From Massilia oculi (lineage in GTDB: Bacteria; Pseudomonadota; Gammaproteobacteria; Burkholderiales; Burkholderiaceae_D), in the NCBI RefSeq assembly GCF_003143515.1, contig NZ_CP029343.1, positions 2,790,001-2,854,000 on the forward strand: a stretch of DNA of 64,000 nt. Direction: 5' to 3'. How positions within the stretch are numbered: the stretch's first letter is position 1; every line of letters starts with the position of its first letter. This document shows, piece after piece, positions 1 to 64,000 of this stretch. The position numbers were made by a program, and so were the translations under genes. Below the pieces are notes generated by a model that was given only the letters and a program-made list of their open reading frames with translations, ran no database searches and was not told where the DNA came from.

Positions 1-222
1 GAGACCCCTAATTGCTAGGCGACCGTCACTTGTTGGAGCTGGAAGAGGTCCTAGCGCTGTTCTAAGTTCACTGAGTAAATGAGCTGCATGTGCAGCATAG
101 TCACCACGAAGTGGCTTACGTTTCCGGTCTCGCGATGGGACTACATATGCCGACTCATCTCTAAAAAGATCAATCGAAATATGAGGACGGTTTCTCTTAT
201 TAAAATTGTTAGACTCCGCCAT
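1..222 (-). CDS. S8 (subtilisin-like) serine protease, N-terminal part, cut by window edge
   Basis: An open frame starts at ATG 222 on the minus strand and stays open for 74 codons to the window edge. It is preceded by an AAGGAG ribosome site and lies 51 bases downstream of the AAA+ ATPase gene in the same direction. The protein begins MAESNNFNKRNRPHISID and continues with a basic stretch (RDRKRKPLRGDY) and an amphipathic helix (HAAHLLSELR). This matches the N-terminal region I know from subtilases encoded beside FtsH-like AAA+ ATPases in mobile elements, but the catalytic Asp/His/Ser domain lies outside the window. The assignment is therefore an inference from the start of the protein and the operon context. 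There is no signal peptide, so a cytoplasmic protease is expected, presumably acting with the ATPase. Confidence 0.6.
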   Translation of the reverse strand, partial: MAESNNFNKRNRPHISIDLFRDESAYVVPSRDRKRKPLRGDYAAHAAHLLSELRTALGPLPAPTSDGRLAIRGL

Positions 223-273
223 AAGCTCCTTAAGAAGTTTACTTTTTCGGTTTACGCAAATTACCTAAACCGC

Positions 274-1272
274 TCAGCGCCGAAACTTGCTTTTTAGTGT
301 TTGCCGATTCTCCAGGGCTTCGCGAAGGGCTGTTGGTGAAACTTTGGAGGCGCCCTCAAGAATAGCATCCTTTACAACGGCGTCAGCTGCTCTCACTAGC
401 TCTCCTGGGCTCAAACCTTCGAGCGTTGGCGCCATGGCGCCCCAAGATTTAGCTGTGAACTTAAATTTTCCAAGTCTACGCTCTAGAATAGCTCTAACAG
501 CATCGACATCAGGAAGGTTATATTCGATTAGCTCATCAAAACGCCGAGCCAAAGCTTCATCCAATATCGACACATGATTTGTTGCAGCGAGCACAACACT
601 ATCAGTAGAGTTGGGCTCCTCCATAAATGAGAGAACTGAATTCAGCACACGGCGGATTTCGCCAACGTCGTTAGAATCCCCTCTGCGAGCACCAATAGCA
701 TCAAACTCATCAAGTAGGTAGACGCCTCTCGTCTGAGAAATTTGATCAAAAAGCAGACGTAGCTTTCCAGCTGTCTCGCCGAAGAATCTACTAAATAGCG
801 ATTCTAATCGGACAGTGAATAACGGTAGGCGAAGTTCTCCAGCAATAGCTGATGCAGTCATCGTCTTCCCTGTACCAGGTGGCCCAACAAGCAGCAGATG
901 AGAAGTTGGTGTTTGACCGTGCTCACGCAAAATAAGTCGTTGTTGCTGCTGTCGAACCACACGCGATAGCCGTTTGGATACCTCATCCGACAATACCATG
1001 TCAGATAGACTAATTCTTGGATATGTACTTTCAACCAATCCTTGAAGTTCACCTCTTGGACGGGCCAATGGGATCGGGGTTTGTCCTCCTGGACTTCCTA
1101 TACTCGGACGTTGATCTCGAGCTTTTTGAACAAGCCGCTTAAGTTTATCTGCGTCATCTGGTCTACCCTGACGCGCCTCTTGCGCGGCTATCTGCAATGC
1201 AATCGACAGAAGTTGTTCCTCATCTCCATCGATATGAGAATTAAGGAGTGCGAGAACTTGTTTAGCTGACAT
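274..1272 (-). CDS. AAA+ ATPase (FtsH/Cdc48-like), partner of S8 protease
   Basis: A 332-residue protein with one AAA+ module after a helical N-terminal region of about 120 residues. Visible motifs are Walker A GPPGTGKT at 130-137, Walker B GVYLLDEF at 183-190, sensor-1 Asn in AATNH near 232 and the arginine-finger segment ALARRFD near 243-244; a helical lid follows. It has no membrane segment and no protease domain of its own. The protease probably comes from the S8 gene directly downstream, so the pair would form a split ATP-dependent protease or a protease controlled by the ATPase. The start is supported by GAGGA 8-9 bases upstream. Pairs of this kind recur in integrative elements, which fits the integrase and relaxase on the same element. 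An anti-phage role is inferred, not shown. Confidence 0.85.
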   Translation of the reverse strand: MSAKQVLALLNSHIDGDEEQLLSIALQIAAQEARQGRPDDADKLKRLVQKARDQRPSIGSPGGQTPIPLARPRGELQGLVESTYPRISLSDMVLSDEVSKRLSRVVRQQQQRLILREHGQTPTSHLLLVGPPGTGKTMTASAIAGELRLPLFTVRLESLFSRFFGETAGKLRLLFDQISQTRGVYLLDEFDAIGARRGDSNDVGEIRRVLNSVLSFMEEPNSTDSVVLAATNHVSILDEALARRFDELIEYNLPDVDAVRAILERRLGKFKFTAKSWGAMAPTLEGLSPGELVRAADAVVKDAILEGASKVSPTALREALENRQTLKSKFRR

Positions 1273-1483
1273 TATCGCGTCCTCGAATAGTTGTAGTCAG
1301 AAGATTGCATTTGCAGCAACTTACTGTAAAGCACCCATGAAGAGGCATAACCTCTGCGCCGCGTCGATAGAACCGAGCAGCCACTGAACCGGCAGCCTGG
1401 CACTTTTGTGAACCTATCATCATAACATCCAGTATAGCGTGGGGACAGATAGCATCAAAGTACAACCTTGAATGCCTCATCAT
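1262..1483 (-). CDS. Small Cys-rich ORF ahead of the ATPase, uncertain
   Basis: A 73-codon frame whose last 11 bases overlap the start of the AAA+ ATPase gene, an arrangement that would allow translational coupling. The protein holds CPH, KCQ, HGC and CCKC segments, which hints at metal binding, but I recognise no family. The ribosome site before it is poor (CAGG immediately before the ATG). It could be a chance frame in the leader of the ATPase/protease operon. Confidence 0.25.
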   Translation of the reverse strand: MMRHSRLYFDAICPHAILDVMMIGSQKCQAAGSVAARFYRRGAEVMPLHGCFTVSCCKCNLLTTTIRGRDNVS

Positions 1484-1499
1484 CCTGCAGCATCACTGA

Positions 1500-1526
1500 G
1501 ACTGTTGCATTTATGCAACCCCAGTC
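1500..1526. repeat. Inverted repeat between relaxase remnant and ATPase module
   Basis: GACTG-TTGCAT-TT-ATGCAA-CCCC-AGTC folds into a hairpin with an uninterrupted TTGCAT/ATGCAA stem. It lies between the end of the relaxase gene and the small ORF. No T-run follows on either strand, so it is more likely an operator or an RNA structure than an intrinsic terminator. A second, shorter palindrome (GCAGCATGCTGC) lies at about 1561-1572. Confidence 0.4.
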
Positions 1527-2211
1527 TACAGTCATAGTGGAAAGTTCAACACTACGACAGCAGCATGCTGCCGGCCTGTTTCAAACATTCAGTCAGGCGA
1601 CAAATGGGGTGCCTTGGCCGAACATTGAAGCGAACTTGACCTGACTGCGCGCTCCACCGAAGACCACTCCTAAGCTTTCAGCCAAAGGCAATGGATCTTC
1701 TCGAAAAGGCTTTAAAATGGTCTCGATCTGTTTTCCAGTCAGCCAGCGGCCTTCCGACAAGAAATCAGCGCAGCGCTGCAACAGGCCTTTACGCTGAGCA
1801 GATGCCAGCTTAACTCTCGATCGGCGCCGCCTGAGACCGTATTTTCTTCCTACGACTTCATAGAATGAGTCCAGTCGAGCCACCATTACTGATTTATTGC
1901 CATAAACTTTTTTCGCAGTAAGCACCCCTTTAAATAAAGGAATTAAGAGAACATGGCAATGTGGGTGGCCTTGATCAAGATGTATTACCGAACTCAATAT
2001 CGGAACATTGAACTCTGCCTCAGCCCAGCTCGTGCAATCATCAAAATATTTAATAATATCTTCGTTCTCACTAGGTAATGAAGTAAAAACAAGTTCAATT
2101 CCCCAAACCGCATCTTTTCTTAACTGCTTACCACCTGTGTCGGCAGACCGGACAATTTCGTCCGCGTCTAGCATTGCTGCCGCCGCACTAGATTGACCGC
2201 GCAAAATAATA

Positions 2212-2219
2212 TTTTTTTT
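2212..2219 (-). other. Frameshift site in A8 homopolymer of the relaxase gene
   Basis: On the minus strand the upstream frame reads SHKTKK into eight A and then runs into a stop after about 13 codons. With nine A it would read KTKKNIILRGQSS and continue into the relaxase body. The cause may be a true one-base deletion, transcriptional slippage on the A-run, or a sequencing error. Confidence 0.7.
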
Positions 2220-2360
2220 GTTTTATGAGAGTCAATGTTCCCATAAGTCCCTCGCTCAGCTACAAGCTCACGAAGATTATGCCTCAAGGCAACTTCCAAA
2301 TGAAAACGGCCATATGGCATGTCGCTCTGACCTGAGTAACTACGATCATTAAGTTTCTTA

Positions 2361-2366
2361 CTTAGG
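2361..2366. repeat. Target-site duplication CTTAGG, left copy
   Basis: The six bases outside the left insertion-sequence end match 3471-3476 exactly. On the minus strand this copy also supplies the TAA stop codon of the transposase. Confidence 0.8.
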
Positions 2367-3339
2367 TGTCGAGTCCCGTCTGATCGTAGACGCGTTTGAC
2401 GAATAGATCAGGTTTGCGTTTCTGCCAATTCTTGAGCGCCTGAATCGGTGTCGTTGAGCCGATAGCTCGCTGCGGGATATGGTGGTTGTAAAGCTTGAGG
2501 TAATTGTGCAATGTGGTCTCCAGATCGGCCCTGCTATCGAAGCGGGTCTGCGCGATCAGCTCACTGATCCTGCCATTGAAGCGTTCCACCATGCCGTTAG
2601 TTTGCGGGTGGCGCGGAGGCGCCAGGCGATGCTCGACTTCCATGCTGCCACATGCCTTGTCGAAGGCGTGATTGCCGCTGGGCTTCTTGTCTTTGGTGGC
2701 AAAGCGGTCGGTAAATTGCGAGCCGTTGTCGGTCAGTATCTTGGTGATCTTGATCGGCGATGCGAGCTTCAAACGGCGCAGGAAATCGACGCTACTACGT
2801 TCAGTCATATCGTTGTAAATATGCAGAAAAACCCAGCGCGTCGCGCGGTCAATGGCAACAAACAGGTAGCGGCGTGAGGTTTCGTCAGGCATCTGTGGCA
2901 GGTACTTGATATCGACGTGCAGGAAGCCTGGCTCATAGTCCTTGAAGGTCTTCTTGGCCTTGATCGTTTCGCCTTCAGCTTGAGGGATCACGTCCTCCAG
3001 TCGTGCCATGCCTTCGCGTTTGAGCAGTCGCGCAATGCCTGAACGGGAGACCTCGGGATTGATGTATTGCCGGGTGATGTAGAGCAGGTCGTCGAGCGGT
3101 AAGTAAAGCGTCTGGCGCAGGGACAGCACGACCAGTTCCTGGGCTGCGCTCAGGGTCGTATGCAGGGTGTGAGCACGATGCGAGCGGTCTTGCACGTCGT
3201 CCCGCTTGAGCCATTTGGCAGCGGTGGCCCGAGTGATATTGAACACCTTGGCCGCTTGACGGTCGGACAGGCCGGAATCCTTGATCTCCTGACGGATTTT
3301 TGGCGTGGTGCGGGCTTGCGGGTGAATGCGTGAACTCAT
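2362..3339 (-). CDS. IS481-family transposase
   Basis: A 325-residue DDE transposase. The N-terminal HTH region (about 1-60, SDRQAAKVFNITRATAAKWLKR) is followed by the retroviral-integrase core. Visible core elements are FLHVDIKYLP (first Asp), the LTDNGSQFTDRF segment (second Asp) and HPQTNGMVERFNGRISE (Glu). The length is normal for the family and the frame is intact, so the element may still be active. Its TAA stop at 2362-2364 lies just outside the terminal repeat, inside the duplicated target sequence. The gene is oriented like the relaxase gene it interrupts. Confidence 0.95.
   Translation of the reverse strand: MSSRIHPQARTTPKIRQEIKDSGLSDRQAAKVFNITRATAAKWLKRDDVQDRSHRAHTLHTTLSAAQELVVLSLRQTLYLPLDDLLYITRQYINPEVSRSGIARLLKREGMARLEDVIPQAEGETIKAKKTFKDYEPGFLHVDIKYLPQMPDETSRRYLFVAIDRATRWVFLHIYNDMTERSSVDFLRRLKLASPIKITKILTDNGSQFTDRFATKDKKPSGNHAFDKACGSMEVEHRLAPPRHPQTNGMVERFNGRISELIAQTRFDSRADLETTLHNYLKLYNHHIPQRAIGSTTPIQALKNWQKRKPDLFVKRVYDQTGLDT
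2367..2385 (+). repeat. IS481 left terminal inverted repeat
   Basis: TGTCGAGTCCCGTCTGATC. It pairs with the repeat at 3452-3470 at 14 of 19 positions. Confidence 0.8.
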
Positions 3340-3451
3340 GCTCGATATGGTGATGTTCTGCGAGGGGCTGACGAACGATGCGGGAAGCCAGCAATTATCT
3401 CATCGAGCACGGCCTTTGCACGGAACAAGGCCATGCTGCGACGGGGAACAT

Positions 3452-3470
3452 GATCACACGAAACTAAACA
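3452..3470 (-). repeat. IS481 right terminal inverted repeat
   Basis: Read on the minus strand it is TGTTTAGTTTCGTGTGATC, the partner of 2367-2385. Confidence 0.8.
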
Positions 3471-3476
3471 CTTAGG
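3471..3476. repeat. Target-site duplication CTTAGG, right copy
   Basis: Identical to 2361-2366. It lies directly outside the right terminal repeat, inside the 5' part of the relaxase gene. Confidence 0.8.
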
Positions 3477-3558
3477 AATGCGCAGGTATTCTCCTTTGAA
3501 CTTGCCTTACTGAGGCCATTTATAGCAATTTCTGCTGGCGTTTTGGACGAGCTGCTCA

Positions 3559-3789
3559 TTAACTAACACCCGAAATTAATGCATCAACATCTCGCACTCG
3601 CCATAGATTTCGGTTGCCTAGCTTGATTGGAACAATGCCGAAAAAATGCCCCTTTTCTGAGAGGCTCTTTCTGATGGTTTGATCCGCGCGCCGAACAAGC
3701 CGAGCTAGTTCAGAGGTAAGGATGAATTCGCTACCGTTTGCGAACGCCGCGAGGGCATGAGAGTTGGTCGTAGTCGTATTAGTCGCCAT
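3559..3789 (-). CDS. Small helix-turn-helix (MerR/excisionase-like) protein
   Basis: A 76-residue protein if started at ATG 3789 (MATNTTTTN...). A longer frame reaches 3933, but the extra N-terminus is not conserved-looking. Residues of about 23-70 (ILTSELARLVRRADQTIRK ... GIVPIKLGNRNLWRVRDVDALI) have the shape of an HTH_17/excisionase winged helix: a helix-turn-helix, then a short wing, then 'R-V-x-D-V-D-A-L'. Its TAA stop overlaps the relaxase ATG (TAATG), so the two were translationally coupled. It may control relaxase expression or act as a recombination directionality factor for the integrase; neither is proven. Confidence 0.65.
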   Translation of the reverse strand: MATNTTTTNSHALAAFANGSEFILTSELARLVRRADQTIRKSLSEKGHFFGIVPIKLGNRNLWRVRDVDALISGVS

Positions 3790-4023
3790 AAGTGCTACCC
3801 ATGTAAGGTTGCGCCGACGTGAGGGGTTCCCGTTGATGCGCAAGGCGATCAGGACTGTATGGCTGAACTTCAGAAAACTTGGATTTCTTTGTTGCGAGAA
3901 TACAACAACCATTCCATGCTGCCTTAAAAGCACCAGAATGGGTGTTGATGTACTGCCAGAGACGTTCCGGTCAGTGAAGTCTACACAAGTATAGACTTCA
4001 TCTAAGCCACGCTTTGACGAAGA

Positions 4024-5352
4024 CTAGGCTGCCGCTACATCAGCGCCGTTTGGATTCTGCTTGCTACTTTGACAACTGATGCCAGCCTCGCAAAGTATCC
4101 ACTCCTCGATCTTGACGTGCCATAGTGAGAGCAGGTCCAAATGACGTCGGATGTAGCTTTGCTCTCGAACTCCTTTCGGAGCATGCCCTTGAATTTCGCC
4201 AGCTATTCCTTCAGGAGTACCAACCCACTCACTAAGTGTTGCAAACGATCGTCGAAGACCGTGCAGAGTAAGGTGAGGCAAGCCTGCAGACGCTAACGCT
4301 TCGTTATGAGCGATCCGAGGTTCTGCAATATGACCCAATGCTGACGCTAGACTCGAAAACACCCACTGGTTCCGGCGCGGTAGCTGAAGAAGCAGCGATG
4401 CAACATATGGTGTCAGAGGAATTTCTCGCTTACCTTCGATCTTGTCCTTCAAAATCATGCGGCCACCCCACGCGAAGCTAACGTCGTCCCACCTCAGCTG
4501 GGCTAATTCCTCGCGCCGCGCACCTGTAAGCAGTAGACACTGTAAATAAGCAGCGAAGACAGGATTTCCAATCTTCCGTACTGCATCGAACCAAGGCTTC
4601 AACATCGCTTTTTGAAGTACGTCATTGCGCCTCTTTGGCTTCCCCAGACTCTCTCGAATACGCGTGCTCCTCGTAGGATTATCTGGAACGATGCTCGAAT
4701 AAGTCTTGTGCGTGCCGCACCAGTTCATACATGCCTTAAGCAAGCGATAGGCTAGCCTAGCACTAGATGGGCGGATTTTGGCCTCAGCCCGAGCCCAAGC
4801 TTCAATTCGTTCAGTAGTCAACGCTATGAGCGGGACACGAGAAAGTGAAAAAAGCGGGCCGGGCTCGGTCAACTTCGGGCTACGGAGACGTCGTTCACCT
4901 CCGGCCTGAATGAGCTTACGATGTGCAGCGATGTGATGATCAGACCAGCCGTTCTCTCGGCTCGCGATTCGATCGGCAACATAGTCTGCCCAGATATCGC
5001 CAAGAGTGACCGATTCTCGTAATGCCTTTGCGTCGGCTGCGGTTCGTGCAGCTTCCTGCGTTGCTTGCTGCTGAGCTTTGACCTGACGCGGATCCTGCCC
5101 TCTGTCGACGATGACCTTCAGTTGTCTTGCCTCAGCCTGGGCTTCGTCGATACGCCACGTATCCACTGAACCTATGGTCATGCGCAGCGCCTCGTTGTTG
5201 AGCTTCGCCTGGAAGATGTACGACTTAGCTCCTGTAGCAGTGACCCTTAGTCCTAAGCCCGGCGCCTCTGTATCCCATAAGAACGACTGGCTCTTGCCAG
5301 ACTCACATTGGAACTCCCGAATCCGGCCAATCGTAAACTTCGTTCTTGCCAT
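4024..5352 (-). CDS. int: Tyrosine-type integrase (P4/DUF4102 family)
   Basis: A 442-residue site-specific recombinase. The N-terminal DUF4102-like arm-binding region (about 1-95; TIGRIREF ... GLGLRVTATGAKSYIFQAK) and a SAM-like core-binding domain (about 115-215) precede the catalytic domain. Catalytic residues visible are Arg279 in TGARREEL, the HxxR box HGLRRSF (364-370), His390 in the QGH segment and the nucleophile Tyr400 in QSYIRRHL. The family typically integrates into 3' ends of tRNA genes, and a tRNA-Thr 3' fragment lies about 180 bases upstream of this start. The gene reads away from that junction. All catalytic positions are present, so it is probably functional. Confidence 0.95.
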   Translation of the reverse strand: MARTKFTIGRIREFQCESGKSQSFLWDTEAPGLGLRVTATGAKSYIFQAKLNNEALRMTIGSVDTWRIDEAQAEARQLKVIVDRGQDPRQVKAQQQATQEAARTAADAKALRESVTLGDIWADYVADRIASRENGWSDHHIAAHRKLIQAGGERRLRSPKLTEPGPLFSLSRVPLIALTTERIEAWARAEAKIRPSSARLAYRLLKACMNWCGTHKTYSSIVPDNPTRSTRIRESLGKPKRRNDVLQKAMLKPWFDAVRKIGNPVFAAYLQCLLLTGARREELAQLRWDDVSFAWGGRMILKDKIEGKREIPLTPYVASLLLQLPRRNQWVFSSLASALGHIAEPRIAHNEALASAGLPHLTLHGLRRSFATLSEWVGTPEGIAGEIQGHAPKGVREQSYIRRHLDLLSLWHVKIEEWILCEAGISCQSSKQNPNGADVAAA

Positions 5353-5416
5353 TAGTCCCCCTCATATCGTTGGCATCTCATGTAACCGCCATGTAACCCG
5401 AATGGCAGTATACCGA

Positions 5417-5428
5417 TCAACGCTCATC
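5417..5428 (+). repeat. 12-bp direct repeat near att site, copy 1
   Basis: TCAACGCTCATC, repeated exactly at 5501-5512, in the AT-rich stretch between the integrase start and the tRNA fragment. The position suits integrase arm-type binding sites; this is inferred. Confidence 0.45.
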
Positions 5429-5500
5429 AATACAAGAATGCCAACAAATATTCCTAAGTCTATGATTTAACTAAACTTTCCTGATCTATAGATATACTAG

Positions 5501-5512
5501 TCAACGCTCATC
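5501..5512 (+). repeat. 12-bp direct repeat near att site, copy 2
   Basis: TCAACGCTCATC, second copy. It begins 84 bases after the first, about eight helical turns, and lies just before the tRNA fragment. Confidence 0.45.
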
Positions 5513-5527
5513 CACATCAGGTTTAGG

Positions 5528-5575
5528 CGATTTGTAATCATCAGGTGGCGGGTTCGAGTCCTGCAGTCGGCACCA
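5528..5575 (+). other. Attachment-site junction: 3' half of tRNA-Thr(TGT)
   Basis: The sequence reads from the anticodon loop (TTTGTAA) through a T-arm (GCGGG-TTCGAGT-CCTGC) and an acceptor strand AGTCGGC to ACCA, as in the 3' half of a tRNA-Thr with anticodon TGT. No D-arm or 5' acceptor strand precedes it, so this is not a working tRNA gene. It is the right-hand junction of the integrated element. The reconstituted complete tRNA gene is expected at the other end of the element, left of this window. Confidence 0.8.
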
Positions 5576-5585
5576 GTCATTCAGC

Positions 5586-5615
5586 AAAAAGCCCAGTCCT
5601 CGGACTGGGCTTTTT
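5586..5615 (+). terminator. Intrinsic terminator behind the tRNA 3' end
   Basis: AAAAA-GCCCAGTCC-TC-GGACTGGGC-TTTTT is a perfect 9-bp stem followed by five T. It originally ended the host tRNA transcript. Its symmetric A/T flanks let it also end the antiporter gene read from the other side. Confidence 0.9.
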
Positions 5616-5633
5616 GTTTGGCTCGGCCCCTTC

Positions 5634-6845
5634 CTACCTGGCTTTCAATACCAGCTCGACGCCGCGCCGCAGCTTCGGATAAACGACCGGAATCGTCAAC
5701 ATGGTGCTGCCGATCGCCATCAACAGCAGCGCCGTAAAGGTCTCGCTGGTAATTACGCCCTTGTCCAGCAGGATATTGGCGAAAATGATCATGATCAGCG
5801 CCTTGGTCTGCAGCAGCCAGCCGATGATCGAGGCTTCTTCCCTGCCCCAGCCAAGCACGCGGCCGGCGATCCGCACGCCCACCAGCTTGCCCGCCACCGA
5901 GGCCGCCAGCAGCACCGCCGCCGCGACGAACACCGCCGCACCGCCGACCGCCCAGTTGGTACGCAGGCCGGTACTCAGGAAGAACACAGGCATCAATACC
6001 AGCAACACATTATGGCGCAGGAAATCGAGCTTTTCCTGGTCGAACCAGTCCGCATCCATCACGGCGCCGGCCAGGAAAGCCCCGACCATATAGTGCAGTC
6101 CGGCCCAGTCGGCGGTAAAGCCGCACACGATCAGCCACACGAGCATCGCGAACCAGCAGTCGCGCTCGGGGATGCTCACCATCATGCGGCGAAACAGCCT
6201 GGTGGCGATGATGAAGACCACGAAGAATCCCAGTTGCCGCCCCACCCGCTCCCAGTCGAGCAGGATCAGCGCCAGCACGCCCCAGATCGCGATGTCGTCC
6301 AGGCTCGCGTAACGCAGGATGCGCTGACCCAGCGGCTGGCGCAGGATGTCCAGTTTTTCCATCAGCAGGATCAGGATCGGCAGCGCGGTCACCGCGCACG
6401 CCATGCCCACCCCCAGCACGAATTGCCAGCTCTGCGCCTGCGGGCCGATCCAGCCGGCGTAGCCGAGCATCCCTGCGGCGGCGATCCCGCCGAACGCCAG
6501 CGGCACGCCCAGCGCCAGTCCGGCGGTGATGCTGCTTTCGCGCCGGTGCTCCCAGGCCTTCTTCAAGTCCAGCTCGATCCCCGCCAGCATCACGAACAGC
6601 ATGACCGCCCACCAGGCGATCCCATTCAGGCACCCGATGACCTGCGGGTTGAATACAAAGCTGTAGTACTCTGGATACGCCTTGCCCAGCACGCCAGGTC
6701 CCAGCAATACACCGGTGATGATTTGCACGACCACCAGTGGCGCCCAGTAATCGGTATTGCCGAGCCGCCAAATCAGATAGGGCACGGCGAAGATCAGCAA
6801 CATCGCGATCAGGAAGATTTCGGTGGTGCCCATTGGACCGTGCAT
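5634..6845 (-). CDS. CPA2-type cation/proton antiporter
   Basis: A 403-residue integral membrane protein with about 11-12 hydrophobic segments covering nearly its whole length. It resembles the membrane domain of Kef/NapA-type antiporters: LLGPGVLGK near residue 50 and a central ASLDDIAIWG segment with the paired acidic residues used for ion exchange (about 180-190). There is no C-terminal RCK/TrkA_N regulatory domain, so it is not a full KefB/KefC. It likely exchanges Na+ or K+ for H+ in the inner membrane. The start at 6845 has AAGGAG at good spacing. It stands alone, divergent from the sugar ABC operon, and is the first host gene beyond the integrated element. Confidence 0.85.
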   Translation of the reverse strand: MHGPMGTTEIFLIAMLLIFAVPYLIWRLGNTDYWAPLVVVQIITGVLLGPGVLGKAYPEYYSFVFNPQVIGCLNGIAWWAVMLFVMLAGIELDLKKAWEHRRESSITAGLALGVPLAFGGIAAAGMLGYAGWIGPQAQSWQFVLGVGMACAVTALPILILLMEKLDILRQPLGQRILRYASLDDIAIWGVLALILLDWERVGRQLGFFVVFIIATRLFRRMMVSIPERDCWFAMLVWLIVCGFTADWAGLHYMVGAFLAGAVMDADWFDQEKLDFLRHNVLLVLMPVFFLSTGLRTNWAVGGAAVFVAAAVLLAASVAGKLVGVRIAGRVLGWGREEASIIGWLLQTKALIMIIFANILLDKGVITSETFTALLLMAIGSTMLTIPVVYPKLRRGVELVLKAR

Positions 6846-6988
6846 GGCTGTCTCCTTGTCTTGTGCGAAAACCCGTCGGCGCGGGCTCGAATATCCGGCG
6901 AGTATCGGCGTAAATATCGGTTCTTGGCAACTTGCAACCTGAAAAAATTCTGAAGATTCGTGTCAAAATTACATATTGCAAGATTTGT

Positions 6989-7017
6989 TTGACCGAGAAT
7001 TAACCCGATGCTATAGT
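6989..7017 (+). promoter_or_regulatory. Sigma70-type promoter of the sugar ABC operon
   Basis: TTGACC, a 17-base spacer, then TATAGT. The -10 box lies in GATGCTATAGTCGG, identical to the box in the promoter at 25617-25646. Confidence 0.75.
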
Positions 7018-7030
7018 CGGACCAAGCCAA

Positions 7031-7044
7031 TGGTAACGTTTCCA
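7031..7044. promoter_or_regulatory. LacI-family operator (AACGTT type)
   Basis: TGGTAACGTTTCCA lies just downstream of the predicted transcription start of the ABC operon, where a bound repressor would block initiation. It is identical to the site at 25659-25672 and nearly identical to 25460-25473. Confidence 0.75.
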
Positions 7045-7081
7045 AACGTGCCAAAAAATAATGGCATTGAACGGAGACACG

Positions 7082-8338
7082 ATGGTCACACCCCGCATCA
7101 CGGCGGCAGCCCGCGCACGGCTGTGCGCTGCTGCCTACGCGCTTGGACTGGCCGTCGTGCCGGCCCAGGCCGCCGCGCCGAAAGCGGAAGTCATTCACTG
7201 GTGGACCTCCGGCGGGGAATCGAGCGCCGTCAAGCAGGTCGCCCAGGCCTACCGCGCCGCCGGCGGCGTGTGGATCGACAGTGCCATCGCCGGCGGCGAC
7301 CAGTCGCGCGCCGTCACCATCAACCGCATCATCGGCGGCAATCCGCCGACCGCCGCCCAGTTCAACACGTCCAAGCAGTTCACCGACGTCATCGAGCAGG
7401 ACATGCTCAACAACGTCGACCTGGTCGCCAAGGCCCAGGACTGGGACCGCATCCTGCCCGAGCCGCTGATCGACGTGATCAAGCACGATGGCCACTACTA
7501 CGCGGTGCCGCTCAACATCCACATGCAGACCTGGATCTGGTACTCGAAGGCCGCCTTCCAGAAGGCCGGCATCGACAAGGAGCCGGCCAGCATCGACGAA
7601 CTGTTCGCCGCGCTCGACAAGCTCAAGGCAGCCGGCCTGGTGCCGCTGGCCCACGGCGGCCAGTCGTGGCAGGAGACCGTGCTGTTCTCGGCCCTGCTGG
7701 CCAATATCGGCGGGCGCGAGCTGTACCTGAAAGTGATCCGCGACCGCGACCAGGCCACCATCCTCTCACCGCAGTTTCGTACTGTGCTGCTCGCCTTCAA
7801 GCGCATGAAGTCCTATGTCGATCCAGGCTCGCCCGGCCGCAACTGGAACGACGCCACCGCGATGCTCATCGCTGGCCGTGCCGGCTTCCAGGTGATGGGC
7901 GACTGGGCCAAGGGCGAGTTCACCAACGCCGGCCAGCTGCCCGGCCAGCACTACGGCTGCATCCCCGGCCTCAAGCCCGACACACCCTACCTGATGCAGG
8001 GCGACGTGTTCGTCTTCCCGCGCACGAACAAGGCCGATGCGATCAAGGCCCAGCAACTGCTGGCCAACGTCGTGTCGCAGCCCGGGCTGCAAGTCGCGTT
8101 CAGTAAGCTGAAAGGCTCGATCCCGGTGCGTCTGGATGCCGATGCGTCGCAGCTCGACCTGTGCGCGCAGAAGGGCATCGAGATCGTCAAGGACCGCAGC
8201 CGCCAGCTGGGCGTCACCGAGGTCTACCTGACCCCGGACCAGAACGGCGCCATGCAGGACATCCTGACCGCCTATTGGAATATGGACATGAATGTCGACC
8301 GGGTCCAGCGCAGCATCGCCAACGCCCTCAAATACTGA
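7082..8338 (+). CDS. Sugar ABC transporter, periplasmic substrate-binding protein
   Basis: 418 residues from ATG 7082, chosen because GGAG stands five bases upstream; an in-frame ATG at 7061 lacks a ribosome site. The N-terminus is a signal peptide (basic start, Ala/Leu core, AQA-AAP cleavage region near residue 30). The body is a family-1 solute-binding protein: VIHWWTSGGESSAVKQ at the start, and Trp-rich MQTWIWYSKAAFQKAG and LAHGGQSWQ segments in the middle. It is the first gene of an importer operon with two permeases and an ATPase. Context (beta-glucosidases, glucokinase, LacI regulator) points to glucose, cellobiose or short beta-glucosides as ligand. Confidence 0.9.
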   Translation: MVTPRITAAARARLCAAAYALGLAVVPAQAAAPKAEVIHWWTSGGESSAVKQVAQAYRAAGGVWIDSAIAGGDQSRAVTINRIIGGNPPTAAQFNTSKQFTDVIEQDMLNNVDLVAKAQDWDRILPEPLIDVIKHDGHYYAVPLNIHMQTWIWYSKAAFQKAGIDKEPASIDELFAALDKLKAAGLVPLAHGGQSWQETVLFSALLANIGGRELYLKVIRDRDQATILSPQFRTVLLAFKRMKSYVDPGSPGRNWNDATAMLIAGRAGFQVMGDWAKGEFTNAGQLPGQHYGCIPGLKPDTPYLMQGDVFVFPRTNKADAIKAQQLLANVVSQPGLQVAFSKLKGSIPVRLDADASQLDLCAQKGIEIVKDRSRQLGVTEVYLTPDQNGAMQDILTAYWNMDMNVDRVQRSIANALKY

Positions 8339-8342
8339 CGCC

Positions 8343-9236
8343 ATGCTCGCCCAACGCCATCAAGTCCGCCTCGCCCCTCATATCGCCCTCCTGCCGATGG
8401 CGCTGGTGGTGCTGGGCGCCTACATCGGCGGCGCGATGTGGACCTTGCGCACCTCGTTCACGGCCTCGCGCACCTTCCCGTCCGACAGCTTCATCGGCGC
8501 GGCGCAGTACGTGCGCCTGTTCGACAACGAGCGCTGGCTGCTGTCGCTGCACAACCTCGCCGTCTACGGCGTCGCCTTCATCCTCGCCTGCATGATCATC
8601 GGCTTCCTGCTGGCCGTCTTCATCGACCAGAACGTCAAGGGCGAAGGCCTGCTGCGCACCGTGTTCCTGTACCCGTATGCGATGTCCTTCATCGCCACCG
8701 GCCTCGTATGGCAATGGCTGCTGGCGCCCGGCAGCGGCATCGAAGGCGCCGTGCGCCGGATGGGCTTCGAGGGCTTCTCGTTCGACTGGATCGTGCACCA
8801 GGACCTGGTGATCTACACCGTCGTCATCGCCACCGTATGGCAGGCCTCGGGCCTGGTGATGGCGCTGATGCTGGCCGGCCTGCGCGGCATCGATCCCGAA
8901 ATTTATAAAGCCGCGCGCCTGGACGGCATCCCGGCCTGGCGCGTCTATCTGCAGATCGTCCTGCCGATGCTGGGCCCGTCGGTTGCCACCGTATTCCTGC
9001 TGCTGTCCACCGCGGTAGTGAAACTGTTCGACGCCGTGGTCGCGATGACCCAGGGCGGCCCCGGCATCGCCAGCGAAGTGCCGGCCAAGTTCATCATGGA
9101 CCACCTGTTCCTGCGTTCGAACATCGGCCTGGCCTCGGCCGGCGCGGTCACGCTCCTGATCCCGGTGCTGGCCCTGCTCGCGCCCTATGCCTATGCGCGC
9201 AGCCGCCGCGCGCGCCTGAACGGAGGCCACGCATGA
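8343..9236 (+). CDS. Sugar ABC transporter permease, MalF type
   Basis: A 297-residue inner-membrane permease starting four bases after the stop of the binding-protein gene. Six hydrophobic segments are visible. The conserved cytoplasmic EAA loop reads GIDPEIYKAARLDGIPAWRV near residues 185-205, the site that docks on the ATPase. Its TGA overlaps the next gene's ATG (ATGA), showing tight coupling. It forms a heterodimeric channel with the following permease. Confidence 0.9.
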   Translation: MLAQRHQVRLAPHIALLPMALVVLGAYIGGAMWTLRTSFTASRTFPSDSFIGAAQYVRLFDNERWLLSLHNLAVYGVAFILACMIIGFLLAVFIDQNVKGEGLLRTVFLYPYAMSFIATGLVWQWLLAPGSGIEGAVRRMGFEGFSFDWIVHQDLVIYTVVIATVWQASGLVMALMLAGLRGIDPEIYKAARLDGIPAWRVYLQIVLPMLGPSVATVFLLLSTAVVKLFDAVVAMTQGGPGIASEVPAKFIMDHLFLRSNIGLASAGAVTLLIPVLALLAPYAYARSRRARLNGGHA

Positions 9237-10129
9237 GCCACCATTCGTTGCAGGCGATCGCGCCACCCATGCCAGGCCAATCCACCCGGACCGCGCGCCG
9301 CAAGCGCATGTTCACCCCGGCGCGCCTCGGCGTCTATGCCTTCCTGTTCAGTGCCGCCCTGTTCTTCCTGCTGCCGCTGTACGTCATGATCATCACCTCG
9401 TTCAAGCCGATGGAAGAGATCAGGATGGGGAACGTGTTCGCCATGCCCGCTGCCGCGACGCTCGAGCCATGGCGCGCGGCCTGGGGCGCGGTCAGCCATG
9501 GCTTCTGGAATTCGGTGGCGATCGCCGTGCCCAGCACCGTGATCCCGATCCTGCTCGGCGCCGTCAACGGCTACGCGCTGTCGTTCTGGCGTCCGCGCGG
9601 CGCGAATGTGCTGTTCGGCGTGCTGCTGGCCGGCGCCTTCATCCCGGTGCAGGTCATGATCTATCCGCTGGTGTGGATGATGGCGCATGCCGGCGTGTTC
9701 GGTTCGCTGCCGGCGATCGTGGTCGTCCACGTCATTTTCGGCATGCCGCTCATGACGCTCCTGTTCCGCAACTACTATGCCTCGGTACCGCACGAGCTGT
9801 TCCAGGCCGCGCGCATCGACGGTGGCGGCTTCTGGCGCATCTTTATTCAAGTGATGCTGCCGATGTCGCTGCCGATCATCGTCGTGGCCGCGATCATGCA
9901 GGTCACCGGCGTCTGGAACGACTACATCCTCGGCCTGGTGTTCGCCGGCCGCGAGAACCTGCCGATGACGGTCCAGCTGAACAACGTGATCAACACCACC
10001 ACCGGCACCCGCCTGTACAACGTCAATATGGCAGCGACCATCCTGACGGCCGCGGTGCCGCTGGCGATCTACTTCATCTCCGGACGCTGGTTCGTGCGCG
10101 GCATTGCCGCCGGCGCCGTGAAAGGCTGA
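9233..10129 (+). CDS. Sugar ABC transporter permease, MalG type
   Basis: A 298-residue permease overlapping the previous gene by four bases. The cytoplasmic N-terminus is followed by six membrane segments; the EAA loop reads ELFQAARIDGGGFWRIF near residues 185-200. The C-terminus ends SGRWFVRGIAAGAVKG, the GAVKG tail typical of MalG-type permeases. Partner of the MalF-type permease. Confidence 0.92.
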   Translation: MSHHSLQAIAPPMPGQSTRTARRKRMFTPARLGVYAFLFSAALFFLLPLYVMIITSFKPMEEIRMGNVFAMPAAATLEPWRAAWGAVSHGFWNSVAIAVPSTVIPILLGAVNGYALSFWRPRGANVLFGVLLAGAFIPVQVMIYPLVWMMAHAGVFGSLPAIVVVHVIFGMPLMTLLFRNYYASVPHELFQAARIDGGGFWRIFIQVMLPMSLPIIVVAAIMQVTGVWNDYILGLVFAGRENLPMTVQLNNVINTTTGTRLYNVNMAATILTAAVPLAIYFISGRWFVRGIAAGAVKG

Positions 10130-10134
10130 CCCCC

Positions 10135-11181
10135 ATGTCGAACGTCCACCTGCGCAAACTGTGCATCACCCGCGGCAATCAAGAAATCATACGAGATCTC
10201 GATTTGCAGATCGAACCGGGCGAATTCCTCGTGCTGCTCGGCCCTTCGGGCTGCGGCAAGTCGACCCTGTTGCACAGCATCGCCGGCCTGATCGACCTGT
10301 CCGGCGGCGCGATCGAGATCGGCGGGCGCGACATGAGCTACGCCGACCCGAGCGAGCGCGGGATCGGCATGGTGTTCCAGTCGTACGCGCTGTACCCGAC
10401 CATGACGGTCGAGAAGAATATGTCGTTCGGCCTCAAGATCGCCGGCACGCCGAAGGCGGAAGTAGCGCGCCGCGTGCGCAAGACGGCCGAGATGCTGCAG
10501 CTCGACGCCCTGTTGGAGCGCAAGCCGTCCCAGCTCTCGGGCGGCCAGCGCCAGCGCGTGGCGATCGGCCGCGCGCTGGTGCGCGAGGCCGGCGTCTACC
10601 TGTTCGACGAACCGCTGTCGAACCTGGACGCCAAGCTGCGCGCCGAACTGCGGCGCGAACTGAAAATGCTGCACCAGGCGCTCGGTTCGACCATGATCTA
10701 CGTGACCCACGACCAGGCCGAGGCGATGACGCTCGCGACCCGCATCGTGGTGATGCAGGCGGGTCGCATCCAGCAGATCGGCACGCCGGCCGAGGTGTAT
10801 GACACCCCCGCCAACCGCTTCGTGGCCGGCTTCCTCGGTTCGCCCTCGATGAATTTCATCGACGGCAGCATCGATGCGCAGGGCCGCTTCAGCGCCGGTG
10901 CGATCACGCTGCCACTCGCGGCCGGGGCGAAGGCCGGCGCGGTGACGCTGGCCGCGCGCCCGGAACACATCCACGTCGACGACAACGGTCCCTTGCACGC
11001 GACGGTCACCCTGGTCGAACCGATGGGCAACCACCAGGTGGTGTGGCTCGACTGCGGCGGACAGGCACTGTCGTGCATCGAGCACGATGGACGTTCGCTG
11101 GCGTCCGGCCAGGCGGTACGCTTCGCGATCGACACCGGCCGTGTTTCGTTGTTCGATCCTAAAAACGGTCAAAGGTCATGA
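10135..11181 (+). CDS. Sugar ABC transporter ATPase, MalK/UgpC type
   Basis: 348 residues from ATG 10135. Motifs are Walker A GPSGCGKST, Q-loop VFQSYALYP, signature LSGGQRQR, Walker B VYLFDEPLSNLD and switch His in VTHDQAEA. A C-terminal TOBE/OB region (about 235-348) is present, as in MalK and MsmK proteins that energise several CUT1 importers. It is the last gene of the importer operon. A longer in-frame extension upstream overlaps the MalG gene and is not coding. Confidence 0.95.
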   Translation: MSNVHLRKLCITRGNQEIIRDLDLQIEPGEFLVLLGPSGCGKSTLLHSIAGLIDLSGGAIEIGGRDMSYADPSERGIGMVFQSYALYPTMTVEKNMSFGLKIAGTPKAEVARRVRKTAEMLQLDALLERKPSQLSGGQRQRVAIGRALVREAGVYLFDEPLSNLDAKLRAELRRELKMLHQALGSTMIYVTHDQAEAMTLATRIVVMQAGRIQQIGTPAEVYDTPANRFVAGFLGSPSMNFIDGSIDAQGRFSAGAITLPLAAGAKAGAVTLAARPEHIHVDDNGPLHATVTLVEPMGNHQVVWLDCGGQALSCIEHDGRSLASGQAVRFAIDTGRVSLFDPKNGQRS

Positions 11182-11261
11182 TGGATGGGTGCGATCCGTA
11201 CGCGGATGCAGTATGCTTGGCGGTTGTTTTGATTAACGTATTCATCGGATAGGGATCGCAG

Positions 11262-12314
11262 GTGGCGACAATCAAGGACGTAGCGCGGCTGGCTGGGGTA
11301 GGTCTCGGCACCGCTTCGCGCGTGGTCAGCGGCAAGGGCTCGGTATCGCCGGCCACGCTCGAACGCGTGCGCAAGGCGATCGACGAGCTGGGCTTTCGCC
11401 CGTCGCACGCGGCGCGCGCCCTGCTGTCCGGCACCAGCCGGATGGTCGGCGTCTACATCCCGGTGTTGTCCGGCACCTTCTACACGCCGATCCTGCAGAT
11501 CATCGACACCGAGCTGCGCGCGGCCGGCCTGCACATGGTGGTCGCCTTCGGCGTCGGCCTAGGCGATGCGCGCAACCAGGCCATCGAAGGCATCGAATTC
11601 CTGATCGAGCGCGGCTGCGACGGCCTGATCATGATGACCAGCGCCCTGCTCGATGAAGACATCGCCGCCCTGGGCGGCAAGCGGCGCCTGATCGTCGCCC
11701 TGAACCACGATTTCAAGGACATCCCGGAGCAGTGCTTCACGGTCGACCATGCGCAGGGCGGCCGCCTGGCGGCGCGCACCCTGCTCGACCACGGTCACCG
11801 CGACATCGCCGTCATCGCCGGTCCGAGCGCGCTGCTCGACAACGTGGCGCGCGTCGACGGCTTCATGCACGAGCTGAAGGCCGACGGCATCGATACCGAT
11901 AAGGTGTGGCTGGTCGAGAGCGACTTCTCGCCGCAGGGCGGCTGGCATGCCGCCAAGGCCCTGGTCGAATCGAAGACGCCGTGCACCGCGCTGTTCTGCG
12001 CCAACGACGAGATGGCGGTCGGCGCCCTGTCCTACTTCCAGGAAGCCGGCATCAGCGTGCCGCGCGACCTGTCGGTGATCGGCTACGACGACACGCCGAG
12101 CGCGGATTTCTCGGCGCCGCGCCTGACGTCGGTGCACATGCCGTGGCGCGAGATGACGCAGAACGGCATCAACGCCCTGCTCAACCGCTGCTACGACCTG
12201 AAACGCCCGGTGGCGCGCTCGTTCCCGGTCGGCGTCACCATGCGCGCCTCGCTGGCCAGGATCGGTGGCGACAAGCCGAAACGCGCCGGCAAGACGGCAA
12301 GTAAAAAGAAATGA
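11262..12314 (+). CDS. LacI-family transcriptional regulator
   Basis: 350 residues starting at GTG 11262 with AGGGAT upstream. The LacI HTH occupies residues 1-55 (TIKDVARLAGVGLGTASRVVSGKGSVSPATLERV). The hinge helix (RPSHAARALLSGTSRMVGVYIP) and a periplasmic-binding-like effector domain follow, ending in a Lys-rich tail. It lies between the importer operon and the glycosidase operon and is the only LacI protein in the window. It is the natural candidate for binding the TGGWAACGTTTCCA operators upstream of the ABC, TonB-receptor and deacetylase units, and perhaps the AAGCTT variants before the GH1 gene. The inducer is probably glucose, cellobiose or another glucoside (inferred). Confidence 0.92.
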   Translation: MATIKDVARLAGVGLGTASRVVSGKGSVSPATLERVRKAIDELGFRPSHAARALLSGTSRMVGVYIPVLSGTFYTPILQIIDTELRAAGLHMVVAFGVGLGDARNQAIEGIEFLIERGCDGLIMMTSALLDEDIAALGGKRRLIVALNHDFKDIPEQCFTVDHAQGGRLAARTLLDHGHRDIAVIAGPSALLDNVARVDGFMHELKADGIDTDKVWLVESDFSPQGGWHAAKALVESKTPCTALFCANDEMAVGALSYFQEAGISVPRDLSVIGYDDTPSADFSAPRLTSVHMPWREMTQNGINALLNRCYDLKRPVARSFPVGVTMRASLARIGGDKPKRAGKTASKKK

Positions 12315-12369
12315 GGCTGGCATGCGACGCTCCGGCGGGCCGCACGCGGCCATTTTTTTGGCACCAGAC

Positions 12370-12383
12370 TGGAAAGCTTTCCA
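12370..12383. promoter_or_regulatory. LacI-type operator (AAGCTT type), site 1
   Basis: TGGAAAGCTTTCCA is a perfect 14-bp palindrome upstream of the GH1 gene. Its centre differs from the AACGTT operators elsewhere in the window. It is paired with a second site 20 bases away. Confidence 0.65.
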
Positions 12384-12389
12384 ATGAAT

Positions 12390-12403
12390 TGGTAAGCTTT
12401 CCC
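12390..12403. promoter_or_regulatory. LacI-type operator (AAGCTT type), site 2
   Basis: TGGTAAGCTTTCCC is an imperfect copy of site 1 with centres 20 bp apart, so two dimers would bind almost on the same face of the helix. Both lie 40-75 bases before the GH1 start. Confidence 0.6.
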
Positions 12404-12444
12404 AAACATTTAATCAGAACATACCCATTACCTGAAGCGAGACC

Positions 12445-13809
12445 ATGACCACTGCCAACCGACCCGAGCCTTCCGCGCCGCAGCGCAGCGATTTCGCCCG
12501 CGATTTCCTGTGGGGTTGCGCCACCTCGTCCTACCAGATCGAAGGCGCCGGCCGTGAAGACGGTCGCGTGGAATCGATCTGGGACCGCTTCGCCGCCACC
12601 CCCGGCACGATCCGCGACGGCTCCGATGGGATGAATGCCTGCGACCACTACCACCGCTGGCCGGAAGACTTCGACATCGCGCGCGGCATGGGCCTGAACG
12701 CCTACCGCTTCTCGTTCGCCTGGCCGCGCATCTACACCGGCATCAAGGGCCAGCCGAACCAGAAGGGGCTGGATTTCTATTCGCGCCTGGTCGACGGCAT
12801 GCTCGAACGGGGCCTGGAGCCATGGGCCACGCTGTATCACTGGGACCTGCCGCAGGCGCTGCAGGATGCGGGCGGCTGGGAGAATCGCGCCACCATCGAC
12901 GCCTTCCTCGATTACACCGACGCCATGACGCGCACGCTGGGCGACCGGGTCAAGCACTGGATCACCCACAACGAACCATGGTGCACGGCGATCATCGGCA
13001 ACTTCGAAGGCTGGCATGCGCCGGGCAAGACCGACCTCAAGGCGGCCCTGCAGGTCGCGCACAACGTGCTGGTCTCGCACGGCAAGGCGGTGCCGCTGAT
13101 CCGCGCGAACGTGCCGGATGCGAAAGTGGGCATGGCGGTCAGCCTGCACCCGCTGCGCGCCGCCAGCGACAGCGACCAGGACAAGGCCGCGATGGAACGC
13201 CACGACGGCCTGCGCTACCGCTGGTTCCTCGACCCGCTGTTCGGCCGCGGTTACCCGGAAGCCACGCGCGAACGGTTCGGCGCCGCGGCGCCCGACGTCG
13301 CGCCGGGCGATATGGAAGCGATCGCCGTCAAGACCGACTTCATGGGCGTGAATTACTACTTCCCCGAAGTGATCAGGCACGAGGCCGGCCACGCCCCGCT
13401 CGACGCGAAAGTGCTGCCGACCACCAGCGGCGAGATCACCGCGATGGGCTGGCCGGTGTCGCCGGAAGGCTTCACCGAACTCCTCACCCGCATCGAGAAC
13501 GACTACCACCCGGGCCCGATGTACGTCACCGAGAACGGTTCTGCCTTCGAGGATACCGTCGGCCCGGATGGCGAGATCGACGACGTCCAGCGCCGCCACT
13601 ACCTGATGCGCCACCTGGCCGCCATGAAGGATGCGATCGACGCGGGCGCGCCGATCAAGGGCTACTTCGCCTGGAGCCTGCTCGACAACTTCGAATGGGC
13701 CGAAGGCTATCTGCGCCGCTTCGGCCTGGTGCACATCGATTACGCCACCCAGCAACGCCGCCTGAAGAACAGCGGCAAATGGTATGGTTCCTTCCTGCGC
13801 CAGGAATGA
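12445..13809 (+). CDS. GH1 beta-glucosidase
   Basis: A 454-residue cytoplasmic family-1 glycoside hydrolase of normal length. The N-terminal signature FLWGCATSSYQIEG binds the substrate. The acid/base Glu177 lies in THNEPWC and the nucleophile Glu363 in YVTENG; the C-terminal WSLLDNFEWAEGY loop is intact. There is no signal peptide. It should split cellobiose, laminaribiose or aryl glucosides taken up by the importer into glucose. It starts a plus-strand unit with GH3, glucokinase and the MFS transporter, behind two LacI-type operators. Confidence 0.95.
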   Translation: MTTANRPEPSAPQRSDFARDFLWGCATSSYQIEGAGREDGRVESIWDRFAATPGTIRDGSDGMNACDHYHRWPEDFDIARGMGLNAYRFSFAWPRIYTGIKGQPNQKGLDFYSRLVDGMLERGLEPWATLYHWDLPQALQDAGGWENRATIDAFLDYTDAMTRTLGDRVKHWITHNEPWCTAIIGNFEGWHAPGKTDLKAALQVAHNVLVSHGKAVPLIRANVPDAKVGMAVSLHPLRAASDSDQDKAAMERHDGLRYRWFLDPLFGRGYPEATRERFGAAAPDVAPGDMEAIAVKTDFMGVNYYFPEVIRHEAGHAPLDAKVLPTTSGEITAMGWPVSPEGFTELLTRIENDYHPGPMYVTENGSAFEDTVGPDGEIDDVQRRHYLMRHLAAMKDAIDAGAPIKGYFAWSLLDNFEWAEGYLRRFGLVHIDYATQQRRLKNSGKWYGSFLRQE

Positions 13810-13859
13810 GCTTTCACGAACAAGCTTCTACTTCAACGAACAATAAAGCGAGACAACCC

Positions 13860-16382
13860 ATGACCTTCAAGCTTCGTCCTTCCACGCTGGCCCTCTCCAT
13901 CGCCCTGGCCCTGCCGGCCATCTGCGGCGCCGCCGCCCCGGTCGACACCAGGCTGGCCGACTGGCCGCGCGTGACCAGCGCCATCAAGAAGGACGACGCG
14001 ATCGAGAAGCGGGTCCAGGAAATCGTCGGCAAGATGACCCTGGCCCAGAAGGTCGGCCAGATGACCCAGCCCGAGATCAAGACCACCAAACCGGAGGACG
14101 TGACCAAGTATTACCTCGGTTCGGTCCTGAACGGCGGCGGCAGCTGGCCAAACAATAACAAGGCGGCCGACGCGAAGGAATGGCTGGCGCTGGCCCAGGC
14201 CTACCACGAGGCCTCGATGAAGACCGATATGGCGATCAAGGTGCCGGTGGTGTGGGGCACGGACGCGGTCCACGGCCACAACAACGTGCCGGGCGCGACC
14301 CTGTTCCCGCACAATATCGGCCTGGGCGCGGCGCGCAATCCGCAGCTGATGCGCGAGATCGGCGCCGCCACCGCCAGGGCGGTGCGCGCGACCGGCATCG
14401 CCTGGGTCTTCGGCCCGACCCTGGCCGTGGTGCGCGACGACCGCTGGGGCCGCACCTATGAAAGCTATGCCGAGCATCCGGAAGTCGTGCGCAGCTATGC
14501 CGGCGAATACGTCAAGGGCATGCAGGGCGTGTTCAAGGACGACGCCAACACCATCGCCACCGCCAAGCACTTCATCGGCGACGGCGGCACGAAGAATGGC
14601 AAGGACCGCGGCGTGACCGAGACCCCGGAACGCGACCTGATCAACATCCACGGCGCCGGCTACTTCCCGGCCCTGGAAGCGGGCGCCCAGACCGTGATGT
14701 CCTCGTTTAACAGCTGGCTAGACACCGCCAGCGGCAAGGAATACGGCAAGCTCCACGGCAGCAAGTACGCGCTGACCGACATCCTCAAGGTCAAGATGGG
14801 CTTCGACGGCTTCGTCGTCACCGACTGGAACGGCATCGGCGAGGTGAAAGGCTGCCGCAACGACAGCTGCGCCCAGGCGATCAACGCCGGCAACGACATG
14901 ATCATGGTGCCGGACGACTGGAAGGCATTCATCGCCAACACCATCAAGCAGGTGGAAAGCGGCGAGATCCCGATGTCGCGCATCGACGACGCCGTGTCGC
15001 GCATCATCCGCGTCAAGCTGCGCGCCGGCCTGTTCGACAAGAGCCCCGTGCAGAACGCCCATGCCGGCAAGGACGACGCGATGCAGGCGCGCGCATTGGC
15101 GCGCCAGGCGGTACGCGAATCGCTGGTGCTGCTCAAGAACGAAGGCCCGGCCCTGCCCCTGAAGCGCGGCCAGAAGATCCTCGTGGTCGGCAAGAGCGCC
15201 GACGAGCTGTCGAACCAGAGCGGCGGCTGGTCGATCACCTGGCAGGGCACCGCCACCACCAATGCCGACTTCAAGAACGCCGACACCATCCTGACCGGCA
15301 TCCGTGAAGCGGCCGGCAAGGACAACGTCACCTTCAGCCTCGATGCCAAAGGCGTCGACGTCTCGAAGTTCGACGTCGTGATCGCCGTCATCGGCGAGCG
15401 TCCTTACGCGGAAGGCGACGGCGACATCCACCCGTCCGGCACCCTGCGCCACAGCAGCCGCTATCCGGAGGATCTCGCCGTGCTGAAAGCCGTCGGCGGC
15501 AAGGGCAAGCCGGTGGTCACGGTGATGGTCACCGGCCGTCCGGTGTTCGCCAACGACCTGCTCAACCTCTCGGACACCTTCATCTCGGCCTGGCTGCCGG
15601 GTTCCGAGGGCAAGGGCGTGTCGGACCTGCTGATCGAAGGCCAGCAACGCTACGACTTCCGCGGCGTGCTGCCGTTCTCGTGGCCGAAGTCGGCATGCCA
15701 GATCAAGCTGAACGTCGGCGACAAGGATTACGCGCCGCTGTTCGCCTACGGCTACGGCTTGAAGGCCGGCACGCGCTCCAAGCTGGGCAAGCTGGATGAA
15801 AGCTATCCGCAAGGCGGCTGCAGCGCCGGCAACACCTTCCCGGTGTTCAGCCAGGCCGACCGCATGAGCTATCCGCTGGCGATCCGCTCCGGCCAGCAGA
15901 CCACCGTGCTCGGCGCCGACCTGAACGCCAGCTTCAAGCTGCCGAACATCACCGTCACCACCGCCCAGGTCAATACGCAGCAGGACGCCAAGCTGGGCGC
16001 CTGGACCGGCCCGGCCACGCTGGAAGCGCGCGGCGCACGCGCCATCGTGTTGCCAAGCGCGGCGGTCAAGGATGGCGCGCTGCGCTTCGACACCATCGTC
16101 GCCAAGGCCCCGGCCGGCAAGGTGACGATCTCGATGCGCCAGGGTTCCACCAGCGTCGACCTGGATGCGACCGGCCTGTTCAAGCGCCTGGCCGTCGGCG
16201 CCAAGAACACCGTCGCGATTCCGCTGGCCTGCTTCCAGGCCAAGGGCCTCGACCTGGCCAAGGTCGATACGCCGTTCGCCGTCACCAGCGACGCCGCATT
16301 CTCGGCGGCCTTCGCCAATATCGAGATCGCCGGCGGCGCGGCGAAGGAAGCAGGCGCCGTGCAGTGCGGTGAACTGAAATGA
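13860..16382 (+). CDS. GH3 beta-glucosidase / exo-beta-glucanase (ExoP-like)
   Basis: 840 residues from ATG 13860, opening with a signal peptide (TLALSIALALPAICGAAA), so it acts in the periplasm or outside. The GH3 N-terminal barrel carries WGTDAVHGHNN, the KHFIGDGGT loop and the nucleophile Asp322 in GFVVTDWNG. The alpha/beta sandwich domain follows (SLVLLKNEGPALPLKRGQKILVVG). The extra C-terminal domain of about 180 residues is the galactose-binding-like extension seen in marine ExoP-type exo-1,3/1,4-beta-glucanases. It overlaps the glucokinase gene by ATGA. It likely trims beta-glucan oligomers made by the GH16 enzyme. Confidence 0.93.
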   Translation: MTFKLRPSTLALSIALALPAICGAAAPVDTRLADWPRVTSAIKKDDAIEKRVQEIVGKMTLAQKVGQMTQPEIKTTKPEDVTKYYLGSVLNGGGSWPNNNKAADAKEWLALAQAYHEASMKTDMAIKVPVVWGTDAVHGHNNVPGATLFPHNIGLGAARNPQLMREIGAATARAVRATGIAWVFGPTLAVVRDDRWGRTYESYAEHPEVVRSYAGEYVKGMQGVFKDDANTIATAKHFIGDGGTKNGKDRGVTETPERDLINIHGAGYFPALEAGAQTVMSSFNSWLDTASGKEYGKLHGSKYALTDILKVKMGFDGFVVTDWNGIGEVKGCRNDSCAQAINAGNDMIMVPDDWKAFIANTIKQVESGEIPMSRIDDAVSRIIRVKLRAGLFDKSPVQNAHAGKDDAMQARALARQAVRESLVLLKNEGPALPLKRGQKILVVGKSADELSNQSGGWSITWQGTATTNADFKNADTILTGIREAAGKDNVTFSLDAKGVDVSKFDVVIAVIGERPYAEGDGDIHPSGTLRHSSRYPEDLAVLKAVGGKGKPVVTVMVTGRPVFANDLLNLSDTFISAWLPGSEGKGVSDLLIEGQQRYDFRGVLPFSWPKSACQIKLNVGDKDYAPLFAYGYGLKAGTRSKLGKLDESYPQGGCSAGNTFPVFSQADRMSYPLAIRSGQQTTVLGADLNASFKLPNITVTTAQVNTQQDAKLGAWTGPATLEARGARAIVLPSAAVKDGALRFDTIVAKAPAGKVTISMRQGSTSVDLDATGLFKRLAVGAKNTVAIPLACFQAKGLDLAKVDTPFAVTSDAAFSAAFANIEIAGGAAKEAGAVQCGELK

Positions 16383-17359
16383 CGCAGGAGGCGACGACTG
16401 GGCTGCGGCTGCTCGCCGACGTCGGCGGCACCAACGCGCGTTTCGCCCTGCAGTCGGATCCGGGCGCAGGGTTCGACGACATCGAGGTGCTGGCGGCCGC
16501 CGGCTACCCGAGCCTGGGCGAGGCGATGCGCGCGTACCTGGACAACGCCAGGGCGCGGGGATTCGCGGTCGACACCGTCCGCCATGCGGCGATCGCGATC
16601 GCCAATCCGGTCGAGGGCGACGAGATCAGGATGACCAATCATCACTGGAGCTTCTCGATCGAAGCCTTGCGCATCGAACTCGGTTTGACGACGCTCCTGA
16701 TGGTGAACGACTTCGCCGCGCTGGCGATGTCGCTGCCGCACCTGGCCCAGGATGGCCGCCGGCAGATCGGCGGCGGCATCGAGCTGCCGAACCGGACGAT
16801 CGGCCTGATCGGCCCCGGCACCGGCCTTGGCGTCTCGGGCGTGGTGCCGGCGGGCGAGCGCTGGATCCCGCTGTCGGGCGAAGGGGGGCACGTCAGCTTC
16901 GCGCCCGTCACCCGCGACGAGGTGGCGATCCTGGAAGCGCTGTGGGGGGAATACGGCCACGTCTCGGCAGAGCGCCTGCTGTCGGGGATGGGCATGGAGC
17001 TGATCCACTGGGCCCGCACCGGCAAGCGTCTCAAGGCGGCCGACATCAGCGCGGCGGCGCTGGATGGCTCATCGAGCGATTGCCGCGGCTCGGTCGACGT
17101 GTTCTGCGCCATCCTGGGCAGCGTGGCCGGCAACGTCGCGCTGACCCTCGGCGCGACCGGCGGCATGTATATCGGCGGCGGCATCGTGCCGCGCCTGGGC
17201 GCCATCTTCGAACAATCGGCTTTCCGCGCGCGCTTCGAGGACAAGGGGCGTCTCGGCGACTATCTGTCGCGCATCCCGACCTACTTGATTACCGAACAAT
17301 ATCCCGCATTGCGCGGGGTTTCAGCTATGCTGTCGGGTCATATCGCTACTCTGCAATAA
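16379..17359 (+). CDS. glk: Glucokinase (ROK-unrelated, Glk family)
   Basis: 326 residues. The ATP phosphate-1 motif [14 protein letters not shown] opens the protein, VNDFAA holds the catalytic Asp, [11 protein letters not shown] is the phosphate-2 motif, and SGEGGHVSF carries the Glu/His pair that contacts glucose. Length and motifs match the bacterial Glk family. It phosphorylates free glucose released by GH1/GH3 hydrolysis or brought in by the MFS transporter. It overlaps the GH3 gene by four bases and is followed after 13 bases by the transporter gene, so it is part of the same operon. Confidence 0.95.
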
Positions 17360-17372
17360 CAACGGAGACTCC

Positions 17373-18677
17373 ATGCAGAACCCAATCCAGAACCCCACCG
17401 TGGCCGGCGCTGCCGTGGACGGGGAGCACAACCAGCACACCGGCGCGCTGGTCATCGTCACCATCCTGTTCTTCATGTGGGGCCTGATCACGTCGCTGAA
17501 CGACGTATTGATCCCGCACCTGAAGTCGATCTACACCCTCACCTACATGCAGGCGATGCTGGTGCAGTTCTGCTTCTTCGGCGCCTATTTCATCGTCTCG
17601 CTGCCGGCCGGCGCCCTGATCCGCCGCCTGGGCTACCAGAACGGCGCCGTCACCGGCCTCTTGATCGCGGCCGCCGGCTGCGCCCTGTTCTACCCGGCCT
17701 CGAACGGCGGCTACGGCATGTTCCTGTTCGCGCTGTTCGTGCTGGCCAGCGGCATCACCATCCTGCAGGTGGCGGCCAATCCCTACGTCACCGCCCTGGG
17801 TCCGGCGCGCACCGCGGCCAGCCGCCTGACCCTGACGCAAGCCTTCAACTCGCTCGGCACCACGGTGGCGCCGGCGCTGGGCGGCATCCTGATCCTGTCG
17901 ACGGTGGTCCTCTCCGCCGACCAGCTGGCCCTGCTGCCGGCGGCCGAACAGGCAGCGCACAAGGCCGCAGAAGCCGCCGCCGTGCAAGGCCCTTACCTGG
18001 GCCTGGCCGCCGCGCTGGCGCTGCTGGCGGTGCTGTTCGCGATGGCGCGCCTGCCGAAGATCGCTTTCGAAGACACGACCGCCGCGGTCGACGCCAAGGG
18101 CGGCGCGCTGTCGTATCGCCACCTGGTGCTGGGCGCGCTGGGCATCTTCCTGTACGTCGGCGCAGAGGTGAGCATCGGCAGCTTCCTGATCAACTTCATC
18201 GGCGAACCGCACATCGCAGGCCTGTCGCACGCCGACGCGGCGCGCTACGTCAGCATGTACTGGGGCGGCGCCCTGGTCGGCCGCTTCATCGGCTTTGCCG
18301 TGATGCGTTATGTGAGCCCGGGCAAATCGCTGGCGGTCACCGCGCTCGGCTCGATCGCGCTGGTCCTGACCGCGACCTTCACCGAAGGCAGCCTGGCGAT
18401 GTGGGCGATCGTGGCGGTGGGCCTGTGCAACTCGATCATGTTCCCGACCATCTTCAGCATGGCGCTGCACGGCCTGGGCAAGTTCACCGGCCAGGGCTCG
18501 GGCATCCTGTGCATGGCCATCGTCGGCGGCGCCGTGGTGCCGTTCGTGCAGGGCATCCTGGCCGACACCATCGGCCTGCAGATCTCCTTCCTGGTGCCGG
18601 CGGCCTGCTACCTGTTCATCATGTACTACGGCGTGAAGTACGCCAATCTGCATAAAGAAAAGGCCGTGGCCGACTGA
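17373..18677 (+). CDS. Sugar/H+ symporter, FucP/GluP-type MFS
   Basis: A 434-residue, 12-helix major facilitator. [19 protein letters not shown] in the first helix, the [12 protein letters not shown] loop and [19 protein letters not shown] in the fourth helix are the hallmark of the FucP/glucose-galactose porter family. It likely imports glucose. The start has GGAG at good spacing. Last gene of the GH1-GH3-glk operon; a strong terminator follows. Confidence 0.92.
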
Positions 18678-18695
18678 CCGACGCAACCTTGGAAA

Positions 18696-18730
18696 TAAAA
18701 ACGCCCGCGCAATCTGCGCGGGCGTTTTTA
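18696..18730. terminator. Bidirectional intrinsic terminator
   Basis: TAAAAACGCCCGCGCA-ATC-TGCGCGGGCGTTTTTA is an almost perfect palindrome with A and T tails on both sides. It ends the plus-strand sugar operon and the minus-strand halogenase operon, which converge here. Confidence 0.95.
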
Positions 18731-18750
18731 CTTGTACGCCTGGCGCCCGG

Positions 18751-20268
18751 CTATTTCGGGGTGGCGCAGTAGCGCGCGACGTATTGCTGGTGCGACGGCA
18801 GCTGGCTCACGGTCTTGTCGACGGTGGCCTTGATCGATCCGAGGAAGTGCGCCAGCTCCTCGTCGCCCATCAGGTCGGCCGACTGGTGGTGCTGCAGTGG
18901 CGTAATGCCCTGGCCAAGCATCACCTGGATCCATGAGTTTTCGGCGAACAGCTCGTTGGGCACCCGGAACACGCGCCCGGTCTCGCGGAACAGGTCGATC
19001 CGGTGCTGGAGCGACGCCGGCACCGTCATGTCGCGCGCTTCGCGCCAGTACGGCGTGTCGCCGCGGTTGGTGACCTTGTAGTGCAGGATGATGAAGTCGC
19101 GGATGTGCTCGACCTCGAGCGCCGCCTGGCGGTTGTATTCCTCGACGTCGCTGGGCGCGATGCCGGCGGTCGGGAACATCTGCATCAGGCGCACGATCGA
19201 ACGCTGGATCAGGTGGATGCTGGTCGACTCGATCGGCTCCAGGAAGCCGCTGGCCAGGCCCACCGCGATGCAGTTGCCCTTCCAGACCTGCTGCCGTTGG
19301 CCGGGCGTGAAGCGCAGCACGCGCGGCTTCATCAAGGCTTCGCCTTCGACGTTGGCCAGCAGCGCGCCGATGGCCTGCTCCTGCTCGACGTGGCGGCTCG
19401 AGAACACGATGCCGTTGCCCACGCGGTGCTGCAGCGGGATGCGCCACTGCCAGCCGAAGCCATGCGCGATCGAGCGCGTGTACGGCACCGCGTCGCCCAC
19501 CGACATGGTCTGCAGGGCGGCGGCGCTGTCGTTGAACAGCCATTGCGACCAGTCCTGGTACGCCACGCCCAGCGCCTGCCCGATCAGCAGCGCGCGAAAA
19601 CCCGTGCAGTCGATGAACAGGTCGCCCTCGATGTCGGCGCCCGAGTCGAGGGTGAGCGAGCGGATATGCCCGGTCAGGGCGCTGGTGGTCACGTCGACGA
19701 TCTTGCCCTCGATGCGCTGCACGCCGAAGCGCTCGCTGAACGCGCGCAGGTACTTCGCATACGCCGTCGCATCGAGGTGGTAGGCGTAGTTCATGCCGCC
19801 GCGCGGCAGGTGGGCGAAGCGGTTCTCGAGCGCGGCGCGCAGCTCGAGGCAGTAGTCGCCGTAGTCGGTCGCCAGGCCGCGCTCGCGGCCCTTGTGCCAG
19901 AAATGCTGGAAGCCGGCGGTCCAGTGGTCGGTGCCGGTCATGCCGAACGAGTGGATGTAGTCCTCGTTCACATTGCGCCAGCCCTCGAAGCCGATGCCCA
20001 GCTTGAAGGTGGCCTTGGTCGCGGCCATGAATTCCTGCTCGTTGATCTCGAGCAGGTTGTGGAAGTTGATCAGGGTGGGAATGGTGGCTTCGCCCACGCC
20101 GACCGTGCCGATCTCGTCCGACTCGATCAGCTTGATGTCGAGGCGCTTGCCCAGCACCTTCGAGATGCAGGCCGCGGCCATCCAGCCGGCGGTGCCGCCG
20201 CCGGCGATGACCACGCGCCGGATCGGGCGTCCCTTGAGTCCGCCCTCCCCGTTGCTCTTCTGTTCCAT
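18751..20268 (-). CDS. Flavin-dependent tryptophan-halogenase family protein
   Basis: 505 residues. The FAD motif GGGTAGWM lies at 23-30 and the halogenase motif WQWRIP at 272-277. The Lys aligned with the catalytic lysine of PrnA is probably Lys84 (AATKATF), and PIESTSIHLIQ carries the conserved Glu. All features of an active halogenase are therefore visible. It is last in an operon with a TonB receptor, a SapC-like protein and a cupin. This grouping recurs in TonB-linked carbohydrate loci of Caulobacter- and Xanthomonas-like bacteria, where the substrate is unknown. Halogenation of free tryptophan is thus only one possibility. Confidence 0.9.
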   Translation of the reverse strand: MEQKSNGEGGLKGRPIRRVVIAGGGTAGWMAAACISKVLGKRLDIKLIESDEIGTVGVGEATIPTLINFHNLLEINEQEFMAATKATFKLGIGFEGWRNVNEDYIHSFGMTGTDHWTAGFQHFWHKGRERGLATDYGDYCLELRAALENRFAHLPRGGMNYAYHLDATAYAKYLRAFSERFGVQRIEGKIVDVTTSALTGHIRSLTLDSGADIEGDLFIDCTGFRALLIGQALGVAYQDWSQWLFNDSAAALQTMSVGDAVPYTRSIAHGFGWQWRIPLQHRVGNGIVFSSRHVEQEQAIGALLANVEGEALMKPRVLRFTPGQRQQVWKGNCIAVGLASGFLEPIESTSIHLIQRSIVRLMQMFPTAGIAPSDVEEYNRQAALEVEHIRDFIILHYKVTNRGDTPYWREARDMTVPASLQHRIDLFRETGRVFRVPNELFAENSWIQVMLGQGITPLQHHQSADLMGDEELAHFLGSIKATVDKTVSQLPSHQQYVARYCATPK

Positions 20269-20278
20269 GCTTGTCTCC

Positions 20279-21292
20279 TCAGCGGTTCATCCGCTTTAAT
20301 AATTGGGCCCGGATCGCGCGCGCCGCATTGTCGTCCAGCGGCCCGAGCACCCGGCGCGCGGCTTCCGGGATATGGGCCGCCGTGTCGGCGTCGGCCTCGA
20401 ACACGTAGTGGCGGAACAGCTCGGCCCAGGCCTTGCGCTGCGCCGGCGGCAGGTCGCGCACCGACATCAGCGCATGCATCAGCGCATTGGTCGGGGTATC
20501 CATCCATTCCGGCGACTGGCGCCACCAGTAATTGACCAGCACATTGAAGGCGTCCAGCGCCTGGACGTGGTGCCACCACATGCTGGGAATGAACAGGGCG
20601 TCGCCTGGGGCCACCTCGGCCACCTGCGCGTGCTCCAGCGCCTCGGAAAAGCGCGGGAAGCGCGTGTAGTCGGGCTTCGCGAAATCGACCAGGCTGATGG
20701 CCTGGCCGGCGGGCGTGAAGTCGAGCGGACCGACGTAGAGGTTGTGCTGCTGGCCGGGCGGGAACAGCGTGAAGCGGCGGTGGCCCACCGCCACGCAGGC
20801 CAGGTTGTCCGGCAGGTCGTAGTGCGCCGCGATGACGGTGCGGTTGCCGATCCAGATGCTGGCCAGCGCGTCGCGCGCGCCGAGGTCGACGTCGTTCTCG
20901 CCGCGAAAGCCCGGCAGCGCGGTGTCGATCGTGGTCGAGCCGACGTAGATGGTCGGGGGCGGCGTGGTGGCCAGGTGCTTGGCCAGTTCGTCGAGCACGG
21001 TGTCCAGGCGCACCCGCACCGGATAGAAATTGAAGCCGCTGAGGTCGTCGTTGTAGAAGAAGCGTCCTTCGGTCTCGGGCGCGCCCAGCATGGCGTTGAC
21101 GGTGGCGTCGCGGTACCAGCGGCGCAAGTAGGCGTCGGCGTCGCGCGGCGAGGCCAGGCCGGCCTTGACCATCGGCCAGTCGGCCACCAGGCCGCGCAGC
21201 AGCAGCGGCTCGGTCGAGGCCAGGATCTCGGGGCCGAGGTCGCCGGGACGCAGGCCGGCGATCTCGCGCACCCGCTTAGCGATGGGCAGCAT
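20279..21292 (-). CDS. Cupin-like (JmjC/cupin_8) protein
   Basis: A 337-residue protein with a double-stranded beta-helix fold. The metal-binding first motif is HYDLPDN near residue 177 and the second is the FIPSMWWHHV region near 240, giving the His-x-Asp...His triad of Fe(II)/2-oxoglutarate-type hydroxylases. It starts 17 bases inside the end of the SapC-like gene and ends ten bases before the halogenase, so all three are co-translated. It may hydroxylate the same unknown substrate or protein. It is not a seed-storage-type cupin. Confidence 0.85.
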   Translation of the reverse strand: MLPIAKRVREIAGLRPGDLGPEILASTEPLLLRGLVADWPMVKAGLASPRDADAYLRRWYRDATVNAMLGAPETEGRFFYNDDLSGFNFYPVRVRLDTVLDELAKHLATTPPPTIYVGSTTIDTALPGFRGENDVDLGARDALASIWIGNRTVIAAHYDLPDNLACVAVGHRRFTLFPPGQQHNLYVGPLDFTPAGQAISLVDFAKPDYTRFPRFSEALEHAQVAEVAPGDALFIPSMWWHHVQALDAFNVLVNYWWRQSPEWMDTPTNALMHALMSVRDLPPAQRKAWAELFRHYVFEADADTAAHIPEAARRVLGPLDDNAARAIRAQLLKRMNR

Positions 21293-21986
21293 GGCGGCGG
21301 TTCTTGCGGTCGATCAGGCCGCGCAGGTTGGACAGCGACGCCAGCGCGAACCAGATCGGGCCCAGGTAGCCGGCCTGGTGCAGCTCGGCGACCGCGCCGG
21401 CGTCGAGGGCGGCCAGGCGCTCCTCGTTGATGGTGTAGAAGCCCGACATGCGGCTCTGCGCGCCGTTGTCGAACTCGATCTCGAGCGCGAACGGCTCCAG
21501 CAGTTCATGGCGCGTGAGGGCGTCGATGAAGCCCGGCTCGAACTGCAGGCCTTGGTGGATGGTCGACAGCAGGCCGTCGACATGGGCCAGGTAGTCGCTG
21601 TTGCCGCCATGCGGCTTGAATACCGGCTCGCCCTCGGTGCGGCTCACGCGCGGGTGGTCGAGGTCGACCTGGATCATCAGCTCGTCGCCGCTGCGGCCGA
21701 TCAGGAATGGCTGGCGCTCCAACAGCAGTGGCACCACCGGGGCGTCCCAGCGGGCGTCTTCCAGGAACAGGTTCTCGTCCTCGGTAAAACCGAGCAGCGC
21801 GATCGCCTCGTAGCGCGCCTGCGCGTCGTCGCGGCGGAAGATGATCGGATAGTGCCCCTGCAGCGAGCGGAATTCGGCGGCGAAGGTCGGCACCCAGGCG
21901 ACCTCGCTGCCCAGGCCGGGGCGGTGGCCGGTGATGACGCGCAGGTCCTTGTGCTCGATATTGTTCAGCAGGGCGATGTTGGGCAT
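21276..21986 (-). CDS. SapC-like family protein
   Basis: 236 residues from ATG 21986 (MPNIALLNNIEHKDLRV); a frame extending to 22028 is possible but less typical. The segments FAAEFRSLQGHYPIIF, ALLGFTEDENLFL and the C-terminal YTINEERLAAL...GYLGPIWFALASL match the SapC-like family (named for Campylobacter S-layer gene clusters). It lies between the TonB receptor and the cupin in one operon. The molecular role is unknown; the family travels with TonB receptors and halogenases. Confidence 0.85.
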   Translation of the reverse strand: MPNIALLNNIEHKDLRVITGHRPGLGSEVAWVPTFAAEFRSLQGHYPIIFRRDDAQARYEAIALLGFTEDENLFLEDARWDAPVVPLLLERQPFLIGRSGDELMIQVDLDHPRVSRTEGEPVFKPHGGNSDYLAHVDGLLSTIHQGLQFEPGFIDALTRHELLEPFALEIEFDNGAQSRMSGFYTINEERLAALDAGAVAELHQAGYLGPIWFALASLSNLRGLIDRKNRRHAAHR

Positions 21987-22028
21987 GGATGTCTCGAAAT
22001 CGTTATGGGGACCGGCCGGAAAGGACAA

Positions 22029-22057
22029 CGGCGGGCCGGCATGGTGCCGACCCGCCG
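22029..22057. repeat. Intergenic stem-loop between TonB receptor and SapC-like gene
   Basis: CGGCGGG-CCGGCA-TGG-TGCCGA-CCCGCCG forms a 13-bp stem, with one mismatch, in the 160-base gap of the operon. No T-run follows, so it may stabilise the receptor mRNA or lower downstream expression rather than end transcription fully. Confidence 0.5.
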
Positions 22058-22146
22058 CTGGTTCCGGCGCTCGTGGCCGGTGCGTGAAGTCTACCCCGAA
22101 AGCGGGCGCGGGAACATGCCTCCCGGCCCGCCACGTCAGGCGGCGA

Positions 22147-25100
22147 TCAGAACTTGTAGCGCGCGGCCACCATGTAGCGTGGGCCGGACTGCGACACGAA
22201 CAGCAGCTGGTGCTTGTTGCGGCCGTGGATGCGCTGGATCTCGTCGGTCAGGTTGATGCCTTCGAACGACAGGGTCAGGTTCTTGTTCACGTTGTAGCCC
22301 ACGCTCAGGTCGAGCTGGCCGTATTCCTCGGTGTAGTTCGGATTCGGACCCGAACCGTCGAAGGTGCCCGACAGGAACTCGTCACGCCAGTTGTAAGCCG
22401 CGCGCACGCTCCACTTGTCGTTCTCGAAGATACCCACCAGGTTGGCCGAGTCGCCCAGGCCGACCAGCGCGAACTGCTCGCCGATGCTGGCGTTGTTGTA
22501 CTTCAGGCCCGAGTTGACATAGGTGTAGTTCGCCTGCACGCCGAAGCCGCTGTTGCCGAACATGTGCTGGAGGTTGAATTCCAGGCCGCGGATGCGCGCC
22601 TTCTTCTGGTTCGAGAACGAGGTGATGCGGAAGTCGGCGATCGGGTCGGTCGAGATGCCGGTGATGGTGCCGGTCGGATTGCCGACGCCATCGTCCTCGC
22701 CGCGCACGACGCCTGGCTGGCCGTTGAAGTTGCGCAGGATGTAGCTGCGGATGCAGGTGGTGTCCGCCGTTGCGCAGCCGTTGGCCAGCGCCGCGTTCCA
22801 GTAGGCGCCGCCCACCGGGGTATGCAGTCCGAACGGCTGGGCGATCACCTGCGACTGGCCGGCGTAGTTGTCCAGGTGCTTGCGGAAGTGGTTGATCGAC
22901 ACGAAGCTCTGGCGATCGTAGTACCACTCCAGCGCCAGGTCGAAGTTCTTCGACTTGACCGGTTCCAGCGACGGGTTGCCCTGCGAACCGGTGCCGCCTT
23001 CGACGCGTGCCAGCGTATTGAGAATCTGGCCGCCGGCAATCTGGTCGTAGCGTGGACGGCCGATGGTCTCGCCGAAGCTGAAGCGGCCCTTGAGGTCGGA
23101 GCGCAGCTGGATATCGGCATCGAAGCTCGGCAGCACGTGGCTGTACTTGCCCTTCAGGTTGGTGAATGCAGCCTCGCCGAACACGATCGGGAATTCATTC
23201 TGCGACACCCAGTTGATCGCGGTCGCGGTCGGCACCAGCGCGGTCGAGCTGACGTCGGTCTTCTCGTAGCGCACGCCGATCGAGGTATTGATCGGGAAGC
23301 GGCCATCCCACTCGGTGTTGAACTGCAGGTACAGGTTCTTCGATTTTTCCTCGGTGCGCTGGTCGGTATCCCACACGGTCTTGGGCAGGTACAGGTCAGG
23401 GCGTCCCGACGCGGCGGCGGCGAGCTTGCGCACCTCGTCGAAATTGAAGGTGTTGAAGTTGTTGAACAGCGCCGCATTGCCGCTGCCGTTGATATTGTCG
23501 AAGTACTTGTTGAGCGTCTCGGCGTGGAACACGCTGGCCGGGTAGTCTTCCGCGCTGGTGGCGCCGCCCCAGGTATCGCGCTGCTGGACCGAGAAGGCCG
23601 AGCGGTAGTCGACCTTGGTCGCGCCCAGGCCGAATTTCAGCTCCGACGCCTCCAGCATCTTCCAGCTTCCATGCGTCTGGACCTGGTCGATCTCGGTCTT
23701 CATGTAGCCGTTCTCGAACACCGAGCCGGTGACCTGCTGCGGCGCGCGCACGAAATCGGCGCCCTGGATGCTCAGCACCGGGAAGTCCTGCGTGAAGTCG
23801 ACGCTGGTGGTGCCGCGGCTGAAGCTGGCGGTGCCGAGGGTGTTGCTCGAGCCGAATGGGCTGTTGGGCGTGGACTCGGCGGTCGAATGGTGGGCGTCAA
23901 GCTCGAGGCGGATGTCGCTGTTCACGCGCCAGGCGGCATTGAAGCCCAGCGATTTGTTCTCGGTCTTGGTGGCGAAGTCGGCGCCGCCCATGGCGATGTC
24001 GCTGGTGGCCGGATTGATGATCTCGGTGTAGACCAGCGGCGCGGCCACCGGACCGTCGGTCCAGGTGCTCGACGACGGGCCGAAGTTGAACCACGCCGAC
24101 ATGTCGTTGCGGCGGGTGTGGATCTTGTTTTCCGAATAGGTGTAGTCGAGGGTGGTCGTCAGCGACTTGTTCGGTGCGAACTGGAACACCACCTGGCCGT
24201 TGGTGCGCTCGCGCTGCACGCCGGAGAGGTTGTAGTTCAGGTTCTGCGGCACCTGGTACAGGTCGCCCGGACCCGGACGGTTCGTGATGTTTTCGGAGCC
24301 CGGCGTGCCTGGCTGGGGAATGGTACCCCAGTTGTTCTCGTCGCCGCGGAACGGGCCTTTCCAGCCGTTCGACACCGAGGCGCGGTTGTAGCCCAGGTTG
24401 CGTTCCTGGTAGCTGGCCGACAGGCCGATGCCGAAGCGGCCGTCGGCCGAGGTATTGCTGTAGATGCCCGAGATTTCCGGGGTCAGCTTGTTGCCGTGCT
24501 GCAGGTCGTCCGGCAGGTTGGTGGCCGAGGTGTCGTACACGCCCTTGACGCCGACGCTGGCCTGCATGCCGGGGCGCGACAGCGGACGCGCGGTGACCAC
24601 GTTGATGGTGGCGCCGATGCCGCCGGTCGGGGTTTCGGCGCGGCTCGATTTGTACACCTGCAGCTGCGACACCGCCTCCGATGCGATGTTGGCGAAGTCG
24701 TAGGCGCGGCCATTGCGGTCGCCCAGGCTCGATGTCGGCATCTGGCGGCCATTGAGCAGCACCAGGTTGAAGTCGGGGCCCACGCCGCGCACGGTGACCT
24801 TGGAGCCTTCGCCGATCTCGCTGCGGTCGATCGACACGCCCGAGATACGCTGCAGCGATTCGGCCAGGTTGGTATCCGGGAATTTGCCGATGTCTTCGGC
24901 GACGATGCCGTCGACGAAGCCTTGCGCATTGCGCTTGAGATTGAGCGACGATTCGAGACTGGCGCGGATGCCGGTCACGACCACGGTCTGTGGCGAGGTC
25001 GGCGTCGCATTCTGCGCCGCAGGATTGCTGGCGGCGTCGGTTGCCTGGCTCGGGGCGCTGGTCGGGGTGTCTGCCTGCGCCTGCGCGAATGCCGGAACGA

Positions 25101-25164
25101 ATGCCGCGCATGCGCTGGCTACTGCCAGGCTGATCAAGGTCTGTTTAGCCTTTGGATAGTACAT
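22147..25164 (-). CDS. TonB-dependent outer-membrane receptor for carbohydrate
   Basis: 1005 residues. A signal peptide (MYYPKAKQTLISLAVASACAAFVPAFAQA) is followed by a short Ala/Thr/Pro-rich linker. The plug domain begins VVVTGIRASLESSLNLKRNA and contains DIGKFPDTNLAESLQRISGVSIDR and VRGVGPDFNLVLLNGRQ. A 22-strand barrel ends RYMVAARYKF with the terminal Phe needed for BAM insertion. It belongs to the large Caulobacter/Xanthomonas-type receptors for oligosaccharides. It has no FecA-like signalling extension. Expression is probably under the LacI-type operator at 25460. It is the first gene of the receptor - SapC - cupin - halogenase operon and likely imports beta-glucan oligomers. Confidence 0.95.
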   Translation of the reverse strand: MYYPKAKQTLISLAVASACAAFVPAFAQAQADTPTSAPSQATDAASNPAAQNATPTSPQTVVVTGIRASLESSLNLKRNAQGFVDGIVAEDIGKFPDTNLAESLQRISGVSIDRSEIGEGSKVTVRGVGPDFNLVLLNGRQMPTSSLGDRNGRAYDFANIASEAVSQLQVYKSSRAETPTGGIGATINVVTARPLSRPGMQASVGVKGVYDTSATNLPDDLQHGNKLTPEISGIYSNTSADGRFGIGLSASYQERNLGYNRASVSNGWKGPFRGDENNWGTIPQPGTPGSENITNRPGPGDLYQVPQNLNYNLSGVQRERTNGQVVFQFAPNKSLTTTLDYTYSENKIHTRRNDMSAWFNFGPSSSTWTDGPVAAPLVYTEIINPATSDIAMGGADFATKTENKSLGFNAAWRVNSDIRLELDAHHSTAESTPNSPFGSSNTLGTASFSRGTTSVDFTQDFPVLSIQGADFVRAPQQVTGSVFENGYMKTEIDQVQTHGSWKMLEASELKFGLGATKVDYRSAFSVQQRDTWGGATSAEDYPASVFHAETLNKYFDNINGSGNAALFNNFNTFNFDEVRKLAAAASGRPDLYLPKTVWDTDQRTEEKSKNLYLQFNTEWDGRFPINTSIGVRYEKTDVSSTALVPTATAINWVSQNEFPIVFGEAAFTNLKGKYSHVLPSFDADIQLRSDLKGRFSFGETIGRPRYDQIAGGQILNTLARVEGGTGSQGNPSLEPVKSKNFDLALEWYYDRQSFVSINHFRKHLDNYAGQSQVIAQPFGLHTPVGGAYWNAALANGCATADTTCIRSYILRNFNGQPGVVRGEDDGVGNPTGTITGISTDPIADFRITSFSNQKKARIRGLEFNLQHMFGNSGFGVQANYTYVNSGLKYNNASIGEQFALVGLGDSANLVGIFENDKWSVRAAYNWRDEFLSGTFDGSGPNPNYTEEYGQLDLSVGYNVNKNLTLSFEGINLTDEIQRIHGRNKHQLLFVSQSGPRYMVAARYKF

Positions 25165-25308
25165 GTCTTCTCCTGTTTTTTTATAAATATGACCGTCGCC
25201 TAGCTACGGTGTCTCCGCCAAATCGGACGCACTGCGGCATGCGTCGTGTTTTTCGCTACTCGCTGCCAATCCATCCTTGCCTGGTCACCTCCCGGCCAGG
25301 AAAGCCCG

Positions 25309-25388
25309 AGACGCGCACCAAGCGGCGCGACGAGGCCGCCGGTGGGTAGCCGGTGGCCTCGTCGCGTGAATTGCCTGGTGCGCGTCGC
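25309..25388. repeat. Long two-part hairpin in the TonB-receptor leader
   Basis: Outer arms ACGCGCACCA (25311-25320) and TGGTGCGCGT (25377-25386) enclose inner arms CGCGACGAGGCCGCCGG (25326-25342) and CCGGTGGCCTCGTCGCG (25350-25366). The result is an imperfect stem of about 80 bases within the 5' untranslated leader of the receptor transcript. Confidence 0.7.
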
Positions 25389-25459
25389 GCTGTTTCATGT
25401 GTCCTCGGCTCCTTGGCCTGGTAGACCGTTGGGGGAACGAAGCTGACTTGTTCGCGTCA

Positions 25460-25473
25460 TGGAAACGTTTCCA
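25460..25473. promoter_or_regulatory. LacI-family operator (AACGTT type) of the TonB-receptor operon
   Basis: TGGAAACGTTTCCA is a perfect palindrome, extended by one more pair to ATGGAAACGTTTCCAT. It lies just downstream of the predicted start of the minus-strand promoter at 25487-25515. Confidence 0.8.
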
Positions 25474-25486
25474 TGAGTTTGACTGA

Positions 25487-25515
25487 ATATTAGGGTTAGG
25501 AAAAAAAATTGTCAA
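25487..25515 (-). promoter_or_regulatory. Sigma70-type promoter of the TonB-receptor operon
   Basis: On the minus strand: TTGACA, 17 bases, TAATAT. This is near-consensus. It leaves an untranslated leader of about 310 bases before the receptor start. Confidence 0.75.
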
Positions 25516-25616
25516 CCGAATATCCATGGGTGGTTGACGTAGTTTTGCAACACTTTGGTGCAGCACCAGAGCGAGCACCAGTTAACGAACGAGGGTCTTC
25601 CCTGTCGTTTCCCTCG

Positions 25617-25646
25617 TTGACACCTATTTTTCGGCGATGCTATAGT
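25617..25646 (+). promoter_or_regulatory. Sigma70-type promoter of the deacetylase/GH16 unit
   Basis: TTGACA, 18 bases, TATAGT. The box GATGCTATAGTCGG is shared with the ABC promoter at 6989-7017. Confidence 0.7.
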
Positions 25647-25658
25647 CGGTTGACGTTA

Positions 25659-25672
25659 TGGTAACGTTTCCA
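25659..25672. promoter_or_regulatory. LacI-family operator (AACGTT type) of the deacetylase unit
   Basis: TGGTAACGTTTCCA, the same sequence as 7031-7044 and at nearly the same distance from the -10 box (18 versus 19 bases). It ends four bases before the ribosome site of the deacetylase gene. Confidence 0.75.
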
Positions 25673-25685
25673 AAATGGAGCATGG

Positions 25686-26543
25686 ATGCACCACTTTCTT
25701 ACCCGTAGTGCGAGCCGCGCCATCATCCGGAGCGCCCTGCTCGCGGCCGGCGTTACCTTCGTCGTCGCCAGCCCGGCGCATGCGCAGGACGCCGCCTTTG
25801 CCTGGCCCGGCGGTGCGCGGGCGGCGGTCAGCCTGGCCTATGACGACGCCCTCGATTCCCAGCTCGACAACGCCATCCCGGCGCTCGATCGCCACGGCGT
25901 CAAGGGCACGTTTTTCCTGCAGCTGTCCAGCGAGCCGGTGGCAAGGCGCATGGAGGATTGGCGCGCCGCGGCCAGGGGCGGCCATGAGCTGGGCAACCAC
26001 AGCCTGTTCCACCAGTGTTCCGGCGCGGGGCCGGACCGCGCCTGGGTCGCTCCGCACCGCAACCTCGACACCACCACGCGCGAGCAGATGCAGGACCAGG
26101 TCCTGCTCGCCAACACGATGCTCACTGCGATCGACGGCCGCCGCGAGCGCACCTACACCGCTCCCTGCTTCGACGTGAAGGCCCTGGGCGGCGATTACCT
26201 GCCGGCGCTGCACGCGCGCTTCGTGGCGATCAAGGCCGGCCCCGGCCCCGGCGTGCCGGCCTCGATGGCGGCGGTCGATCCCTACCGGGTGGCCTCGGTC
26301 GCGCCGGTGGGCGCGAGCGGCGCCGAACTGATCGCGCTGGTGAAGCAGGCGGGGGAACGCGGCACCATGATCGCCTTCACCTTCCACGGCATCGGCGGCG
26401 ACCATCTGAGCGTATCGACGCAGGCGCACGAGGAGCTGGTCCGCTTCCTCGCCGCGCATCGCCAGGAGTACTGGACCGACACCTTCCTCAACATCATGAA
26501 GCACGTCAGGCAGCAGCGGGCGGCGACGCCTGCGGCGCGATGA
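25686..26543 (+). CDS. Secreted polysaccharide deacetylase (NodB domain)
   Basis: 285 residues with a signal peptide (cleavage likely after PAHA, residue 33). The NodB core shows the catalytic/metal Asp pair in AYDDA (53-54) and the HSLFH metal motif at 105-109, then TAPCFD and a late FTFHGIG with the last catalytic His. The family is CE4-like and removes acyl groups from extracellular glycans or glycan-like substrates. It shares a LacI-type operator with the beta-glucan genes and heads a unit with the GH16 enzyme, so deacetylation of substituted glucan is a reasonable guess. The start at 25686 has GGAG five bases upstream. Confidence 0.88.
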   Translation: MHHFLTRSASRAIIRSALLAAGVTFVVASPAHAQDAAFAWPGGARAAVSLAYDDALDSQLDNAIPALDRHGVKGTFFLQLSSEPVARRMEDWRAAARGGHELGNHSLFHQCSGAGPDRAWVAPHRNLDTTTREQMQDQVLLANTMLTAIDGRRERTYTAPCFDVKALGGDYLPALHARFVAIKAGPGPGVPASMAAVDPYRVASVAPVGASGAELIALVKQAGERGTMIAFTFHGIGGDHLSVSTQAHEELVRFLAAHRQEYWTDTFLNIMKHVRQQRAATPAAR

Positions 26544-26563
26544 CGGCCGAATCAAGGAGACAT

Positions 26564-27406
26564 ATGAAGACGTTGACCAGACTGGCCGCGCTGCTCGCGC
26601 TGGCCGCCAGCGCGGGCTGCGCCACACAATCCGCCACACAATCCGCCAACAACGCAGCCGCCACCGCAGCCGCCACCGCCGGCCTGCCCGGCTGGACGCT
26701 GGAGTGGAGCGACGAATTCGACGGCGCGGCGCTGGACCTCGGCAAATGGCTCCCCGAGACCGGCGGCCATGGCTGGGGCAACAACGAGATGCAGTTCTAT
26801 ACCGACCGGCCCGAGAACGTGCGCGTGGAAGGCGGCCACCTGGTGATCGAGGCGCGCAAGGAAAGCCATGAAGGCAAGGACTACACCTCGGCGCGGCTCA
26901 AGACGGCCGGGCTGAAGGAAACGCAATACGGCCGCTACGAGGCCCGCATCAAGGTGCCGAAGGGCCAGGGCATCTGGCCCGCGTTCTGGATGCTGGGGGC
27001 GAACATCAAGCAGGTCGGCTGGCCGAAGAGCGGCGAGATCGACATCATGGAAATCATCGGCAAGGAGCCCGCCAATGCCTACGGCACCCTGCACGGGCCG
27101 GGCTACTCGGGCGAGCACGCCTTCAGCAAGGCCAGCGCCCTGTCAGGGGCCGAGTACGGCGACGACTTCCACGTGTTCGCCGTCGAATGGGAGCCGAAGC
27201 AGATTCGCTGGTACCGCGACGGCATCCACTACCACACCGCCACGCCGGATACCGTCAAGGGCGAGTGGGTGTTCGAGCATCCCTTCTTCGTGCTCCTGAA
27301 CCTGGCCGTGGGCGGCTATTGGCCGGGCTATCCGGATGCGACCACGCCGTTCCCGCGCCGGATGCTGGTCGATTACGTGCGGGTGTATCGCAAGACGGCG
27401 CCTTGA
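26564..27406 (+). CDS. GH16 endo-beta-1,3-glucanase (laminarinase-type) lipoprotein
   Basis: 280 residues from ATG 26564 behind AAGGAGA. The lipobox ASAGC (Cys19) predicts an outer-membrane lipoprotein, followed by a low-complexity Ala/Asn/Gln linker. The GH16 core starts WSDEFDG and has the catalytic motif GEIDIMEIIG with Glu158, Asp160 and Glu163. The ExDxxE form with Ile-Met is typical of laminarinases rather than kappa-carrageenases. It would cut beta-1,3(-1,4)-glucan at the cell surface, feeding the TonB receptor and the GH3 exo-enzyme. Confidence 0.92.
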   Translation: MKTLTRLAALLALAASAGCATQSATQSANNAAATAAATAGLPGWTLEWSDEFDGAALDLGKWLPETGGHGWGNNEMQFYTDRPENVRVEGGHLVIEARKESHEGKDYTSARLKTAGLKETQYGRYEARIKVPKGQGIWPAFWMLGANIKQVGWPKSGEIDIMEIIGKEPANAYGTLHGPGYSGEHAFSKASALSGAEYGDDFHVFAVEWEPKQIRWYRDGIHYHTATPDTVKGEWVFEHPFFVLLNLAVGGYWPGYPDATTPFPRRMLVDYVRVYRKTAP

Positions 27407-27409
27407 CGC

Positions 27410-28288
27410 CTAGGCCCCGGCGGCCATGCCCGCGCGCAGCTGGTCGGCGACCCAGCCCGCGCGCGCCGACAACGGCCATTCGGCGCGGTGGATCAGCCAC
27501 AGCGTGTCGAGCACCGGCGCGCCCGTGTCGACCACCTGCAGCGCTTCCTGCCGGACGAAGGCCTGGCGCGCATAGGCAGGGATCACCGTGAAGCCGAGGC
27601 CGCGCGCGACCGGTTCGAGGATCAGGCCGATCTGGTTGCTGAAACCCCGCGGGGGGAGGCTGGCGACGCCGGGGTTGCCCGGAAAGCAGCGGCTCAGCAG
27701 GCGCGTGGCCATCGCCTGGCCGTCCGGATGGTCGATGAACCCCAGGGCCGCCAGGTCTTCCCAGCCGTTTGCTGCCCGGCCAGCGGGCGCCACCAGTTCC
27801 AGCGCTTCGTGGGCGAAAGGCTCGGCCACGAGCCGCGCGTCGTCGGGGCGCAGGGTGACGATGCCGAGTTCATAGCGCTGGTCCAGCACCGCCTGCATGG
27901 TCTCGGCATCGGGCGCGAAACGATGGCGCACCACCAGGCCAGGCTGCGCCGCCTGCAGCGCCAGAAGCCGCGGATACAGGATCAGGCCAACGCTGCCGGG
28001 CGTGACCAGTCCGACGTCTCCCACGGTCGGGTCGCCATCCTGGAGCCGTTCCTCGAGGCGTCGTTCGGCCCGCTGCAGCTCCATGCAGTAATCGAGCAGC
28101 GCGCCGCCGGCCGGAGTCAGCTCGAGCTGGCGCGGACGACGCACCAGCAAGGGGCCGAAACGCGTTTCCAGGTGGCGCACGTGCTGGCTGACGGCGGCCT
28201 GGGTCAGGCCCAGGCGATCGGCCGCGCGCGTGAAGCTTCCAAGCTCGGCGAGGGCGGCGAAGGAACGCAGCCACTGGGGTTGCAACAT
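27410..28288 (-). CDS. LysR-family transcriptional regulator
   Basis: 292 residues from ATG 28288 (MLQPQWLRSFAALAE), the usual LysR start; the frame opens further upstream without support. The HTH (about 17-36, SFTRAADRLGLTQAAVSQHV) and the long linker helix are followed by a substrate-binding-like effector domain. It is divergent from the VOC-family gene at 28383, with 94 bases between, the standard layout for a LysR regulator and its target. The two stop codons with the GH16 gene lie only a few bases apart, so the genes converge. Confidence 0.92.
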   Translation of the reverse strand: MLQPQWLRSFAALAELGSFTRAADRLGLTQAAVSQHVRHLETRFGPLLVRRPRQLELTPAGGALLDYCMELQRAERRLEERLQDGDPTVGDVGLVTPGSVGLILYPRLLALQAAQPGLVVRHRFAPDAETMQAVLDQRYELGIVTLRPDDARLVAEPFAHEALELVAPAGRAANGWEDLAALGFIDHPDGQAMATRLLSRCFPGNPGVASLPPRGFSNQIGLILEPVARGLGFTVIPAYARQAFVRQEALQVVDTGAPVLDTLWLIHRAEWPLSARAGWVADQLRAGMAAGA

Positions 28289-28299
28289 AACAGAATCTA

Positions 28300-28350
28300 A
28301 TGGGAATGATAAGTGTCCATTAGTGTACATTATCGTTTCCGCGACCGACA
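28300..28350. promoter_or_regulatory. LysR/VOC divergent promoter region
   Basis: The short AT-rich spacer contains an ATAATGTACACTAATGGACACTTAT-like stretch with inverted ATAA/TTAT ends and TGT/ACA repeats, a plausible binding area for the adjacent LysR protein. The exact site cannot be fixed by eye. Confidence 0.35.
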
Positions 28351-28382
28351 ATGTCTGCTCCAACCACCTTGCGGAGTTCGTC

Positions 28383-28886
28383 ATGCCCTACCCACGCAGC
28401 TTTTCCCATATCGGTCTGTCCGTTCCCGACCTCGAGGCGGCAGTCAAGTTCTATACCGAGGTCCTTGGCTGGTACCTGATCATGCCGCCGACCACGATCG
28501 GCGAGGACGACAGCGCGATCGGCGTCATGTGCACCGACGTCTTCGGCGCCGGCTGGGAGTCCTTCCGCATCGCCCACCTGTCCACCGGCGACCGGGTCGG
28601 CGTCGAGCTGTTCGAGTTCCGCGACGCGGTCCGGCCCGACAATAACTTCGAGTACTGGAAGACCGGCGTGTTCCATTTCTGCGTGCAGGATCCCGACGTC
28701 GAGGGCCTGGCCGCGAAGATCGTGGCGGCCGGCGGCAAGCAGCGCATGCCGGTGCGCGAATACTTCCCGGGCGAAAAGCCCTACCGCATGGTCTACATGG
28801 AGGACCCGTTCGGCAACATCCTGGAGATCTACAGCCATAGCTACGAGCTGACCTATGCAGCCGGGGCGTACCAGCCGACGGCCTGA
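28383..28886 (+). CDS. VOC-superfamily (glyoxalase/dioxygenase fold) protein
   Basis: 167 residues from ATG 28383, with GGAG six bases upstream. It has two beta-alpha-beta-beta-beta modules. The first module opens SHIGLSVPDLEAAVKFYTEVLGW with the metal-binding His, and the second contains GVFHFCVQDPDVEGLAAKI and ends YMEDPFGNILEIYSHSYE with the metal-binding Glu. This is a typical VOC metalloenzyme; substrate unknown. It is likely controlled by the divergent LysR regulator. Confidence 0.85.
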   Translation: MPYPRSFSHIGLSVPDLEAAVKFYTEVLGWYLIMPPTTIGEDDSAIGVMCTDVFGAGWESFRIAHLSTGDRVGVELFEFRDAVRPDNNFEYWKTGVFHFCVQDPDVEGLAAKIVAAGGKQRMPVREYFPGEKPYRMVYMEDPFGNILEIYSHSYELTYAAGAYQPTA

Positions 28887-28918
28887 CGCCGCCGGCACGA
28901 TGGCTGCACGCGCGAGCA

Positions 28919-29980
28919 CTAGCGGCGAGCCAGGCGCTCCGGCTCCGCCTCAGGCCACAGGCGCAGCGCCGTGCCGTGGCGCGCCAGGTCGCGGCCCAGC
29001 ACCAGCCGCAGGTTGACGGGCGCGCCGGGGTCGACTTCGCGCAGCCGGGCGCTGCCCAGGCGCCGCGCCAGCCGGCGCGCGGCGTCGGCATGGGTTGCCT
29101 CGTACTCGATGCGGGTGTAATGCACCGCAAAGCCCGGATCGTTCGACAGGCGCGTCACCCGGATGCCCGGTTCGTCGATGCGGTTCGACAGCGCGCGCGC
29201 CATGCCGGTCACGCCGTTGCCGTTGCGGATTTCCAGGCGCGCCACCGCAGCCGAAGCGGGCGCCTCGCGTTCCTCCTGCGCTTGGTGTGCCTCGCGCGCC
29301 GCGTCCACCCGCCGCAACTCCATCATGCCGTCCACGCCGACGTGGATATAGGACTGGGACCAGTCGGGATGGGCCTGCGGCTTCGGTGCGGCCAGGGCCT
29401 GGCCGAGCGGCGCCACCTCGGTCTTGCCGCCGGCGGCGGCGAAGTCGGCGCGCAGGTCGTGCTGGCGCAGCGCCGCCGCCTGCCGGTGCATCTGCGCGGC
29501 GCGCCCGGCCTGTCCCAATGCAGCCAGGGCGTCGCCCAGCAGCTGCCAGCCGCGCGGATCGAGCGGGTCGAGCAGGCAGGCGCGTTCGAGCGCGCCGCGC
29601 GCCTCCTCGTGCGCGCCGCCCAGCAGGTAAGCCTGCCCCAGGTTGGCGAACAGGTAAGCCTTGCCCGGTCCCGCATCCAGGCCGATCGACGCGGTCAGCT
29701 CGCGCCAGATCGACGTCGCCCGTTCCAGTTCGCCGCTCTCGGCGTGCAGGGTCGCCAGGCCGTTGCGCGCGCCGGGATGGCCGGGCTCCAGCCGCAGCAC
29801 GGCCTCGTAGGCGGCGCGCGCGCCGTCCAGCTGCTCTGCCAGGTGTTGCGCGCGGCCGGTGCGATAGATGTCCTCGGCCTGCGCGCCACTGTCGAGGGCG
29901 GCGCGCCAGCCGAACGGCGAGCAGGCCATCAGGCCGGCGCACAGCAGCGCCAGGCGGGTCATCTCGAGGGTGCGTCGCAT
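28919..29980 (-). CDS. TadD-like TPR lipoprotein fused to a LytR_C domain
   Basis: 353 residues from ATG 29980 behind AAAGGAG. The lipobox LMAC gives an acylated Cys20. TPR repeats cover about residues 35-185 (RAQHLAEQLDGARAAYEAVLRLEPGHPGARNGLATLHAE and two further units). A LytR_C-type domain covers about 245-330 (ARLEIRNGNGVTGMARALSNRI ... GFAVHYTRIEYE). TadD proteins are TPR lipoproteins needed for Flp pilus assembly; the LytR_C addition is seen in some betaproteobacterial tad loci. It is the last gene of the minus-strand tad operon. Confidence 0.85.
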   Translation of the reverse strand: MRRTLEMTRLALLCAGLMACSPFGWRAALDSGAQAEDIYRTGRAQHLAEQLDGARAAYEAVLRLEPGHPGARNGLATLHAESGELERATSIWRELTASIGLDAGPGKAYLFANLGQAYLLGGAHEEARGALERACLLDPLDPRGWQLLGDALAALGQAGRAAQMHRQAAALRQHDLRADFAAAGGKTEVAPLGQALAAPKPQAHPDWSQSYIHVGVDGMMELRRVDAAREAHQAQEEREAPASAAVARLEIRNGNGVTGMARALSNRIDEPGIRVTRLSNDPGFAVHYTRIEYEATHADAARRLARRLGSARLREVDPGAPVNLRLVLGRDLARHGTALRLWPEAEPERLARR

Positions 29981-29993
29981 GGATTCGCTCCTT

Positions 29994-30941
29994 TCAGCGC
30001 GCGAAGGGCATGGAACCCAGGGTGCGCGAGATCTGGATCGCGGCCGGCCCGAGCAGGACCATCAGCAGCGTCGGGAAGATGCAGAAGATCAGCGGGAACA
30101 GCAGCTTGAGGCCGATCTTGGCGGCGGTTTCCTCGGCCATCACGCGCCGCTTGTGGCGCAGGTTCTCGGCATGCACGCGCAGCGAGTCGCCGACGCTGGT
30201 GCCGAAGCGCTCGGACTGGATCAGCATCGCGACCAGGGTGTCGACGTCGTCCACGCCCGAGCGCAGCGCGAAGTTGCGCAACGCCTTTTCCTTGGAAAAG
30301 CCGGCGCGCATCTCCATCAGCACCAGTTGCAGCTCCTGCGACAGCACCACGCTCTTGATGTGGATCTCGGCCGCGACCTTGACCAGCGCCCGCTCCAGGC
30401 TCAGGCCGGCCTCGACGCAAACGGTCAGGAGGTCGAGCGCGTCGGGGACGGTCTCGAAGATCTCGCGCCGGCGCCTCTGCACCAGGCGCTCGAGCACCGC
30501 GTTGGGCGCGTAGTAGCCGGAGGCGGCGCCCACCAGCAGGATGCCGAGCACCTTGCCGCCGCTCAGGGACGAGCCATACAGCACCAGGAATGGCGCGCAC
30601 AGGGCCGGCACCAGCAGCGCCAGCGCGGTCTTGGACGCGAAGTACAGGGTCGGCGCCGACGGGTGGCGCCAGCCGGCGTTCATGAAGCGGGTGCGCAAGG
30701 TCGATTTTTCCCAGCCTTCCTCGGGGATCGACAGCCTGGTGAGGGGACGGGCGACGCTGGCGACGCGCTCGATCCAGCGTACGCCCAGTTCGTTGCCACC
30801 CCGCGCTCCGGCGCGCGGGGCCAGGAAGCGGCGCAGGCGCTCGCGCAGCGCCAGCGGCGCGAACAGCACCAGCGCGACCCAGGCCAGCAGGCAGACGACG
30901 GCGAAGACGATCAGCAGGAAAACCAGTTGGGAAGAAGTCAT
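29994..30941 (-). CDS. tadC: TadC, inner-membrane platform protein of the Flp pilus
   Basis: A 315-residue GspF/T2SSF-family protein. The conserved T2SSF core runs from about residue 160 to 300 (VPDALDLLTVCVEAGLSLERALVKVAAEI ... LRHKRRVMAEETAAKIGLKLLFPLIFCIFPTLL). Hydrophobic segments lie at the N-terminus, near 105-140, and at the C-terminus. It forms the membrane platform with TadB on which the TadA ATPase acts. It starts seven bases after the tadB stop. Confidence 0.93.
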   Translation of the reverse strand: MTSSQLVFLLIVFAVVCLLAWVALVLFAPLALRERLRRFLAPRAGARGGNELGVRWIERVASVARPLTRLSIPEEGWEKSTLRTRFMNAGWRHPSAPTLYFASKTALALLVPALCAPFLVLYGSSLSGGKVLGILLVGAASGYYAPNAVLERLVQRRRREIFETVPDALDLLTVCVEAGLSLERALVKVAAEIHIKSVVLSQELQLVLMEMRAGFSKEKALRNFALRSGVDDVDTLVAMLIQSERFGTSVGDSLRVHAENLRHKRRVMAEETAAKIGLKLLFPLIFCIFPTLLMVLLGPAAIQISRTLGSMPFAR

Positions 30942-30948
30942 GGGGGCC

Positions 30949-31941
30949 TCACACGCGGATGCGGATGGTCTTGCGCAGCCACAGCACGCCGAATACGATC
31001 ATGCCCAGGCCGTACCACAGCAGGCGCACCCCGGACGGATCGGTCCACAGCATGCGCACGTAGTCCGGGCTGCTGACCAGCATCACGCCCATCACGCCGA
31101 ACGGCAGCACGCCCAGGATCCAGGCCGACATGCGTCCCTCGGCCGACAGCACGCGCACCTGCGCCACCAGCTTCAGGCGGGCGCGGATGATCTGGCTGAT
31201 GTTGCCGAGGATTTCAGCCAGGTTGCCGCCCGATTCGCGCTGGATCAGCACCGCGATGATCAGGTAGCGCAGGTCGGTCAGAGGGATGCGCTCGGCCAGG
31301 CCGTGCAGGGCCTCGTTCATCGGCACGCCATAGTTGATTTCCTCACGCGTGATGCGGAACTCGCCGGCCAGCGGCTCGGGCAGCTCGTTGCCGACGATTT
31401 GCAGCACGTTGGTGAACGAGTGGCCGGCGCGCAGCGCGCGCGCGATGAAGTCGGCCGCCTCGGGCAGCTGGTGCTCGATGCGCACCAGGCGCCGCATGCG
31501 CATGCGGTGCAGCAGCCACCAGGGCAGGACCAGGCCGCCGGCGCAGGCCAGCAGGCGCGCCGGCAACGGCACGCCGAAGGAGCTGACGGCATCGGAGGTC
31601 AGCACCAGGGCCGCCACCATGCAGCCGAGCGAGCCGGCGAGGAACTGGCCGACCGACCAGGTGGCGCCGGCCTGCACCAGCAGCGCATCGATGCGCTGCG
31701 CCAGCTTGACGCGATGCAGCAGGCGGTCCAGCGCCTCGATGCGGCTGTAGCGGCGCTGCTTGAGGATCGAGATCCGTTCGCCGCTGCGCGCGTTCACGCC
31801 GCCGGACATGATCTGCAGGCGGCGCGCGATGCGGCGCGCCGCCGCGCCATGGGTGCTCATCCACCACAGGTAGAAGCCCTCGACCGCCAGGATCACGGCC
31901 GCGAACAGCAGCACCACGAAACCATAGAACAAGCCGTCCAT
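30949..31941 (-). CDS. tadB: TadB, inner-membrane platform protein of the Flp pilus
   Basis: 330 residues, T2SSF family. Two N-terminal hydrophobic regions are followed by the core LPEAADFIARALRAGHSFTNVLQIVGNELPEPLAGEF (near 165-205) and a C-terminal pair of membrane helices. The ribosome site GGGAG is suitably spaced. It sits between tadA and tadC as in all canonical tad loci. Confidence 0.93.
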   Translation of the reverse strand: MDGLFYGFVVLLFAAVILAVEGFYLWWMSTHGAAARRIARRLQIMSGGVNARSGERISILKQRRYSRIEALDRLLHRVKLAQRIDALLVQAGATWSVGQFLAGSLGCMVAALVLTSDAVSSFGVPLPARLLACAGGLVLPWWLLHRMRMRRLVRIEHQLPEAADFIARALRAGHSFTNVLQIVGNELPEPLAGEFRITREEINYGVPMNEALHGLAERIPLTDLRYLIIAVLIQRESGGNLAEILGNISQIIRARLKLVAQVRVLSAEGRMSAWILGVLPFGVMGVMLVSSPDYVRMLWTDPSGVRLLWYGLGMIVFGVLWLRKTIRIRV

Positions 31942-31964
31942 ATGCGCGCTCCCGGTCGCTCAGT

Positions 31965-33317
31965 TCATTCAAACCGGCGGTCGGGATCGAATGAATCGTC
32001 CGACACCGGGACCCCGAACAGCTTGAGGCGATCGGCGAAGCGCGGGCGCACGCCGGTGGCGCTGAAGTGACCCAGCACCTTGCCGTCGACGTCGACCCCG
32101 CGCTGCTCGAAGCGGAAGATCTCCTGCATCGAGATGATCTCGCCCTCCATGCCGGTGATTTCCTGCATGCTGACCAGCTTGCGCGTGCCGTCGGTCAGGC
32201 GCGAGACCTGGACCACCACCGTCACCGCCGACACGATCTGCTGGCGGATCGCGCGCGGCGTCAGGTTTACCGCCGCCATGCTGACCATGTTCTCCAGCCG
32301 TGACAGCGCGTCGCGCGGCGTGTTCGAGTGGATGGTGGCCAGCGACCCTTCGTGGCCGGTGTTCATCGCCTGCAGCATGTCGAGCGCCTCCGGGCCGCGC
32401 ACCTCGCCCAGGATGATGCGGTCGGGCCGCATGCGCAGCGCGTTGCGCACCAGCGCGCGCTGCGGCACCTCGCCCTTGCCCTCGATGTTGGCGGGTCGCG
32501 TCTCCAGGCGCACCACGTGCGGCTGGCGCAGCTGCAGCTCGGCCGCGTCCTCGATCGTCACCACCCGTTCGGTGGGCGGGATGAAGCCCGAAATCAGGTT
32601 GAGCAAGGTGGTCTTGCCGCTGCCGGTGCCGCCCGAGATCAGGATGTTGACCTTGGCCGTGCCCAGCCCTTCCAGCACCCGGATCATGGGCGTGGTCACG
32701 CTTTTATAGTCGAGCAGGTTCTGCACCGTCAGCGGGCTGCCGCCGAAGCGGCGGATCGACAGGATCGGCCCGTCCACCGCCAGCGGCGGAATGATCGCGT
32801 TCACCCGCGAGCCGTCCGGCAGCCTGGCGTCGACCATCGGGCTCGACTCGTCCACCCGGCGGCCCACCCGCGAGACGATCTTCTCGATGATCTTCATCAG
32901 GTGGGCGTTGTCGTGGAAGGTGATCTCGGTCAGCTCCAGCCGGCCGTGGCGCTCGACGTAGACCTTGTTGGCGGTATTGACCAGGATGTCCGAGATCGAG
33001 GGGTCGGACAGCAGCGGTTCGAGCGGGCCGAAGCCCAGCATCTCGTGCTGGATATCGAGCACCAGGTGGTGCCGTTCGTGCTGGTTGAGGACGATGCGCT
33101 CGTCCTCGATGATGCGCTGGACCAGCAGCGCCAGCTCGTGCTTGAACTGCTCGGCGGTCAGGCGCTTGAGCCGCTCCAGGTCGATCCGGTCGAGGATCAT
33201 CTGGTGCATCAGCTTCTTGAGCTCCTGGTAGGCCTGGTTCGGCGCATCCTGCAACTCGGCGCCGCCGCCGGTGATGCGCTCCTGGCCGGACAGGGCAAGT
33301 CGTTCGCGAAGGGACAT
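31965..33317 (-). CDS. tadA: TadA/CpaF, pilus assembly secretion ATPase
   Basis: 450 residues from ATG 33317. An N-terminal helical domain precedes the RecA-like core with Walker [10 protein letters not shown] (229-237), Asp box ([11 protein letters not shown]), Walker [15 protein letters not shown] and His box [16 protein letters not shown]. This is the GspE-superfamily hexameric motor that drives Flp assembly. Longer in-frame sequence upstream belongs to the overlapping CpaE region and is not coding. Confidence 0.95.
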
Positions 33318-33355
33318 GGGCGTCTTTCGTGGCTGGATCGGTAATCGACGAGCGA

Positions 33356-34531
33356 TCAGTAATCGGCGTCCTGGCGCCCGAACAGGCGATCCAGCAGGCC
33401 GCGGCTTTCCTGGACCCGGTGCGCGGTCACCATCTCGACCATCTCGGCCAGGCTGCGCGCGGCAAAGCTCGAGCGCGACAGCTGCAGCACCGGCACGCCC
33501 TGGTTCACCGAATCGGTCACCGCGACGTAGTCGTTGGGGAAGGTGTGCACCACCTCGCAGCCCAGCGCCGCATGCAGGTCTTGCAGGCGCAGCTTGCCGC
33601 CCTTCTCGTAGCGGTTGACGATCAGGCGGATGTTGTCCAGGAGGTAGCCCAGCGAGCGGAAGATGTCGAGCAGGCGCCGCGCGTCGCGGATGTCGGGCAG
33701 CGCCAGCTGCAGCACCGGATAGATGGTGTCGGTGACGTCCAGCGCGCGCAGCGACACCGCGTCGATCTGGCGCCCGACGTCGAGCAGCACGTAGTCGTAG
33801 TTCTGGCGCGCCACGCGCAGGATGGTGTCGATGTGTTCCGGCTTGGCCTCTTTCGCGTGGCCGGGATCGTCGGCCGCGGCCAGCACGCCGAAGCCCGGCG
33901 TGACGTGCACCAGGCACGATTCGAGGAAGGGCCCGTCCACGCGCGCGATCTGGGCGCACACGTCCGACATCGTCATGGCCGGCTTCTGGTCGGACACGTA
34001 CAGGGCGGCATCGCCGAACTGGCCGTGCAGGTCGATGAGCAGGACCTTCTTGCCCGCCAGCGTGGCCAGCGCATAGCCGAAGTTGGCCGCGATGAAGGTG
34101 GCGCCGCTGCCGCCCTTGCAGGCGATGAAGGCCAGCACCTTGCCTTCGCGCAGGCTCGACACGCCGGCGGCGGCGGCGATCCGGTCCATCGCCTCGTGGA
34201 AGGCGCGGTGCACCAGCGGCAGTTGCAGCAGCTCGCGCACGCCGGCGCGCATCGCCGTGATCAACAGCTCGGGCTGGTGCTGGTTGGTGAGCAGCATCAG
34301 CTGCGAATCCGGGTACTGGCGGCCCAGGCGCTCGAGCAGGGCCGCCTCCAACGGTTCCAGCCCGCTGGCGTCAATGATCACCAGCTGCGGGGCGTCGGGT
34401 TCGGGGCGGTCGAGCGCCTCGCGCAGGCTGGCGCGGGTGGCGGCCAGGTGCAGGGGCGGGACCCGCGCCGCGCCCTGCGAGGCCAGTTCCGCGTACAAGT
34501 GGCTGTCACGGCTGATCAGGAGCGCTCTCAT
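33356..34531 (-). CDS. cpaE: CpaE/TadZ, pilus localisation ParA-like protein
   Basis: 391 residues from ATG 34531 (MRALLISRDSHLYAEL). The N-terminal receiver-like domain (about 1-125) lacks a full phospho-Asp set. The ParA/MinD-like domain has a deviant Walker A KGGSGATF in which the usual second Lys-Thr is replaced, as is common for TadZ proteins, and a LLDVGRQID region in place of the Walker B. It positions the pilus apparatus at the cell pole. It lies between the small lipoprotein and tadA. Confidence 0.9.
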   Translation of the reverse strand: MRALLISRDSHLYAELASQGAARVPPLHLAATRASLREALDRPEPDAPQLVIIDASGLEPLEAALLERLGRQYPDSQLMLLTNQHQPELLITAMRAGVRELLQLPLVHRAFHEAMDRIAAAAGVSSLREGKVLAFIACKGGSGATFIAANFGYALATLAGKKVLLIDLHGQFGDAALYVSDQKPAMTMSDVCAQIARVDGPFLESCLVHVTPGFGVLAAADDPGHAKEAKPEHIDTILRVARQNYDYVLLDVGRQIDAVSLRALDVTDTIYPVLQLALPDIRDARRLLDIFRSLGYLLDNIRLIVNRYEKGGKLRLQDLHAALGCEVVHTFPNDYVAVTDSVNQGVPVLQLSRSSFAARSLAEMVEMVTAHRVQESRGLLDRLFGRQDADY

Positions 34532-34571
34532 GGCAGCCCCGGACGGAGGACTTCTGCTGCGCGCGCGTCCA

Positions 34572-34841
34572 TCACTGGTCCACCATCGCCGCTGGCGGCC
34601 CAAGTTCCGGCCGGGCGAACGAACGCTGGTAGTTCTCGATGGCGGCGCGCGCGGCGCGGCCGTCGAGGCCTACGGAAGGATTGCTGGCGGCGGCGCCGCT
34701 CGGGTCGATCACCTGGGCCGCCAGGTTGCTGCGGGTGGCCGCGCCCAGGCGCGCATCCCAGTGTGGCGTGGTCGAGACGCACCCCGGCGCGCCGCAGGCG
34801 AGCAGCGCCAGCGCCGCCCATCGTGTGAATGTGGTTCGCAT
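34572..34841 (-). CDS. Small tad-locus lipoprotein
   Basis: 89 residues with a type-II signal peptide (LALLACGAPGC; Cys16 or Cys21 could be acylated). The mature part contains DPSGAAASNPSVGLDGRAARAAIENYQRSFARPE. The GLDG-x-AA-x-x-AI-x-x-YQ-x-SF pattern recurs in small lipoproteins between the secretin and CpaE genes of betaproteobacterial tad loci. It occupies the position of CpaD/RcpB and probably serves as a pilotin or periplasmic partner of the secretin. Confidence 0.75.
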   Translation of the reverse strand: MRTTFTRWAALALLACGAPGCVSTTPHWDARLGAATRSNLAAQVIDPSGAAASNPSVGLDGRAARAAIENYQRSFARPELGPPAAMVDQ

Positions 34842-34855
34842 CGCATTCTCCTATG

Positions 34856-36517
34856 TCAGTTCGAAGCCGCCGGCGTCAGTTCGAAGCGTCCGGTATCCGC
34901 GCCTGCGGTCTGCCCCGCAGCCGGTGACGCGGCCGCAGACGTGGCCGCAGACGTGGCCAAAGCACCGGACGGCGCGGCGGCGGCGGGCGGCTCCCCTTCC
35001 AGCCGCCCGCCCAGCATCAGGCCGGCGCGCGAGGGCATGACATGGCCGTCGGTGGGCAGCACGTGGCTGCCGCCCGGCAGCGGCTTGACCAGGCGCGCCG
35101 TGATCACGAACACCAGCTCGGTGCGGTCCTGCTGGTAGTCGGTGCTGCGAAACAGCGCCCCCAGCACCGGAATATCGCCCAGGCCAGGCAGGCCCTTCAT
35201 GTTGGCGATCAGGTTGTTGCGCACCAGGCCGCCGATCGCGAAGCTCTGGCCGTCGTGCAGCTGCACCGTGGTGCTGGCGCGGCGCGTGGTCACCAGCGGC
35301 ATGATGGCGGTGCCGGTGATGCCGTTGGCGGTGATGCCGATTCCTTCGCGCGACAGTTCGGACACCTCGGGCGCCACCTTCAGGTTGATGCGCCCGCCCG
35401 CCAGCACGGTCGGGGTGAAGCGCACGCCGATCCCGAATTCCTTCTCTTCCAGCGTGACGCGGTCGTCGTCCTGCGACACCGGGATGTAGAACTTGCCGCC
35501 GGCCAGGAAGGAACCTTCCTGGCCGCTGATGGCCAGCACGTTCGGCTCGGCCAGGATGCGCACCAGGCCATCGAGCTTGTCGGCCTCGATGGCGAAGCGG
35601 TTGCCGTTGGTCTTGAGCCCCGACAGGCTGCCGCGCGCCAGGCCGCTCAGGAAATCGGTGGCCAGGGTGGTGGTCCAGCTGCCGGAGCCGAAACTGAAGC
35701 GGGTGCCGGTCTCGAGCCGTTCGAGCAGGGTGCGCGAGACCTCGGCCACCTTGACCTCGAGCTGCACCTGCTGCGGCGCGCTCACCGCCAGCAGGTTGAC
35801 CACCCGGGCGCCGGCGCCGCCAGCCCCACCACCACCGCCACCGCCGCCGCTGGCGCCATTCCTTCCCACCACGATCACGCCGTCGGTCTCGTTGTCCTTG
35901 TCGGCCGCCGGCAACTGGCGCAGCGGGCGCCGCACGTAGGCGCCGGCCAGCTCCACCGCGCGCTGCACGGCGGTGGCGTCGCTGACGGTGCCGGCCAGGA
36001 TCAGGCTGTCGTTGGCCGCCATCACGCGGATGTCCTGCTCGTCCGGCATCGCGGCCTTGAGCGTCGCTTCCAGCCCGCTCGGGTCCATCGCGATGGTGAT
36101 GTCGATCACGCTGCACAAGCCGCTGCGGCCCTGCACGATCATATTGGTGCTGCCGACGTCGACGCCGGCGATGTACAGGGTGTCCGGGGCGACCAGCATG
36201 GCCTGCACCACGGCCGGGTTGCCGACGCTGCGCCGGGCCACCTTCTCGGGCAGGCGCAGCATGGTCGACTTGCCCATCTGGAGCGCCATCGCGGCCGGCC
36301 GCGCCGCCTCGCCGCGGCAGCCTTCGGCGATGCGCGCGGGCGGCTCGCTCGCGCTGCGGGGGAACGCCGGTTTCTTCGGCGCCGGCTTCGGTTCGGCCGC
36401 CTTCTGCGCGGCGGCGGCGGGGATAACGGGGACCGTGCTGGCCAGGACCGGGCCGGCCAGCGCTGCAAGGACGGCGGCAAGGGAAGCGTGCAGTGCGATC
36501 GAGGGACGTCGTTTCAT
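34856..36517 (-). CDS. cpaC: CpaC/RcpA, Flp pilus secretin
   Basis: 553 residues. A signal peptide (SIALHASLAAVLAALAGPVLAS) is followed by the pilus-secretin N-terminal domain with the LRLPEKVARRSVGNPAVVQA and DVGSTNMIV segments, a BON-like region, and a Gly/Ala-rich insertion. The secretin core runs from about residue 250 to 490 (VQLEVKVAEVSRTLLERL ... GLPGLGDIPVLGALFRS ... TELVFVITARLVKP). The C-terminal tail is Ala/Thr/Pro-rich with an imperfect 12-bp tandem repeat. It forms the outer-membrane channel for the Flp pilus. Confidence 0.93.
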   Translation of the reverse strand: MKRRPSIALHASLAAVLAALAGPVLASTVPVIPAAAAQKAAEPKPAPKKPAFPRSASEPPARIAEGCRGEAARPAAMALQMGKSTMLRLPEKVARRSVGNPAVVQAMLVAPDTLYIAGVDVGSTNMIVQGRSGLCSVIDITIAMDPSGLEATLKAAMPDEQDIRVMAANDSLILAGTVSDATAVQRAVELAGAYVRRPLRQLPAADKDNETDGVIVVGRNGASGGGGGGGGAGGAGARVVNLLAVSAPQQVQLEVKVAEVSRTLLERLETGTRFSFGSGSWTTTLATDFLSGLARGSLSGLKTNGNRFAIEADKLDGLVRILAEPNVLAISGQEGSFLAGGKFYIPVSQDDDRVTLEEKEFGIGVRFTPTVLAGGRINLKVAPEVSELSREGIGITANGITGTAIMPLVTTRRASTTVQLHDGQSFAIGGLVRNNLIANMKGLPGLGDIPVLGALFRSTDYQQDRTELVFVITARLVKPLPGGSHVLPTDGHVMPSRAGLMLGGRLEGEPPAAAAPSGALATSAATSAAASPAAGQTAGADTGRFELTPAASN

Positions 36518-36535
36518 GATCGATCCAGTCGGTGG

Positions 36536-37381
36536 TCAGAAGCATTCCTGCGATGCGTGCAGGCCGTTGATGACGCTGATGCAGTCGCGCCTGGGCGGGC
36601 CCGGGGCGCGCACCTGCTGCACGCGCGGCCGCGGCGGTGCCCGCACCACGGGCGGCGGCGCGGCGGCGACCATGGGCAGCAGGTTTTCCTTGGTCGCGCC
36701 GAGGGTGGCGGCGGCGGCCGGATCGACCTGGTTGCGCAGCGCCAGCGACAGGGTGCCCACGCTGCGCGCCAGGTCCAGCTTTTCCGCCTCGCCTGGTGTC
36801 ACCTCGAGCGTGACGGCATTGACCACCTTGGGCTTGGTCTCGTCGCGGTTGACTTCCTGGGCCACCGCCAGCACCAGGATCCGCTCCAGCACGATCTTCG
36901 AGATGCTCTGCTCGCGCACCCGGGTCGCGTTCGGGTCGGGCATGGTCTCGGTACTGACGATGATGTCGACGTAGTTGCCCGGCAGGGTGAAGCCGGCCAC
37001 CCCGATCACGTCGTTGACGCGCACCGTGATCGCGCGCTTGCCCTCGGTGATCAGGGCCGACAGGCCGCCCAGGGTGCCGGCCGGGGCCAGCTTGGCTTCG
37101 CTGATCGGTTCGCCCGCGAGCAGGCTGCTGCGCAATACCCGCCCGCTCAAGGGCGCGGGATCGGTGAAGGCGCCCTTCGGCACGCTGTCCGCCGGCCAGT
37201 CGACCAGCTTGAACATCTCCGGCGTCAGGCGCTGGCCGATGTCGACGTCGGCCCGGGCGACGACGATCCGGCCGGCAGTCGCGCCCGGGGCATTGAGCAG
37301 CCAGCTTCCCGCCAGCGCCACCGCCAGCAGGCCCAGCACCACCGCCAGTGCCATCATGATCACGGCACGCTTGTTCTTCAT
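36536..37381 (-). CDS. cpaB: CpaB/RcpC, Flp pilus assembly protein
   Basis: 281 residues. One N-terminal membrane anchor (VIMMALAVVLGLLAVALAGSWLL) precedes a SAF domain (IVVARADVDIGQRLTPEMFKLVDWPADSVPKGA) and the RcpC domain with ITVRVNDVIGVAGFTLPGNYVDI. A periplasmic Pro-rich C-terminus ends with two Cys. It is thought to help gate the secretin. Its ATG overlaps the stop of the upstream ATPase gene (ATGA). Confidence 0.92.
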   Translation of the reverse strand: MKNKRAVIMMALAVVLGLLAVALAGSWLLNAPGATAGRIVVARADVDIGQRLTPEMFKLVDWPADSVPKGAFTDPAPLSGRVLRSSLLAGEPISEAKLAPAGTLGGLSALITEGKRAITVRVNDVIGVAGFTLPGNYVDIIVSTETMPDPNATRVREQSISKIVLERILVLAVAQEVNRDETKPKVVNAVTLEVTPGEAEKLDLARSVGTLSLALRNQVDPAAAATLGATKENLLPMVAAAPPPVVRAPPRPRVQQVRAPGPPRRDCISVINGLHASQECF

Positions 37382-38814
37382 CGCGCATCCCCTTCCTTGT
37401 CATCCCGCTTCACCGCCGCTGGGTTCGATGCACAAGGCAGCGCGGGCGGCAGGGCGCTGGCTCCGAACAGGCTGCTCCAGGCCTGGACCAGGCCATCCAC
37501 GTCGCAACGCGGCGCGCGGCCGGCGAAGCCGGCGAAATCGGCGATCCGCCCCAGCAGCTCGTGCGGCCAGGCGGCCAGCAATGGGCGCCGGGTGCGGCGA
37601 TGCAGTTCGTCGATCAGGTAATCGAATGCCGCCTCGTCGAAGTCGATGCGGCGCAGCCGCGCCTGGCGCCGCAGCAGCGCGCGGTAACTCGATTCGGACA
37701 GCGGCCCCACGGCGATGCGGTAGCCGATGCGGCGCAGGCAGGCGTCGTCCAGCACCGATTCGGGCGCCAGGCTGGTGGCCAGCACCAGGCCGACGTCGAA
37801 CGGCAGCGCGTGGCTCGGACCGTGCGGCACCGTCACGTGATCCTGGCCGGCCTCCAGCGCGCCCAGCCAGCGGTGCAGCAGCTCGCCGGCCGGCATCCGC
37901 TGGCGACCCAGGTCGTCCAGCACCAGCAGGCCGTTATTGGCCAGGATATGGGGTGGCGCGCGCAGCACGCCGCTGGCGGCGTCCACCCGCAGTTCCAGCA
38001 TGTCGCGCGTGAGCTCGGCGCCGACGTGCACCAGCGGCCGCTGGCTCAGGGCCCAGCGCGCGTCGCAGCTGCGGCGCTCCTCGAGGCCGCGCATCTGCAG
38101 CGGCGCCGGATGCAGGGCGGGGTCGTGCAGCTGGACGATCTCGTGGTTGACCAGCACCGCGTACGGCACCGCGATCGGATCCTGGCGCAGGCGCGCGAGC
38201 TTGCGCGCCAGGGTGGTCTTGCCGCTCCCGGACGGGCCGTACAGCAGCAGCGGACGGCCGGAATGCAGGGCCGCGCCGATCAGTTCGCGCGTCGCCGGTT
38301 CCAGGCCGTCGCCGTCGAGCACCGCTTCGAGTTCGGCGCGCGCCACGCGCGGCGCGTCCGGCTGGCGCTGCGACTGCTGCGCCACCACCGAGCGCCAGGC
38401 CGCCAGCGTCGCCGGCGCCGGGCCGGCATAGCGCGACTCGGCCAGGTGCTCGCCGGCGGCGCGCTCGCCGGCGGCGGTGAGCTGGTAGTGCACGTCGAGA
38501 TCGGTCTCGCCCGAATAGGCGACTTCGGCCTGCTGGCCGGCGACCAGGCCCTGCAGCACTTCGCGCACCACGCTGACCGACAGCCGCAGGCGTCCGGTGA
38601 TCCTGGACAGTGGCGTCTTGCCGCCCGCATGCAGGACCTTGAGCACCAGCCCCGTCACCAGGCGCGGATCGAGCCCGGTGTCGCGCACCGTGCGCGGCTG
38701 GCGCGGCAGTACGGCGGTCACGTCGCCATCGCTTGACGACACGCTGGCCGCGGATCCGAACGGCGTCGCATCGTGCCAGGCGGCGGCTGTAGTGGCCGAC
38801 AACATTCCAGTCAT
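37378..38814 (-). CDS. Winged-helix AAA+ ATPase of the tad locus
   Basis: 478 residues with a strong AGGAGG site. Residues of about 40-125 look like a winged-helix domain (LVTGLVLKVLHAGGKTPLSRITGRLRLSVSVVREVLQGLVAG). The C-terminal part is an AAA+/MoxR-like ATPase with Walker A GPSGSGKTT near 190 and Walker B LLVLDDLG near 290. It overlaps cpaB by four bases and so is the first gene of the pilus assembly operon. It is not one of the classical Tad components; a regulatory or chaperone role is possible. Similar ATPases are known in betaproteobacterial tad loci without assigned function. Confidence 0.8.
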   Translation of the reverse strand: MTGMLSATTAAAWHDATPFGSAASVSSSDGDVTAVLPRQPRTVRDTGLDPRLVTGLVLKVLHAGGKTPLSRITGRLRLSVSVVREVLQGLVAGQQAEVAYSGETDLDVHYQLTAAGERAAGEHLAESRYAGPAPATLAAWRSVVAQQSQRQPDAPRVARAELEAVLDGDGLEPATRELIGAALHSGRPLLLYGPSGSGKTTLARKLARLRQDPIAVPYAVLVNHEIVQLHDPALHPAPLQMRGLEERRSCDARWALSQRPLVHVGAELTRDMLELRVDAASGVLRAPPHILANNGLLVLDDLGRQRMPAGELLHRWLGALEAGQDHVTVPHGPSHALPFDVGLVLATSLAPESVLDDACLRRIGYRIAVGPLSESSYRALLRRQARLRRIDFDEAAFDYLIDELHRRTRRPLLAAWPHELLGRIADFAGFAGRAPRCDVDGLVQAWSSLFGASALPPALPCASNPAAVKRDDKEGDAR

Positions 38815-38927
38815 GAACCCTCCTGCCCATGAAGATGTTCGGAAAACCTTGATTTGATTCTAGCGAGCGGCCTCATCAGGCACTTGATACCTGACAAAGG
38901 CTTAACATCACCCCGGAACGACCGCCC

Positions 38928-39476
38928 TCACAACAGCGGCCGATCGGCATAACGGCTGACCAGCAAGGCGATGGCGCCGCCGGCGATCGCCACTCCGTAG
39001 GGAATCGATCCGGCGCTGGGCGGGCCGCCGGCGCTGCCGGGCATCGGCGCGTGCGGCAGGCGCAGCAGCGTGGGCCGCACGATCCCCCACAGGTTCGACA
39101 ACACCATGCGCAGGCGGCCCTTGAAGACGATCACGGCGAGCGCCATCACGCCGCCCGCGCACCAGGCCAGGATGGCGATGCGCAGCGCGTCGCCGGGGCC
39201 GGCGAAGGCGCCCACGGCCGCCATCATCTTGACGTCCCCGGCTGCCATGCCGCGGACCAGATAAAAGGGAAGAAAGACCGCGAGTCCGGTCGCCGCCCCG
39301 CCCAGCCAGGCGAGCAGCCCGTCCACCGGTTGCGGCGACAGCAAGTGCAGGACCAGGGCGCCGAACATGCCGGCGGCCAGCAGCCGGTTCGGGATGCGGC
39401 GGCTCTCCAGGTCCTTGAGCGCCGCCGCGGTGACCAGCAGCAGCAGCAGCGTATCGAGGTAAGTTGCGACAGCCAT
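38928..39476 (-). CDS. tadV: TadV/CpaA prepilin peptidase (A24 family)
   Basis: A 182-residue integral membrane aspartic protease. The first catalytic Asp lies in LKDLESRRIPN near residue 22 and the second in the GDVKMM motif near 80 (AAGDVKMMAAVGAF). The short length without a methylase domain is normal for the CpaA type. It cleaves the Flp prepilin at its Gly-Val junction. It lies between the flp pilin and the assembly operon on the same strand. Confidence 0.9.
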   Translation of the reverse strand: MAVATYLDTLLLLLVTAAALKDLESRRIPNRLLAAGMFGALVLHLLSPQPVDGLLAWLGGAATGLAVFLPFYLVRGMAAGDVKMMAAVGAFAGPGDALRIAILAWCAGGVMALAVIVFKGRLRMVLSNLWGIVRPTLLRLPHAPMPGSAGGPPSAGSIPYGVAIAGGAIALLVSRYADRPLL

Positions 39477-39504
39477 GATCGGATTCCCCGAAATTGAAAA
39501 GCCG

Positions 39505-39543
39505 AAAAAAAAGCCCCCCAGGGCCGAACCGCGTCCCGGGGGC
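39505..39543 (-). terminator. Intrinsic terminator/attenuator between flp and tadV
   Basis: On the minus strand GCCCCCGGGACGCGG ... GGCCCTGGGGGGC forms a strong hairpin followed by eight T. It lies directly after the flp pilin gene, so pilin mRNA can be made in excess while part of the transcripts read on into tadV. Confidence 0.85.
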
Positions 39544-39550
39544 AGGCAGA

Positions 39551-39739
39551 TTACGGAGCAGTTGGAGTGTCGAACTGGTCTCGGATGTACTCGAAGGCCT
39601 GCTTGATCTCATCGCCGACTTGACCGGCGACACCGGCCATCACCACGCCGATGAGGGCGGCGATCAGGCCATACTCGATGGCGGTCACACCGTTTTCGTC
39701 AGCGAAAAATGCTTTGATGGCGGAGGTAATCGTGCTCAT
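39551..39739 (-). CDS. flp: Flp/Fap-type pilin
   Basis: 62 residues from ATG 39739, with AAGGAG upstream; an upstream in-frame extension to 39904 lacks support. The prepilin leader MSTITSAIKAFFADENG is cleaved after Gly17. The mature protein begins VTAIEYGLIAALIGVVMAG, with the Glu+5/Tyr+6 pair and hydrophobic helix that define Flp pilins. The short acidic C-terminus ends DTPTAP. It is the major subunit of the Flp pilus used for adherence. Confidence 0.95.
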   Translation of the reverse strand: MSTITSAIKAFFADENGVTAIEYGLIAALIGVVMAGVAGQVGDEIKQAFEYIRDQFDTPTAP

Positions 39740-40126
39740 GAAAAACTCCTTATGATGGTTGAGGAAATACTGGCTGCGACTGGGCCCCGTCGCTACTGCT
39801 GTGTTACGTTTGCCAGTGAATTCACTGTACCGATTAATGCCGCTGGGCAAGTTGAGCACCGACAACTTTTCCAAGCGGAAATACGAGCTTCTGATAAGAA
39901 GCAAGCTCGCGGGCGATGTGTCACGCCGCCCGAAAACGATGAATAAAAATTGTTAAGAATAGTTGCCGGTAATACAAAAAAGTATTATGCTGTTTTGCTT
40001 GACCGCTGAAAAATGCGGCACCGCCGATCGTGGCGCGCTGGGCGTCTGGCGCGCTCTGCCTGTGCGCCACGCCCCGAGCGGGGCGGTCTCCCGGTACCCC
40101 TTATTGCTTGGTCTGATAACGACGAC
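39740..40126. other. Divergent spacer between flp and the diguanylate cyclase gene
   Basis: A 387-base AT-richer stretch holding the promoters of flp (minus) and the GGDEF gene (plus). I see no convincing pair of promoter boxes, no sigma54 motif and no second gene. A TATTAT box at about 39982 on the plus strand is the only suggestive element. Confidence 0.5.
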
Positions 40127-41161
40127 ATGGATTCCCTGCTGCGACACATGGTGGACATGACCGGCCACCGCGATCACACCATGCTGGACATCTCCGTGAT
40201 TTCGGCGGTCCAGGAATTGTCAGGCGCAGCCCGCACCAGGGTGCTCACCATTTCCAGCGTCGGCGAACAGTACTTCGTGCGCTCGCGCGCCTGCATCCAT
40301 GCCGGCAGCGTGGCCTGCCCCGAAGAGCCGCAGGACAGCGGTCCCGGCGAACCGATCGCCCTCTATCCCGAACTCGGCGCCTGCCTGCGCCGTCACGAGC
40401 CGCGCGCCGAAAGCGTCGGCGCCGACGGTCTGCGCAGCCTGTGGCTGCCAATCTGGTTCGGCGACAAGGCCGACACCTGCCTCGAGATCGTGCACGCCGA
40501 ACCGTTCACGCCCGAGGCGCTGTACATGGTCAACGGGATCGTCAGCGTGTACCGCAACTTCCAGAACCTGCTCGACTACAGCGAGCGCGACTCGCTCACG
40601 GGCCTGCTCAACCGCAAGACCTTCGACGACCAGCTGGCGCGCATGCTGCAAGCCTCCGAAACCGATGCCAACGCCCCCGGCCAGGCCGAGCGGCGCCATC
40701 ACAACGGCGAAGAAAAGCAGTGGCTGGCGGTGGTCGACGTCGACCACTTCAAGGGCGTCAACGATCGTTTTGGCCACCTGTACGGCGATGAGGTGCTGAT
40801 CCTGATCGCCAACCTGCTGCAGTCGTCGTTCCGCGCCCAGGACCGGGTGTTCCGCTTCGGCGGAGAAGAATTCGTGGTGCTGCTGCGCTCGACCAACCTG
40901 GAGAACGCACGCCGCATCATCGAGCGCTTCCGCGCCGACGTCGAGAGCCACGATTTCCCGCAGGTGGGCCGGGTCACGGTCAGCATCGGCTTCACCAGCG
41001 TCAGCGCCGCCGATTCGCCGGTGGTCACGCTGGGCCACGCCGACCAGGCCCTGTACTACGCCAAGGCCCACGGCCGCAACCGCGTGTGCCACTACGAAGA
41101 GCTGGTCGCGAGCGGAATGCTGCAGACCGTCGCCGTCAACGACACCGCCGAGTTCTTTTGA
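40127..41161 (+). CDS. Diguanylate cyclase (GGDEF)
   Basis: 344 residues from ATG 40127. An N-terminal sensory region of about 140 residues has a GAF-like look (VLTISSVGEQYFVRSRA ... LWLPIWFGDKADTCLEIVHAE). The GGDEF domain starts DSLTGLLNRKTFDDQL and has the active site GGEEF at 245-249. An inhibitory site RxxD (Arg236-Asp239) stands five residues before it. The enzyme should make cyclic di-GMP and be feedback-inhibited. It is soluble, with no membrane helix. It is convergent with an HD-GYP phosphodiesterase and next to the tad pilus locus. Confidence 0.92.
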   Translation: MDSLLRHMVDMTGHRDHTMLDISVISAVQELSGAARTRVLTISSVGEQYFVRSRACIHAGSVACPEEPQDSGPGEPIALYPELGACLRRHEPRAESVGADGLRSLWLPIWFGDKADTCLEIVHAEPFTPEALYMVNGIVSVYRNFQNLLDYSERDSLTGLLNRKTFDDQLARMLQASETDANAPGQAERRHHNGEEKQWLAVVDVDHFKGVNDRFGHLYGDEVLILIANLLQSSFRAQDRVFRFGGEEFVVLLRSTNLENARRIIERFRADVESHDFPQVGRVTVSIGFTSVSAADSPVVTLGHADQALYYAKAHGRNRVCHYEELVASGMLQTVAVNDTAEFF

Positions 41162-41185
41162 CGCCCTGCGGGGCGGATGATGGAT

Positions 41186-42409
41186 TCAGGCCAGCTGCAT
41201 GAAGCGCAGCGGGTCGACCTGCCACTTCGCGGCCGACTCGTGGCTCACGATGCGGTCGCCGCCGCCGAAGCCCACCGCGCGCGACAGGTCGACCGTCTCG
41301 GGGCGGATATACACCTGTCTCTTCGCATGGAAGAACACGTTCACCTTCGGCGTGAGCAGGCTCGATTCGTGCGGCTCGACCACCACGCCCAGCCGGCCCG
41401 ACTCCAGCAGCACCAGGGTGCCGACCGGGTAGATGCCGACGCAGCGCATGAATTCCTGCGTCAGCGCCGGATTGAAGTGGTGCTTGCTCCACTCGTAGAT
41501 CTTGCGTAGCGCCTCGGCCGCTGGCATGCCCTTGTGATAGCAGCGGTCGGACGTGATCGCGTCGTACACGTCGACGATGGCCGCCATCTGCGCCAGCTCG
41601 CTGATGCCGTCGCCGGCCTGGCGGTCCGGATAGCCGCTGCCGTCGCGCCGCTCGTGGTGGTGCAGCGTGATGTCGAGCGGCACCGGTCCGATGCCGGGCG
41701 TCTTCACCAGGATATCGTGGCCGTCGCGCGGATGGCGCTTGACGATGTCGAATTCGTCGTCGGTCAGGCGCCCCTGCTTGTTGAGGATGGCGTCCGGCAC
41801 CAGCGCCTTGCCGGTGTCGTGCAGCAGTCCGCCCAGGCCGGCCTGGTAGATGGCCTCCTCGTCCAAGCCGCGCGAGCGGCAGAAGGCGACCAGCAGCGCG
41901 CACACGCTGACCGAGTGGAGAAACGTGTAGTCGTCCTTGTTCTTGATCTGCAGGAGGCTGAGCAAGGCGCCCGAGTTGCGCAGGATCGATTCGGTGACGT
42001 GCTGCACCACCGGGCTCACCTGGTCCAGCTCGACTGCCTTGCCCAGGCGCGCGTCCTGCATCACGGTGCGCACCACGTCTGTGGCCTGGCGCCGCACATG
42101 CACCGCGCGCTGCAATTCCTCGGCCAGCGGCACCCGCACGCGTCCGTGCGCGGTGGCTGCCTCCGCCAGCGCCTTCACCTCGGCCTCGGTGGCGGCCGCG
42201 CTTTCGTCGACGGTCGGCGCGTCGACGTCCAGGCCGCGCCGGCAATCGATCACGACGCCGCGGATGCGCGCGTCGACGATCTTGCGGATCTCGGCCTCCT
42301 CGGTGATCAGGAACTGGCTGCGCACGAATGGATGCTCCATCCAGCCGCAATCCAGGTCCTGGATGAACATGCCCACCCTGAGCTGTGAAGAATCCACTTT
42401 CTTCAGCAT
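41186..42409 (-). CDS. HD-GYP cyclic di-GMP phosphodiesterase
   Basis: 407 residues from ATG 42409 (MLKKVDSSQLRVGMF). The N-terminal DUF3391 domain (about 1-125) is followed by an HD-GYP domain with HDTGK at 197-201, HPRDGHDIL near 226 and the defining HHERRDGSGYP at about 251-261. All metal ligands are visible, so hydrolysis of cyclic di-GMP is expected. Its 3' end faces that of the diguanylate cyclase with 24 bases between, forming an opposing pair. Confidence 0.93.
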   Translation of the reverse strand: MLKKVDSSQLRVGMFIQDLDCGWMEHPFVRSQFLITEEAEIRKIVDARIRGVVIDCRRGLDVDAPTVDESAAATEAEVKALAEAATAHGRVRVPLAEELQRAVHVRRQATDVVRTVMQDARLGKAVELDQVSPVVQHVTESILRNSGALLSLLQIKNKDDYTFLHSVSVCALLVAFCRSRGLDEEAIYQAGLGGLLHDTGKALVPDAILNKQGRLTDDEFDIVKRHPRDGHDILVKTPGIGPVPLDITLHHHERRDGSGYPDRQAGDGISELAQMAAIVDVYDAITSDRCYHKGMPAAEALRKIYEWSKHHFNPALTQEFMRCVGIYPVGTLVLLESGRLGVVVEPHESSLLTPKVNVFFHAKRQVYIRPETVDLSRAVGFGGGDRIVSHESAAKWQVDPLRFMQLA

Positions 42410-42560
42410 CTGTCGCGTCTCTTCTTGTACATGAATTCCGGCGCCACGCGCCCTTATGCACCGAGTATAGCAAGCCGTTTGCGTATTGGAACTCAGTGTT
42501 GCCCCAGGGATACGCAATGTGAAATGGATCGACGTCGACCGTATTACTTCGCCGCGAGCT

Positions 42561-42580
42561 TGACGTTAACGTTAACGTCA
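42561..42580. promoter_or_regulatory. Perfect 20-bp palindrome upstream of icmF
   Basis: TGACGTTAACGTTAACGTCA is fully self-complementary and contains two overlapping ACGTTAACGT palindromes offset by six bases. It lies 50 bases before the icmF start, between that gene and the divergent HD-GYP gene. It is probably the binding site of a regulator of acyl-CoA or branched-chain catabolism; the regulator is not in this window. Confidence 0.75.
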
Positions 42581-42629
42581 TATAACTTACCAGCATCCCG
42601 TCCTCACCGATCCCAAGGACCCTCTCCCC

Positions 42630-45600
42630 ATGAACGACATCACTCCCTCGGCAAAGCTCGACCTGCCCGAACAGCCGCGCCTGGTCAACAAGGTCCGTTT
42701 CGTCACCGCCGCCTCGCTGTTCGACGGCCACGACGCCTCGATCAACATCATGCGCCGCATCCTGCAGTCGAACGGCGCCGAGGTGATCCACCTCGGCCAC
42801 AACCGCTCGGTCGACGAGGTAGTGACCGCGGCGCTGGCCGAGGACGCGCAGGGCATCGCCATCTCGAGCTACCAGGGCGGCCACGTCGAATACTTCAAGT
42901 ACATGATCGACCTGCTGCGCCAGCGCGGGGGCGAGCACATCAAGGTGTTCGGCGGCGGCGGCGGCGTGATCGTCCCGAGCGAGATCGAAGACCTGCACGC
43001 GTATGGCGTGACGCGCATCTTCAGCCCGGAAGACGGCCAGCGCATGGGCCTGGTCGGCATGATCCGTTCGATGCTCGAAGCCTGCGATGTCGACCTGTCT
43101 CCCTACGCCCCGACCTCGCTCGCGGCGCTGCGCGAAGGCGAGATCGCGGCGCGCCATCGCCCGCTGGCCCAGCTGATCACCGCGCTGGAGAACAATCGCG
43201 TCGATCCGAGCCTGCGCAAGGAGATTCTCGATACCGCCGACACGCTGCGCGTGCCGACCCTGGGCATCACCGGCACCGGCGGCGCCGGCAAATCGTCGCT
43301 GACCGATGAACTGATCCGCCGCATCCGCCTCGACCAGGGCGACCGCCTGAACATCGCCGTGATCTCGATCGACCCGTCGCGCCGCAAGTCGGGCGGCGCC
43401 CTGCTGGGCGACCGCATCCGCATGAATGCGATCAATCCCTGGAACGGGCAGCAGCGCGTGTTCATGCGCTCGCTGGCCACGCGCGAAGCGGGCTCCGAGA
43501 TCTCGCAGGCCCTGCCGGACGTGATCGCGGCCTGCAAGGTCGCCGGCTTCGACCTGGTGATCGTCGAGACCTCGGGCATCGGCCAGGGCGGCGCCGCCAT
43601 CGTGCCGCACGTCGACACCTCGATGTACGTGATGACCCCGGAATTCGGCGCCGCCTCGCAGCTCGAGAAGATCGACATGCTCGATTTCGCCGACCTCATC
43701 GCGATCAACAAGTTCGACCGCAAGGGCGCGCTCGACGCGCTGCGCGACGTGGCCAAGCAATACCAGCGCAACCGCGAACTGTGGTCGATGAGCCCGGACC
43801 AGATGCCGGTCTACGGCACCCAGGCCTCGCGCTTCAACGACGACGGCGTGACCGCCCTCTATCACGGCCTGCTGCCGAAGCTGGCGGAACTGGGCCTGAA
43901 GGTCGAAACCGGCCAGCTGCAGGCGCCGGCCCAGCGCTACTCGAGCGGCAAGAACGTGATCGTGCCGCCGGCGCGCAGCCGCTACCTGGCCGAGATCGCC
44001 GACACCGTGCGCGGCTACCACCGCCGCGTCGGCAGGCAGGTGACGCTGGCGCGCGAGCGCCAGCAGCTGCAGGAAGCGAAGCGCATGCTGGCCGCGGCCG
44101 GCAAGGACACCGATTTCGACGACGTGATCGCGCAGCGCGACAACGCCATGGACGGCGAAGCCAAGGCCCTGGTGGCCTCGTGGCCGCAGCTGCAGGCGAC
44201 CTACGCCGGCGAAGAGCACGTGGTCAAGATTCGCGACAAGGAAATCCGCACGCGCCTGATCTCGACGACCTTGTCCGGCAACCCGGTGCGCAAGGTGGCC
44301 TTGCCGCGCTTCGAGGACCATGGCGAAATCCTGCGCTTCCTGATGCTGGAAAACGTGCCGGGCTCCTTCCCCTACACTGCCGGGGTATTCCCCTTCAAGC
44401 GCGAGGGCGAGGACCCGACCCGCATGTTCGCCGGCGAAGGCGACGCCTTCCGCACCAACCGCCGCTTCAAGCTGGTGTCGACCGGCATGGACGCGAAACG
44501 CCTGTCGACCGCCTTCGATTCGGTGACCCTGTACGGCGCCGACCCGGCGCTGCGTCCCGACATCTACGGCAAGGTCGGCAACTCGGGCGTGTCGATCGCG
44601 ACCCTGGACGACATGAAGGTGCTGTACGACGGCTTCGACCTGTGCAGCCCGTCGACCTCGGTCTCGATGACCATCAACGGCCCGGCCCCGACCATCCTGG
44701 CGATGTTCATGAATACCGCCATCGACCAGCAGATCGACAAGTTCGTCGAGAATAACGGACGCCAGCCAAGCGGCGAAGAAGCCGAGAAAATCCGCGCCTG
44801 GGTGCTCACCGCCGTGCGCGGCACCGTGCAGGCCGACATCCTGAAGGAAGACCAGGGCCAGAACACCTGCATCTTCTCGACCGAGTTCTCGCTCAAGGTG
44901 ATGGGAGACATCCAGGAATATTTCGTGACCCACGGCGTGCGCAATTTCTACTCGGTGTCGATCTCGGGCTACCACATCGCCGAAGCGGGAGCCAACCCGA
45001 TCTCGCAGCTGGCGTTCACCCTGTCGAACGGCTTCACCTTCGTCGAAGCCTATCTGGCGCGCGGCATGCACATCGACGACTTCGCGCCGAACCTGTCGTT
45101 CTTTTTCTCGAACGGCATGGACCCGGAATACACGGTGCTCGGCCGCGTGGCGCGCCGCATCTGGGCGGTGGCCATGCGCGACAAGTACGGCGCCAACGAT
45201 CGCAGCCAGAAGCTCAAGTACCATATCCAGACCTCGGGCCGCTCGCTGCACGCGCAGGAGATCGACTTCAACGACATCCGTACCACCCTGCAGGCGCTGA
45301 TCGCGATCTACGACAACTGCAATTCGCTGCACACGAACGCCTACGACGAGGCGATCACCACGCCGACCGACGAATCGGTGCGCAGGGCACTGGCGATCCA
45401 GCTGATCATCAACCGCGAATGGGGCCTGGCAAAGAACGAGAACCCGAACCAGGGATCGTTCATCATGGACGAGCTGACCGACCTGGTTGAAGAACAGGTG
45501 CTGCAGGAGTTCGAGCGCATCGCCGAGCGCGGCGGCGTGCTGGGCGCGATGGAGACCGGCTACCAGCGTGGCAAGATCCAGGAAGAGTCGATGCTGTACG

Positions 45601-45917
45601 AACACCGCAAGCACGACGGCAGCCTGCCGATCATCGGCGTCAACACCTTCCGCAACCCGAAGGGCGCGGGCGCGCCGGCCACCATCGAACTGGCGCGCTC
45701 GACCGACGACGAAAAGCAGTCGCAGCTGCAGCGTCTGGAAGACTTCCACGCCCGCAATGCCGGTGCGGCGCCGGCCGCGCTGGCCGCCCTGCGCCAGGCC
45801 GCGATCGACAACGAGAACGTGTTCGCGCGCCTGATGGACGCGGTGCGGGTGTGCTCGCTGGGCCAGATCACCACTGCGCTGTTCGAGGTGGGTGGGCAGT
45901 ACCGCCGCAATATGTGA
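42630..45917 (+). CDS. icmF: Fused isobutyryl-CoA mutase IcmF with G-protein chaperone
   Basis: 1095 residues in three parts. Residues of about 20-155 form the B12-binding domain ([15 protein letters not shown] with the cobalt-binding His34, then [12 protein letters not shown]). A MeaB-like P-loop GTPase follows (Walker [10 protein letters not shown] at 215-223, [19 protein letters not shown]), then the large methylmalonyl-CoA-mutase-type barrel to the C-terminus. Order and length match IcmF. It interconverts isobutyryl-CoA and n-butyryl-CoA (or related acyl-CoAs) with adenosylcobalamin, while the GTPase loads and protects the cofactor. It stands behind a palindromic operator. Confidence 0.95.
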
Positions 45918-45957
45918 GGTCGCATAGAATGGTTCCGTCCCCACCACGGAGCCATCC

Positions 45958-46287
45958 ATGACGATCCAGCCCGACCAGCTCGCCGCCCTGATGCGCGAAG
46001 TCGAACGGGAAGACCCGATCGACTTCGCCGACCTGCCCTTCCCCGAGGACGAGATGCGCGCCATCGTCGCCGACCACCTGTGCGAGATGGCGGCGGCGAT
46101 GGAGAACTTCAGCGAGGAAGACCGCACGCTGACCTTGCTCGCAGTGTCAGCCAAGCTGGTGCTGGAAAACCTGGTGCTGCACGTGCAGCTGTTGCGGCGC
46201 CATGGCCTGCCGGTGGGCGAGAACGTGGAAGCCCTGCTGGGCCGGCTGCGCCGCGATCCGGGCCTCGACGGCAGCGGTGAGGGATAA
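45958..46287 (+). CDS. Small acidic protein of unknown function
   Basis: 109 residues, rich in Glu/Asp and Leu, predicted helical, without signal peptide or membrane segment. ATG 45958 lies 40 bases after icmF in the same direction, so it may be co-transcribed. I do not recognise the family. The coding-like codon bias and the segment MRAIVADHLCEMAAAMENFSEEDR make it more credible than a shadow frame. Confidence 0.6.
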   Translation: MTIQPDQLAALMREVEREDPIDFADLPFPEDEMRAIVADHLCEMAAAMENFSEEDRTLTLLAVSAKLVLENLVLHVQLLRRHGLPVGENVEALLGRLRRDPGLDGSGEG

Positions 46288-46456
46288 TTTCCCCGGGTAG
46301 CAATTTTTTCAACACTCATGCAATATGCATCGGATAAGTTTTGCAACAGCTGTGTCCGTTTGTACACTGGGTGCGCGGTTCCTTCAGGTATGATTTGTTG
46401 TTGAGAATTTCGCCTACCCGGCGAAACGACCGTCTCCACTGCCTGAGGAATTCCAC

Positions 46457-49231
46457 ATGCCGCGCCATCCCACCAAGCTCAAACTCACCGCCGCCATCCT
46501 GACCGGCGCCCTCCTGACCGTCGGCATGGCCGGCTGCAACCGGACCCAGTCGACCGAAACCCTGCTGGCGGAGGCGTCCGAGTACCAGCAAAAAGGCGAC
46601 ATCAAAGCTGCCCTGATCCAGCTCAAGAACGCCGTGGCGAACAGCCCGGAAGACGGCGAGGCGCGCCTGGCGCTGGGCACCCTGCAGCTGTCCACCGGCG
46701 ACAACGTGTCGGCCGAGAAGGAACTGGGGCGCGCGCGTTCGCTCGGCATCGCCGAGGAGCGGGTCTTGCCGCTGCTGGGCCAGACCCTGGCGCAGCAGGG
46801 CAAGTTCAAGGAAGTGCTGGAGCTGATCACGCCGGAGAAGGCCAAATCGGCCGCGCTGCTGTCGCTGCGCGGCGATGCATTTCTGGGCAGCGGCAAGCCC
46901 GACGAGGCCAAGCAGGCCTACGAGGCGGCCCTGGCCGCGAACGCCAATTCCGGCGATGCCCTGATGGGCCTGGCGCGCCTGTCCGCCGTACGCGGCGAGC
47001 GCGACGCCGCCCTCCTCTACGTCGACCAGGCGGTGGCCAAGGATCCGAAGAATCCCGAAGTCTTCATCATGCAGGGCGCGATGCTGCGTTCGATGAACAA
47101 GCAGGACGAAGCCCTGGCCGCCTACGACAAGGCGCTGGCGCTCAAGCCGGACCACCGTGGCGCCCACATCGAGAAAGCCTATATCGAGATCGCGCGCGGC
47201 AAGTTCGACGCGGCCAAGAAAGAAGTCGAGGCGGCGGAAAAGAATTCGCCGGGCAGCCTGCTGGTGGTGTACACCCGCGCCCTGTATGAATTCTCGCAAG
47301 GCAAGCACTCGGCAGCGAGGGATGCGCTGGCGAAGATCCTCAAGGTCGCGCCCAACCATTATCCGAGCATCCTGCTGGCCGGCGCTTCCGAGCTGCAGCT
47401 GGGCGGCACCCAGCAGGCCGAGCAGCACCTGCGCAAATACCTGGAAGCCAATCCGAACAACATCTATGCGCGCAAGCTGCTGGCCCAGGCCCAGCTCAAG
47501 AATGCCCAGCCGGCCGATGCCGCCGCCACCCTGGAGCCGGCCCTGAAGGCGGCGCCGCAGGATGCGCAGCTGCTGGCCCTGGCCGGCGAATCGTACATGC
47601 AGGTGCGCGACTTCGACAAGGCCAGCAACTACCTGCAGCAGGCGGCCACCCTGGCGCCGGAGGCGGCCGCCGTGCGCACCTCGCTGGGCCTGTCGCGCCT
47701 GGCCCAGGGCGACCAGGCGCGCGCGCTGAGCGACCTGGAAATGGCCGCCACGCTCGACCCGAAATCGCTGCAGGCCACGATGGCCCTGGTGCAGACCGAG
47801 ATGGGCATGAAGCGCTACGACAAGGCACTGGCCGCCGTCAATGCGCTCGAGAAGCAACAGCCTGACAGCGCGCAAGTGCAGCAGCTCAAGGGCGCGGTCT
47901 ATATGATGCAGGGCAAGAATGCGGAAGCACGCACCGCCTTCGAGAAGGCGCTGTCGCTGCAGCCGACCTTCCTGCCGGCGGTGACCAACCTGGCGCGCCT
48001 GGACGTGCAGGACAAGAAGCCCGATGCCGCCAAGGCCCGCTTCACCGCCTTCCTGGACAAGAACAAGGACAGCGTCGAGGCCATGACGGCGCTGGGCGAG
48101 CTGGCGATGCTGCAGAAGAACCAGGCCGAGGCCACGAGCTGGTTCGAGAAGGCCAGCAACGCCAATCCGAACGCCACTGCGCCGGCCCTCAAGCTCGGCG
48201 CGCATTACCTGGCCACCGGGCAGGCGCCCAAGGCCCTGGCGCTGGCGCGCAAGTTCCAGACCACCCATCCGACCGATGCCGGCGTGCTCGAACTGCTCGG
48301 CCAGTCGCAGGCCGCGAACAAGGACCTGAACGGCGCGCTGGACACCTACAGCAAGCTGGTCAACGTGCTGCCGAAGGCGCCCGGCGCCCAGCTGCGCCTG
48401 GCGCAAGTGCAATTGGCGCTGAAGAACGAATCGGCGGCCGCCACCCACCTCAAGCGCGCGGTCGATCTCCAGCCCGACTTCGTGCCGGCGCGCCTGATGC
48501 AGGTCGACCTGGCGCTGCGCGGCAAGCGTCCGGACGAGGCGCTGGCGGTGGCGCGCGAGCTGCAGAAGGCGGCGCCCAAGGCGCCGGTCGGTCACGTCAT
48601 CGAAGGCGACGTGCTGATGTCGCAGCAAAAATTTGCCCAGGCCCATCAGTCGTATGAAAAAGGCCTGGCCCTGGCGCGCTCGTCGGAACTGACGGTCAAG
48701 GTGATGCAGGCCATGCAGGCCGGCGGCAAGAGCAAGGAAGCGCTGGCGCGCGGACAGGCCTGGCTCGCCGCCCAGCCGGACGACGTGCGCGTCTCGCTGC
48801 TGGTGGCCGAGCTCAACCTGTCGGCCAAGGATTACAAGGGTGCCATCGCCAGGCTCGAGAACGCGCAGAAGCGCGCCCCCGAGCATCCGCTGGTGCTGAA
48901 CAACCTGGCCTGGGCCTACCAGCAGGTGAAGGATCCGCGCGCGCTGGCGACCGCCGAGAAGGCCTACAAGCTGGCCAGCGACAGCCCGGGCGTGATGGAC
49001 ACCCTGGGCTGGGTGCTGGTGGAGCAGGGCGACACCGCGCGCGGCCTGCCGCTGCTGCAGAAAGCCAGCAGCCAGGCGCCGAACGCGATGGAGATCCGCT
49101 ACCACCTGGCGCAGGCCCTGCACAAGAGCGGCGACAAGGCCGGCGCACGCCGCGAGCTCGACAAACTGCTGGCGTCGGACACGCCGTTCGCCCACGCCGA
49201 CGAGGCGCGCGCACTGCTCAAGACCTTGTAA
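46457..49231 (+). CDS. prsT: PrsT, PEP-CTERM system TPR lipoprotein
   Basis: 924 residues. The N-terminal lipobox VGMAGC (Cys27) is followed by about 20 or more tetratricopeptide repeats through the whole length (for example AEASEYQQKGDIKAALIQLKNAVANSPEDGEARLALG and KDYKGAIARLENAQKRAPEHPLVLNNLAWAYQQ). Length and architecture match PrsT (TIGR02917-type), which accompanies XrtA and the PrsK/PrsR two-component system. It probably scaffolds EPS or PEP-CTERM protein handling in the periplasm. It lies about 7.5 kb from the EPS export genes, with acyltransferase-like genes between. Confidence 0.92.
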   Translation: MPRHPTKLKLTAAILTGALLTVGMAGCNRTQSTETLLAEASEYQQKGDIKAALIQLKNAVANSPEDGEARLALGTLQLSTGDNVSAEKELGRARSLGIAEERVLPLLGQTLAQQGKFKEVLELITPEKAKSAALLSLRGDAFLGSGKPDEAKQAYEAALAANANSGDALMGLARLSAVRGERDAALLYVDQAVAKDPKNPEVFIMQGAMLRSMNKQDEALAAYDKALALKPDHRGAHIEKAYIEIARGKFDAAKKEVEAAEKNSPGSLLVVYTRALYEFSQGKHSAARDALAKILKVAPNHYPSILLAGASELQLGGTQQAEQHLRKYLEANPNNIYARKLLAQAQLKNAQPADAAATLEPALKAAPQDAQLLALAGESYMQVRDFDKASNYLQQAATLAPEAAAVRTSLGLSRLAQGDQARALSDLEMAATLDPKSLQATMALVQTEMGMKRYDKALAAVNALEKQQPDSAQVQQLKGAVYMMQGKNAEARTAFEKALSLQPTFLPAVTNLARLDVQDKKPDAAKARFTAFLDKNKDSVEAMTALGELAMLQKNQAEATSWFEKASNANPNATAPALKLGAHYLATGQAPKALALARKFQTTHPTDAGVLELLGQSQAANKDLNGALDTYSKLVNVLPKAPGAQLRLAQVQLALKNESAAATHLKRAVDLQPDFVPARLMQVDLALRGKRPDEALAVARELQKAAPKAPVGHVIEGDVLMSQQKFAQAHQSYEKGLALARSSELTVKVMQAMQAGGKSKEALARGQAWLAAQPDDVRVSLLVAELNLSAKDYKGAIARLENAQKRAPEHPLVLNNLAWAYQQVKDPRALATAEKAYKLASDSPGVMDTLGWVLVEQGDTARGLPLLQKASSQAPNAMEIRYHLAQALHKSGDKAGARRELDKLLASDTPFAHADEARALLKTL

Positions 49232-49271
49232 GAGGGCGTTCGCCGCGGGGCCGGGCCGGGCTCCGCGGCGG

Positions 49272-49333
49272 CCCTGCCGACGCGCCATCGGCCCCGTCGG
49301 CAAAGGCAGGGCCAGGATGAGCGGCCTCATCCT
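49272..49333. repeat. Hairpins downstream of prsT
   Basis: A nested GC-rich stem (GCCCTGCC/GGCAGGGC enclosing CCGACG/CGTCGG) is followed directly by AGGATGAG-CGGC-CTCATCCT at 49314-49333, a perfect 8-bp stem. No T-run follows. They may slow or end transcription after prsT or stabilise its mRNA. Confidence 0.45.
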
Positions 49334-49381
49334 ATCGAACGCTGGATTTATTAATGTCGCGATAAGATAACGTTCTCCTAA

Positions 49382-50059
49382 ATGAGGATGTTTATCGTGG
49401 ACGACGATTCGTACGGAATCCGGCTTACCGATACTTCGGATGGTCGTAACACGGCCAGTATGCTGATCAACAGGATGTATGCCTGGCGAGGCTACGCCGG
49501 AAATCACCAGCCAAGCAGCGACCCCAACCGCATCACCCTGACCGCCACCGACAAGGGCGACGTGGTCGGCACGCTCAGCATCGGCATCGATTCCGAGGTC
49601 GGCCTGATGGCCGACGAAATCTTCAAGGACGAACTCGATGCCCACCGTCGGCGCGGCGCCAAGCTGTGCGAATTCACCAAATTCGCCTTCGACCCTTCGG
49701 TGCGCTCCAAGACCGCGCTGGCCAATGTGTTCCACCTGGCCGTGATCTACGCGCGCGACATGCATGGTTGCACCGACATCGTGATCGAGGTCAATCCGCG
49801 CCACCGCCGCTTCTACGAGCGCATGCTGGGCTTTCGCAAGGAAGGCGAGCTCAAGACCAACCCACGGGTCGACGCGCCGGCTTACCTGTTGCGCGTGAAC
49901 CTGCAATACGTCACCGAGCAGATCGCGCACTTCGGCGGCACCTGGGCCGCCGATGGCGAAACGGAAGAACGTTCTTTCTATCCATATTTCTTTTCACCAC
50001 GCGAAGAGCGTGGCATTATCAATCGCCTGCTGCGCATGGATGAGTCGCACCCGGCATGA
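49382..50059 (+). CDS. FeeM-like N-acyl amino acid synthase, paralog 1
   Basis: 225 residues, GNAT-like fold of the FeeM/autoinducer-synthase kind. Key stretches are RNTASMLINRMYAWRGYAGN, NRITLTATDKGDVVGTLSIG, CEFTKFAFDP and the strong signature DIVIEVNPRHRRFYERMLGF. Related enzymes join acyl-ACP chains to amino acids such as tyrosine. The C-terminal tail FSPREERGIINRLL is shared with paralog 2 at 52925-53656 and may be a docking element. The start is uncertain: no ribosome site precedes ATG 49382, whereas GTG 49397 has GAGG nine bases upstream. It is followed by the ThiF-like gene after 54 bases. Presence beside PEP-CTERM genes suggests a role in surface lipid or signal formation. Confidence 0.8.
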   Translation: MRMFIVDDDSYGIRLTDTSDGRNTASMLINRMYAWRGYAGNHQPSSDPNRITLTATDKGDVVGTLSIGIDSEVGLMADEIFKDELDAHRRRGAKLCEFTKFAFDPSVRSKTALANVFHLAVIYARDMHGCTDIVIEVNPRHRRFYERMLGFRKEGELKTNPRVDAPAYLLRVNLQYVTEQIAHFGGTWAADGETEERSFYPYFFSPREERGIINRLLRMDESHPA

Positions 50060-50113
50060 CGCCCGCGCCGCATCCCCGGCCGGTCGCCGTTTCACTTCTG
50101 TCCCGAACCATCA

Positions 50114-50992
50114 ATGACTAAACCGTTCAACTACGAACAGGCATTTTCACGCAATATCGGGTGGGTCACCCCCGCCGAGCAACAACAGCTGCGCGGCAAG
50201 TGCGTGGCCATCGCCGGCGGCGGCGGCGTCGGCGGCGTGCACCTGCTGACCCTCGCCAGGCTCGGCGTGGGCCGTTTCCGCATCGCCGATTTCGACACCT
50301 TCGACATCGCCAACTTCAATCGCCAGGTCGGGGCCATGATGTCGACCGTCGGCCAGCCGAAGGCCGAGGTGCTGGCGCGCATGGCGCGCGACATCAACCC
50401 CGAGATCGAGATCGAGATCTTCCCGGACGGCGTCCACGAGGGCAATCTCGACGCCTTCCTGGCGGGAGCCGACCTGTACGTGGACGCCCTCGATTTCTTC
50501 GCCTTCGACGCGCGCCAGCAGACGTTCGCCGCCTGCGCCCGGCTCGGTATTCCGGCCACCACCGGTGCGCCGCTGGGCATGGGAACGGCCTTGCTCAACT
50601 TCATGCCGGGCAAGATGACCTTCGAGGAGTATTTCGGCTGGGGCGACCTGCCGGAGCAGGAAAAGGCGATCCGCTTCGTGGTCGGCCTGGCGCCGGCCGG
50701 CCTGCACCGTCCCTATCTGATGGTGCCGGGCTCGGTCAACCTGGCTGAACGCCGCGGGCCGTCGACCTTCATGGCCTGCCAGCTGTGCGCCGGCGTATGC
50801 GCCACCGAAGCGCTCAAGATCCTGCTCGGCCGCGGAGACGTGCTGGCTGCGCCCTGGGGCATGCAGTTCGACGCCTACCGCAACAAGCTCAAGCGCACCT
50901 GGCGGCCGGGCGGCAACCGCCATCCGATCCAGCGGCTGATGCTGGCGATCGGGCGCCGCCAGTTCGCGCGCATGGCGGCAGCCGTGCGCTGA
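50114..50992 (+). CDS. ThiF/E1-like adenylyltransferase
   Basis: 292 residues. The nucleotide-binding loop GGGGVGG lies at 35-41. The acidic DFDTFD at 59-64 and NFNRQVGA with Arg70 follow, as does Lys83, the standard E1-family ATP/Mg set. A CxxCxxxC group (Cys222, Cys225, Cys229) stands where a zinc site or thioester cysteine could be. No ubiquitin-like or ThiS/MoaD partner is encoded nearby. It lies right after a FeeM-like acyl amino acid synthase, which suggests that it activates a carboxylate (an N-acyl amino acid or a protein C-terminus). This is inference. Confidence 0.82.
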   Translation: MTKPFNYEQAFSRNIGWVTPAEQQQLRGKCVAIAGGGGVGGVHLLTLARLGVGRFRIADFDTFDIANFNRQVGAMMSTVGQPKAEVLARMARDINPEIEIEIFPDGVHEGNLDAFLAGADLYVDALDFFAFDARQQTFAACARLGIPATTGAPLGMGTALLNFMPGKMTFEEYFGWGDLPEQEKAIRFVVGLAPAGLHRPYLMVPGSVNLAERRGPSTFMACQLCAGVCATEALKILLGRGDVLAAPWGMQFDAYRNKLKRTWRPGGNRHPIQRLMLAIGRRQFARMAAAVR

Positions 50993-51118
50993 GCGCCTGC
51001 CGCTTCCGGGCGGCTTACCAGAGTCAAAGGCGCTGTACCCGTTCGATGTGGATGAGCATTGAACTGCTGTGCTGGCCTCCGGATCCGCAACAGCATCGAA
51101 TGGGTACGGCGCCAAGTC

Positions 51119-51156
51119 AAAAGCCACTGCCGGATCGCTCCGGCAGTGGCTTTTTT
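51119..51156. terminator. Bidirectional terminator between thiF-like gene and pepA
   Basis: AAAAGCCACTGCCGG-ATCG-CTCCGGCAGTGGCTTTTTT has a stem of more than 12 bp with T6 on the plus strand and a shorter T-run on the minus strand. It separates two convergent genes. Confidence 0.9.
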
Positions 51157-51197
51157 CACGCTGCTGACGTCAGGCCTGCCAGGCAGGCCCGTGGTTA

Positions 51198-51998
51198 TCA
51201 GGCAGCTTTCTTGTTGCGGCGGCGGGCAGCGTACAGGCCCAGCATGCCCAGGCCCAGCAGGCCGACCGATGCCGGCTCAGGCACTTCGGCGGTGTTGGCG
51301 AAGACCACGTCCAGCGAACCGTTGATTTCCTGGGTGCCGGTCGGGTTGAAGTTGTTCAGCTGACCCGACTGGAACGACAGGTTGTAGAACGGGTTTGGCG
51401 AGGTGAAGAATTCCTTGCCGAAACCGACCAGAGCGAAGGTCGAGCTCGCACCGAAGCTGCCGCAGTTGATGCCGCTTGGGCCGCAGGTCGGCAGGGTTGG
51501 GTCCAGCACGCCGAAGCCCGACAGTGGATCGCCTTCGGCCAGCAGCACGTCGTCGCCGCTGTTGCCCACGCTAACTGGCGTAGCGCCGCTGCCTGGCATG
51601 GTGAAGGTCGAATCCAGGTTGGCGTCCAGGTACATCGCCAGACGGCCGCTGCCATCGTTGAAACGGAACACGTTGGTGCCGTTCTCGACGCCATAGGTGC
51701 CCGAGGCGGTGTACAGCGCGTACAGGCCGTAGTCGTTGTTCAGGCCGGTACGGGTGACCGGCGTCGTGCCGCCGTTGCCGACGAACTGGCCGGCGTTCCA
51801 CACCAGCGACACGTTGAAGGTGCCGTCGGTGTTGAAGGTAGCGATTTCGTTGTAGTTGCCGGTGATCTTGTCAGCGGTGAATTCACGACCATCGTATTCC
51901 ACGGTGAACGGATTGAAGTTGGCGGCCTGGGCGGCGGCGCCGAACATCGAGGTTGCAGCGATTGCGCAAGCGATAATGGTCTTCGATACTGCTTTCAT
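51198..51998 (-). CDS. pepA: PEP-CTERM surface protein, flocculation-type (PepA-like)
   Basis: 266 residues from ATG 51998 with CAGGAGA upstream. A signal peptide (ACAIAATSMFGAAAQA) precedes the repetitive beta-rich body FTVEYDGREFTADKITGNYNEIATFNTDGTFNVSL. The C-terminus is VPEPASVGLLGLGMLGLYAARRRNKKAA, i.e. the PEP motif, a hydrophobic helix and a basic tail, the XrtA sorting signal. The body resembles the flocculation-associated PEP-CTERM protein PepA family. A sigma54-type promoter lies 48 bases upstream. It would be cut by the exosortase and exported to the EPS matrix. Some Cys (GPSGINC) suggest a disulfide. Confidence 0.85.
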   Translation of the reverse strand: MKAVSKTIIACAIAATSMFGAAAQAANFNPFTVEYDGREFTADKITGNYNEIATFNTDGTFNVSLVWNAGQFVGNGGTTPVTRTGLNNDYGLYALYTASGTYGVENGTNVFRFNDGSGRLAMYLDANLDSTFTMPGSGATPVSVGNSGDDVLLAEGDPLSGFGVLDPTLPTCGPSGINCGSFGASSTFALVGFGKEFFTSPNPFYNLSFQSGQLNNFNPTGTQEINGSLDVVFANTAEVPEPASVGLLGLGMLGLYAARRRNKKAA

Positions 51999-52045
51999 CT
52001 TGGATCTCCTGGTTGTAGGGTTTGGTACTAACACCCTCTATCTAA

Positions 52046-52060
52046 GCAACCATCGTGCCA
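52046..52060 (-). promoter_or_regulatory. Sigma54 (-24/-12) promoter of pepA
   Basis: On the minus strand: TGGCACGATGGTTGC, matching the TGGCAC-N5-TTGC consensus exactly. Transcription would start near 52034, giving a short leader before pepA. PEP-CTERM genes are known to be controlled by the PrsK/PrsR system with sigma54. Confidence 0.8.
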
Positions 52061-52179
52061 GCTAACTCACTTCCTTTAAAATCAGTCACTTAGATGACTA
52101 TTTCGTAGAAGAAATTACAACACTGTAAAAGATCCCGACACCTGTGTTTAAAAAATCTCGCGCCGCTGTGGGCGCCGTC

Positions 52180-52845
52180 CTACAGGGGTTTCCGCAACAC
52201 TACATTCCAGGTGTTTCCGGACTTAAATTCGCTGGCGATATCATAGCCGGCGGCCAGCACTTTGGCGCGCAGCTCCTCGATATGGAAGGGGCTGTACAGG
52301 ATGCCCTTGCGGATGCCCCAGTCATTGATCTTCTGCGCCGCCCAGCGCAGTGGGGCGAAGCCTGACGGATACAGCAGCACGTTGGCGGCCAGGGTCCCGC
52401 CCGGCTTGAGCACGCGCAGGATGTCGCGCAGCGCGCCGTCGACGGTCGGGAAGCAGTGGATCGAGTTGGCTATATTGGCGGTATCGAAGCGGTTGTCGGC
52501 GAACGGCAGCTGGGCCGCATCGGCATGCTGCACCTCGACCAGCGGATTGCCGGCGAAGCGGCGCTTGGCGCCGGCCAGCATCGATGGGGCATAGTCGATG
52601 CCGGTCACTTTGACCGGCGGCAGCTTGCGGCGGCGGCGCCAGTTCAGGACCATTTCGAGCAGGGTGCCGGTGCCGCACGCCACCTCCAGGTGGTCGGGTC
52701 CGAAGTTGGGCCCGAAGAAGCGCATCTGCGTGCCGATGGTGCTGTTGTAGGCAAAGGTCAGAATGAAGAAGCCACGCAGGTCGTACCACCACGGTTCGGA
52801 TGAATAGGCTTCGGCGATTTCATCCCTGGTCTTGCCTGTCGTCAT
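52180..52845 (-). CDS. Class I SAM-dependent methyltransferase
   Basis: 221 residues. Motif I is LEVACGTGTLLEM, motif II IDYAPSMLAGAKRRF, then the DAAQLPFADNRFDTANIANSIHCF and LRVLKPGGTLAANVLLYP segments of the UbiE/Methyltransf_11 type. No substrate domain is recognisable. The AYSSEPWWYDLRGFFILTFAY start suggests lipid or quinone-like substrates, but this is weak. It follows paralog 2 of the FeeM-like enzyme after about 80 bases in the same direction, so it may modify the acyl amino acid product. Confidence 0.85.
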   Translation of the reverse strand: MTTGKTRDEIAEAYSSEPWWYDLRGFFILTFAYNSTIGTQMRFFGPNFGPDHLEVACGTGTLLEMVLNWRRRRKLPPVKVTGIDYAPSMLAGAKRRFAGNPLVEVQHADAAQLPFADNRFDTANIANSIHCFPTVDGALRDILRVLKPGGTLAANVLLYPSGFAPLRWAAQKINDWGIRKGILYSPFHIEELRAKVLAAGYDIASEFKSGNTWNVVLRKPL

Positions 52846-52924
52846 GGAGCGTCCTCATTGGATTGAAGTAAAGCGGGAAATATAGGGCGTTAATGAACCG
52901 CAGGCAAGCGTGGATCGATTTGGC

Positions 52925-53656
52925 TCAGCCCAGCTGGCGCAGGCGGTTGACGATGCCCGCCTCCTCGCGTGGCGAGAAGAACCACGGGAACAGCGAGCGT
53001 TCGCCCACCGCCTTGTCCTGCATGCCGCCCCACTTGGCCACCTGTTCGGTGCCGAATGCGGTGTCGACGCGCAACAGGACCGCCGGCGCCTGCACCCGCG
53101 GATTGGGGCGCGACTCGCACACGGTCTGGAAGCCGAGCATGGCTTCGTAGAAGCGCCGATGGCGCGGATTGACTTCGATGAAGATGTCCCTGCAATCATT
53201 CAGGTCGCGCGCATAGATCAGGGCCACGTGGAATAACGAGGCCAGCACCGCCTTGGACTTGACCGCCGGGTCGACCGCCAGCTTGGTGATCTCGCATACC
53301 CGCCCGGCGCCGCGGCGCGCATCGATGCAATCCTTGAACACCTGGTCGGCCAGCAGGCCGATCTCGGAATCCAGGCCCAGGCTCAGGGTGCCGAACACCT
53401 GGCCGCGGTCGGACGCGGTCAGCGTGATCCGGTTGGGGTCGCTGTGCACCTGGTGATTGCCGCTGTAGCCGCGCCAGGAGTACATCTTACTGATGAGCAT
53501 ACTGGCGGAATTGCGCTGGGAGTCGATGTCGGCCGCGCGTATACCGAATACGCGCTCGTTGATGGCGACGTCGATGATGCTGGGTCCGTCGGAAGCGGCA
53601 ACCTCGTCGCCACCCGGACCGGCGCAGAAGGCGGCCGGCGCTAATGTCTCGATCAT
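52925..53656 (-). CDS. FeeM-like N-acyl amino acid synthase, paralog 2
   Basis: 243 residues from ATG 53656, chosen because GGAG stands seven bases upstream; the ATG at 53662 overlaps the ribosome site. Same family as 49382-50059: RNSASMLISKMYSWRGYSGN, NRITLTASDRGQVFGTLSLG, CEITKLAVDP, DIFIEVNPRHRRFYEAMLGF and the tail FSPREEAGIVNRL. It differs by a longer N-terminus. Both paralogs face each other across thiF-like, pepA and methyltransferase genes. A product of the N-acyl amino acid type is expected. Confidence 0.8.
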   Translation of the reverse strand: MIETLAPAAFCAGPGGDEVAASDGPSIIDVAINERVFGIRAADIDSQRNSASMLISKMYSWRGYSGNHQVHSDPNRITLTASDRGQVFGTLSLGLDSEIGLLADQVFKDCIDARRGAGRVCEITKLAVDPAVKSKAVLASLFHVALIYARDLNDCRDIFIEVNPRHRRFYEAMLGFQTVCESRPNPRVQAPAVLLRVDTAFGTEQVAKWGGMQDKAVGERSLFPWFFSPREEAGIVNRLRQLG

Positions 53657-53976
53657 GGTCATTCTCCAGGCAGCCCGGCACGTCGTGTGCCGGCGGCGTT
53701 CCTGATCATCATAGCATTATAAATTACAAAATATCAATTGTATTAACTAGGAGTATTTATTTCTTTGACATTCTGAATGTCGCCGCATATGGACGATAGC
53801 AGCTTCGGCAGGCACTGCGGCGCGCGGGGACAAGATATCGTGGGGAAAGTGACCGGCTGCACTGGTCGTGCCGGTTGCAGAAGGGAAAGCTGCGGCAAGG
53901 TGCCGCCGTGGCGAACGCCGCGGGGCGACCGGCGCGGGGCGACCGGCGCGTGGGCCGGTCGGGCAGGATGAACGGC
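53657..53976. other. Spacer between FeeM-like paralog 2 and epsE-like gene
   Basis: 320 bases. An AT-rich part (about 53716-53770) contains ATTATA at 53716-53721, a perfect -10 box (TATAAT) on the minus strand for the FeeM-like gene. The remainder is GC-rich with a repeated GGGGCGACCGGCGCG motif (about 53924-53950) and holds no gene or clear terminator. Confidence 0.5.
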
Positions 53977-54597
53977 TTAGAAGAAGCTCTCGGGGATGAC
54001 CAGAATGTCGCCCGGGCGCATCATGACATTGGCCGAGATATCGCCATCCTTGATCAGGTCGTCGAGACGCACATTGATTTTTTCCTGCTTGCCCTCGACG
54101 GTGCGCACGATGCTGGCCTTGTTACCCGAGGCGAACTCGGTGACGCCGCCCACCGCGATCAGCACGTCCATCAGCGACATCTCGCGGCGATACGGCAGCG
54201 CCTGCGGGCGCGCCGCCTGGCCGATCACACGGATCTGTTCGTTGAAGTTGCCGACGAAGTTGGTCACGACCACGGTGACCACCGGCTGCTGGATGAACTG
54301 GGCCAGGGCCTGCTCGATGTCGCGCGCGAGCTGGGTCGAGGTCTTGCCGGCTGCCGGCAGGTCTTCGACCAGCGGGGTCGTGATCTTGCCATCCGGCCGC
54401 ACCGGGACCGACATCGACACTTCGGGATTGCGCCAGACAATTATGTTGACGGCATCGCCCGGCCCGATCAGGTAGTCTGGGTTGATCGGCGCCAGCGCGG
54501 CGGTGCTGGGCGGTACCGGAGTGGAACAGCCGCCCAGCAGCAGCATGCAAGCGGCGGCGCCAGTTGCCAAAAGGTTCTTCATGGTCTTCGTCATCAT
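53977..54597 (-). CDS. XrtA-system polysaccharide export lipoprotein (Wza-like)
   Basis: 206 residues from ATG 54597; the adjacent in-frame ATGs at 54594 and 54606 are alternatives, and AAGGGG fits 54597 best. The lipobox LLLGGC is followed by the polysaccharide-export domain (YLIGPGDAVNIIVWRNPEVSMSVPVRPDGKITTPLVEDLPAAG) and a SLBB-type part (IRVIGQAARPQALPYRREMSLMDVLIAVGG). The short form without the full Wza C-terminus is normal for PEP-CTERM export proteins (TIGR03027-type). It acts in the outer membrane and periplasm as the EPS exit component. It is inverted relative to the rest of the EPS cluster. Confidence 0.9.
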   Translation of the reverse strand: MMTKTMKNLLATGAAACMLLLGGCSTPVPPSTAALAPINPDYLIGPGDAVNIIVWRNPEVSMSVPVRPDGKITTPLVEDLPAAGKTSTQLARDIEQALAQFIQQPVVTVVVTNFVGNFNEQIRVIGQAARPQALPYRREMSLMDVLIAVGGVTEFASGNKASIVRTVEGKQEKINVRLDDLIKDGDISANVMMRPGDILVIPESFF

Positions 54598-54690
54598 CGC
54601 GTTCATCCCCTTCGCGCCTACCGGCCATCCCTGGTGGAATAGTGTTCGACGTGAATCAAAAATTGTAATTTCGCCATCACGGCCTGCGCT

Positions 54691-54718
54691 ATTGTAGCGC
54701 AGACCGACCCGGCGACAA
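54691..54718 (-). promoter_or_regulatory. Possible sigma70 promoter of the export lipoprotein gene
   Basis: On the minus strand: TTGTCG, 16 bases, TACAAT. It lies about 95 bases before the start of the export gene. Confidence 0.45.
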
Positions 54719-54779
54719 GCCATGCACAATTGAAATACTTGCATGTTGCTGCCTTACGCCAGCGCGCCATCCGCTGATG

Positions 54780-55547
54780 CTAGCGGCTCAGCAGTTCCTG
54801 CACGTGGCGCACCGGAATGGCATAGGTGATGCCGCTGGGGGTCGAGATGGCCGATTCCTTCAAGCCTTTCACGAACACCATATTGATCACGCCCACCACC
54901 TGCCCCGTCGCGGGGTCGTACAACGGCGAGCCGCTGTTGCCCGGATAGGCGGTGCCGTCGAGCTGGTAGATGCTGAACGGCGTGCGCTGCAGCCGCGCCA
55001 CGGCGCGCGCATCGAGGCGACGCGCATTGAACGAAGGCTGCATCACCGGCGTGATCGCGGCCAGCAGCGCGCGGTGGGTGGCCGGGTGCAGGCCCAGCAC
55101 CATGCCGAGCGGGAAGCCGGTGAAGGCCAGGTCCTGCCCCTCGGCCGCCCGGTCCGCGTCACCCAGGCGCAGGGCCGGCAGCGGCGCGCCGTCCAGGCGC
55201 AGGTGCGCCAGGTCGTGCTCGCGATCCAGGGCCACCAGTTGGGCCTGGCGGAAGCGCACCCCGGCGCCGTCTGGCAGCACCACGCCGAGCTGCTCCATGC
55301 GGGCCGCATCGAGCTTGTCCGGCACCACGTGGGCATTGGTGATCACGCTCAGACCGTCGCCGACCACGAAACCGGTGCCGCTGAACACGATCGCCGGGCT
55401 GCGCGTCTGCAACTGGGTGCCGACGCCCACGATCGACGGCTTGACCGCCGCCACCGTCTGCGGCAGCGTCGCCGCTTGCAGACCGGCTCCCGCCCACCAT
55501 AGCAGCGCGCCGGCAGCCACTCGTATTGAAAACAATCGTCGCGTCAT
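54780..55547 (-). CDS. Trypsin-like (S1) serine protease, exported
   Basis: 255 residues from ATG 55547 (MTRRLFSIRVAAGALLWW). The signal peptide ends near LQAA. The catalytic triad is His73 (NAHVV), Asp112 (REHDLAHLRL) and Ser205 in PGNSGSPLY. It is of the HtrA/DegP protease-domain type but has no PDZ domain. It lies between the export lipoprotein and the chain-length gene and is separated from the former by about 180 bases. It might process EPS-system or PEP-CTERM proteins in the periplasm; this is inferred from position. Confidence 0.88.
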   Translation of the reverse strand: MTRRLFSIRVAAGALLWWAGAGLQAATLPQTVAAVKPSIVGVGTQLQTRSPAIVFSGTGFVVGDGLSVITNAHVVPDKLDAARMEQLGVVLPDGAGVRFRQAQLVALDREHDLAHLRLDGAPLPALRLGDADRAAEGQDLAFTGFPLGMVLGLHPATHRALLAAITPVMQPSFNARRLDARAVARLQRTPFSIYQLDGTAYPGNSGSPLYDPATGQVVGVINMVFVKGLKESAISTPSGITYAIPVRHVQELLSR

Positions 55548-55953
55548 CGAACCTTCACAATCTTGAGGTAGTTGTAACAGGGCTGAGGCAATCGTACGGC
55601 CCCTTTCCATTTTTAAACATTACAATAAGCTTCTTTGAATTTCAGCAACTATTTGAAGAACCGCGCGGCCTGAGGTCAACGAACCGAACCCTGGCAGCGA
55701 GGTGGATTCGCTTCGCGAAATACAACATGCGAATTCTTCAGTTGTTTGCGATAATGCAACAACCGCCATGATGCAATTTGTTTAACATCTTCTTATTGCA
55801 GTGCGGAACATGTGTTGCAAACCGATGGCATCGGTGACCACGAATCGCTGCATCTCTTAACCCTCAATTGCAATTGATTAGGGTACAAGCGATCATGCAC
55901 ATTGTTTATTTGTTGAGCCTGCAGCCCAGGCCCTGACCGACGAGATCGACACG
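55548..55953. other. Divergent promoter region of the XrtA EPS cluster
   Basis: A 406-base AT-rich spacer between the protease gene (minus) and the chain-length gene (plus). A perfect 14-bp palindrome TCAATTGCAATTGA stands at 55864-55877, about 75 bases before the chain-length start, a likely regulator site. No sigma54 motif and no convincing gene are seen; an 81-codon plus-strand frame starting at 55526 lacks coding character. Confidence 0.5.
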
Positions 55954-57480
55954 ATGGCTGAAATTACAACCCAGATACTTCACCTCCTCAAGGCCATCGG
56001 CAAGTACCGCTGGCATGCAGTCGTCATCACCTGGGTGGTGGCGCTGGCCGGCTGGGGGGTGGTGTATTCGCTTCCCAACCAGTACGAGGCATCGGCGCGC
56101 GTCTACGTCGACACCCAGACCATTCTCAAGCCGCTGCTGTCGGGCATGACCACCCTGCCGAACCTGAACCAGCAGGTGCAGTTCATGCGCCGTACCCTGA
56201 TGAGCCGCCCGAACGTCGAACGCGTGGCGCGCGAACTCGACCTCGACGCCCGCACGCGCACTCCCAAGGAGTTCGACCAGATGGTCGACAATATGATCGA
56301 GAAGCTCAAGATGGCAGGCACCGGCCGCGAGAACATCTATACCATCAGCTACACCGGCACCAGCGCACGCGAGAGCAAGGACGTGGTGCAGGCCTTCCTG
56401 ACGATCTTCGTGGAGGGCAGCTTCGCCGGCAAGAAGCAGGACTCCGAAAAGGCGGTCCAGTTCATCGACGAGCAGATCCGCAGCTATGAAGAACGCCTGG
56501 CCGCGGCCGAGAACTCGCTCAAGGAATTCAAGATCAAGAACATCGGCATGCTGCCGCGCGCCGGCGCCGACTATGGCGCACGCCTGATGTCGGCCACCGA
56601 AGCCCTGAACCAGGCGCAGCTCGACCTGGCCGAGGCCGAACAGGCGCGCAATGCGATCCGCAGCAGGATGTCGGGCGACACCAGGGGTGGCGCCAGCGTC
56701 CCGGTGCTGCGCGACCCGGCGCTGGACGAGCGCATCGCCGCCGTCAACAAGAACCTGGACAGCCTGCGCACCCAGTACACCGAACAGCACCCCGACATCG
56801 TCGCCAACCGCCGCCTGCTCGAGCAGCTGATGGAGCGCCGCGCCGATGCCGCCAAGAATCCCGTGCCGAGCTCGGACCCGGGCGCCAGCTTCAGCCCCAT
56901 GCTGCAGCAGCTGACCGTGCAGCTGTCCGATGCCGAGGCGCGCGTCGCTTCGCTGCGGGCGCGCGTCAACGAATACAGCGACCGCGTGGCGCGCCTGCGT
57001 GGCCAGAGCGAACTGGTGCCGGAGGTCGAAGCCCAGCTGGCCCAGCTCAACCGCGATTACGAAGTCAACCGCCAGAACTACCAGCGCCTGGTCGAGCGGC
57101 GCGAATCGGCCAAGCTGTCGGGCGAGGTGTCCTCGGCCACCGACATGCTGACCTTCCGCGTGATCGATCCGCCGATCGCGCCGGCCGTGCCGACCGGTCC
57201 GAACCGCCTGCAGCTGTTCTCGCTGGTGTTCGTCGGCGCCCTCGCCGCCGGCCTTGCCGGCGCCCTGCTGCTGAGCCAACTGCGCCCGACCTTCCTCAGC
57301 CAGGCCTCCCTGCGCGAAGCCACCGGCCTGCCGGTACTGGGTTCGGTGAGCATGAACTGGACCGCCGAGCAGACCGTGCTGCGCAAGCGCCGCCTGGTCG
57401 CCCTGGCCGCTTCGGTGTTGCTGTTGTTCGGCGCCTATGGTGCCGGCGTCGCCGCCATCCTGGTCCGCCCCGCGATGTAA
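55954..57480 (+). CDS. XrtA-system polysaccharide chain-length determinant (Wzz/GNVR)
   Basis: 508 residues. The N-terminal membrane helix (HAVVITWVVALAGWGVVYSL) and Wzz domain (NQYEASARVYVDTQTILKPLLSGM) are followed by long periplasmic coiled coils of about 170-380. The GNVR segment and a second membrane helix stand near residues 420-440, and a third hydrophobic stretch closes the protein. It lacks a kinase domain, which is in the next gene. It sets EPS chain length and co-polymerises with the tyrosine kinase. This matches the TIGR03007-type protein of PEP-CTERM EPS loci and is the first gene of the plus-strand EPS operon. Confidence 0.92.
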   Translation: MAEITTQILHLLKAIGKYRWHAVVITWVVALAGWGVVYSLPNQYEASARVYVDTQTILKPLLSGMTTLPNLNQQVQFMRRTLMSRPNVERVARELDLDARTRTPKEFDQMVDNMIEKLKMAGTGRENIYTISYTGTSARESKDVVQAFLTIFVEGSFAGKKQDSEKAVQFIDEQIRSYEERLAAAENSLKEFKIKNIGMLPRAGADYGARLMSATEALNQAQLDLAEAEQARNAIRSRMSGDTRGGASVPVLRDPALDERIAAVNKNLDSLRTQYTEQHPDIVANRRLLEQLMERRADAAKNPVPSSDPGASFSPMLQQLTVQLSDAEARVASLRARVNEYSDRVARLRGQSELVPEVEAQLAQLNRDYEVNRQNYQRLVERRESAKLSGEVSSATDMLTFRVIDPPIAPAVPTGPNRLQLFSLVFVGALAAGLAGALLLSQLRPTFLSQASLREATGLPVLGSVSMNWTAEQTVLRKRRLVALAASVLLLFGAYGAGVAAILVRPAM

Positions 57481-57506
57481 GGCCGGTTGGCCAATAAGGA
57501 GTAAAT

Positions 57507-58427
57507 GTGAGCATTATCGAAAAAGCCGCCCGCCGCATCGACCAGCAGCGCCAGAACGCCGCCCCCGCCAACCCTGCCGCCACCATCGTGCCGGTCGAGC
57601 CGCCGCTGGTCGACGCGCCGGCCGCCGTGCTGGTCGACGTGCCGGCCGAGCCGGCCCCGACGCCGGACCTGGCCGCGGGCAACGCGTCCGCCCCGGCGCG
57701 CACCCGCCGCGTCGAACTCGACCTCTCGCGCATGCGCGAGCTGGGCATGGTCACCGCCGCCGGCGGCCGCACCAACCTGCTGGAAGAATTCCGCATCATC
57801 AAGCGCCCGTTGCTCAAGCGCGCCTTTGCCGAGCGCGGTCCGAAGGACAACCCGGCCAACCTGATCATGATCACCAGCTCGCTGCCCGGCGAAGGCAAGA
57901 CCTATTGTGCGATCAACCTGGCGATGAGCATCGCCATGGAGCTCGACCACACCGTGCTGCTGGTCGACGCCGACGTGGCGCGTCCGTCGGTCCTGCGCAC
58001 GCTCGGCCTGCCGGCCCAGCGCGGCCTGATGGACATCCTGGTCGACGATTCGCTCGAACTGCCGGACGTGATCCTGCGCACCAACGTCGACACCCTGGCC
58101 CTGCTGCCGGCCGGCGCCGCCTCCAACGCCGCCACCGAGCTGCTGGCCAGCTCGACGATGGCCGCCATGCTGACCGAGCTGGCCAACCGCTATCCGGACC
58201 GCGTCATCATCTTCGACTCGCCGCCGCTGATGCTGACCACCGAGGCGCGCGTGCTGGCCAGCCACATGGGCCAGATCGTGGTGGTGGTGGAAGCCCAGAC
58301 CACCACCCAGCATGCGGTCAAGGAATCGCTGCAGCAGCTGGAAGGCATGAGCAACGTCAATCTCGTCTATAACAAGACCAGGGACATCCCCGGCATCGAA
58401 GAAACGTATGACTATCATTACGGCTAA
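57507..58427 (+). CDS. XrtA-associated tyrosine autokinase (BY-kinase)
   Basis: 306 residues. The N-terminal region is Ala/Pro-rich. The BY-kinase core shows Walker A SSLPGEGKT near 130, Walker A' LLVDADVARPSV and Walker B VIIFDSPPLML. The C-terminal tail contains tyrosines (EETYDYHYG) as autophosphorylation sites. Together with the preceding chain-length protein it forms the split Wzc-like pair. The GTG/ATG at 57507 follows AAGGAG. Confidence 0.92.
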   Translation: MSIIEKAARRIDQQRQNAAPANPAATIVPVEPPLVDAPAAVLVDVPAEPAPTPDLAAGNASAPARTRRVELDLSRMRELGMVTAAGGRTNLLEEFRIIKRPLLKRAFAERGPKDNPANLIMITSSLPGEGKTYCAINLAMSIAMELDHTVLLVDADVARPSVLRTLGLPAQRGLMDILVDDSLELPDVILRTNVDTLALLPAGAASNAATELLASSTMAAMLTELANRYPDRVIIFDSPPLMLTTEARVLASHMGQIVVVVEAQTTTQHAVKESLQQLEGMSNVNLVYNKTRDIPGIEETYDYHYG

Positions 58428-60036
58428 GCAGCCTGCTTGCGCCATGTCGCCAGCGCGCTCCGCGCGCGGCCGCGCGCCGGCGGCGCTGACTCCACTGGCG
58501 GCGGCGGTGCTGCTGCTGGCCGCCCTGCCGGCCCACGCCGACTGGCGCGTGACCCCGACCCTGCGGGTCGCCGAAACCTGGACCGATAACGTCAACCTGA
58601 CGGAAGATGAGCTGGCGCACAGCGACCTGATCACGCAGATCTCGCCCGGCTTCAAGCTCAGCAACCAGACCCGGCGCCTGACCGTGAACGCCAGCGCCCA
58701 GCTGCATACGTTCGCCTACCTGCACGACAGCGACAAGCGCAACCGCGACGGTTCCTTCGGCGACGGCGAGAACGGCGGCGTGTCGAGCGTGCGGCGCAGC
58801 TACCGCGCCAACCTGCGCGGCGAACTGGCGCAAGACCTGCTGTTCCTCGACGCCACCGCTGCGCGCGGCCAGCAGAACATCTCGGCCTTCGGTCCGCGCA
58901 TCACCAACGACCAGTACTCGAACGCCAACCGCACCGACATCGACACCTGGAGCATCAGCCCTTACCTGCTGAAGAATTTTGGCAGCACCGCAGCGGGCCA
59001 GCTGCGCTTCACGCGCGACTCGGTCGGCGGCGGCGACAATATCGGCTTTCGCCGCACCGGCGGCAACACCCTGCTGGCGTCGCTGGTGAACGGCCCCGCC
59101 TTCCGCACCCTCGGCTGGGGCGTCACCTATACCAAGCAGGACCTGAACGGCGGGCGCTATGGCGACTCCTCGAGCGAAATGCTGGCCACCAACCTGCGCT
59201 ACATGGTCAACGGCCGCTTCTCGCTGCTGGCCAACGCCGGCTACGACCGCTACGAGTTCGAAGGACTGGGCGGCGGCGAGCAAGGCGCCAACTGGTCGGT
59301 GGGCTTTGCCTGGACGCCGTCCTCGCGCACCAGCCTGCAGGCCACCGCCGGCCGCCACTTCTACGGCAATACCGGCACCCTGATGGCCATGCACCGCAGC
59401 CGCCACACCAGTTGGAACGTGAGCTACAACGACGTCATCACGACCTCGCGCCAGCAGTTCACGCTGCCGTCGACGATCGACACCGCGGGCCTGCTCGACC
59501 GCATGTTCGCCACCGCCTATCCCGATCCGGTGCAGCGCGCCCAGGTGGTGCAGGCCTATATCGACCAGACCGGCCTGCCGCCGTCGCTGTCCGACAGCAT
59601 CAACTACCTGAGCAACCGCTTCATGCGCCAGAAGCGGCTGCAGGCATCGATGGTGTACCGCAAGGGCCGCAGCAGCGCGGTGCTGTCGGCCCATGCCAGC
59701 GACCGCAACGCGATCTCGGACCAGCAAAGCGACAGCCCGCTGCTGGGCAGCCAGCAAGGCCGCTACAGCGACAACGTGCGCCAGCATGGCGTCGAAGCGA
59801 ACTACACTTACCGGCTGAACTCGCGTTCCAACCTGACCGCGCGCTACGACATCAACGAAAGCGAGTCGCGCGACCGCGGCTACAAGAGCACCCAGCGCGT
59901 GTTCCAGCTCGGCGTGTCGCGCCGTTTCGGCGAGACCATCGGATCGGTCGACCTGCGTCGTCGCAGCGGCGACCGCTTCAATGCCGGCACCTACACCGAG
60001 AACGCCATTTCGGCCAGCCTGTTCAAGACGTTTTAA
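58408..60036 (+). CDS. XrtA-system outer-membrane beta-barrel protein
   Basis: 542 residues if started at ATG 58408, overlapping the kinase gene by 20 bases; ATG 58444 is an alternative. The signal peptide (PLAAAVLLLAALPAHADW) is followed by a long series of amphipathic beta strands ending in the terminal Phe (SASLFKTF). It matches the uncharacterised outer-membrane family of PEP-CTERM EPS loci (TIGR03016-type). It may form the outer-membrane pore or anchor for the polysaccharide. Confidence 0.88.
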   Translation: MTIITAKQPACAMSPARSARGRAPAALTPLAAAVLLLAALPAHADWRVTPTLRVAETWTDNVNLTEDELAHSDLITQISPGFKLSNQTRRLTVNASAQLHTFAYLHDSDKRNRDGSFGDGENGGVSSVRRSYRANLRGELAQDLLFLDATAARGQQNISAFGPRITNDQYSNANRTDIDTWSISPYLLKNFGSTAAGQLRFTRDSVGGGDNIGFRRTGGNTLLASLVNGPAFRTLGWGVTYTKQDLNGGRYGDSSSEMLATNLRYMVNGRFSLLANAGYDRYEFEGLGGGEQGANWSVGFAWTPSSRTSLQATAGRHFYGNTGTLMAMHRSRHTSWNVSYNDVITTSRQQFTLPSTIDTAGLLDRMFATAYPDPVQRAQVVQAYIDQTGLPPSLSDSINYLSNRFMRQKRLQASMVYRKGRSSAVLSAHASDRNAISDQQSDSPLLGSQQGRYSDNVRQHGVEANYTYRLNSRSNLTARYDINESESRDRGYKSTQRVFQLGVSRRFGETIGSVDLRRRSGDRFNAGTYTENAISASLFKTF

Positions 60037-60061
60037 GCGCAACAGACCCCAGGGAACCACG

Positions 60062-61093
60062 ATGTACGAATCCTATTACGGCCTGTCGGCCAAGCCTTTC
60101 CAGCTCCGCCCGGACCCGCATTTCTTCTTCGGATCCAAGGGCCACAAACGCGCCATGGCCTACCTCGATTACGGCCTGTCGCAGGGCGAGGGCTTCATCG
60201 TCATCACGGGCGAAGTCGGCGCCGGCAAGACCACGCTGGTGCGCAACCTGCTGGGCCGCATCCCGCTCGACCAGATCGTCGCGGCGCACATCGTCAACAC
60301 CAGCCTCGATCCGGAAGACACGCTGCGCATGGTGGTCTCCGCCTTCGGCCTGCCATACGAAGGCGCCAGCAAGGCCGAGCTGCTCAATCGCCTGGAACAG
60401 TTCTTGCGCTCGGTCGACCGCCAGGGCAAGCGCGCCCTGCTCGTGATCGACGAAGCCCAGAACCTGAACGCGCGCACGGTCGAAGAACTGCGCATGCTGT
60501 CCAACTTCCAGACCGACGACCGCTCGCTGCTGCAGACCTTCCTGCTCGGCCAGCCGGAATTCCGCGCCACCCTGCACAGCCCCACCATGCAGCAGCTGCG
60601 CCAGCGCGTGATCGCCAGCTACCACCTGGGGCCGATGGACGCCCAGGAAACCCGCGCCTACGTCGAGCACCGCCTGGCCACGGTCGGCTGGAACGGCGAT
60701 CCGTCGTTCGACGACGCCGCCCATGCCGCGATCTACGCCTACAGCGGCGGTATCCCGCGCAAGACCAATACGCTGATGGACCGCGTGCTGCTGATGGGCT
60801 ACCTGGAAGAGCTGCACGCCTTCACCGAATCCCATATCAGCGAAGTGGTGCGCGACATCTCGGACGAATTCCAGGCGCCGGACGACATGGGCGAGCCCGA
60901 TCCGGCCTCCATGCGCGCGGCCGCAGGCCAGCACGACCTGCAGCATGGAGAGCGGCGCAGCGCCAGCGTCGAGCAGCTCGACGAACGCATGATGCGACTC
61001 GAAAAATCGATCGTGTCGGTGCTGTCGATCCTCAAGAAGATCGCCGCCACCCCACCCGGCGCTGCCCAGCGCCACGTGGACAACCAGGAATAA
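60062..61093 (+). CDS. XrtA-associated AAA ATPase (ExeA-like)
   Basis: 343 residues from ATG 60062 (MYESYYGLSAKPFQLRPDPHFFF). The ExeA/AAA_22 domain has Walker A TGEVGAGKTT near 55-64 and Walker B LLVIDEAQNL near 130. The C-terminal 60 residues are helical with a coiled-coil tendency (QLDERMMRLEKSIVSVLSIL). It matches the TIGR03015-type ATPase of exosortase EPS loci. Its cytoplasmic role in EPS assembly is not defined. Confidence 0.93.
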   Translation: MYESYYGLSAKPFQLRPDPHFFFGSKGHKRAMAYLDYGLSQGEGFIVITGEVGAGKTTLVRNLLGRIPLDQIVAAHIVNTSLDPEDTLRMVVSAFGLPYEGASKAELLNRLEQFLRSVDRQGKRALLVIDEAQNLNARTVEELRMLSNFQTDDRSLLQTFLLGQPEFRATLHSPTMQQLRQRVIASYHLGPMDAQETRAYVEHRLATVGWNGDPSFDDAAHAAIYAYSGGIPRKTNTLMDRVLLMGYLEELHAFTESHISEVVRDISDEFQAPDDMGEPDPASMRAAAGQHDLQHGERRSASVEQLDERMMRLEKSIVSVLSILKKIAATPPGAAQRHVDNQE

Positions 61094-61110
61094 CACTCAG
61101 GAATACGGCA

Positions 61111-61995
61111 ATGAAAATGACCGCTCCCGCAGCCCGGCCGCGCCCAGCGCCAGGCGAGAAGATTCGCAATGCGATGACCTGCGACGTCGAGGATTACTTC
61201 CAGGTCTCGGCCTTCGCTCCCTATATCGACCGCGCCAGCTGGCCGACCCGCGAATGCCGGGTCGAGGCCAATATGGAACGCATCCTGGCGCTGTACGAGC
61301 GCCATGGCGTGCGCGCGACCTTCTTCACCCTGGGCTGGATCGCCGAGCGCTATCCGGCCATGGTGCGCCGCATCGTCGCCGCCGGCCACGAACTGGCCAG
61401 CCACGGCTACGGCCACCTGCGCGCCTCGGACCAGAGCCGGGCCGAATTCGACAACGACATCCGGTCGAGCAAGGCGCTGCTGGAAGACATCGGAGGCCAG
61501 GCCGTGGTGGGCTACCGCGCGCCGAGCTTCTCGATCGGCCACGCCAACCTGTGGGCGCTGGACGCGCTGCACGACGCCGGCTACAAGTACAGCTCGAGCA
61601 TCTACCCGATCGCCCACGACCACTACGGCATGCCGGACGCGCCGCGCTTCGCCTTCTACCCGAACGGCCCGGACGGGCTGCTGGAAGTGCCGATCACCAC
61701 GGTCAAGCTGGCGGGCCGCAACTTGCCGGCCGGCGGCGGCGGCTACTTCCGCCTGCTGCCCTACGCGCTGTCGCGCTGGATGATGGAAAAGGTCAACCGC
61801 GAAGACGGCGAACCGGCCCTGTTCTACTTCCACCCGTGGGAAGTCGATCCCGGCCAGCCCCGTCCCGAAGGCCTGGGCGCCAAGGCGCGCTTCCGCCACT
61901 ACGTCAACATCGACCGCATGGAGCGCCGCCTGGAACAGCTGGCGCGCGACTTCAAGTGGGACCGCATGGACCGCATCTTCCTGGACAAGCCATGA
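61111..61995 (+). CDS. XrtA-system polysaccharide deacetylase (DUF3473)
   Basis: 294 residues, NodB family. The start AMTCDVEDYFQVSAF is typical of PEP-CTERM-locus deacetylases (TIGR03006-type). RATFFTLGW and the metal motif HGYGH (in ASHGYGHLRAS) follow, then the conserved GYRAPSFSI; the DUF3473 C-terminus ends with FYFHPWEVDPGQPR. No signal peptide is visible, so it probably acts in the cytoplasm on a lipid-linked repeat or is exported otherwise. It overlaps the FemAB gene by ATGA. Confidence 0.93.
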   Translation: MKMTAPAARPRPAPGEKIRNAMTCDVEDYFQVSAFAPYIDRASWPTRECRVEANMERILALYERHGVRATFFTLGWIAERYPAMVRRIVAAGHELASHGYGHLRASDQSRAEFDNDIRSSKALLEDIGGQAVVGYRAPSFSIGHANLWALDALHDAGYKYSSSIYPIAHDHYGMPDAPRFAFYPNGPDGLLEVPITTVKLAGRNLPAGGGGYFRLLPYALSRWMMEKVNREDGEPALFYFHPWEVDPGQPRPEGLGAKARFRHYVNIDRMERRLEQLARDFKWDRMDRIFLDKP

Positions 61996-63089
61996 ACTCG
62001 ATCATCGAAGCGGCGCAGGCCAAGCGCGCCATGCCCGCCAGCGCCGCCGGCGCCCAGACCCTGCACCTGATGCAGCCGCAGGATGCCGCCCGCTGGGACG
62101 CTTTCGTGCGCGCCTGCCCCAACGCCACCTTCTTCCACCTGTCGGGCTGGCAGAAAGTCATCGAGCAGTCGTTCGGCATCAAGACCTGGTTCTACTACGT
62201 GGAACAGGACGGACAGATCCAGGGCGTGCTGCCGCTGGCCGAGATCAAGAGCCGCCTGTTCGGCCACTCGCTGGGCGCGATGCCGTTCTGCGTGTACGGC
62301 GGCGTGGCCGCGGTCAACGACGGCGCGCGCCTGCTGCTCGACGAAGCGGCCGACCAGCTGGCCAGGAAGCTGGGCGTGGGCCACCTGGAGTACCGCGGCA
62401 TGCACCGCGCCCATCCGGGCGACGCCTCCTGGCATACCAAGGAACTGTACGTCACCTTCCGCAAGGAGATCACGGGCGACGACGAGGCCAATATGAACGC
62501 CATCCCGCGCAAGCAGCGCGCGATGGTGCGCAAGGGGATCAAGCTGGGCCTCAAGGGCGTGGTCGAGGACAACGTCGATCGCATGTTCGAGGCCTATGCC
62601 ACCAGCGTGCTGCGCCTGGGCACCCCGGTGTTCCCGAAAAAATACTTCGCCCTGCTGCAGAAAACCTTCGGCGACGAGTGCGAAGTGCGCACCATCCTTA
62701 CCGAAGACGATCGCCTGGTCGGCTCGGTGCTGTCGTTCTACTGGCGCGACGAAGTGGTGCCCTACTACGGCGGCGGCACCGACCTGGCGCGCAGCGTGGC
62801 CGGCAACGACTTCATGTACTGGAACCTGATGCAGGCGGCCGCCGCGCGCGGTTGCCGCATCTTCGACTTCGGCCGCAGCAAGCTGGGCACCGGCGCCTAC
62901 GACTTCAAGAAGAACTGGGGCTTCGTGGCCGAACCGCTGCCGTATGAATACAAGCTGTACGCATCGACCGCGCTGCCGGACAACAATCCGCTGAACCCGA
63001 AATACCAGTTGTTCATCAAGATGTGGAAGAAGCTGCCGCTGCCGGTAGCGAACTTCCTCGGTCCCTACATCGTGCGCAACCTGGGGTAA
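61992..63089 (+). CDS. XrtA-system FemAB-like protein
   Basis: 365 residues from ATG 61992. It has two GNAT-like halves: an N-terminal half with NATFFHLSGWQKVIEQSFG and a C-terminal half with GNDFMYWNLMQAAAARGCRIFDFGRSKLGTGAYDFKKNWGF, the region shared with FemAB peptidyltransferases (TIGR03019-type). It probably adds an aminoacyl or acyl group to the EPS precursor. It is tightly coupled with the deacetylase upstream and the glycosyltransferase downstream. Confidence 0.92.
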   Translation: MNSIIEAAQAKRAMPASAAGAQTLHLMQPQDAARWDAFVRACPNATFFHLSGWQKVIEQSFGIKTWFYYVEQDGQIQGVLPLAEIKSRLFGHSLGAMPFCVYGGVAAVNDGARLLLDEAADQLARKLGVGHLEYRGMHRAHPGDASWHTKELYVTFRKEITGDDEANMNAIPRKQRAMVRKGIKLGLKGVVEDNVDRMFEAYATSVLRLGTPVFPKKYFALLQKTFGDECEVRTILTEDDRLVGSVLSFYWRDEVVPYYGGGTDLARSVAGNDFMYWNLMQAAAARGCRIFDFGRSKLGTGAYDFKKNWGFVAEPLPYEYKLYASTALPDNNPLNPKYQLFIKMWKKLPLPVANFLGPYIVRNLG

Positions 63090-63093
63090 TGCC

Positions 63094-64000
63094 GTGCAAG
63101 ACCTGCTGCTGCTGATCCACCGCATCCCCTACCCGCCCAACAAGGGCGACAAGATCCGCTCGTACAACCTGCTCAAGCACCTGGCGCGCGACTACCGGGT
63201 GCACCTGGCCACCTTCGTCGACGACGCCGACGACTGGCAGCACGTGCCCACCGTCGAGGCGATGTGCGCCAGCAGCCATTTCGCGGCCCTGAATCCCCTG
63301 CTGGCGCGCGTGCGCAGCCTGGGCGCGCTGGTCAGGAACCGCTCGCTGTCGCTGGACTACTACCAGGATGCGGGCATGGCGCGCTGGGTCGAGCAGACCG
63401 TGGCCGCGCACGGCATCAAGCGCGTGATGGTGTTCTCGTCGCCGATGGCGCAATACGTCGACCACCATCGCGACGCGCGCCGCGTGATCGACTTTTGCGA
63501 CGTCGACTCGGACAAATGGCGCCAGTACGCCGACAAGAAGTCCTGGCCCATGAGCTGGCTGTACCGCCACGAGGCGCGCCAGCTGCTGCGCTACGAGCGC
63601 CAGGTGGCCAGCCAGTACGACGCTTCGCTGTTCGTCTCCAAGCCCGAGGCCGACCTGTTCCGCCAGCTGGCGCCCGAGAGCGTGGCGCGCATCGGCCACT
63701 TCAGCAACGGGGTGGACACCGACTACTTCTCGCCCGAGCACGAGCTGGCCAGCCCCTATGCGGCCGGTGAAAAGACGCTGGTGTTTACCGGCGCCATGGA
63801 TTACTGGCCCAACGTCGACGCCGTGCAATGGTTCTGCGACGAAGTATTCCCGACCCTGGCCGCGCAAGACCCGGCGCTGCGCTTCTACATCGTCGGCTCG
63901 CGCCCGAACCCGCAGGTCCAGGCCCTGGGCCAGCGCGCGGGCGTGACCGTGACCGGCACCGTGCCCGACGTGCGGCCATACATCCGCCACGCCACGCTGG
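63094..64000 (+). CDS. XrtA-system glycosyltransferase (GT4), cut by window edge
   Basis: Starts at GTG 63094, four bases after the FemAB stop, and runs open to the edge (302 codons). The N-terminal GT-B domain begins LLLLIHRIPYPPNKGDKIRSYNLLKHLA, the signature of the TIGR03087-type PEP-CTERM glycosyltransferase. RVIDFCDVDSDKWRQYA and SNGVDTDYFSP are in place, and TLVFTGAMDYWPNVDAVQWF opens the nucleotide-sugar domain. The remaining C-terminus, and probably xrtA, lie beyond the window. Confidence 0.92.
   Translation, partial: MQDLLLLIHRIPYPPNKGDKIRSYNLLKHLARDYRVHLATFVDDADDWQHVPTVEAMCASSHFAALNPLLARVRSLGALVRNRSLSLDYYQDAGMARWVEQTVAAHGIKRVMVFSSPMAQYVDHHRDARRVIDFCDVDSDKWRQYADKKSWPMSWLYRHEARQLLRYERQVASQYDASLFVSKPEADLFRQLAPESVARIGHFSNGVDTDYFSPEHELASPYAAGEKTLVFTGAMDYWPNVDAVQWFCDEVFPTLAAQDPALRFYIVGSRPNPQVQALGQRAGVTVTGTVPDVRPYIRHATL

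Follow-up and report, generated by a model that had tools for sequence, protein, structure and literature searches.

Two FeeM-like N-acyl amino acid synthases that face each other across a ThiF-type enzyme, a PEP-CTERM protein and a methyltransferase raise the question of whether these genes encode one short pathway of acylation, activation and methyl transfer, as an earlier note on this DNA had proposed, and what such a pathway would make. The arrangement lies in a 64,000-nucleotide stretch of Massilia oculi DNA (the window), in which we found all five genes, surrounded by the following features:

46457..49231, + strand: prsT, XrtA/PEP-CTERM TPR protein, upstream flank of the swap site discussed below (TIGR02917, 884 bits, cut-off 312)
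49382..50059, + strand: FeeM1, N-acyl amino acid synthase (PF21926, 187.1 bits, cut-off 27)
50114..50992, + strand: standalone ThiF-type (TcdA/TyzB-like) cyclase or adenylating enzyme (NF006077, PF00899)
51198..52034, - strand: pepA, flocculation-associated PEP-CTERM protein (floc_PepA NF033554, 197 bits, cut-off 80)
52045..52060, - strand: sigma-54 -24/-12 promoter-like site of pepA (0 mismatches)
52180..52845, - strand: UbiE-like class I methyltransferase (MT) of a ThiF-linked family (PF08241, 77 bits)
52925..53662, - strand: FeeM2, second N-acyl amino acid synthase (PF21926, 177.9 bits, cut-off 27)
53977..54744, - strand: XrtA-system exopolysaccharide export protein, flank (TIGR03027, 244 bits)
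55954..57480, + strand: XrtA-system chain length determinant, flank (TIGR03007, 581 bits)
57507..58427, + strand: XrtA-associated tyrosine autokinase, flank (TIGR03018, 275 bits)
G000:C1:2854278-2855852, just outside the window: XrtA (TIGR03109, 339 bits, cut-off 208)

With prsT, the export protein, the chain length determinant, the kinase and XrtA all matched by their profiles, the setting qualifies as an XrtA/PEP-CTERM exopolysaccharide (EPS) locus. Over 211 residues the two synthases share 60% identity; FeeM (2g0b) is the sole solved relative found for FeeM1. The pair has in common a long core and the C-terminal FSPREE-x-GI-x-NRL tail, as had been noticed before, though the tail is not peculiar to the pair: a FSPREE-like stretch occurs in 70 of the 156 FeeM matches of the examined loci, near-copies included.

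The ThiF-type gene starts 54 nt after the end of FeeM1. Its product matches PF00899 at 144 bits (cut-off 28) and NF006077/PRK08223 at 463 bits (cut-off 266), followed by PRK14851 and PRK14852; its subfamily is common to ThiF-NTR (PRK14851) and FeeM-ThiF-NTR (PRK14852) proteins, i.e., to fusions of ThiF with FDO, a nitroreductase-type desaturase. Across 20 aligned members the GxGGxGG loop (G35-G41), NFNRQ (N69, R70), K83, D124 and D127 are invariant, and the ATP-site residues are intact. No cysteine is invariant in these 20 members, hence neither zinc-type CxxC pairs nor a catalytic cysteine are kept. The CxxCxxxC group pointed out in the earlier note does not hold up as a conserved feature: its third cysteine is missing in both aligned Massilia relatives (L062, L068), while L061, L091, L092 and L093 lack at least one of its first two, and we rejected it as a metal site. 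An identity as a ubiquitin-like or sulfur-carrier E1 was likewise rejected, as the protein, besides having no conserved cysteine, falls far below the cut-offs for MoeB (TIGR02355, 61.5 bits, 376.6 needed) and ThiF proper (TIGR02356, 83.8 bits, 275.3 needed). Its nearest solved structure is TcdA, the tRNA ct6A dehydratase, which uses ATP to dehydrate an N-carbamoyl amino acid into a comparable ring, although it does so on tRNA. A separate TcdA is encoded elsewhere in the same genome (L003, 307.6 bits, cut-off 304).

The earlier note knew of no described pathway of this make-up. However, an acyltransferase together with a ThiF enzyme forms the core of the acyl-oxazolone pathways (PMC10404671, PMC12856293), in which OxzAB, TyzABC and TrzAS combine an N-acyl amino acid synthase, a ThiF cyclase and an FDO. 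The locus matches these systems in its ThiF cyclase with ATP-site motif and conserved Asp and in the adjoining synthase, but not in the FDO. TyzABC of Mycobacterium tuberculosis, which makes tyrazolones (PMC10404671), resembles it in having a separate synthase and a standalone ThiF, encoded by adjacent genes partly on opposite strands; its third enzyme is the flavin desaturase TyzC, whereas here there are an MT, a second synthase and an exosortase/EPS setting. OxzAB, from de Rond et al. 2021 as cited by later papers, and TrzAS (PMC12856293) also join an N-acyltransferase to a ThiF domain, yet in both the ThiF is fused to an FDO and there is no methyltransferase. The N-acyl (dehydro)tyrosine clusters of Massilia kyonggiensis, Thalassotalea and Stieleria, one of them from the same genus, share synthase and ThiF with this locus but hold a nitroreductase, according to extracts of PMC12479983; in that of Stieleria neptunia, a methyltransferase clustering with UbiE adjoins ThiF, as here, and is reported together with the nitroreductase. 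The same extracts state, as a point against the oxazolone reading given below, that no acyl-oxazolone has been seen for the N-acyl tyrosines of these three genera, and the main text uses neither "exosortase" nor "PEP-CTERM". What the earlier note had overlooked is that this locus lacks the FDO desaturase, elsewhere the customary third gene.

We found no FDO-type nitroreductase in the locus even at E ≤ 1, nor in any of the seven MT-bearing loci of the order. A distant FDO elsewhere in the genome was rejected on profile and PF00881 searches: the four PF00881 proteins of this genome score at most 26 bits to our own FDO profile, and none of the best 32 of 48 candidates scored matched profile A3 at E ≤ 1e-15. 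As controls, 5 of 5 FDO-type genomes scored 466-527 bits, of which G013 and G028 had seeded the profile. The 51 ThiF loci examined in the order divide into 40 with an FDO, 7 with an MT, none with both and 4 with neither (Fisher p = 2.9e-6, kinship ignored; one of the four, L096, lies on a short contig, as do several other loci). The same site compared across 47 genomes of the genus (44 further loci, the window, L062 and L068) holds an FDO in 35 and PepA-MT-FeeM2 in 12, never both and never neither, and PrsT adjoins the FeeM-ThiF pair in 44/44 of the further loci. On a tree of 120 ThiF rows the MT label changes 19 times, with at least 8 changes forced by well supported branches, and within the genus MT and FDO interchange just twice; these are quick trees with many weak branches. 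The distribution shows that the tailoring enzyme has been exchanged repeatedly between desaturase and methyltransferase. The exclusion is not absolute: FDO and MT occur together in 2 of 75 MT loci (L119, of a weak type, and L140), an FDO match somewhere in the genome reaches at least 140 bits in 4 of 53 distinct MT genomes and is weak, at 60-87 bits, in 9 more (best 32 candidates scored per genome, so that weak or odd matches could escape), and in S. neptunia, as described above, a UbiE-clustering MT, ThiF and a nitroreductase are reported together. A phylum sample of 12 further ThiF loci contained no MT, four FDOs above the line, an ORF in L188 that is probably a divergent FDO (53 bits, under the NTR line), and seven loci with neither, and therefore ThiF can act without either enzyme.

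The MT is UbiE-like rather than UbiE, scoring 66.7 bits to UbiE/MenG (TIGR01934) against a cut-off of 158.4. In fold it most resembles a phosphatidylethanolamine N-methyltransferase and Coq5, a likeness that does not decide between C, O and N methylation. A survey of 300 genomes of the order found the family in 7 (best 9 candidates scored per genome, so that weak or odd matches could escape), every time adjoining this ThiF. Looking outward from the MT, with 75 loci gathered by a profile built from these seven, ThiF lies within 10 kb in 62, in 37 of which it is within 300 nt. Four of the 75 (L101, L129, L143 and L146) are from the same genomes as order loci, and L097-L100, L102, L103 and L141 recur in the genus set; the FeeM-tail and sigma-54 counts therefore hold near-copies. 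The two functions are also found in single proteins: among 120 relatives listed there are seven MT/ThiF proteins, in both domain orders (P0121 being a near-copy of the query), and two MT-ThiF-FeeM triple fusions; six fusion proteins were checked against Pfam. That ThiF might lie apart from FeeM in most genomes, which the earlier note had named as grounds for dropping its idea, is not what we observed: 47 of the order's 51 ThiF genomes have a FeeM at E ≤ 1e-20, and it lies within about 10 kb of ThiF in 41 of the 51 loci. Near the MT, our own profile detects FeeM in just 35 of 75 loci, and PF21926 matches, some weak, occur in 47 of 50 tested MT genomes. (Genome-wide tests of MT genomes for PF21926, exosortase and FDO drew on 50 of the 75; NTR, FeeM, MT and PepA counts use our own profiles with fixed thresholds.)

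Because FDO and MT alternate, because MT and ThiF lie close together and because natural MT-ThiF and MT-ThiF-FeeM proteins exist, the steps of acylation, ATP-dependent cyclisation and methylation very likely belong to a single pathway, as had been proposed, with clustering across phyla in its favor. With moderate confidence, we read the locus as a methyltransferase-type variant of the acyl-oxazolone pathway inside an XrtA/PEP-CTERM exopolysaccharide locus. FeeM1 and FeeM2 would acylate an amino acid, probably an aromatic one, with a long chain whose donor is probably acyl-ACP. ThiF would then adenylate the free carboxylate, and the amide oxygen would close a saturated 5(4H)-oxazolone, as with TyzB and TrzS; in TrzS, cyclisation precedes desaturation and the saturated oxazolone builds up when desaturation is impaired (PMC12856293). 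In place of FDO desaturation, the MT would methylate the enolised ring, most simply at C4 (giving an alpha-methyl group on a quaternary center) or at O5, while the FDO of related loci would instead remove hydrogens from Calpha and Cbeta. Methylation at C4 would compete with this desaturation for one hydrogen, which would explain the exclusion. The lipid, or a ring-opened N-acyl alpha-methyl amino acid, would reach the cell surface and act with EPS and PepA in a floc or biofilm matrix. The full version, with C-methylation of the saturated oxazolone at C4 and N-acyl alpha-methyl amino acid lipids acting with PepA and the XrtA exopolysaccharide, is tentative. As judged from gene content, what is new is the make-up: a ThiF of the FDO subfamily without an FDO, and a UbiE-like MT in the FDO's place. 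A methylating version of the acyl-oxazolone pathway appears to be undescribed.

The setting bears on the product's role. Exosortase, whose co-occurrence with these genes the earlier note had suggested checking, is found in 50 of the order's 51 ThiF genomes versus 70 of 249 others, and because of this we propose that the product probably serves the exopolysaccharide/PEP-CTERM matrix. The link between FeeM-type synthases and exosortase genes is itself already in print (Craig et al. 2011, as cited by later papers); the citing passages mention a synthase beside XrtA/EPS genes, and neither ThiF nor a methyltransferase. In Methylomonas LW13, mutants of a PEP-CTERM-linked synthase lost a distinct polysaccharide band, according to an extract of PMC11072679. 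PepA lies near the MT in 7/7 order loci; outside Massilia, it does so in 36 of the 51 MT loci that have ThiF. The sigma-54 site of pepA is the sole zero-mismatch match in the window, where nine matches with up to two mismatches compare with 15.06 expected by chance; such sites precede 54 of 64 pepA genes, near-copies included, versus 32 of 1000 random places, and none of 92 MT genes. We also weighed PepA as the substrate of the MT. However, ThiF is kept in the 62 MT loci counted above, whereas no PepA was seen in the Bdellovibrionota and Planctomycetota loci, and pepA has a sigma-54 site of its own that the MT genes lack. PepA therefore looks like a client or neighbor of the pathway rather than its substrate.

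Other fates of the acyl amino acid can be weighed against this evidence. An MT acting as a carboxyl methyltransferase would yield methyl esters, which exist in bacteria and for which earlier studies found no synthase candidate gene, according to an extract of PMC11580390. The general class I fold of the MT would suit it, but methylating a carboxyl group does not depend on E1-like activation, whereas the MT is adjacent and even fused to ThiF, and the alternation with the desaturase is left unexplained; we regard this as unlikely. Saturated oxazolones are acyl donors, and the acyl adenylate or oxazolone made by ThiF could be passed to an amine on a polysaccharide, a lipid or a PEP-CTERM protein, with the MT modifying the conjugate, in line with the joining to EPS or sorted proteins that the earlier note had raised. 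The exosortase and PepA counts would fit such conjugation. However, among the neighbors surveyed no conserved acceptor or transferase accompanied the gene set, and the MT-ThiF loci L142, L149, L159 and L163 (Planctomycetota, Bdellovibrionota) come from genomes without an exosortase match and have no PepA nearby, which makes conjugation quite improbable.

Methylation of the aromatic ring or phenol of an N-acyl tyrosine, with ThiF acting independently, would follow what has been proposed for stieleriacines, whose tyrosine bears C- or O-methyl groups and whose loci contain MT, ThiF and nitroreductase (PMC12479983, in extract). The stieleriacine authors judged the UbiE-clustering MT a less likely candidate for O-methylation, in the same extract, and it would go unexplained why MT and FDO exclude each other at a single site; we give this little credence. 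Finally, XrtA islands gather many genes, so the genes could be unrelated members of an EPS island. Against this stand the fusions in both orders, the triple fusions and the tie of MT to ThiF in genomes without exosortase, and we consider it highly improbable. Chance neighborhood is largely refuted by the fusions for MT, ThiF and FeeM, and may still apply to PepA with its own sigma-54 site.

The role of acyl-oxazolones has been termed a major unresolved question (PMC12856293), and in the order sampled this locus ties their cyclase to exosortase/exopolysaccharide genomes. If the MT does methylate C4, one lipid scaffold would be tuned by a desaturase/methyltransferase swap at a fixed chromosomal site, and the reaction would be the enzymatic counterpart of the chemist's azlactone alkylation. 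The predicted methylated lipid class would extend to Massilia, Noviherbaspirillum, Rubrivivax, Thioalkalivibrio, Methylobacter and others. With 12 MT-type and 35 FDO-type genomes on offer for comparison within one genus, the role of N-acyl amino acids beside exosortases becomes directly addressable. As a minor point of annotation, because the perfect sigma-54 site ends at 52045, the true start of pepA is probably the ATG at 51998 rather than the GTG at 52034.

The earlier note's observation of the gene set was confirmed. Two predicted N-acyl amino acid synthases (FeeM1 and FeeM2; PF21926) bracket a predicted ThiF-type cyclase/adenylating enzyme (NF006077), a flocculation-associated PEP-CTERM protein (PepA) and a UbiE-like class I methyltransferase (MT), laid out as follows:

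46457-49231 (+), prsT, XrtA/PEP-CTERM TPR protein
49382-50059 (+), FeeM1
50114-50992 (+), ThiF
51198-52034 (-), pepA
52180-52845 (-), MT
52925-53662 (-), FeeM2

To the right of FeeM2 follow, in order, an XrtA-system export gene, a trypsin-like peptidase gene, a chain-length gene and a kinase gene; the gene of the exosortase XrtA lies a little past the window's end. The trypsin-like peptidase (54780-55610, -), also found near ThiF in two loci of other families (L181:8675-9439, -; L182:8745-9500, -), is perhaps part of PEP-CTERM protein processing. The 5.84-Mb genome holds four PF21926 matches (three strong), three ThiF-family matches (one of the other two being TcdA) and four nitroreductases, all away from the locus. 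The third strong FeeM paralog is distant (L044:9654-10319, -), with porin-like and CysB-type regulator genes nearby. ThiF shares 97% identity with its counterpart in Massilia timonae CCUG 45783.

Acyl-oxazolones are made by an N-acyl amino acid synthase, a ThiF cyclase and an FDO, or nitroreductase-type (NTR), desaturase, as in TyzABC (PMC10404671), TrzAS (PMC12856293) and, as cited by later papers, OxzAB (De Rond et al. 2021). Because TyzABC and TrzAS were already known, the earlier note's statement that no pathway of this make-up had been described is wrong for the acyltransferase-ThiF pair. The gene set is probably a variant of the known acyl-oxazolone pathway with a methyltransferase for the desaturase: METHYLTRANSFERASE occupies the place of FDO at the locus.

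Of 300 sampled Burkholderiales genomes, 51 hold a protein that passes the NF006077 cut-off, and the surroundings of all 51 loci, some of them on short contigs, were annotated. An FDO-type NTR was fused to or near ThiF in 40, MT was present in seven, both in none and neither in four; no NTR was found at the seven MT loci, even at E<=1. Within the window's genome, the four PF00881 proteins reached at most 26 bits against the FDO profile, and a genome-wide search with A3, an FDO profile made here, had no hit at E<=1e-15 among the 32 of 48 candidates that were scored, while all five FDO-type controls scored 466-527 bits (two of them, G013 and G028, being profile seeds). Among 53 distinct MT genomes, A3 matched at >=140 bits in four and at 60-87 bits in nine, with no match in 40. 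An MT profile, built from the seven MT-type ThiF loci themselves, picked out exactly these seven genomes, with no further good match among the 300 (at most nine candidates scored per genome).

Named genomes yielded 75 MT loci, from Pseudomonadota, Planctomycetota, Bdellovibrionota, Acidobacteriota, Kiritimatiellota and Myxococcota; 62 of these have a ThiF of the window's subfamily within 10 kb (median gap 178 nt; <=300 nt in 37/62), and two have FDO nearby. At one methanotroph MAG locus (L168:9980-10649, +), MT reads across two overlapping frames, through a frameshift or an assembly error. ThiF is present in 47 of 62 Massilia genomes. Taking 44 further loci together with the window, L062 and L068, 35 loci carry FeeM-ThiF-NTR and 12 carry FeeM-ThiF with PepA-MT-FeeM2, none having both or neither, and prsT lies on the FeeM side in all 47. 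The MT/NTR label requires two changes on the ThiF tree of the genus and two on the PrsT tree. Two NTR-type loci, L198 and L220, are nested within the MT-type part of this ThiF tree, and their NTR faces ThiF rather than following downstream, as if it had been regained. A quick tree built from 120 ThiF domains requires 19 changes of the MT label (at least eight forced by well supported branches), compared with 40.5 for shuffled labels; judging from this tree, the labels cluster, yet ThiF has repeatedly exchanged its partner.

A single 565-residue frame at one MT locus (L122) encodes ThiF plus MT. The best 120 of its 1523 relatives comprised seven MT/ThiF fusions in both orders (five MT-ThiF, two ThiF-MT; one, P0121, nearly duplicates the query), two MT-ThiF-FeeM (P0133, P0134), 79 ThiF-NTR and 32 ThiF alone. 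PRK14852, a FeeM-ThiF-NTR protein, is the counterpart of the triple fusion. The strongest evidence for one pathway of acylation, activation by ThiF and methylation comes from these fusions; that the three enzymes belong to one pathway is well supported, and this part of the earlier note's interpretation stands.

TcdA, which performs ring closure on an N-carbamoyl amino acid, is the closest solved structure to ThiF, ranking above ThiF proper and MoeB. All 20 aligned ThiF members share the ATP loop, the arginine of NFNRQ, K83, D124 and D127, and no cysteine is invariant among these 20; FeeM was the only solved relative found for FeeM1. The ThiF product would be a saturated 5(4H)-oxazolone. The C4 hydrogen of such a ring is acidic, and the enol form of the ring, a hydroxyoxazole, is electron-rich like the substrates of UbiE-type enzymes. 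Methylation at C4 (or O5) would compete with desaturation for the C4 position, and MT and FDO genes may exclude each other because of this competition; ester, phenol or aromatic methylation would leave the exclusion unexplained. In TrzS, desaturation is reported to come after cyclisation, and limited desaturation leads to a build-up of the saturated cyclic intermediate (PMC12856293). The same paper shows ring opening by acids and by alcohols. Counter-cases to the exclusion do exist, however: loci L140 and L119 each hold MT and FDO, and S. neptunia is described with NAS, a UbiE-clustering MT, ThiF and a nitroreductase together (PMC12479983). We offer C4 or O5 methylation, and the biological role considered below, as hypotheses.

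ThiF loci also come in a third form, with neither desaturase nor MT by the profiles made here. In a phylum sample, ThiF occurred in 16/398 genomes, and the 12 new loci comprised no MT, four FDO above the threshold set here, one divergent FDO (L188) and seven with neither (L179-L183, L186, L190). Among the loci checked, exosort_acyl/autoinducer-synthase-type acyltransferases lie beside ThiF at L179, L180 and L190, PEP-CTERM genes at L181, L182 and L186, floc_PepA at L183 and PrsT at L179. The L188 frame (4085-5155, -; 356 residues) stands behind ThiF, has no Pfam match, scores 53 bits to the FDO profile and weakly matches Rv1355c-type and Acg-type NCBIfam proteins; it looks like a very divergent FDO.

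Craig et al. 2011, as cited by later papers, tied the synthases to the PEP-CTERM/exosortase setting. Exosortase was found in 120/300 order genomes (115 above cut-off) and in 50/51 with ThiF, the sole exception being G013, which has FeeM-ThiF-NTR (L059); FeeM at E<=1e-20 was found in 56/300 and 47/51, respectively. Of 50 MT genomes tested, 40 had exosortase and 47 had PF21926 (some matches weak). PepA is nearby in 7/7 order MT loci versus 1/40 NTR loci, in 9/9 new Massilia MT loci versus 4/35 NTR loci (at 60 bits), and in 36/51 non-Massilia MT loci with ThiF. A sigma-54 site lies upstream of pepA in 54/64 cases, of MT in 0/92 and of random places in 32/1000. Reports on Aquincola describe pepA as RpoN-dependent, its overexpression raising bound and lowering soluble EPS (PMC9850573), and Methylomonas LW13 mutants in a PEP-CTERM-linked synthase are reported to lose a distinct polysaccharide band that complementation brought back (PMC11072679). 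The likeliest role we infer for the lipid is in the matrix.

Two FeeM-type synthases carry a C-terminal PilZ domain (L119:11593-13152, -, 519 residues; L139:7639-8814, -, 391 residues), which, with matches barely over the Pfam cut-off, suggests that c-di-GMP regulates N-acyl amino acid synthesis. A planctomycete MAG of 6.8 Mb (G706, the source of L142) has 34 FeeM-family matches, several of them within open frames 750-840 residues long.
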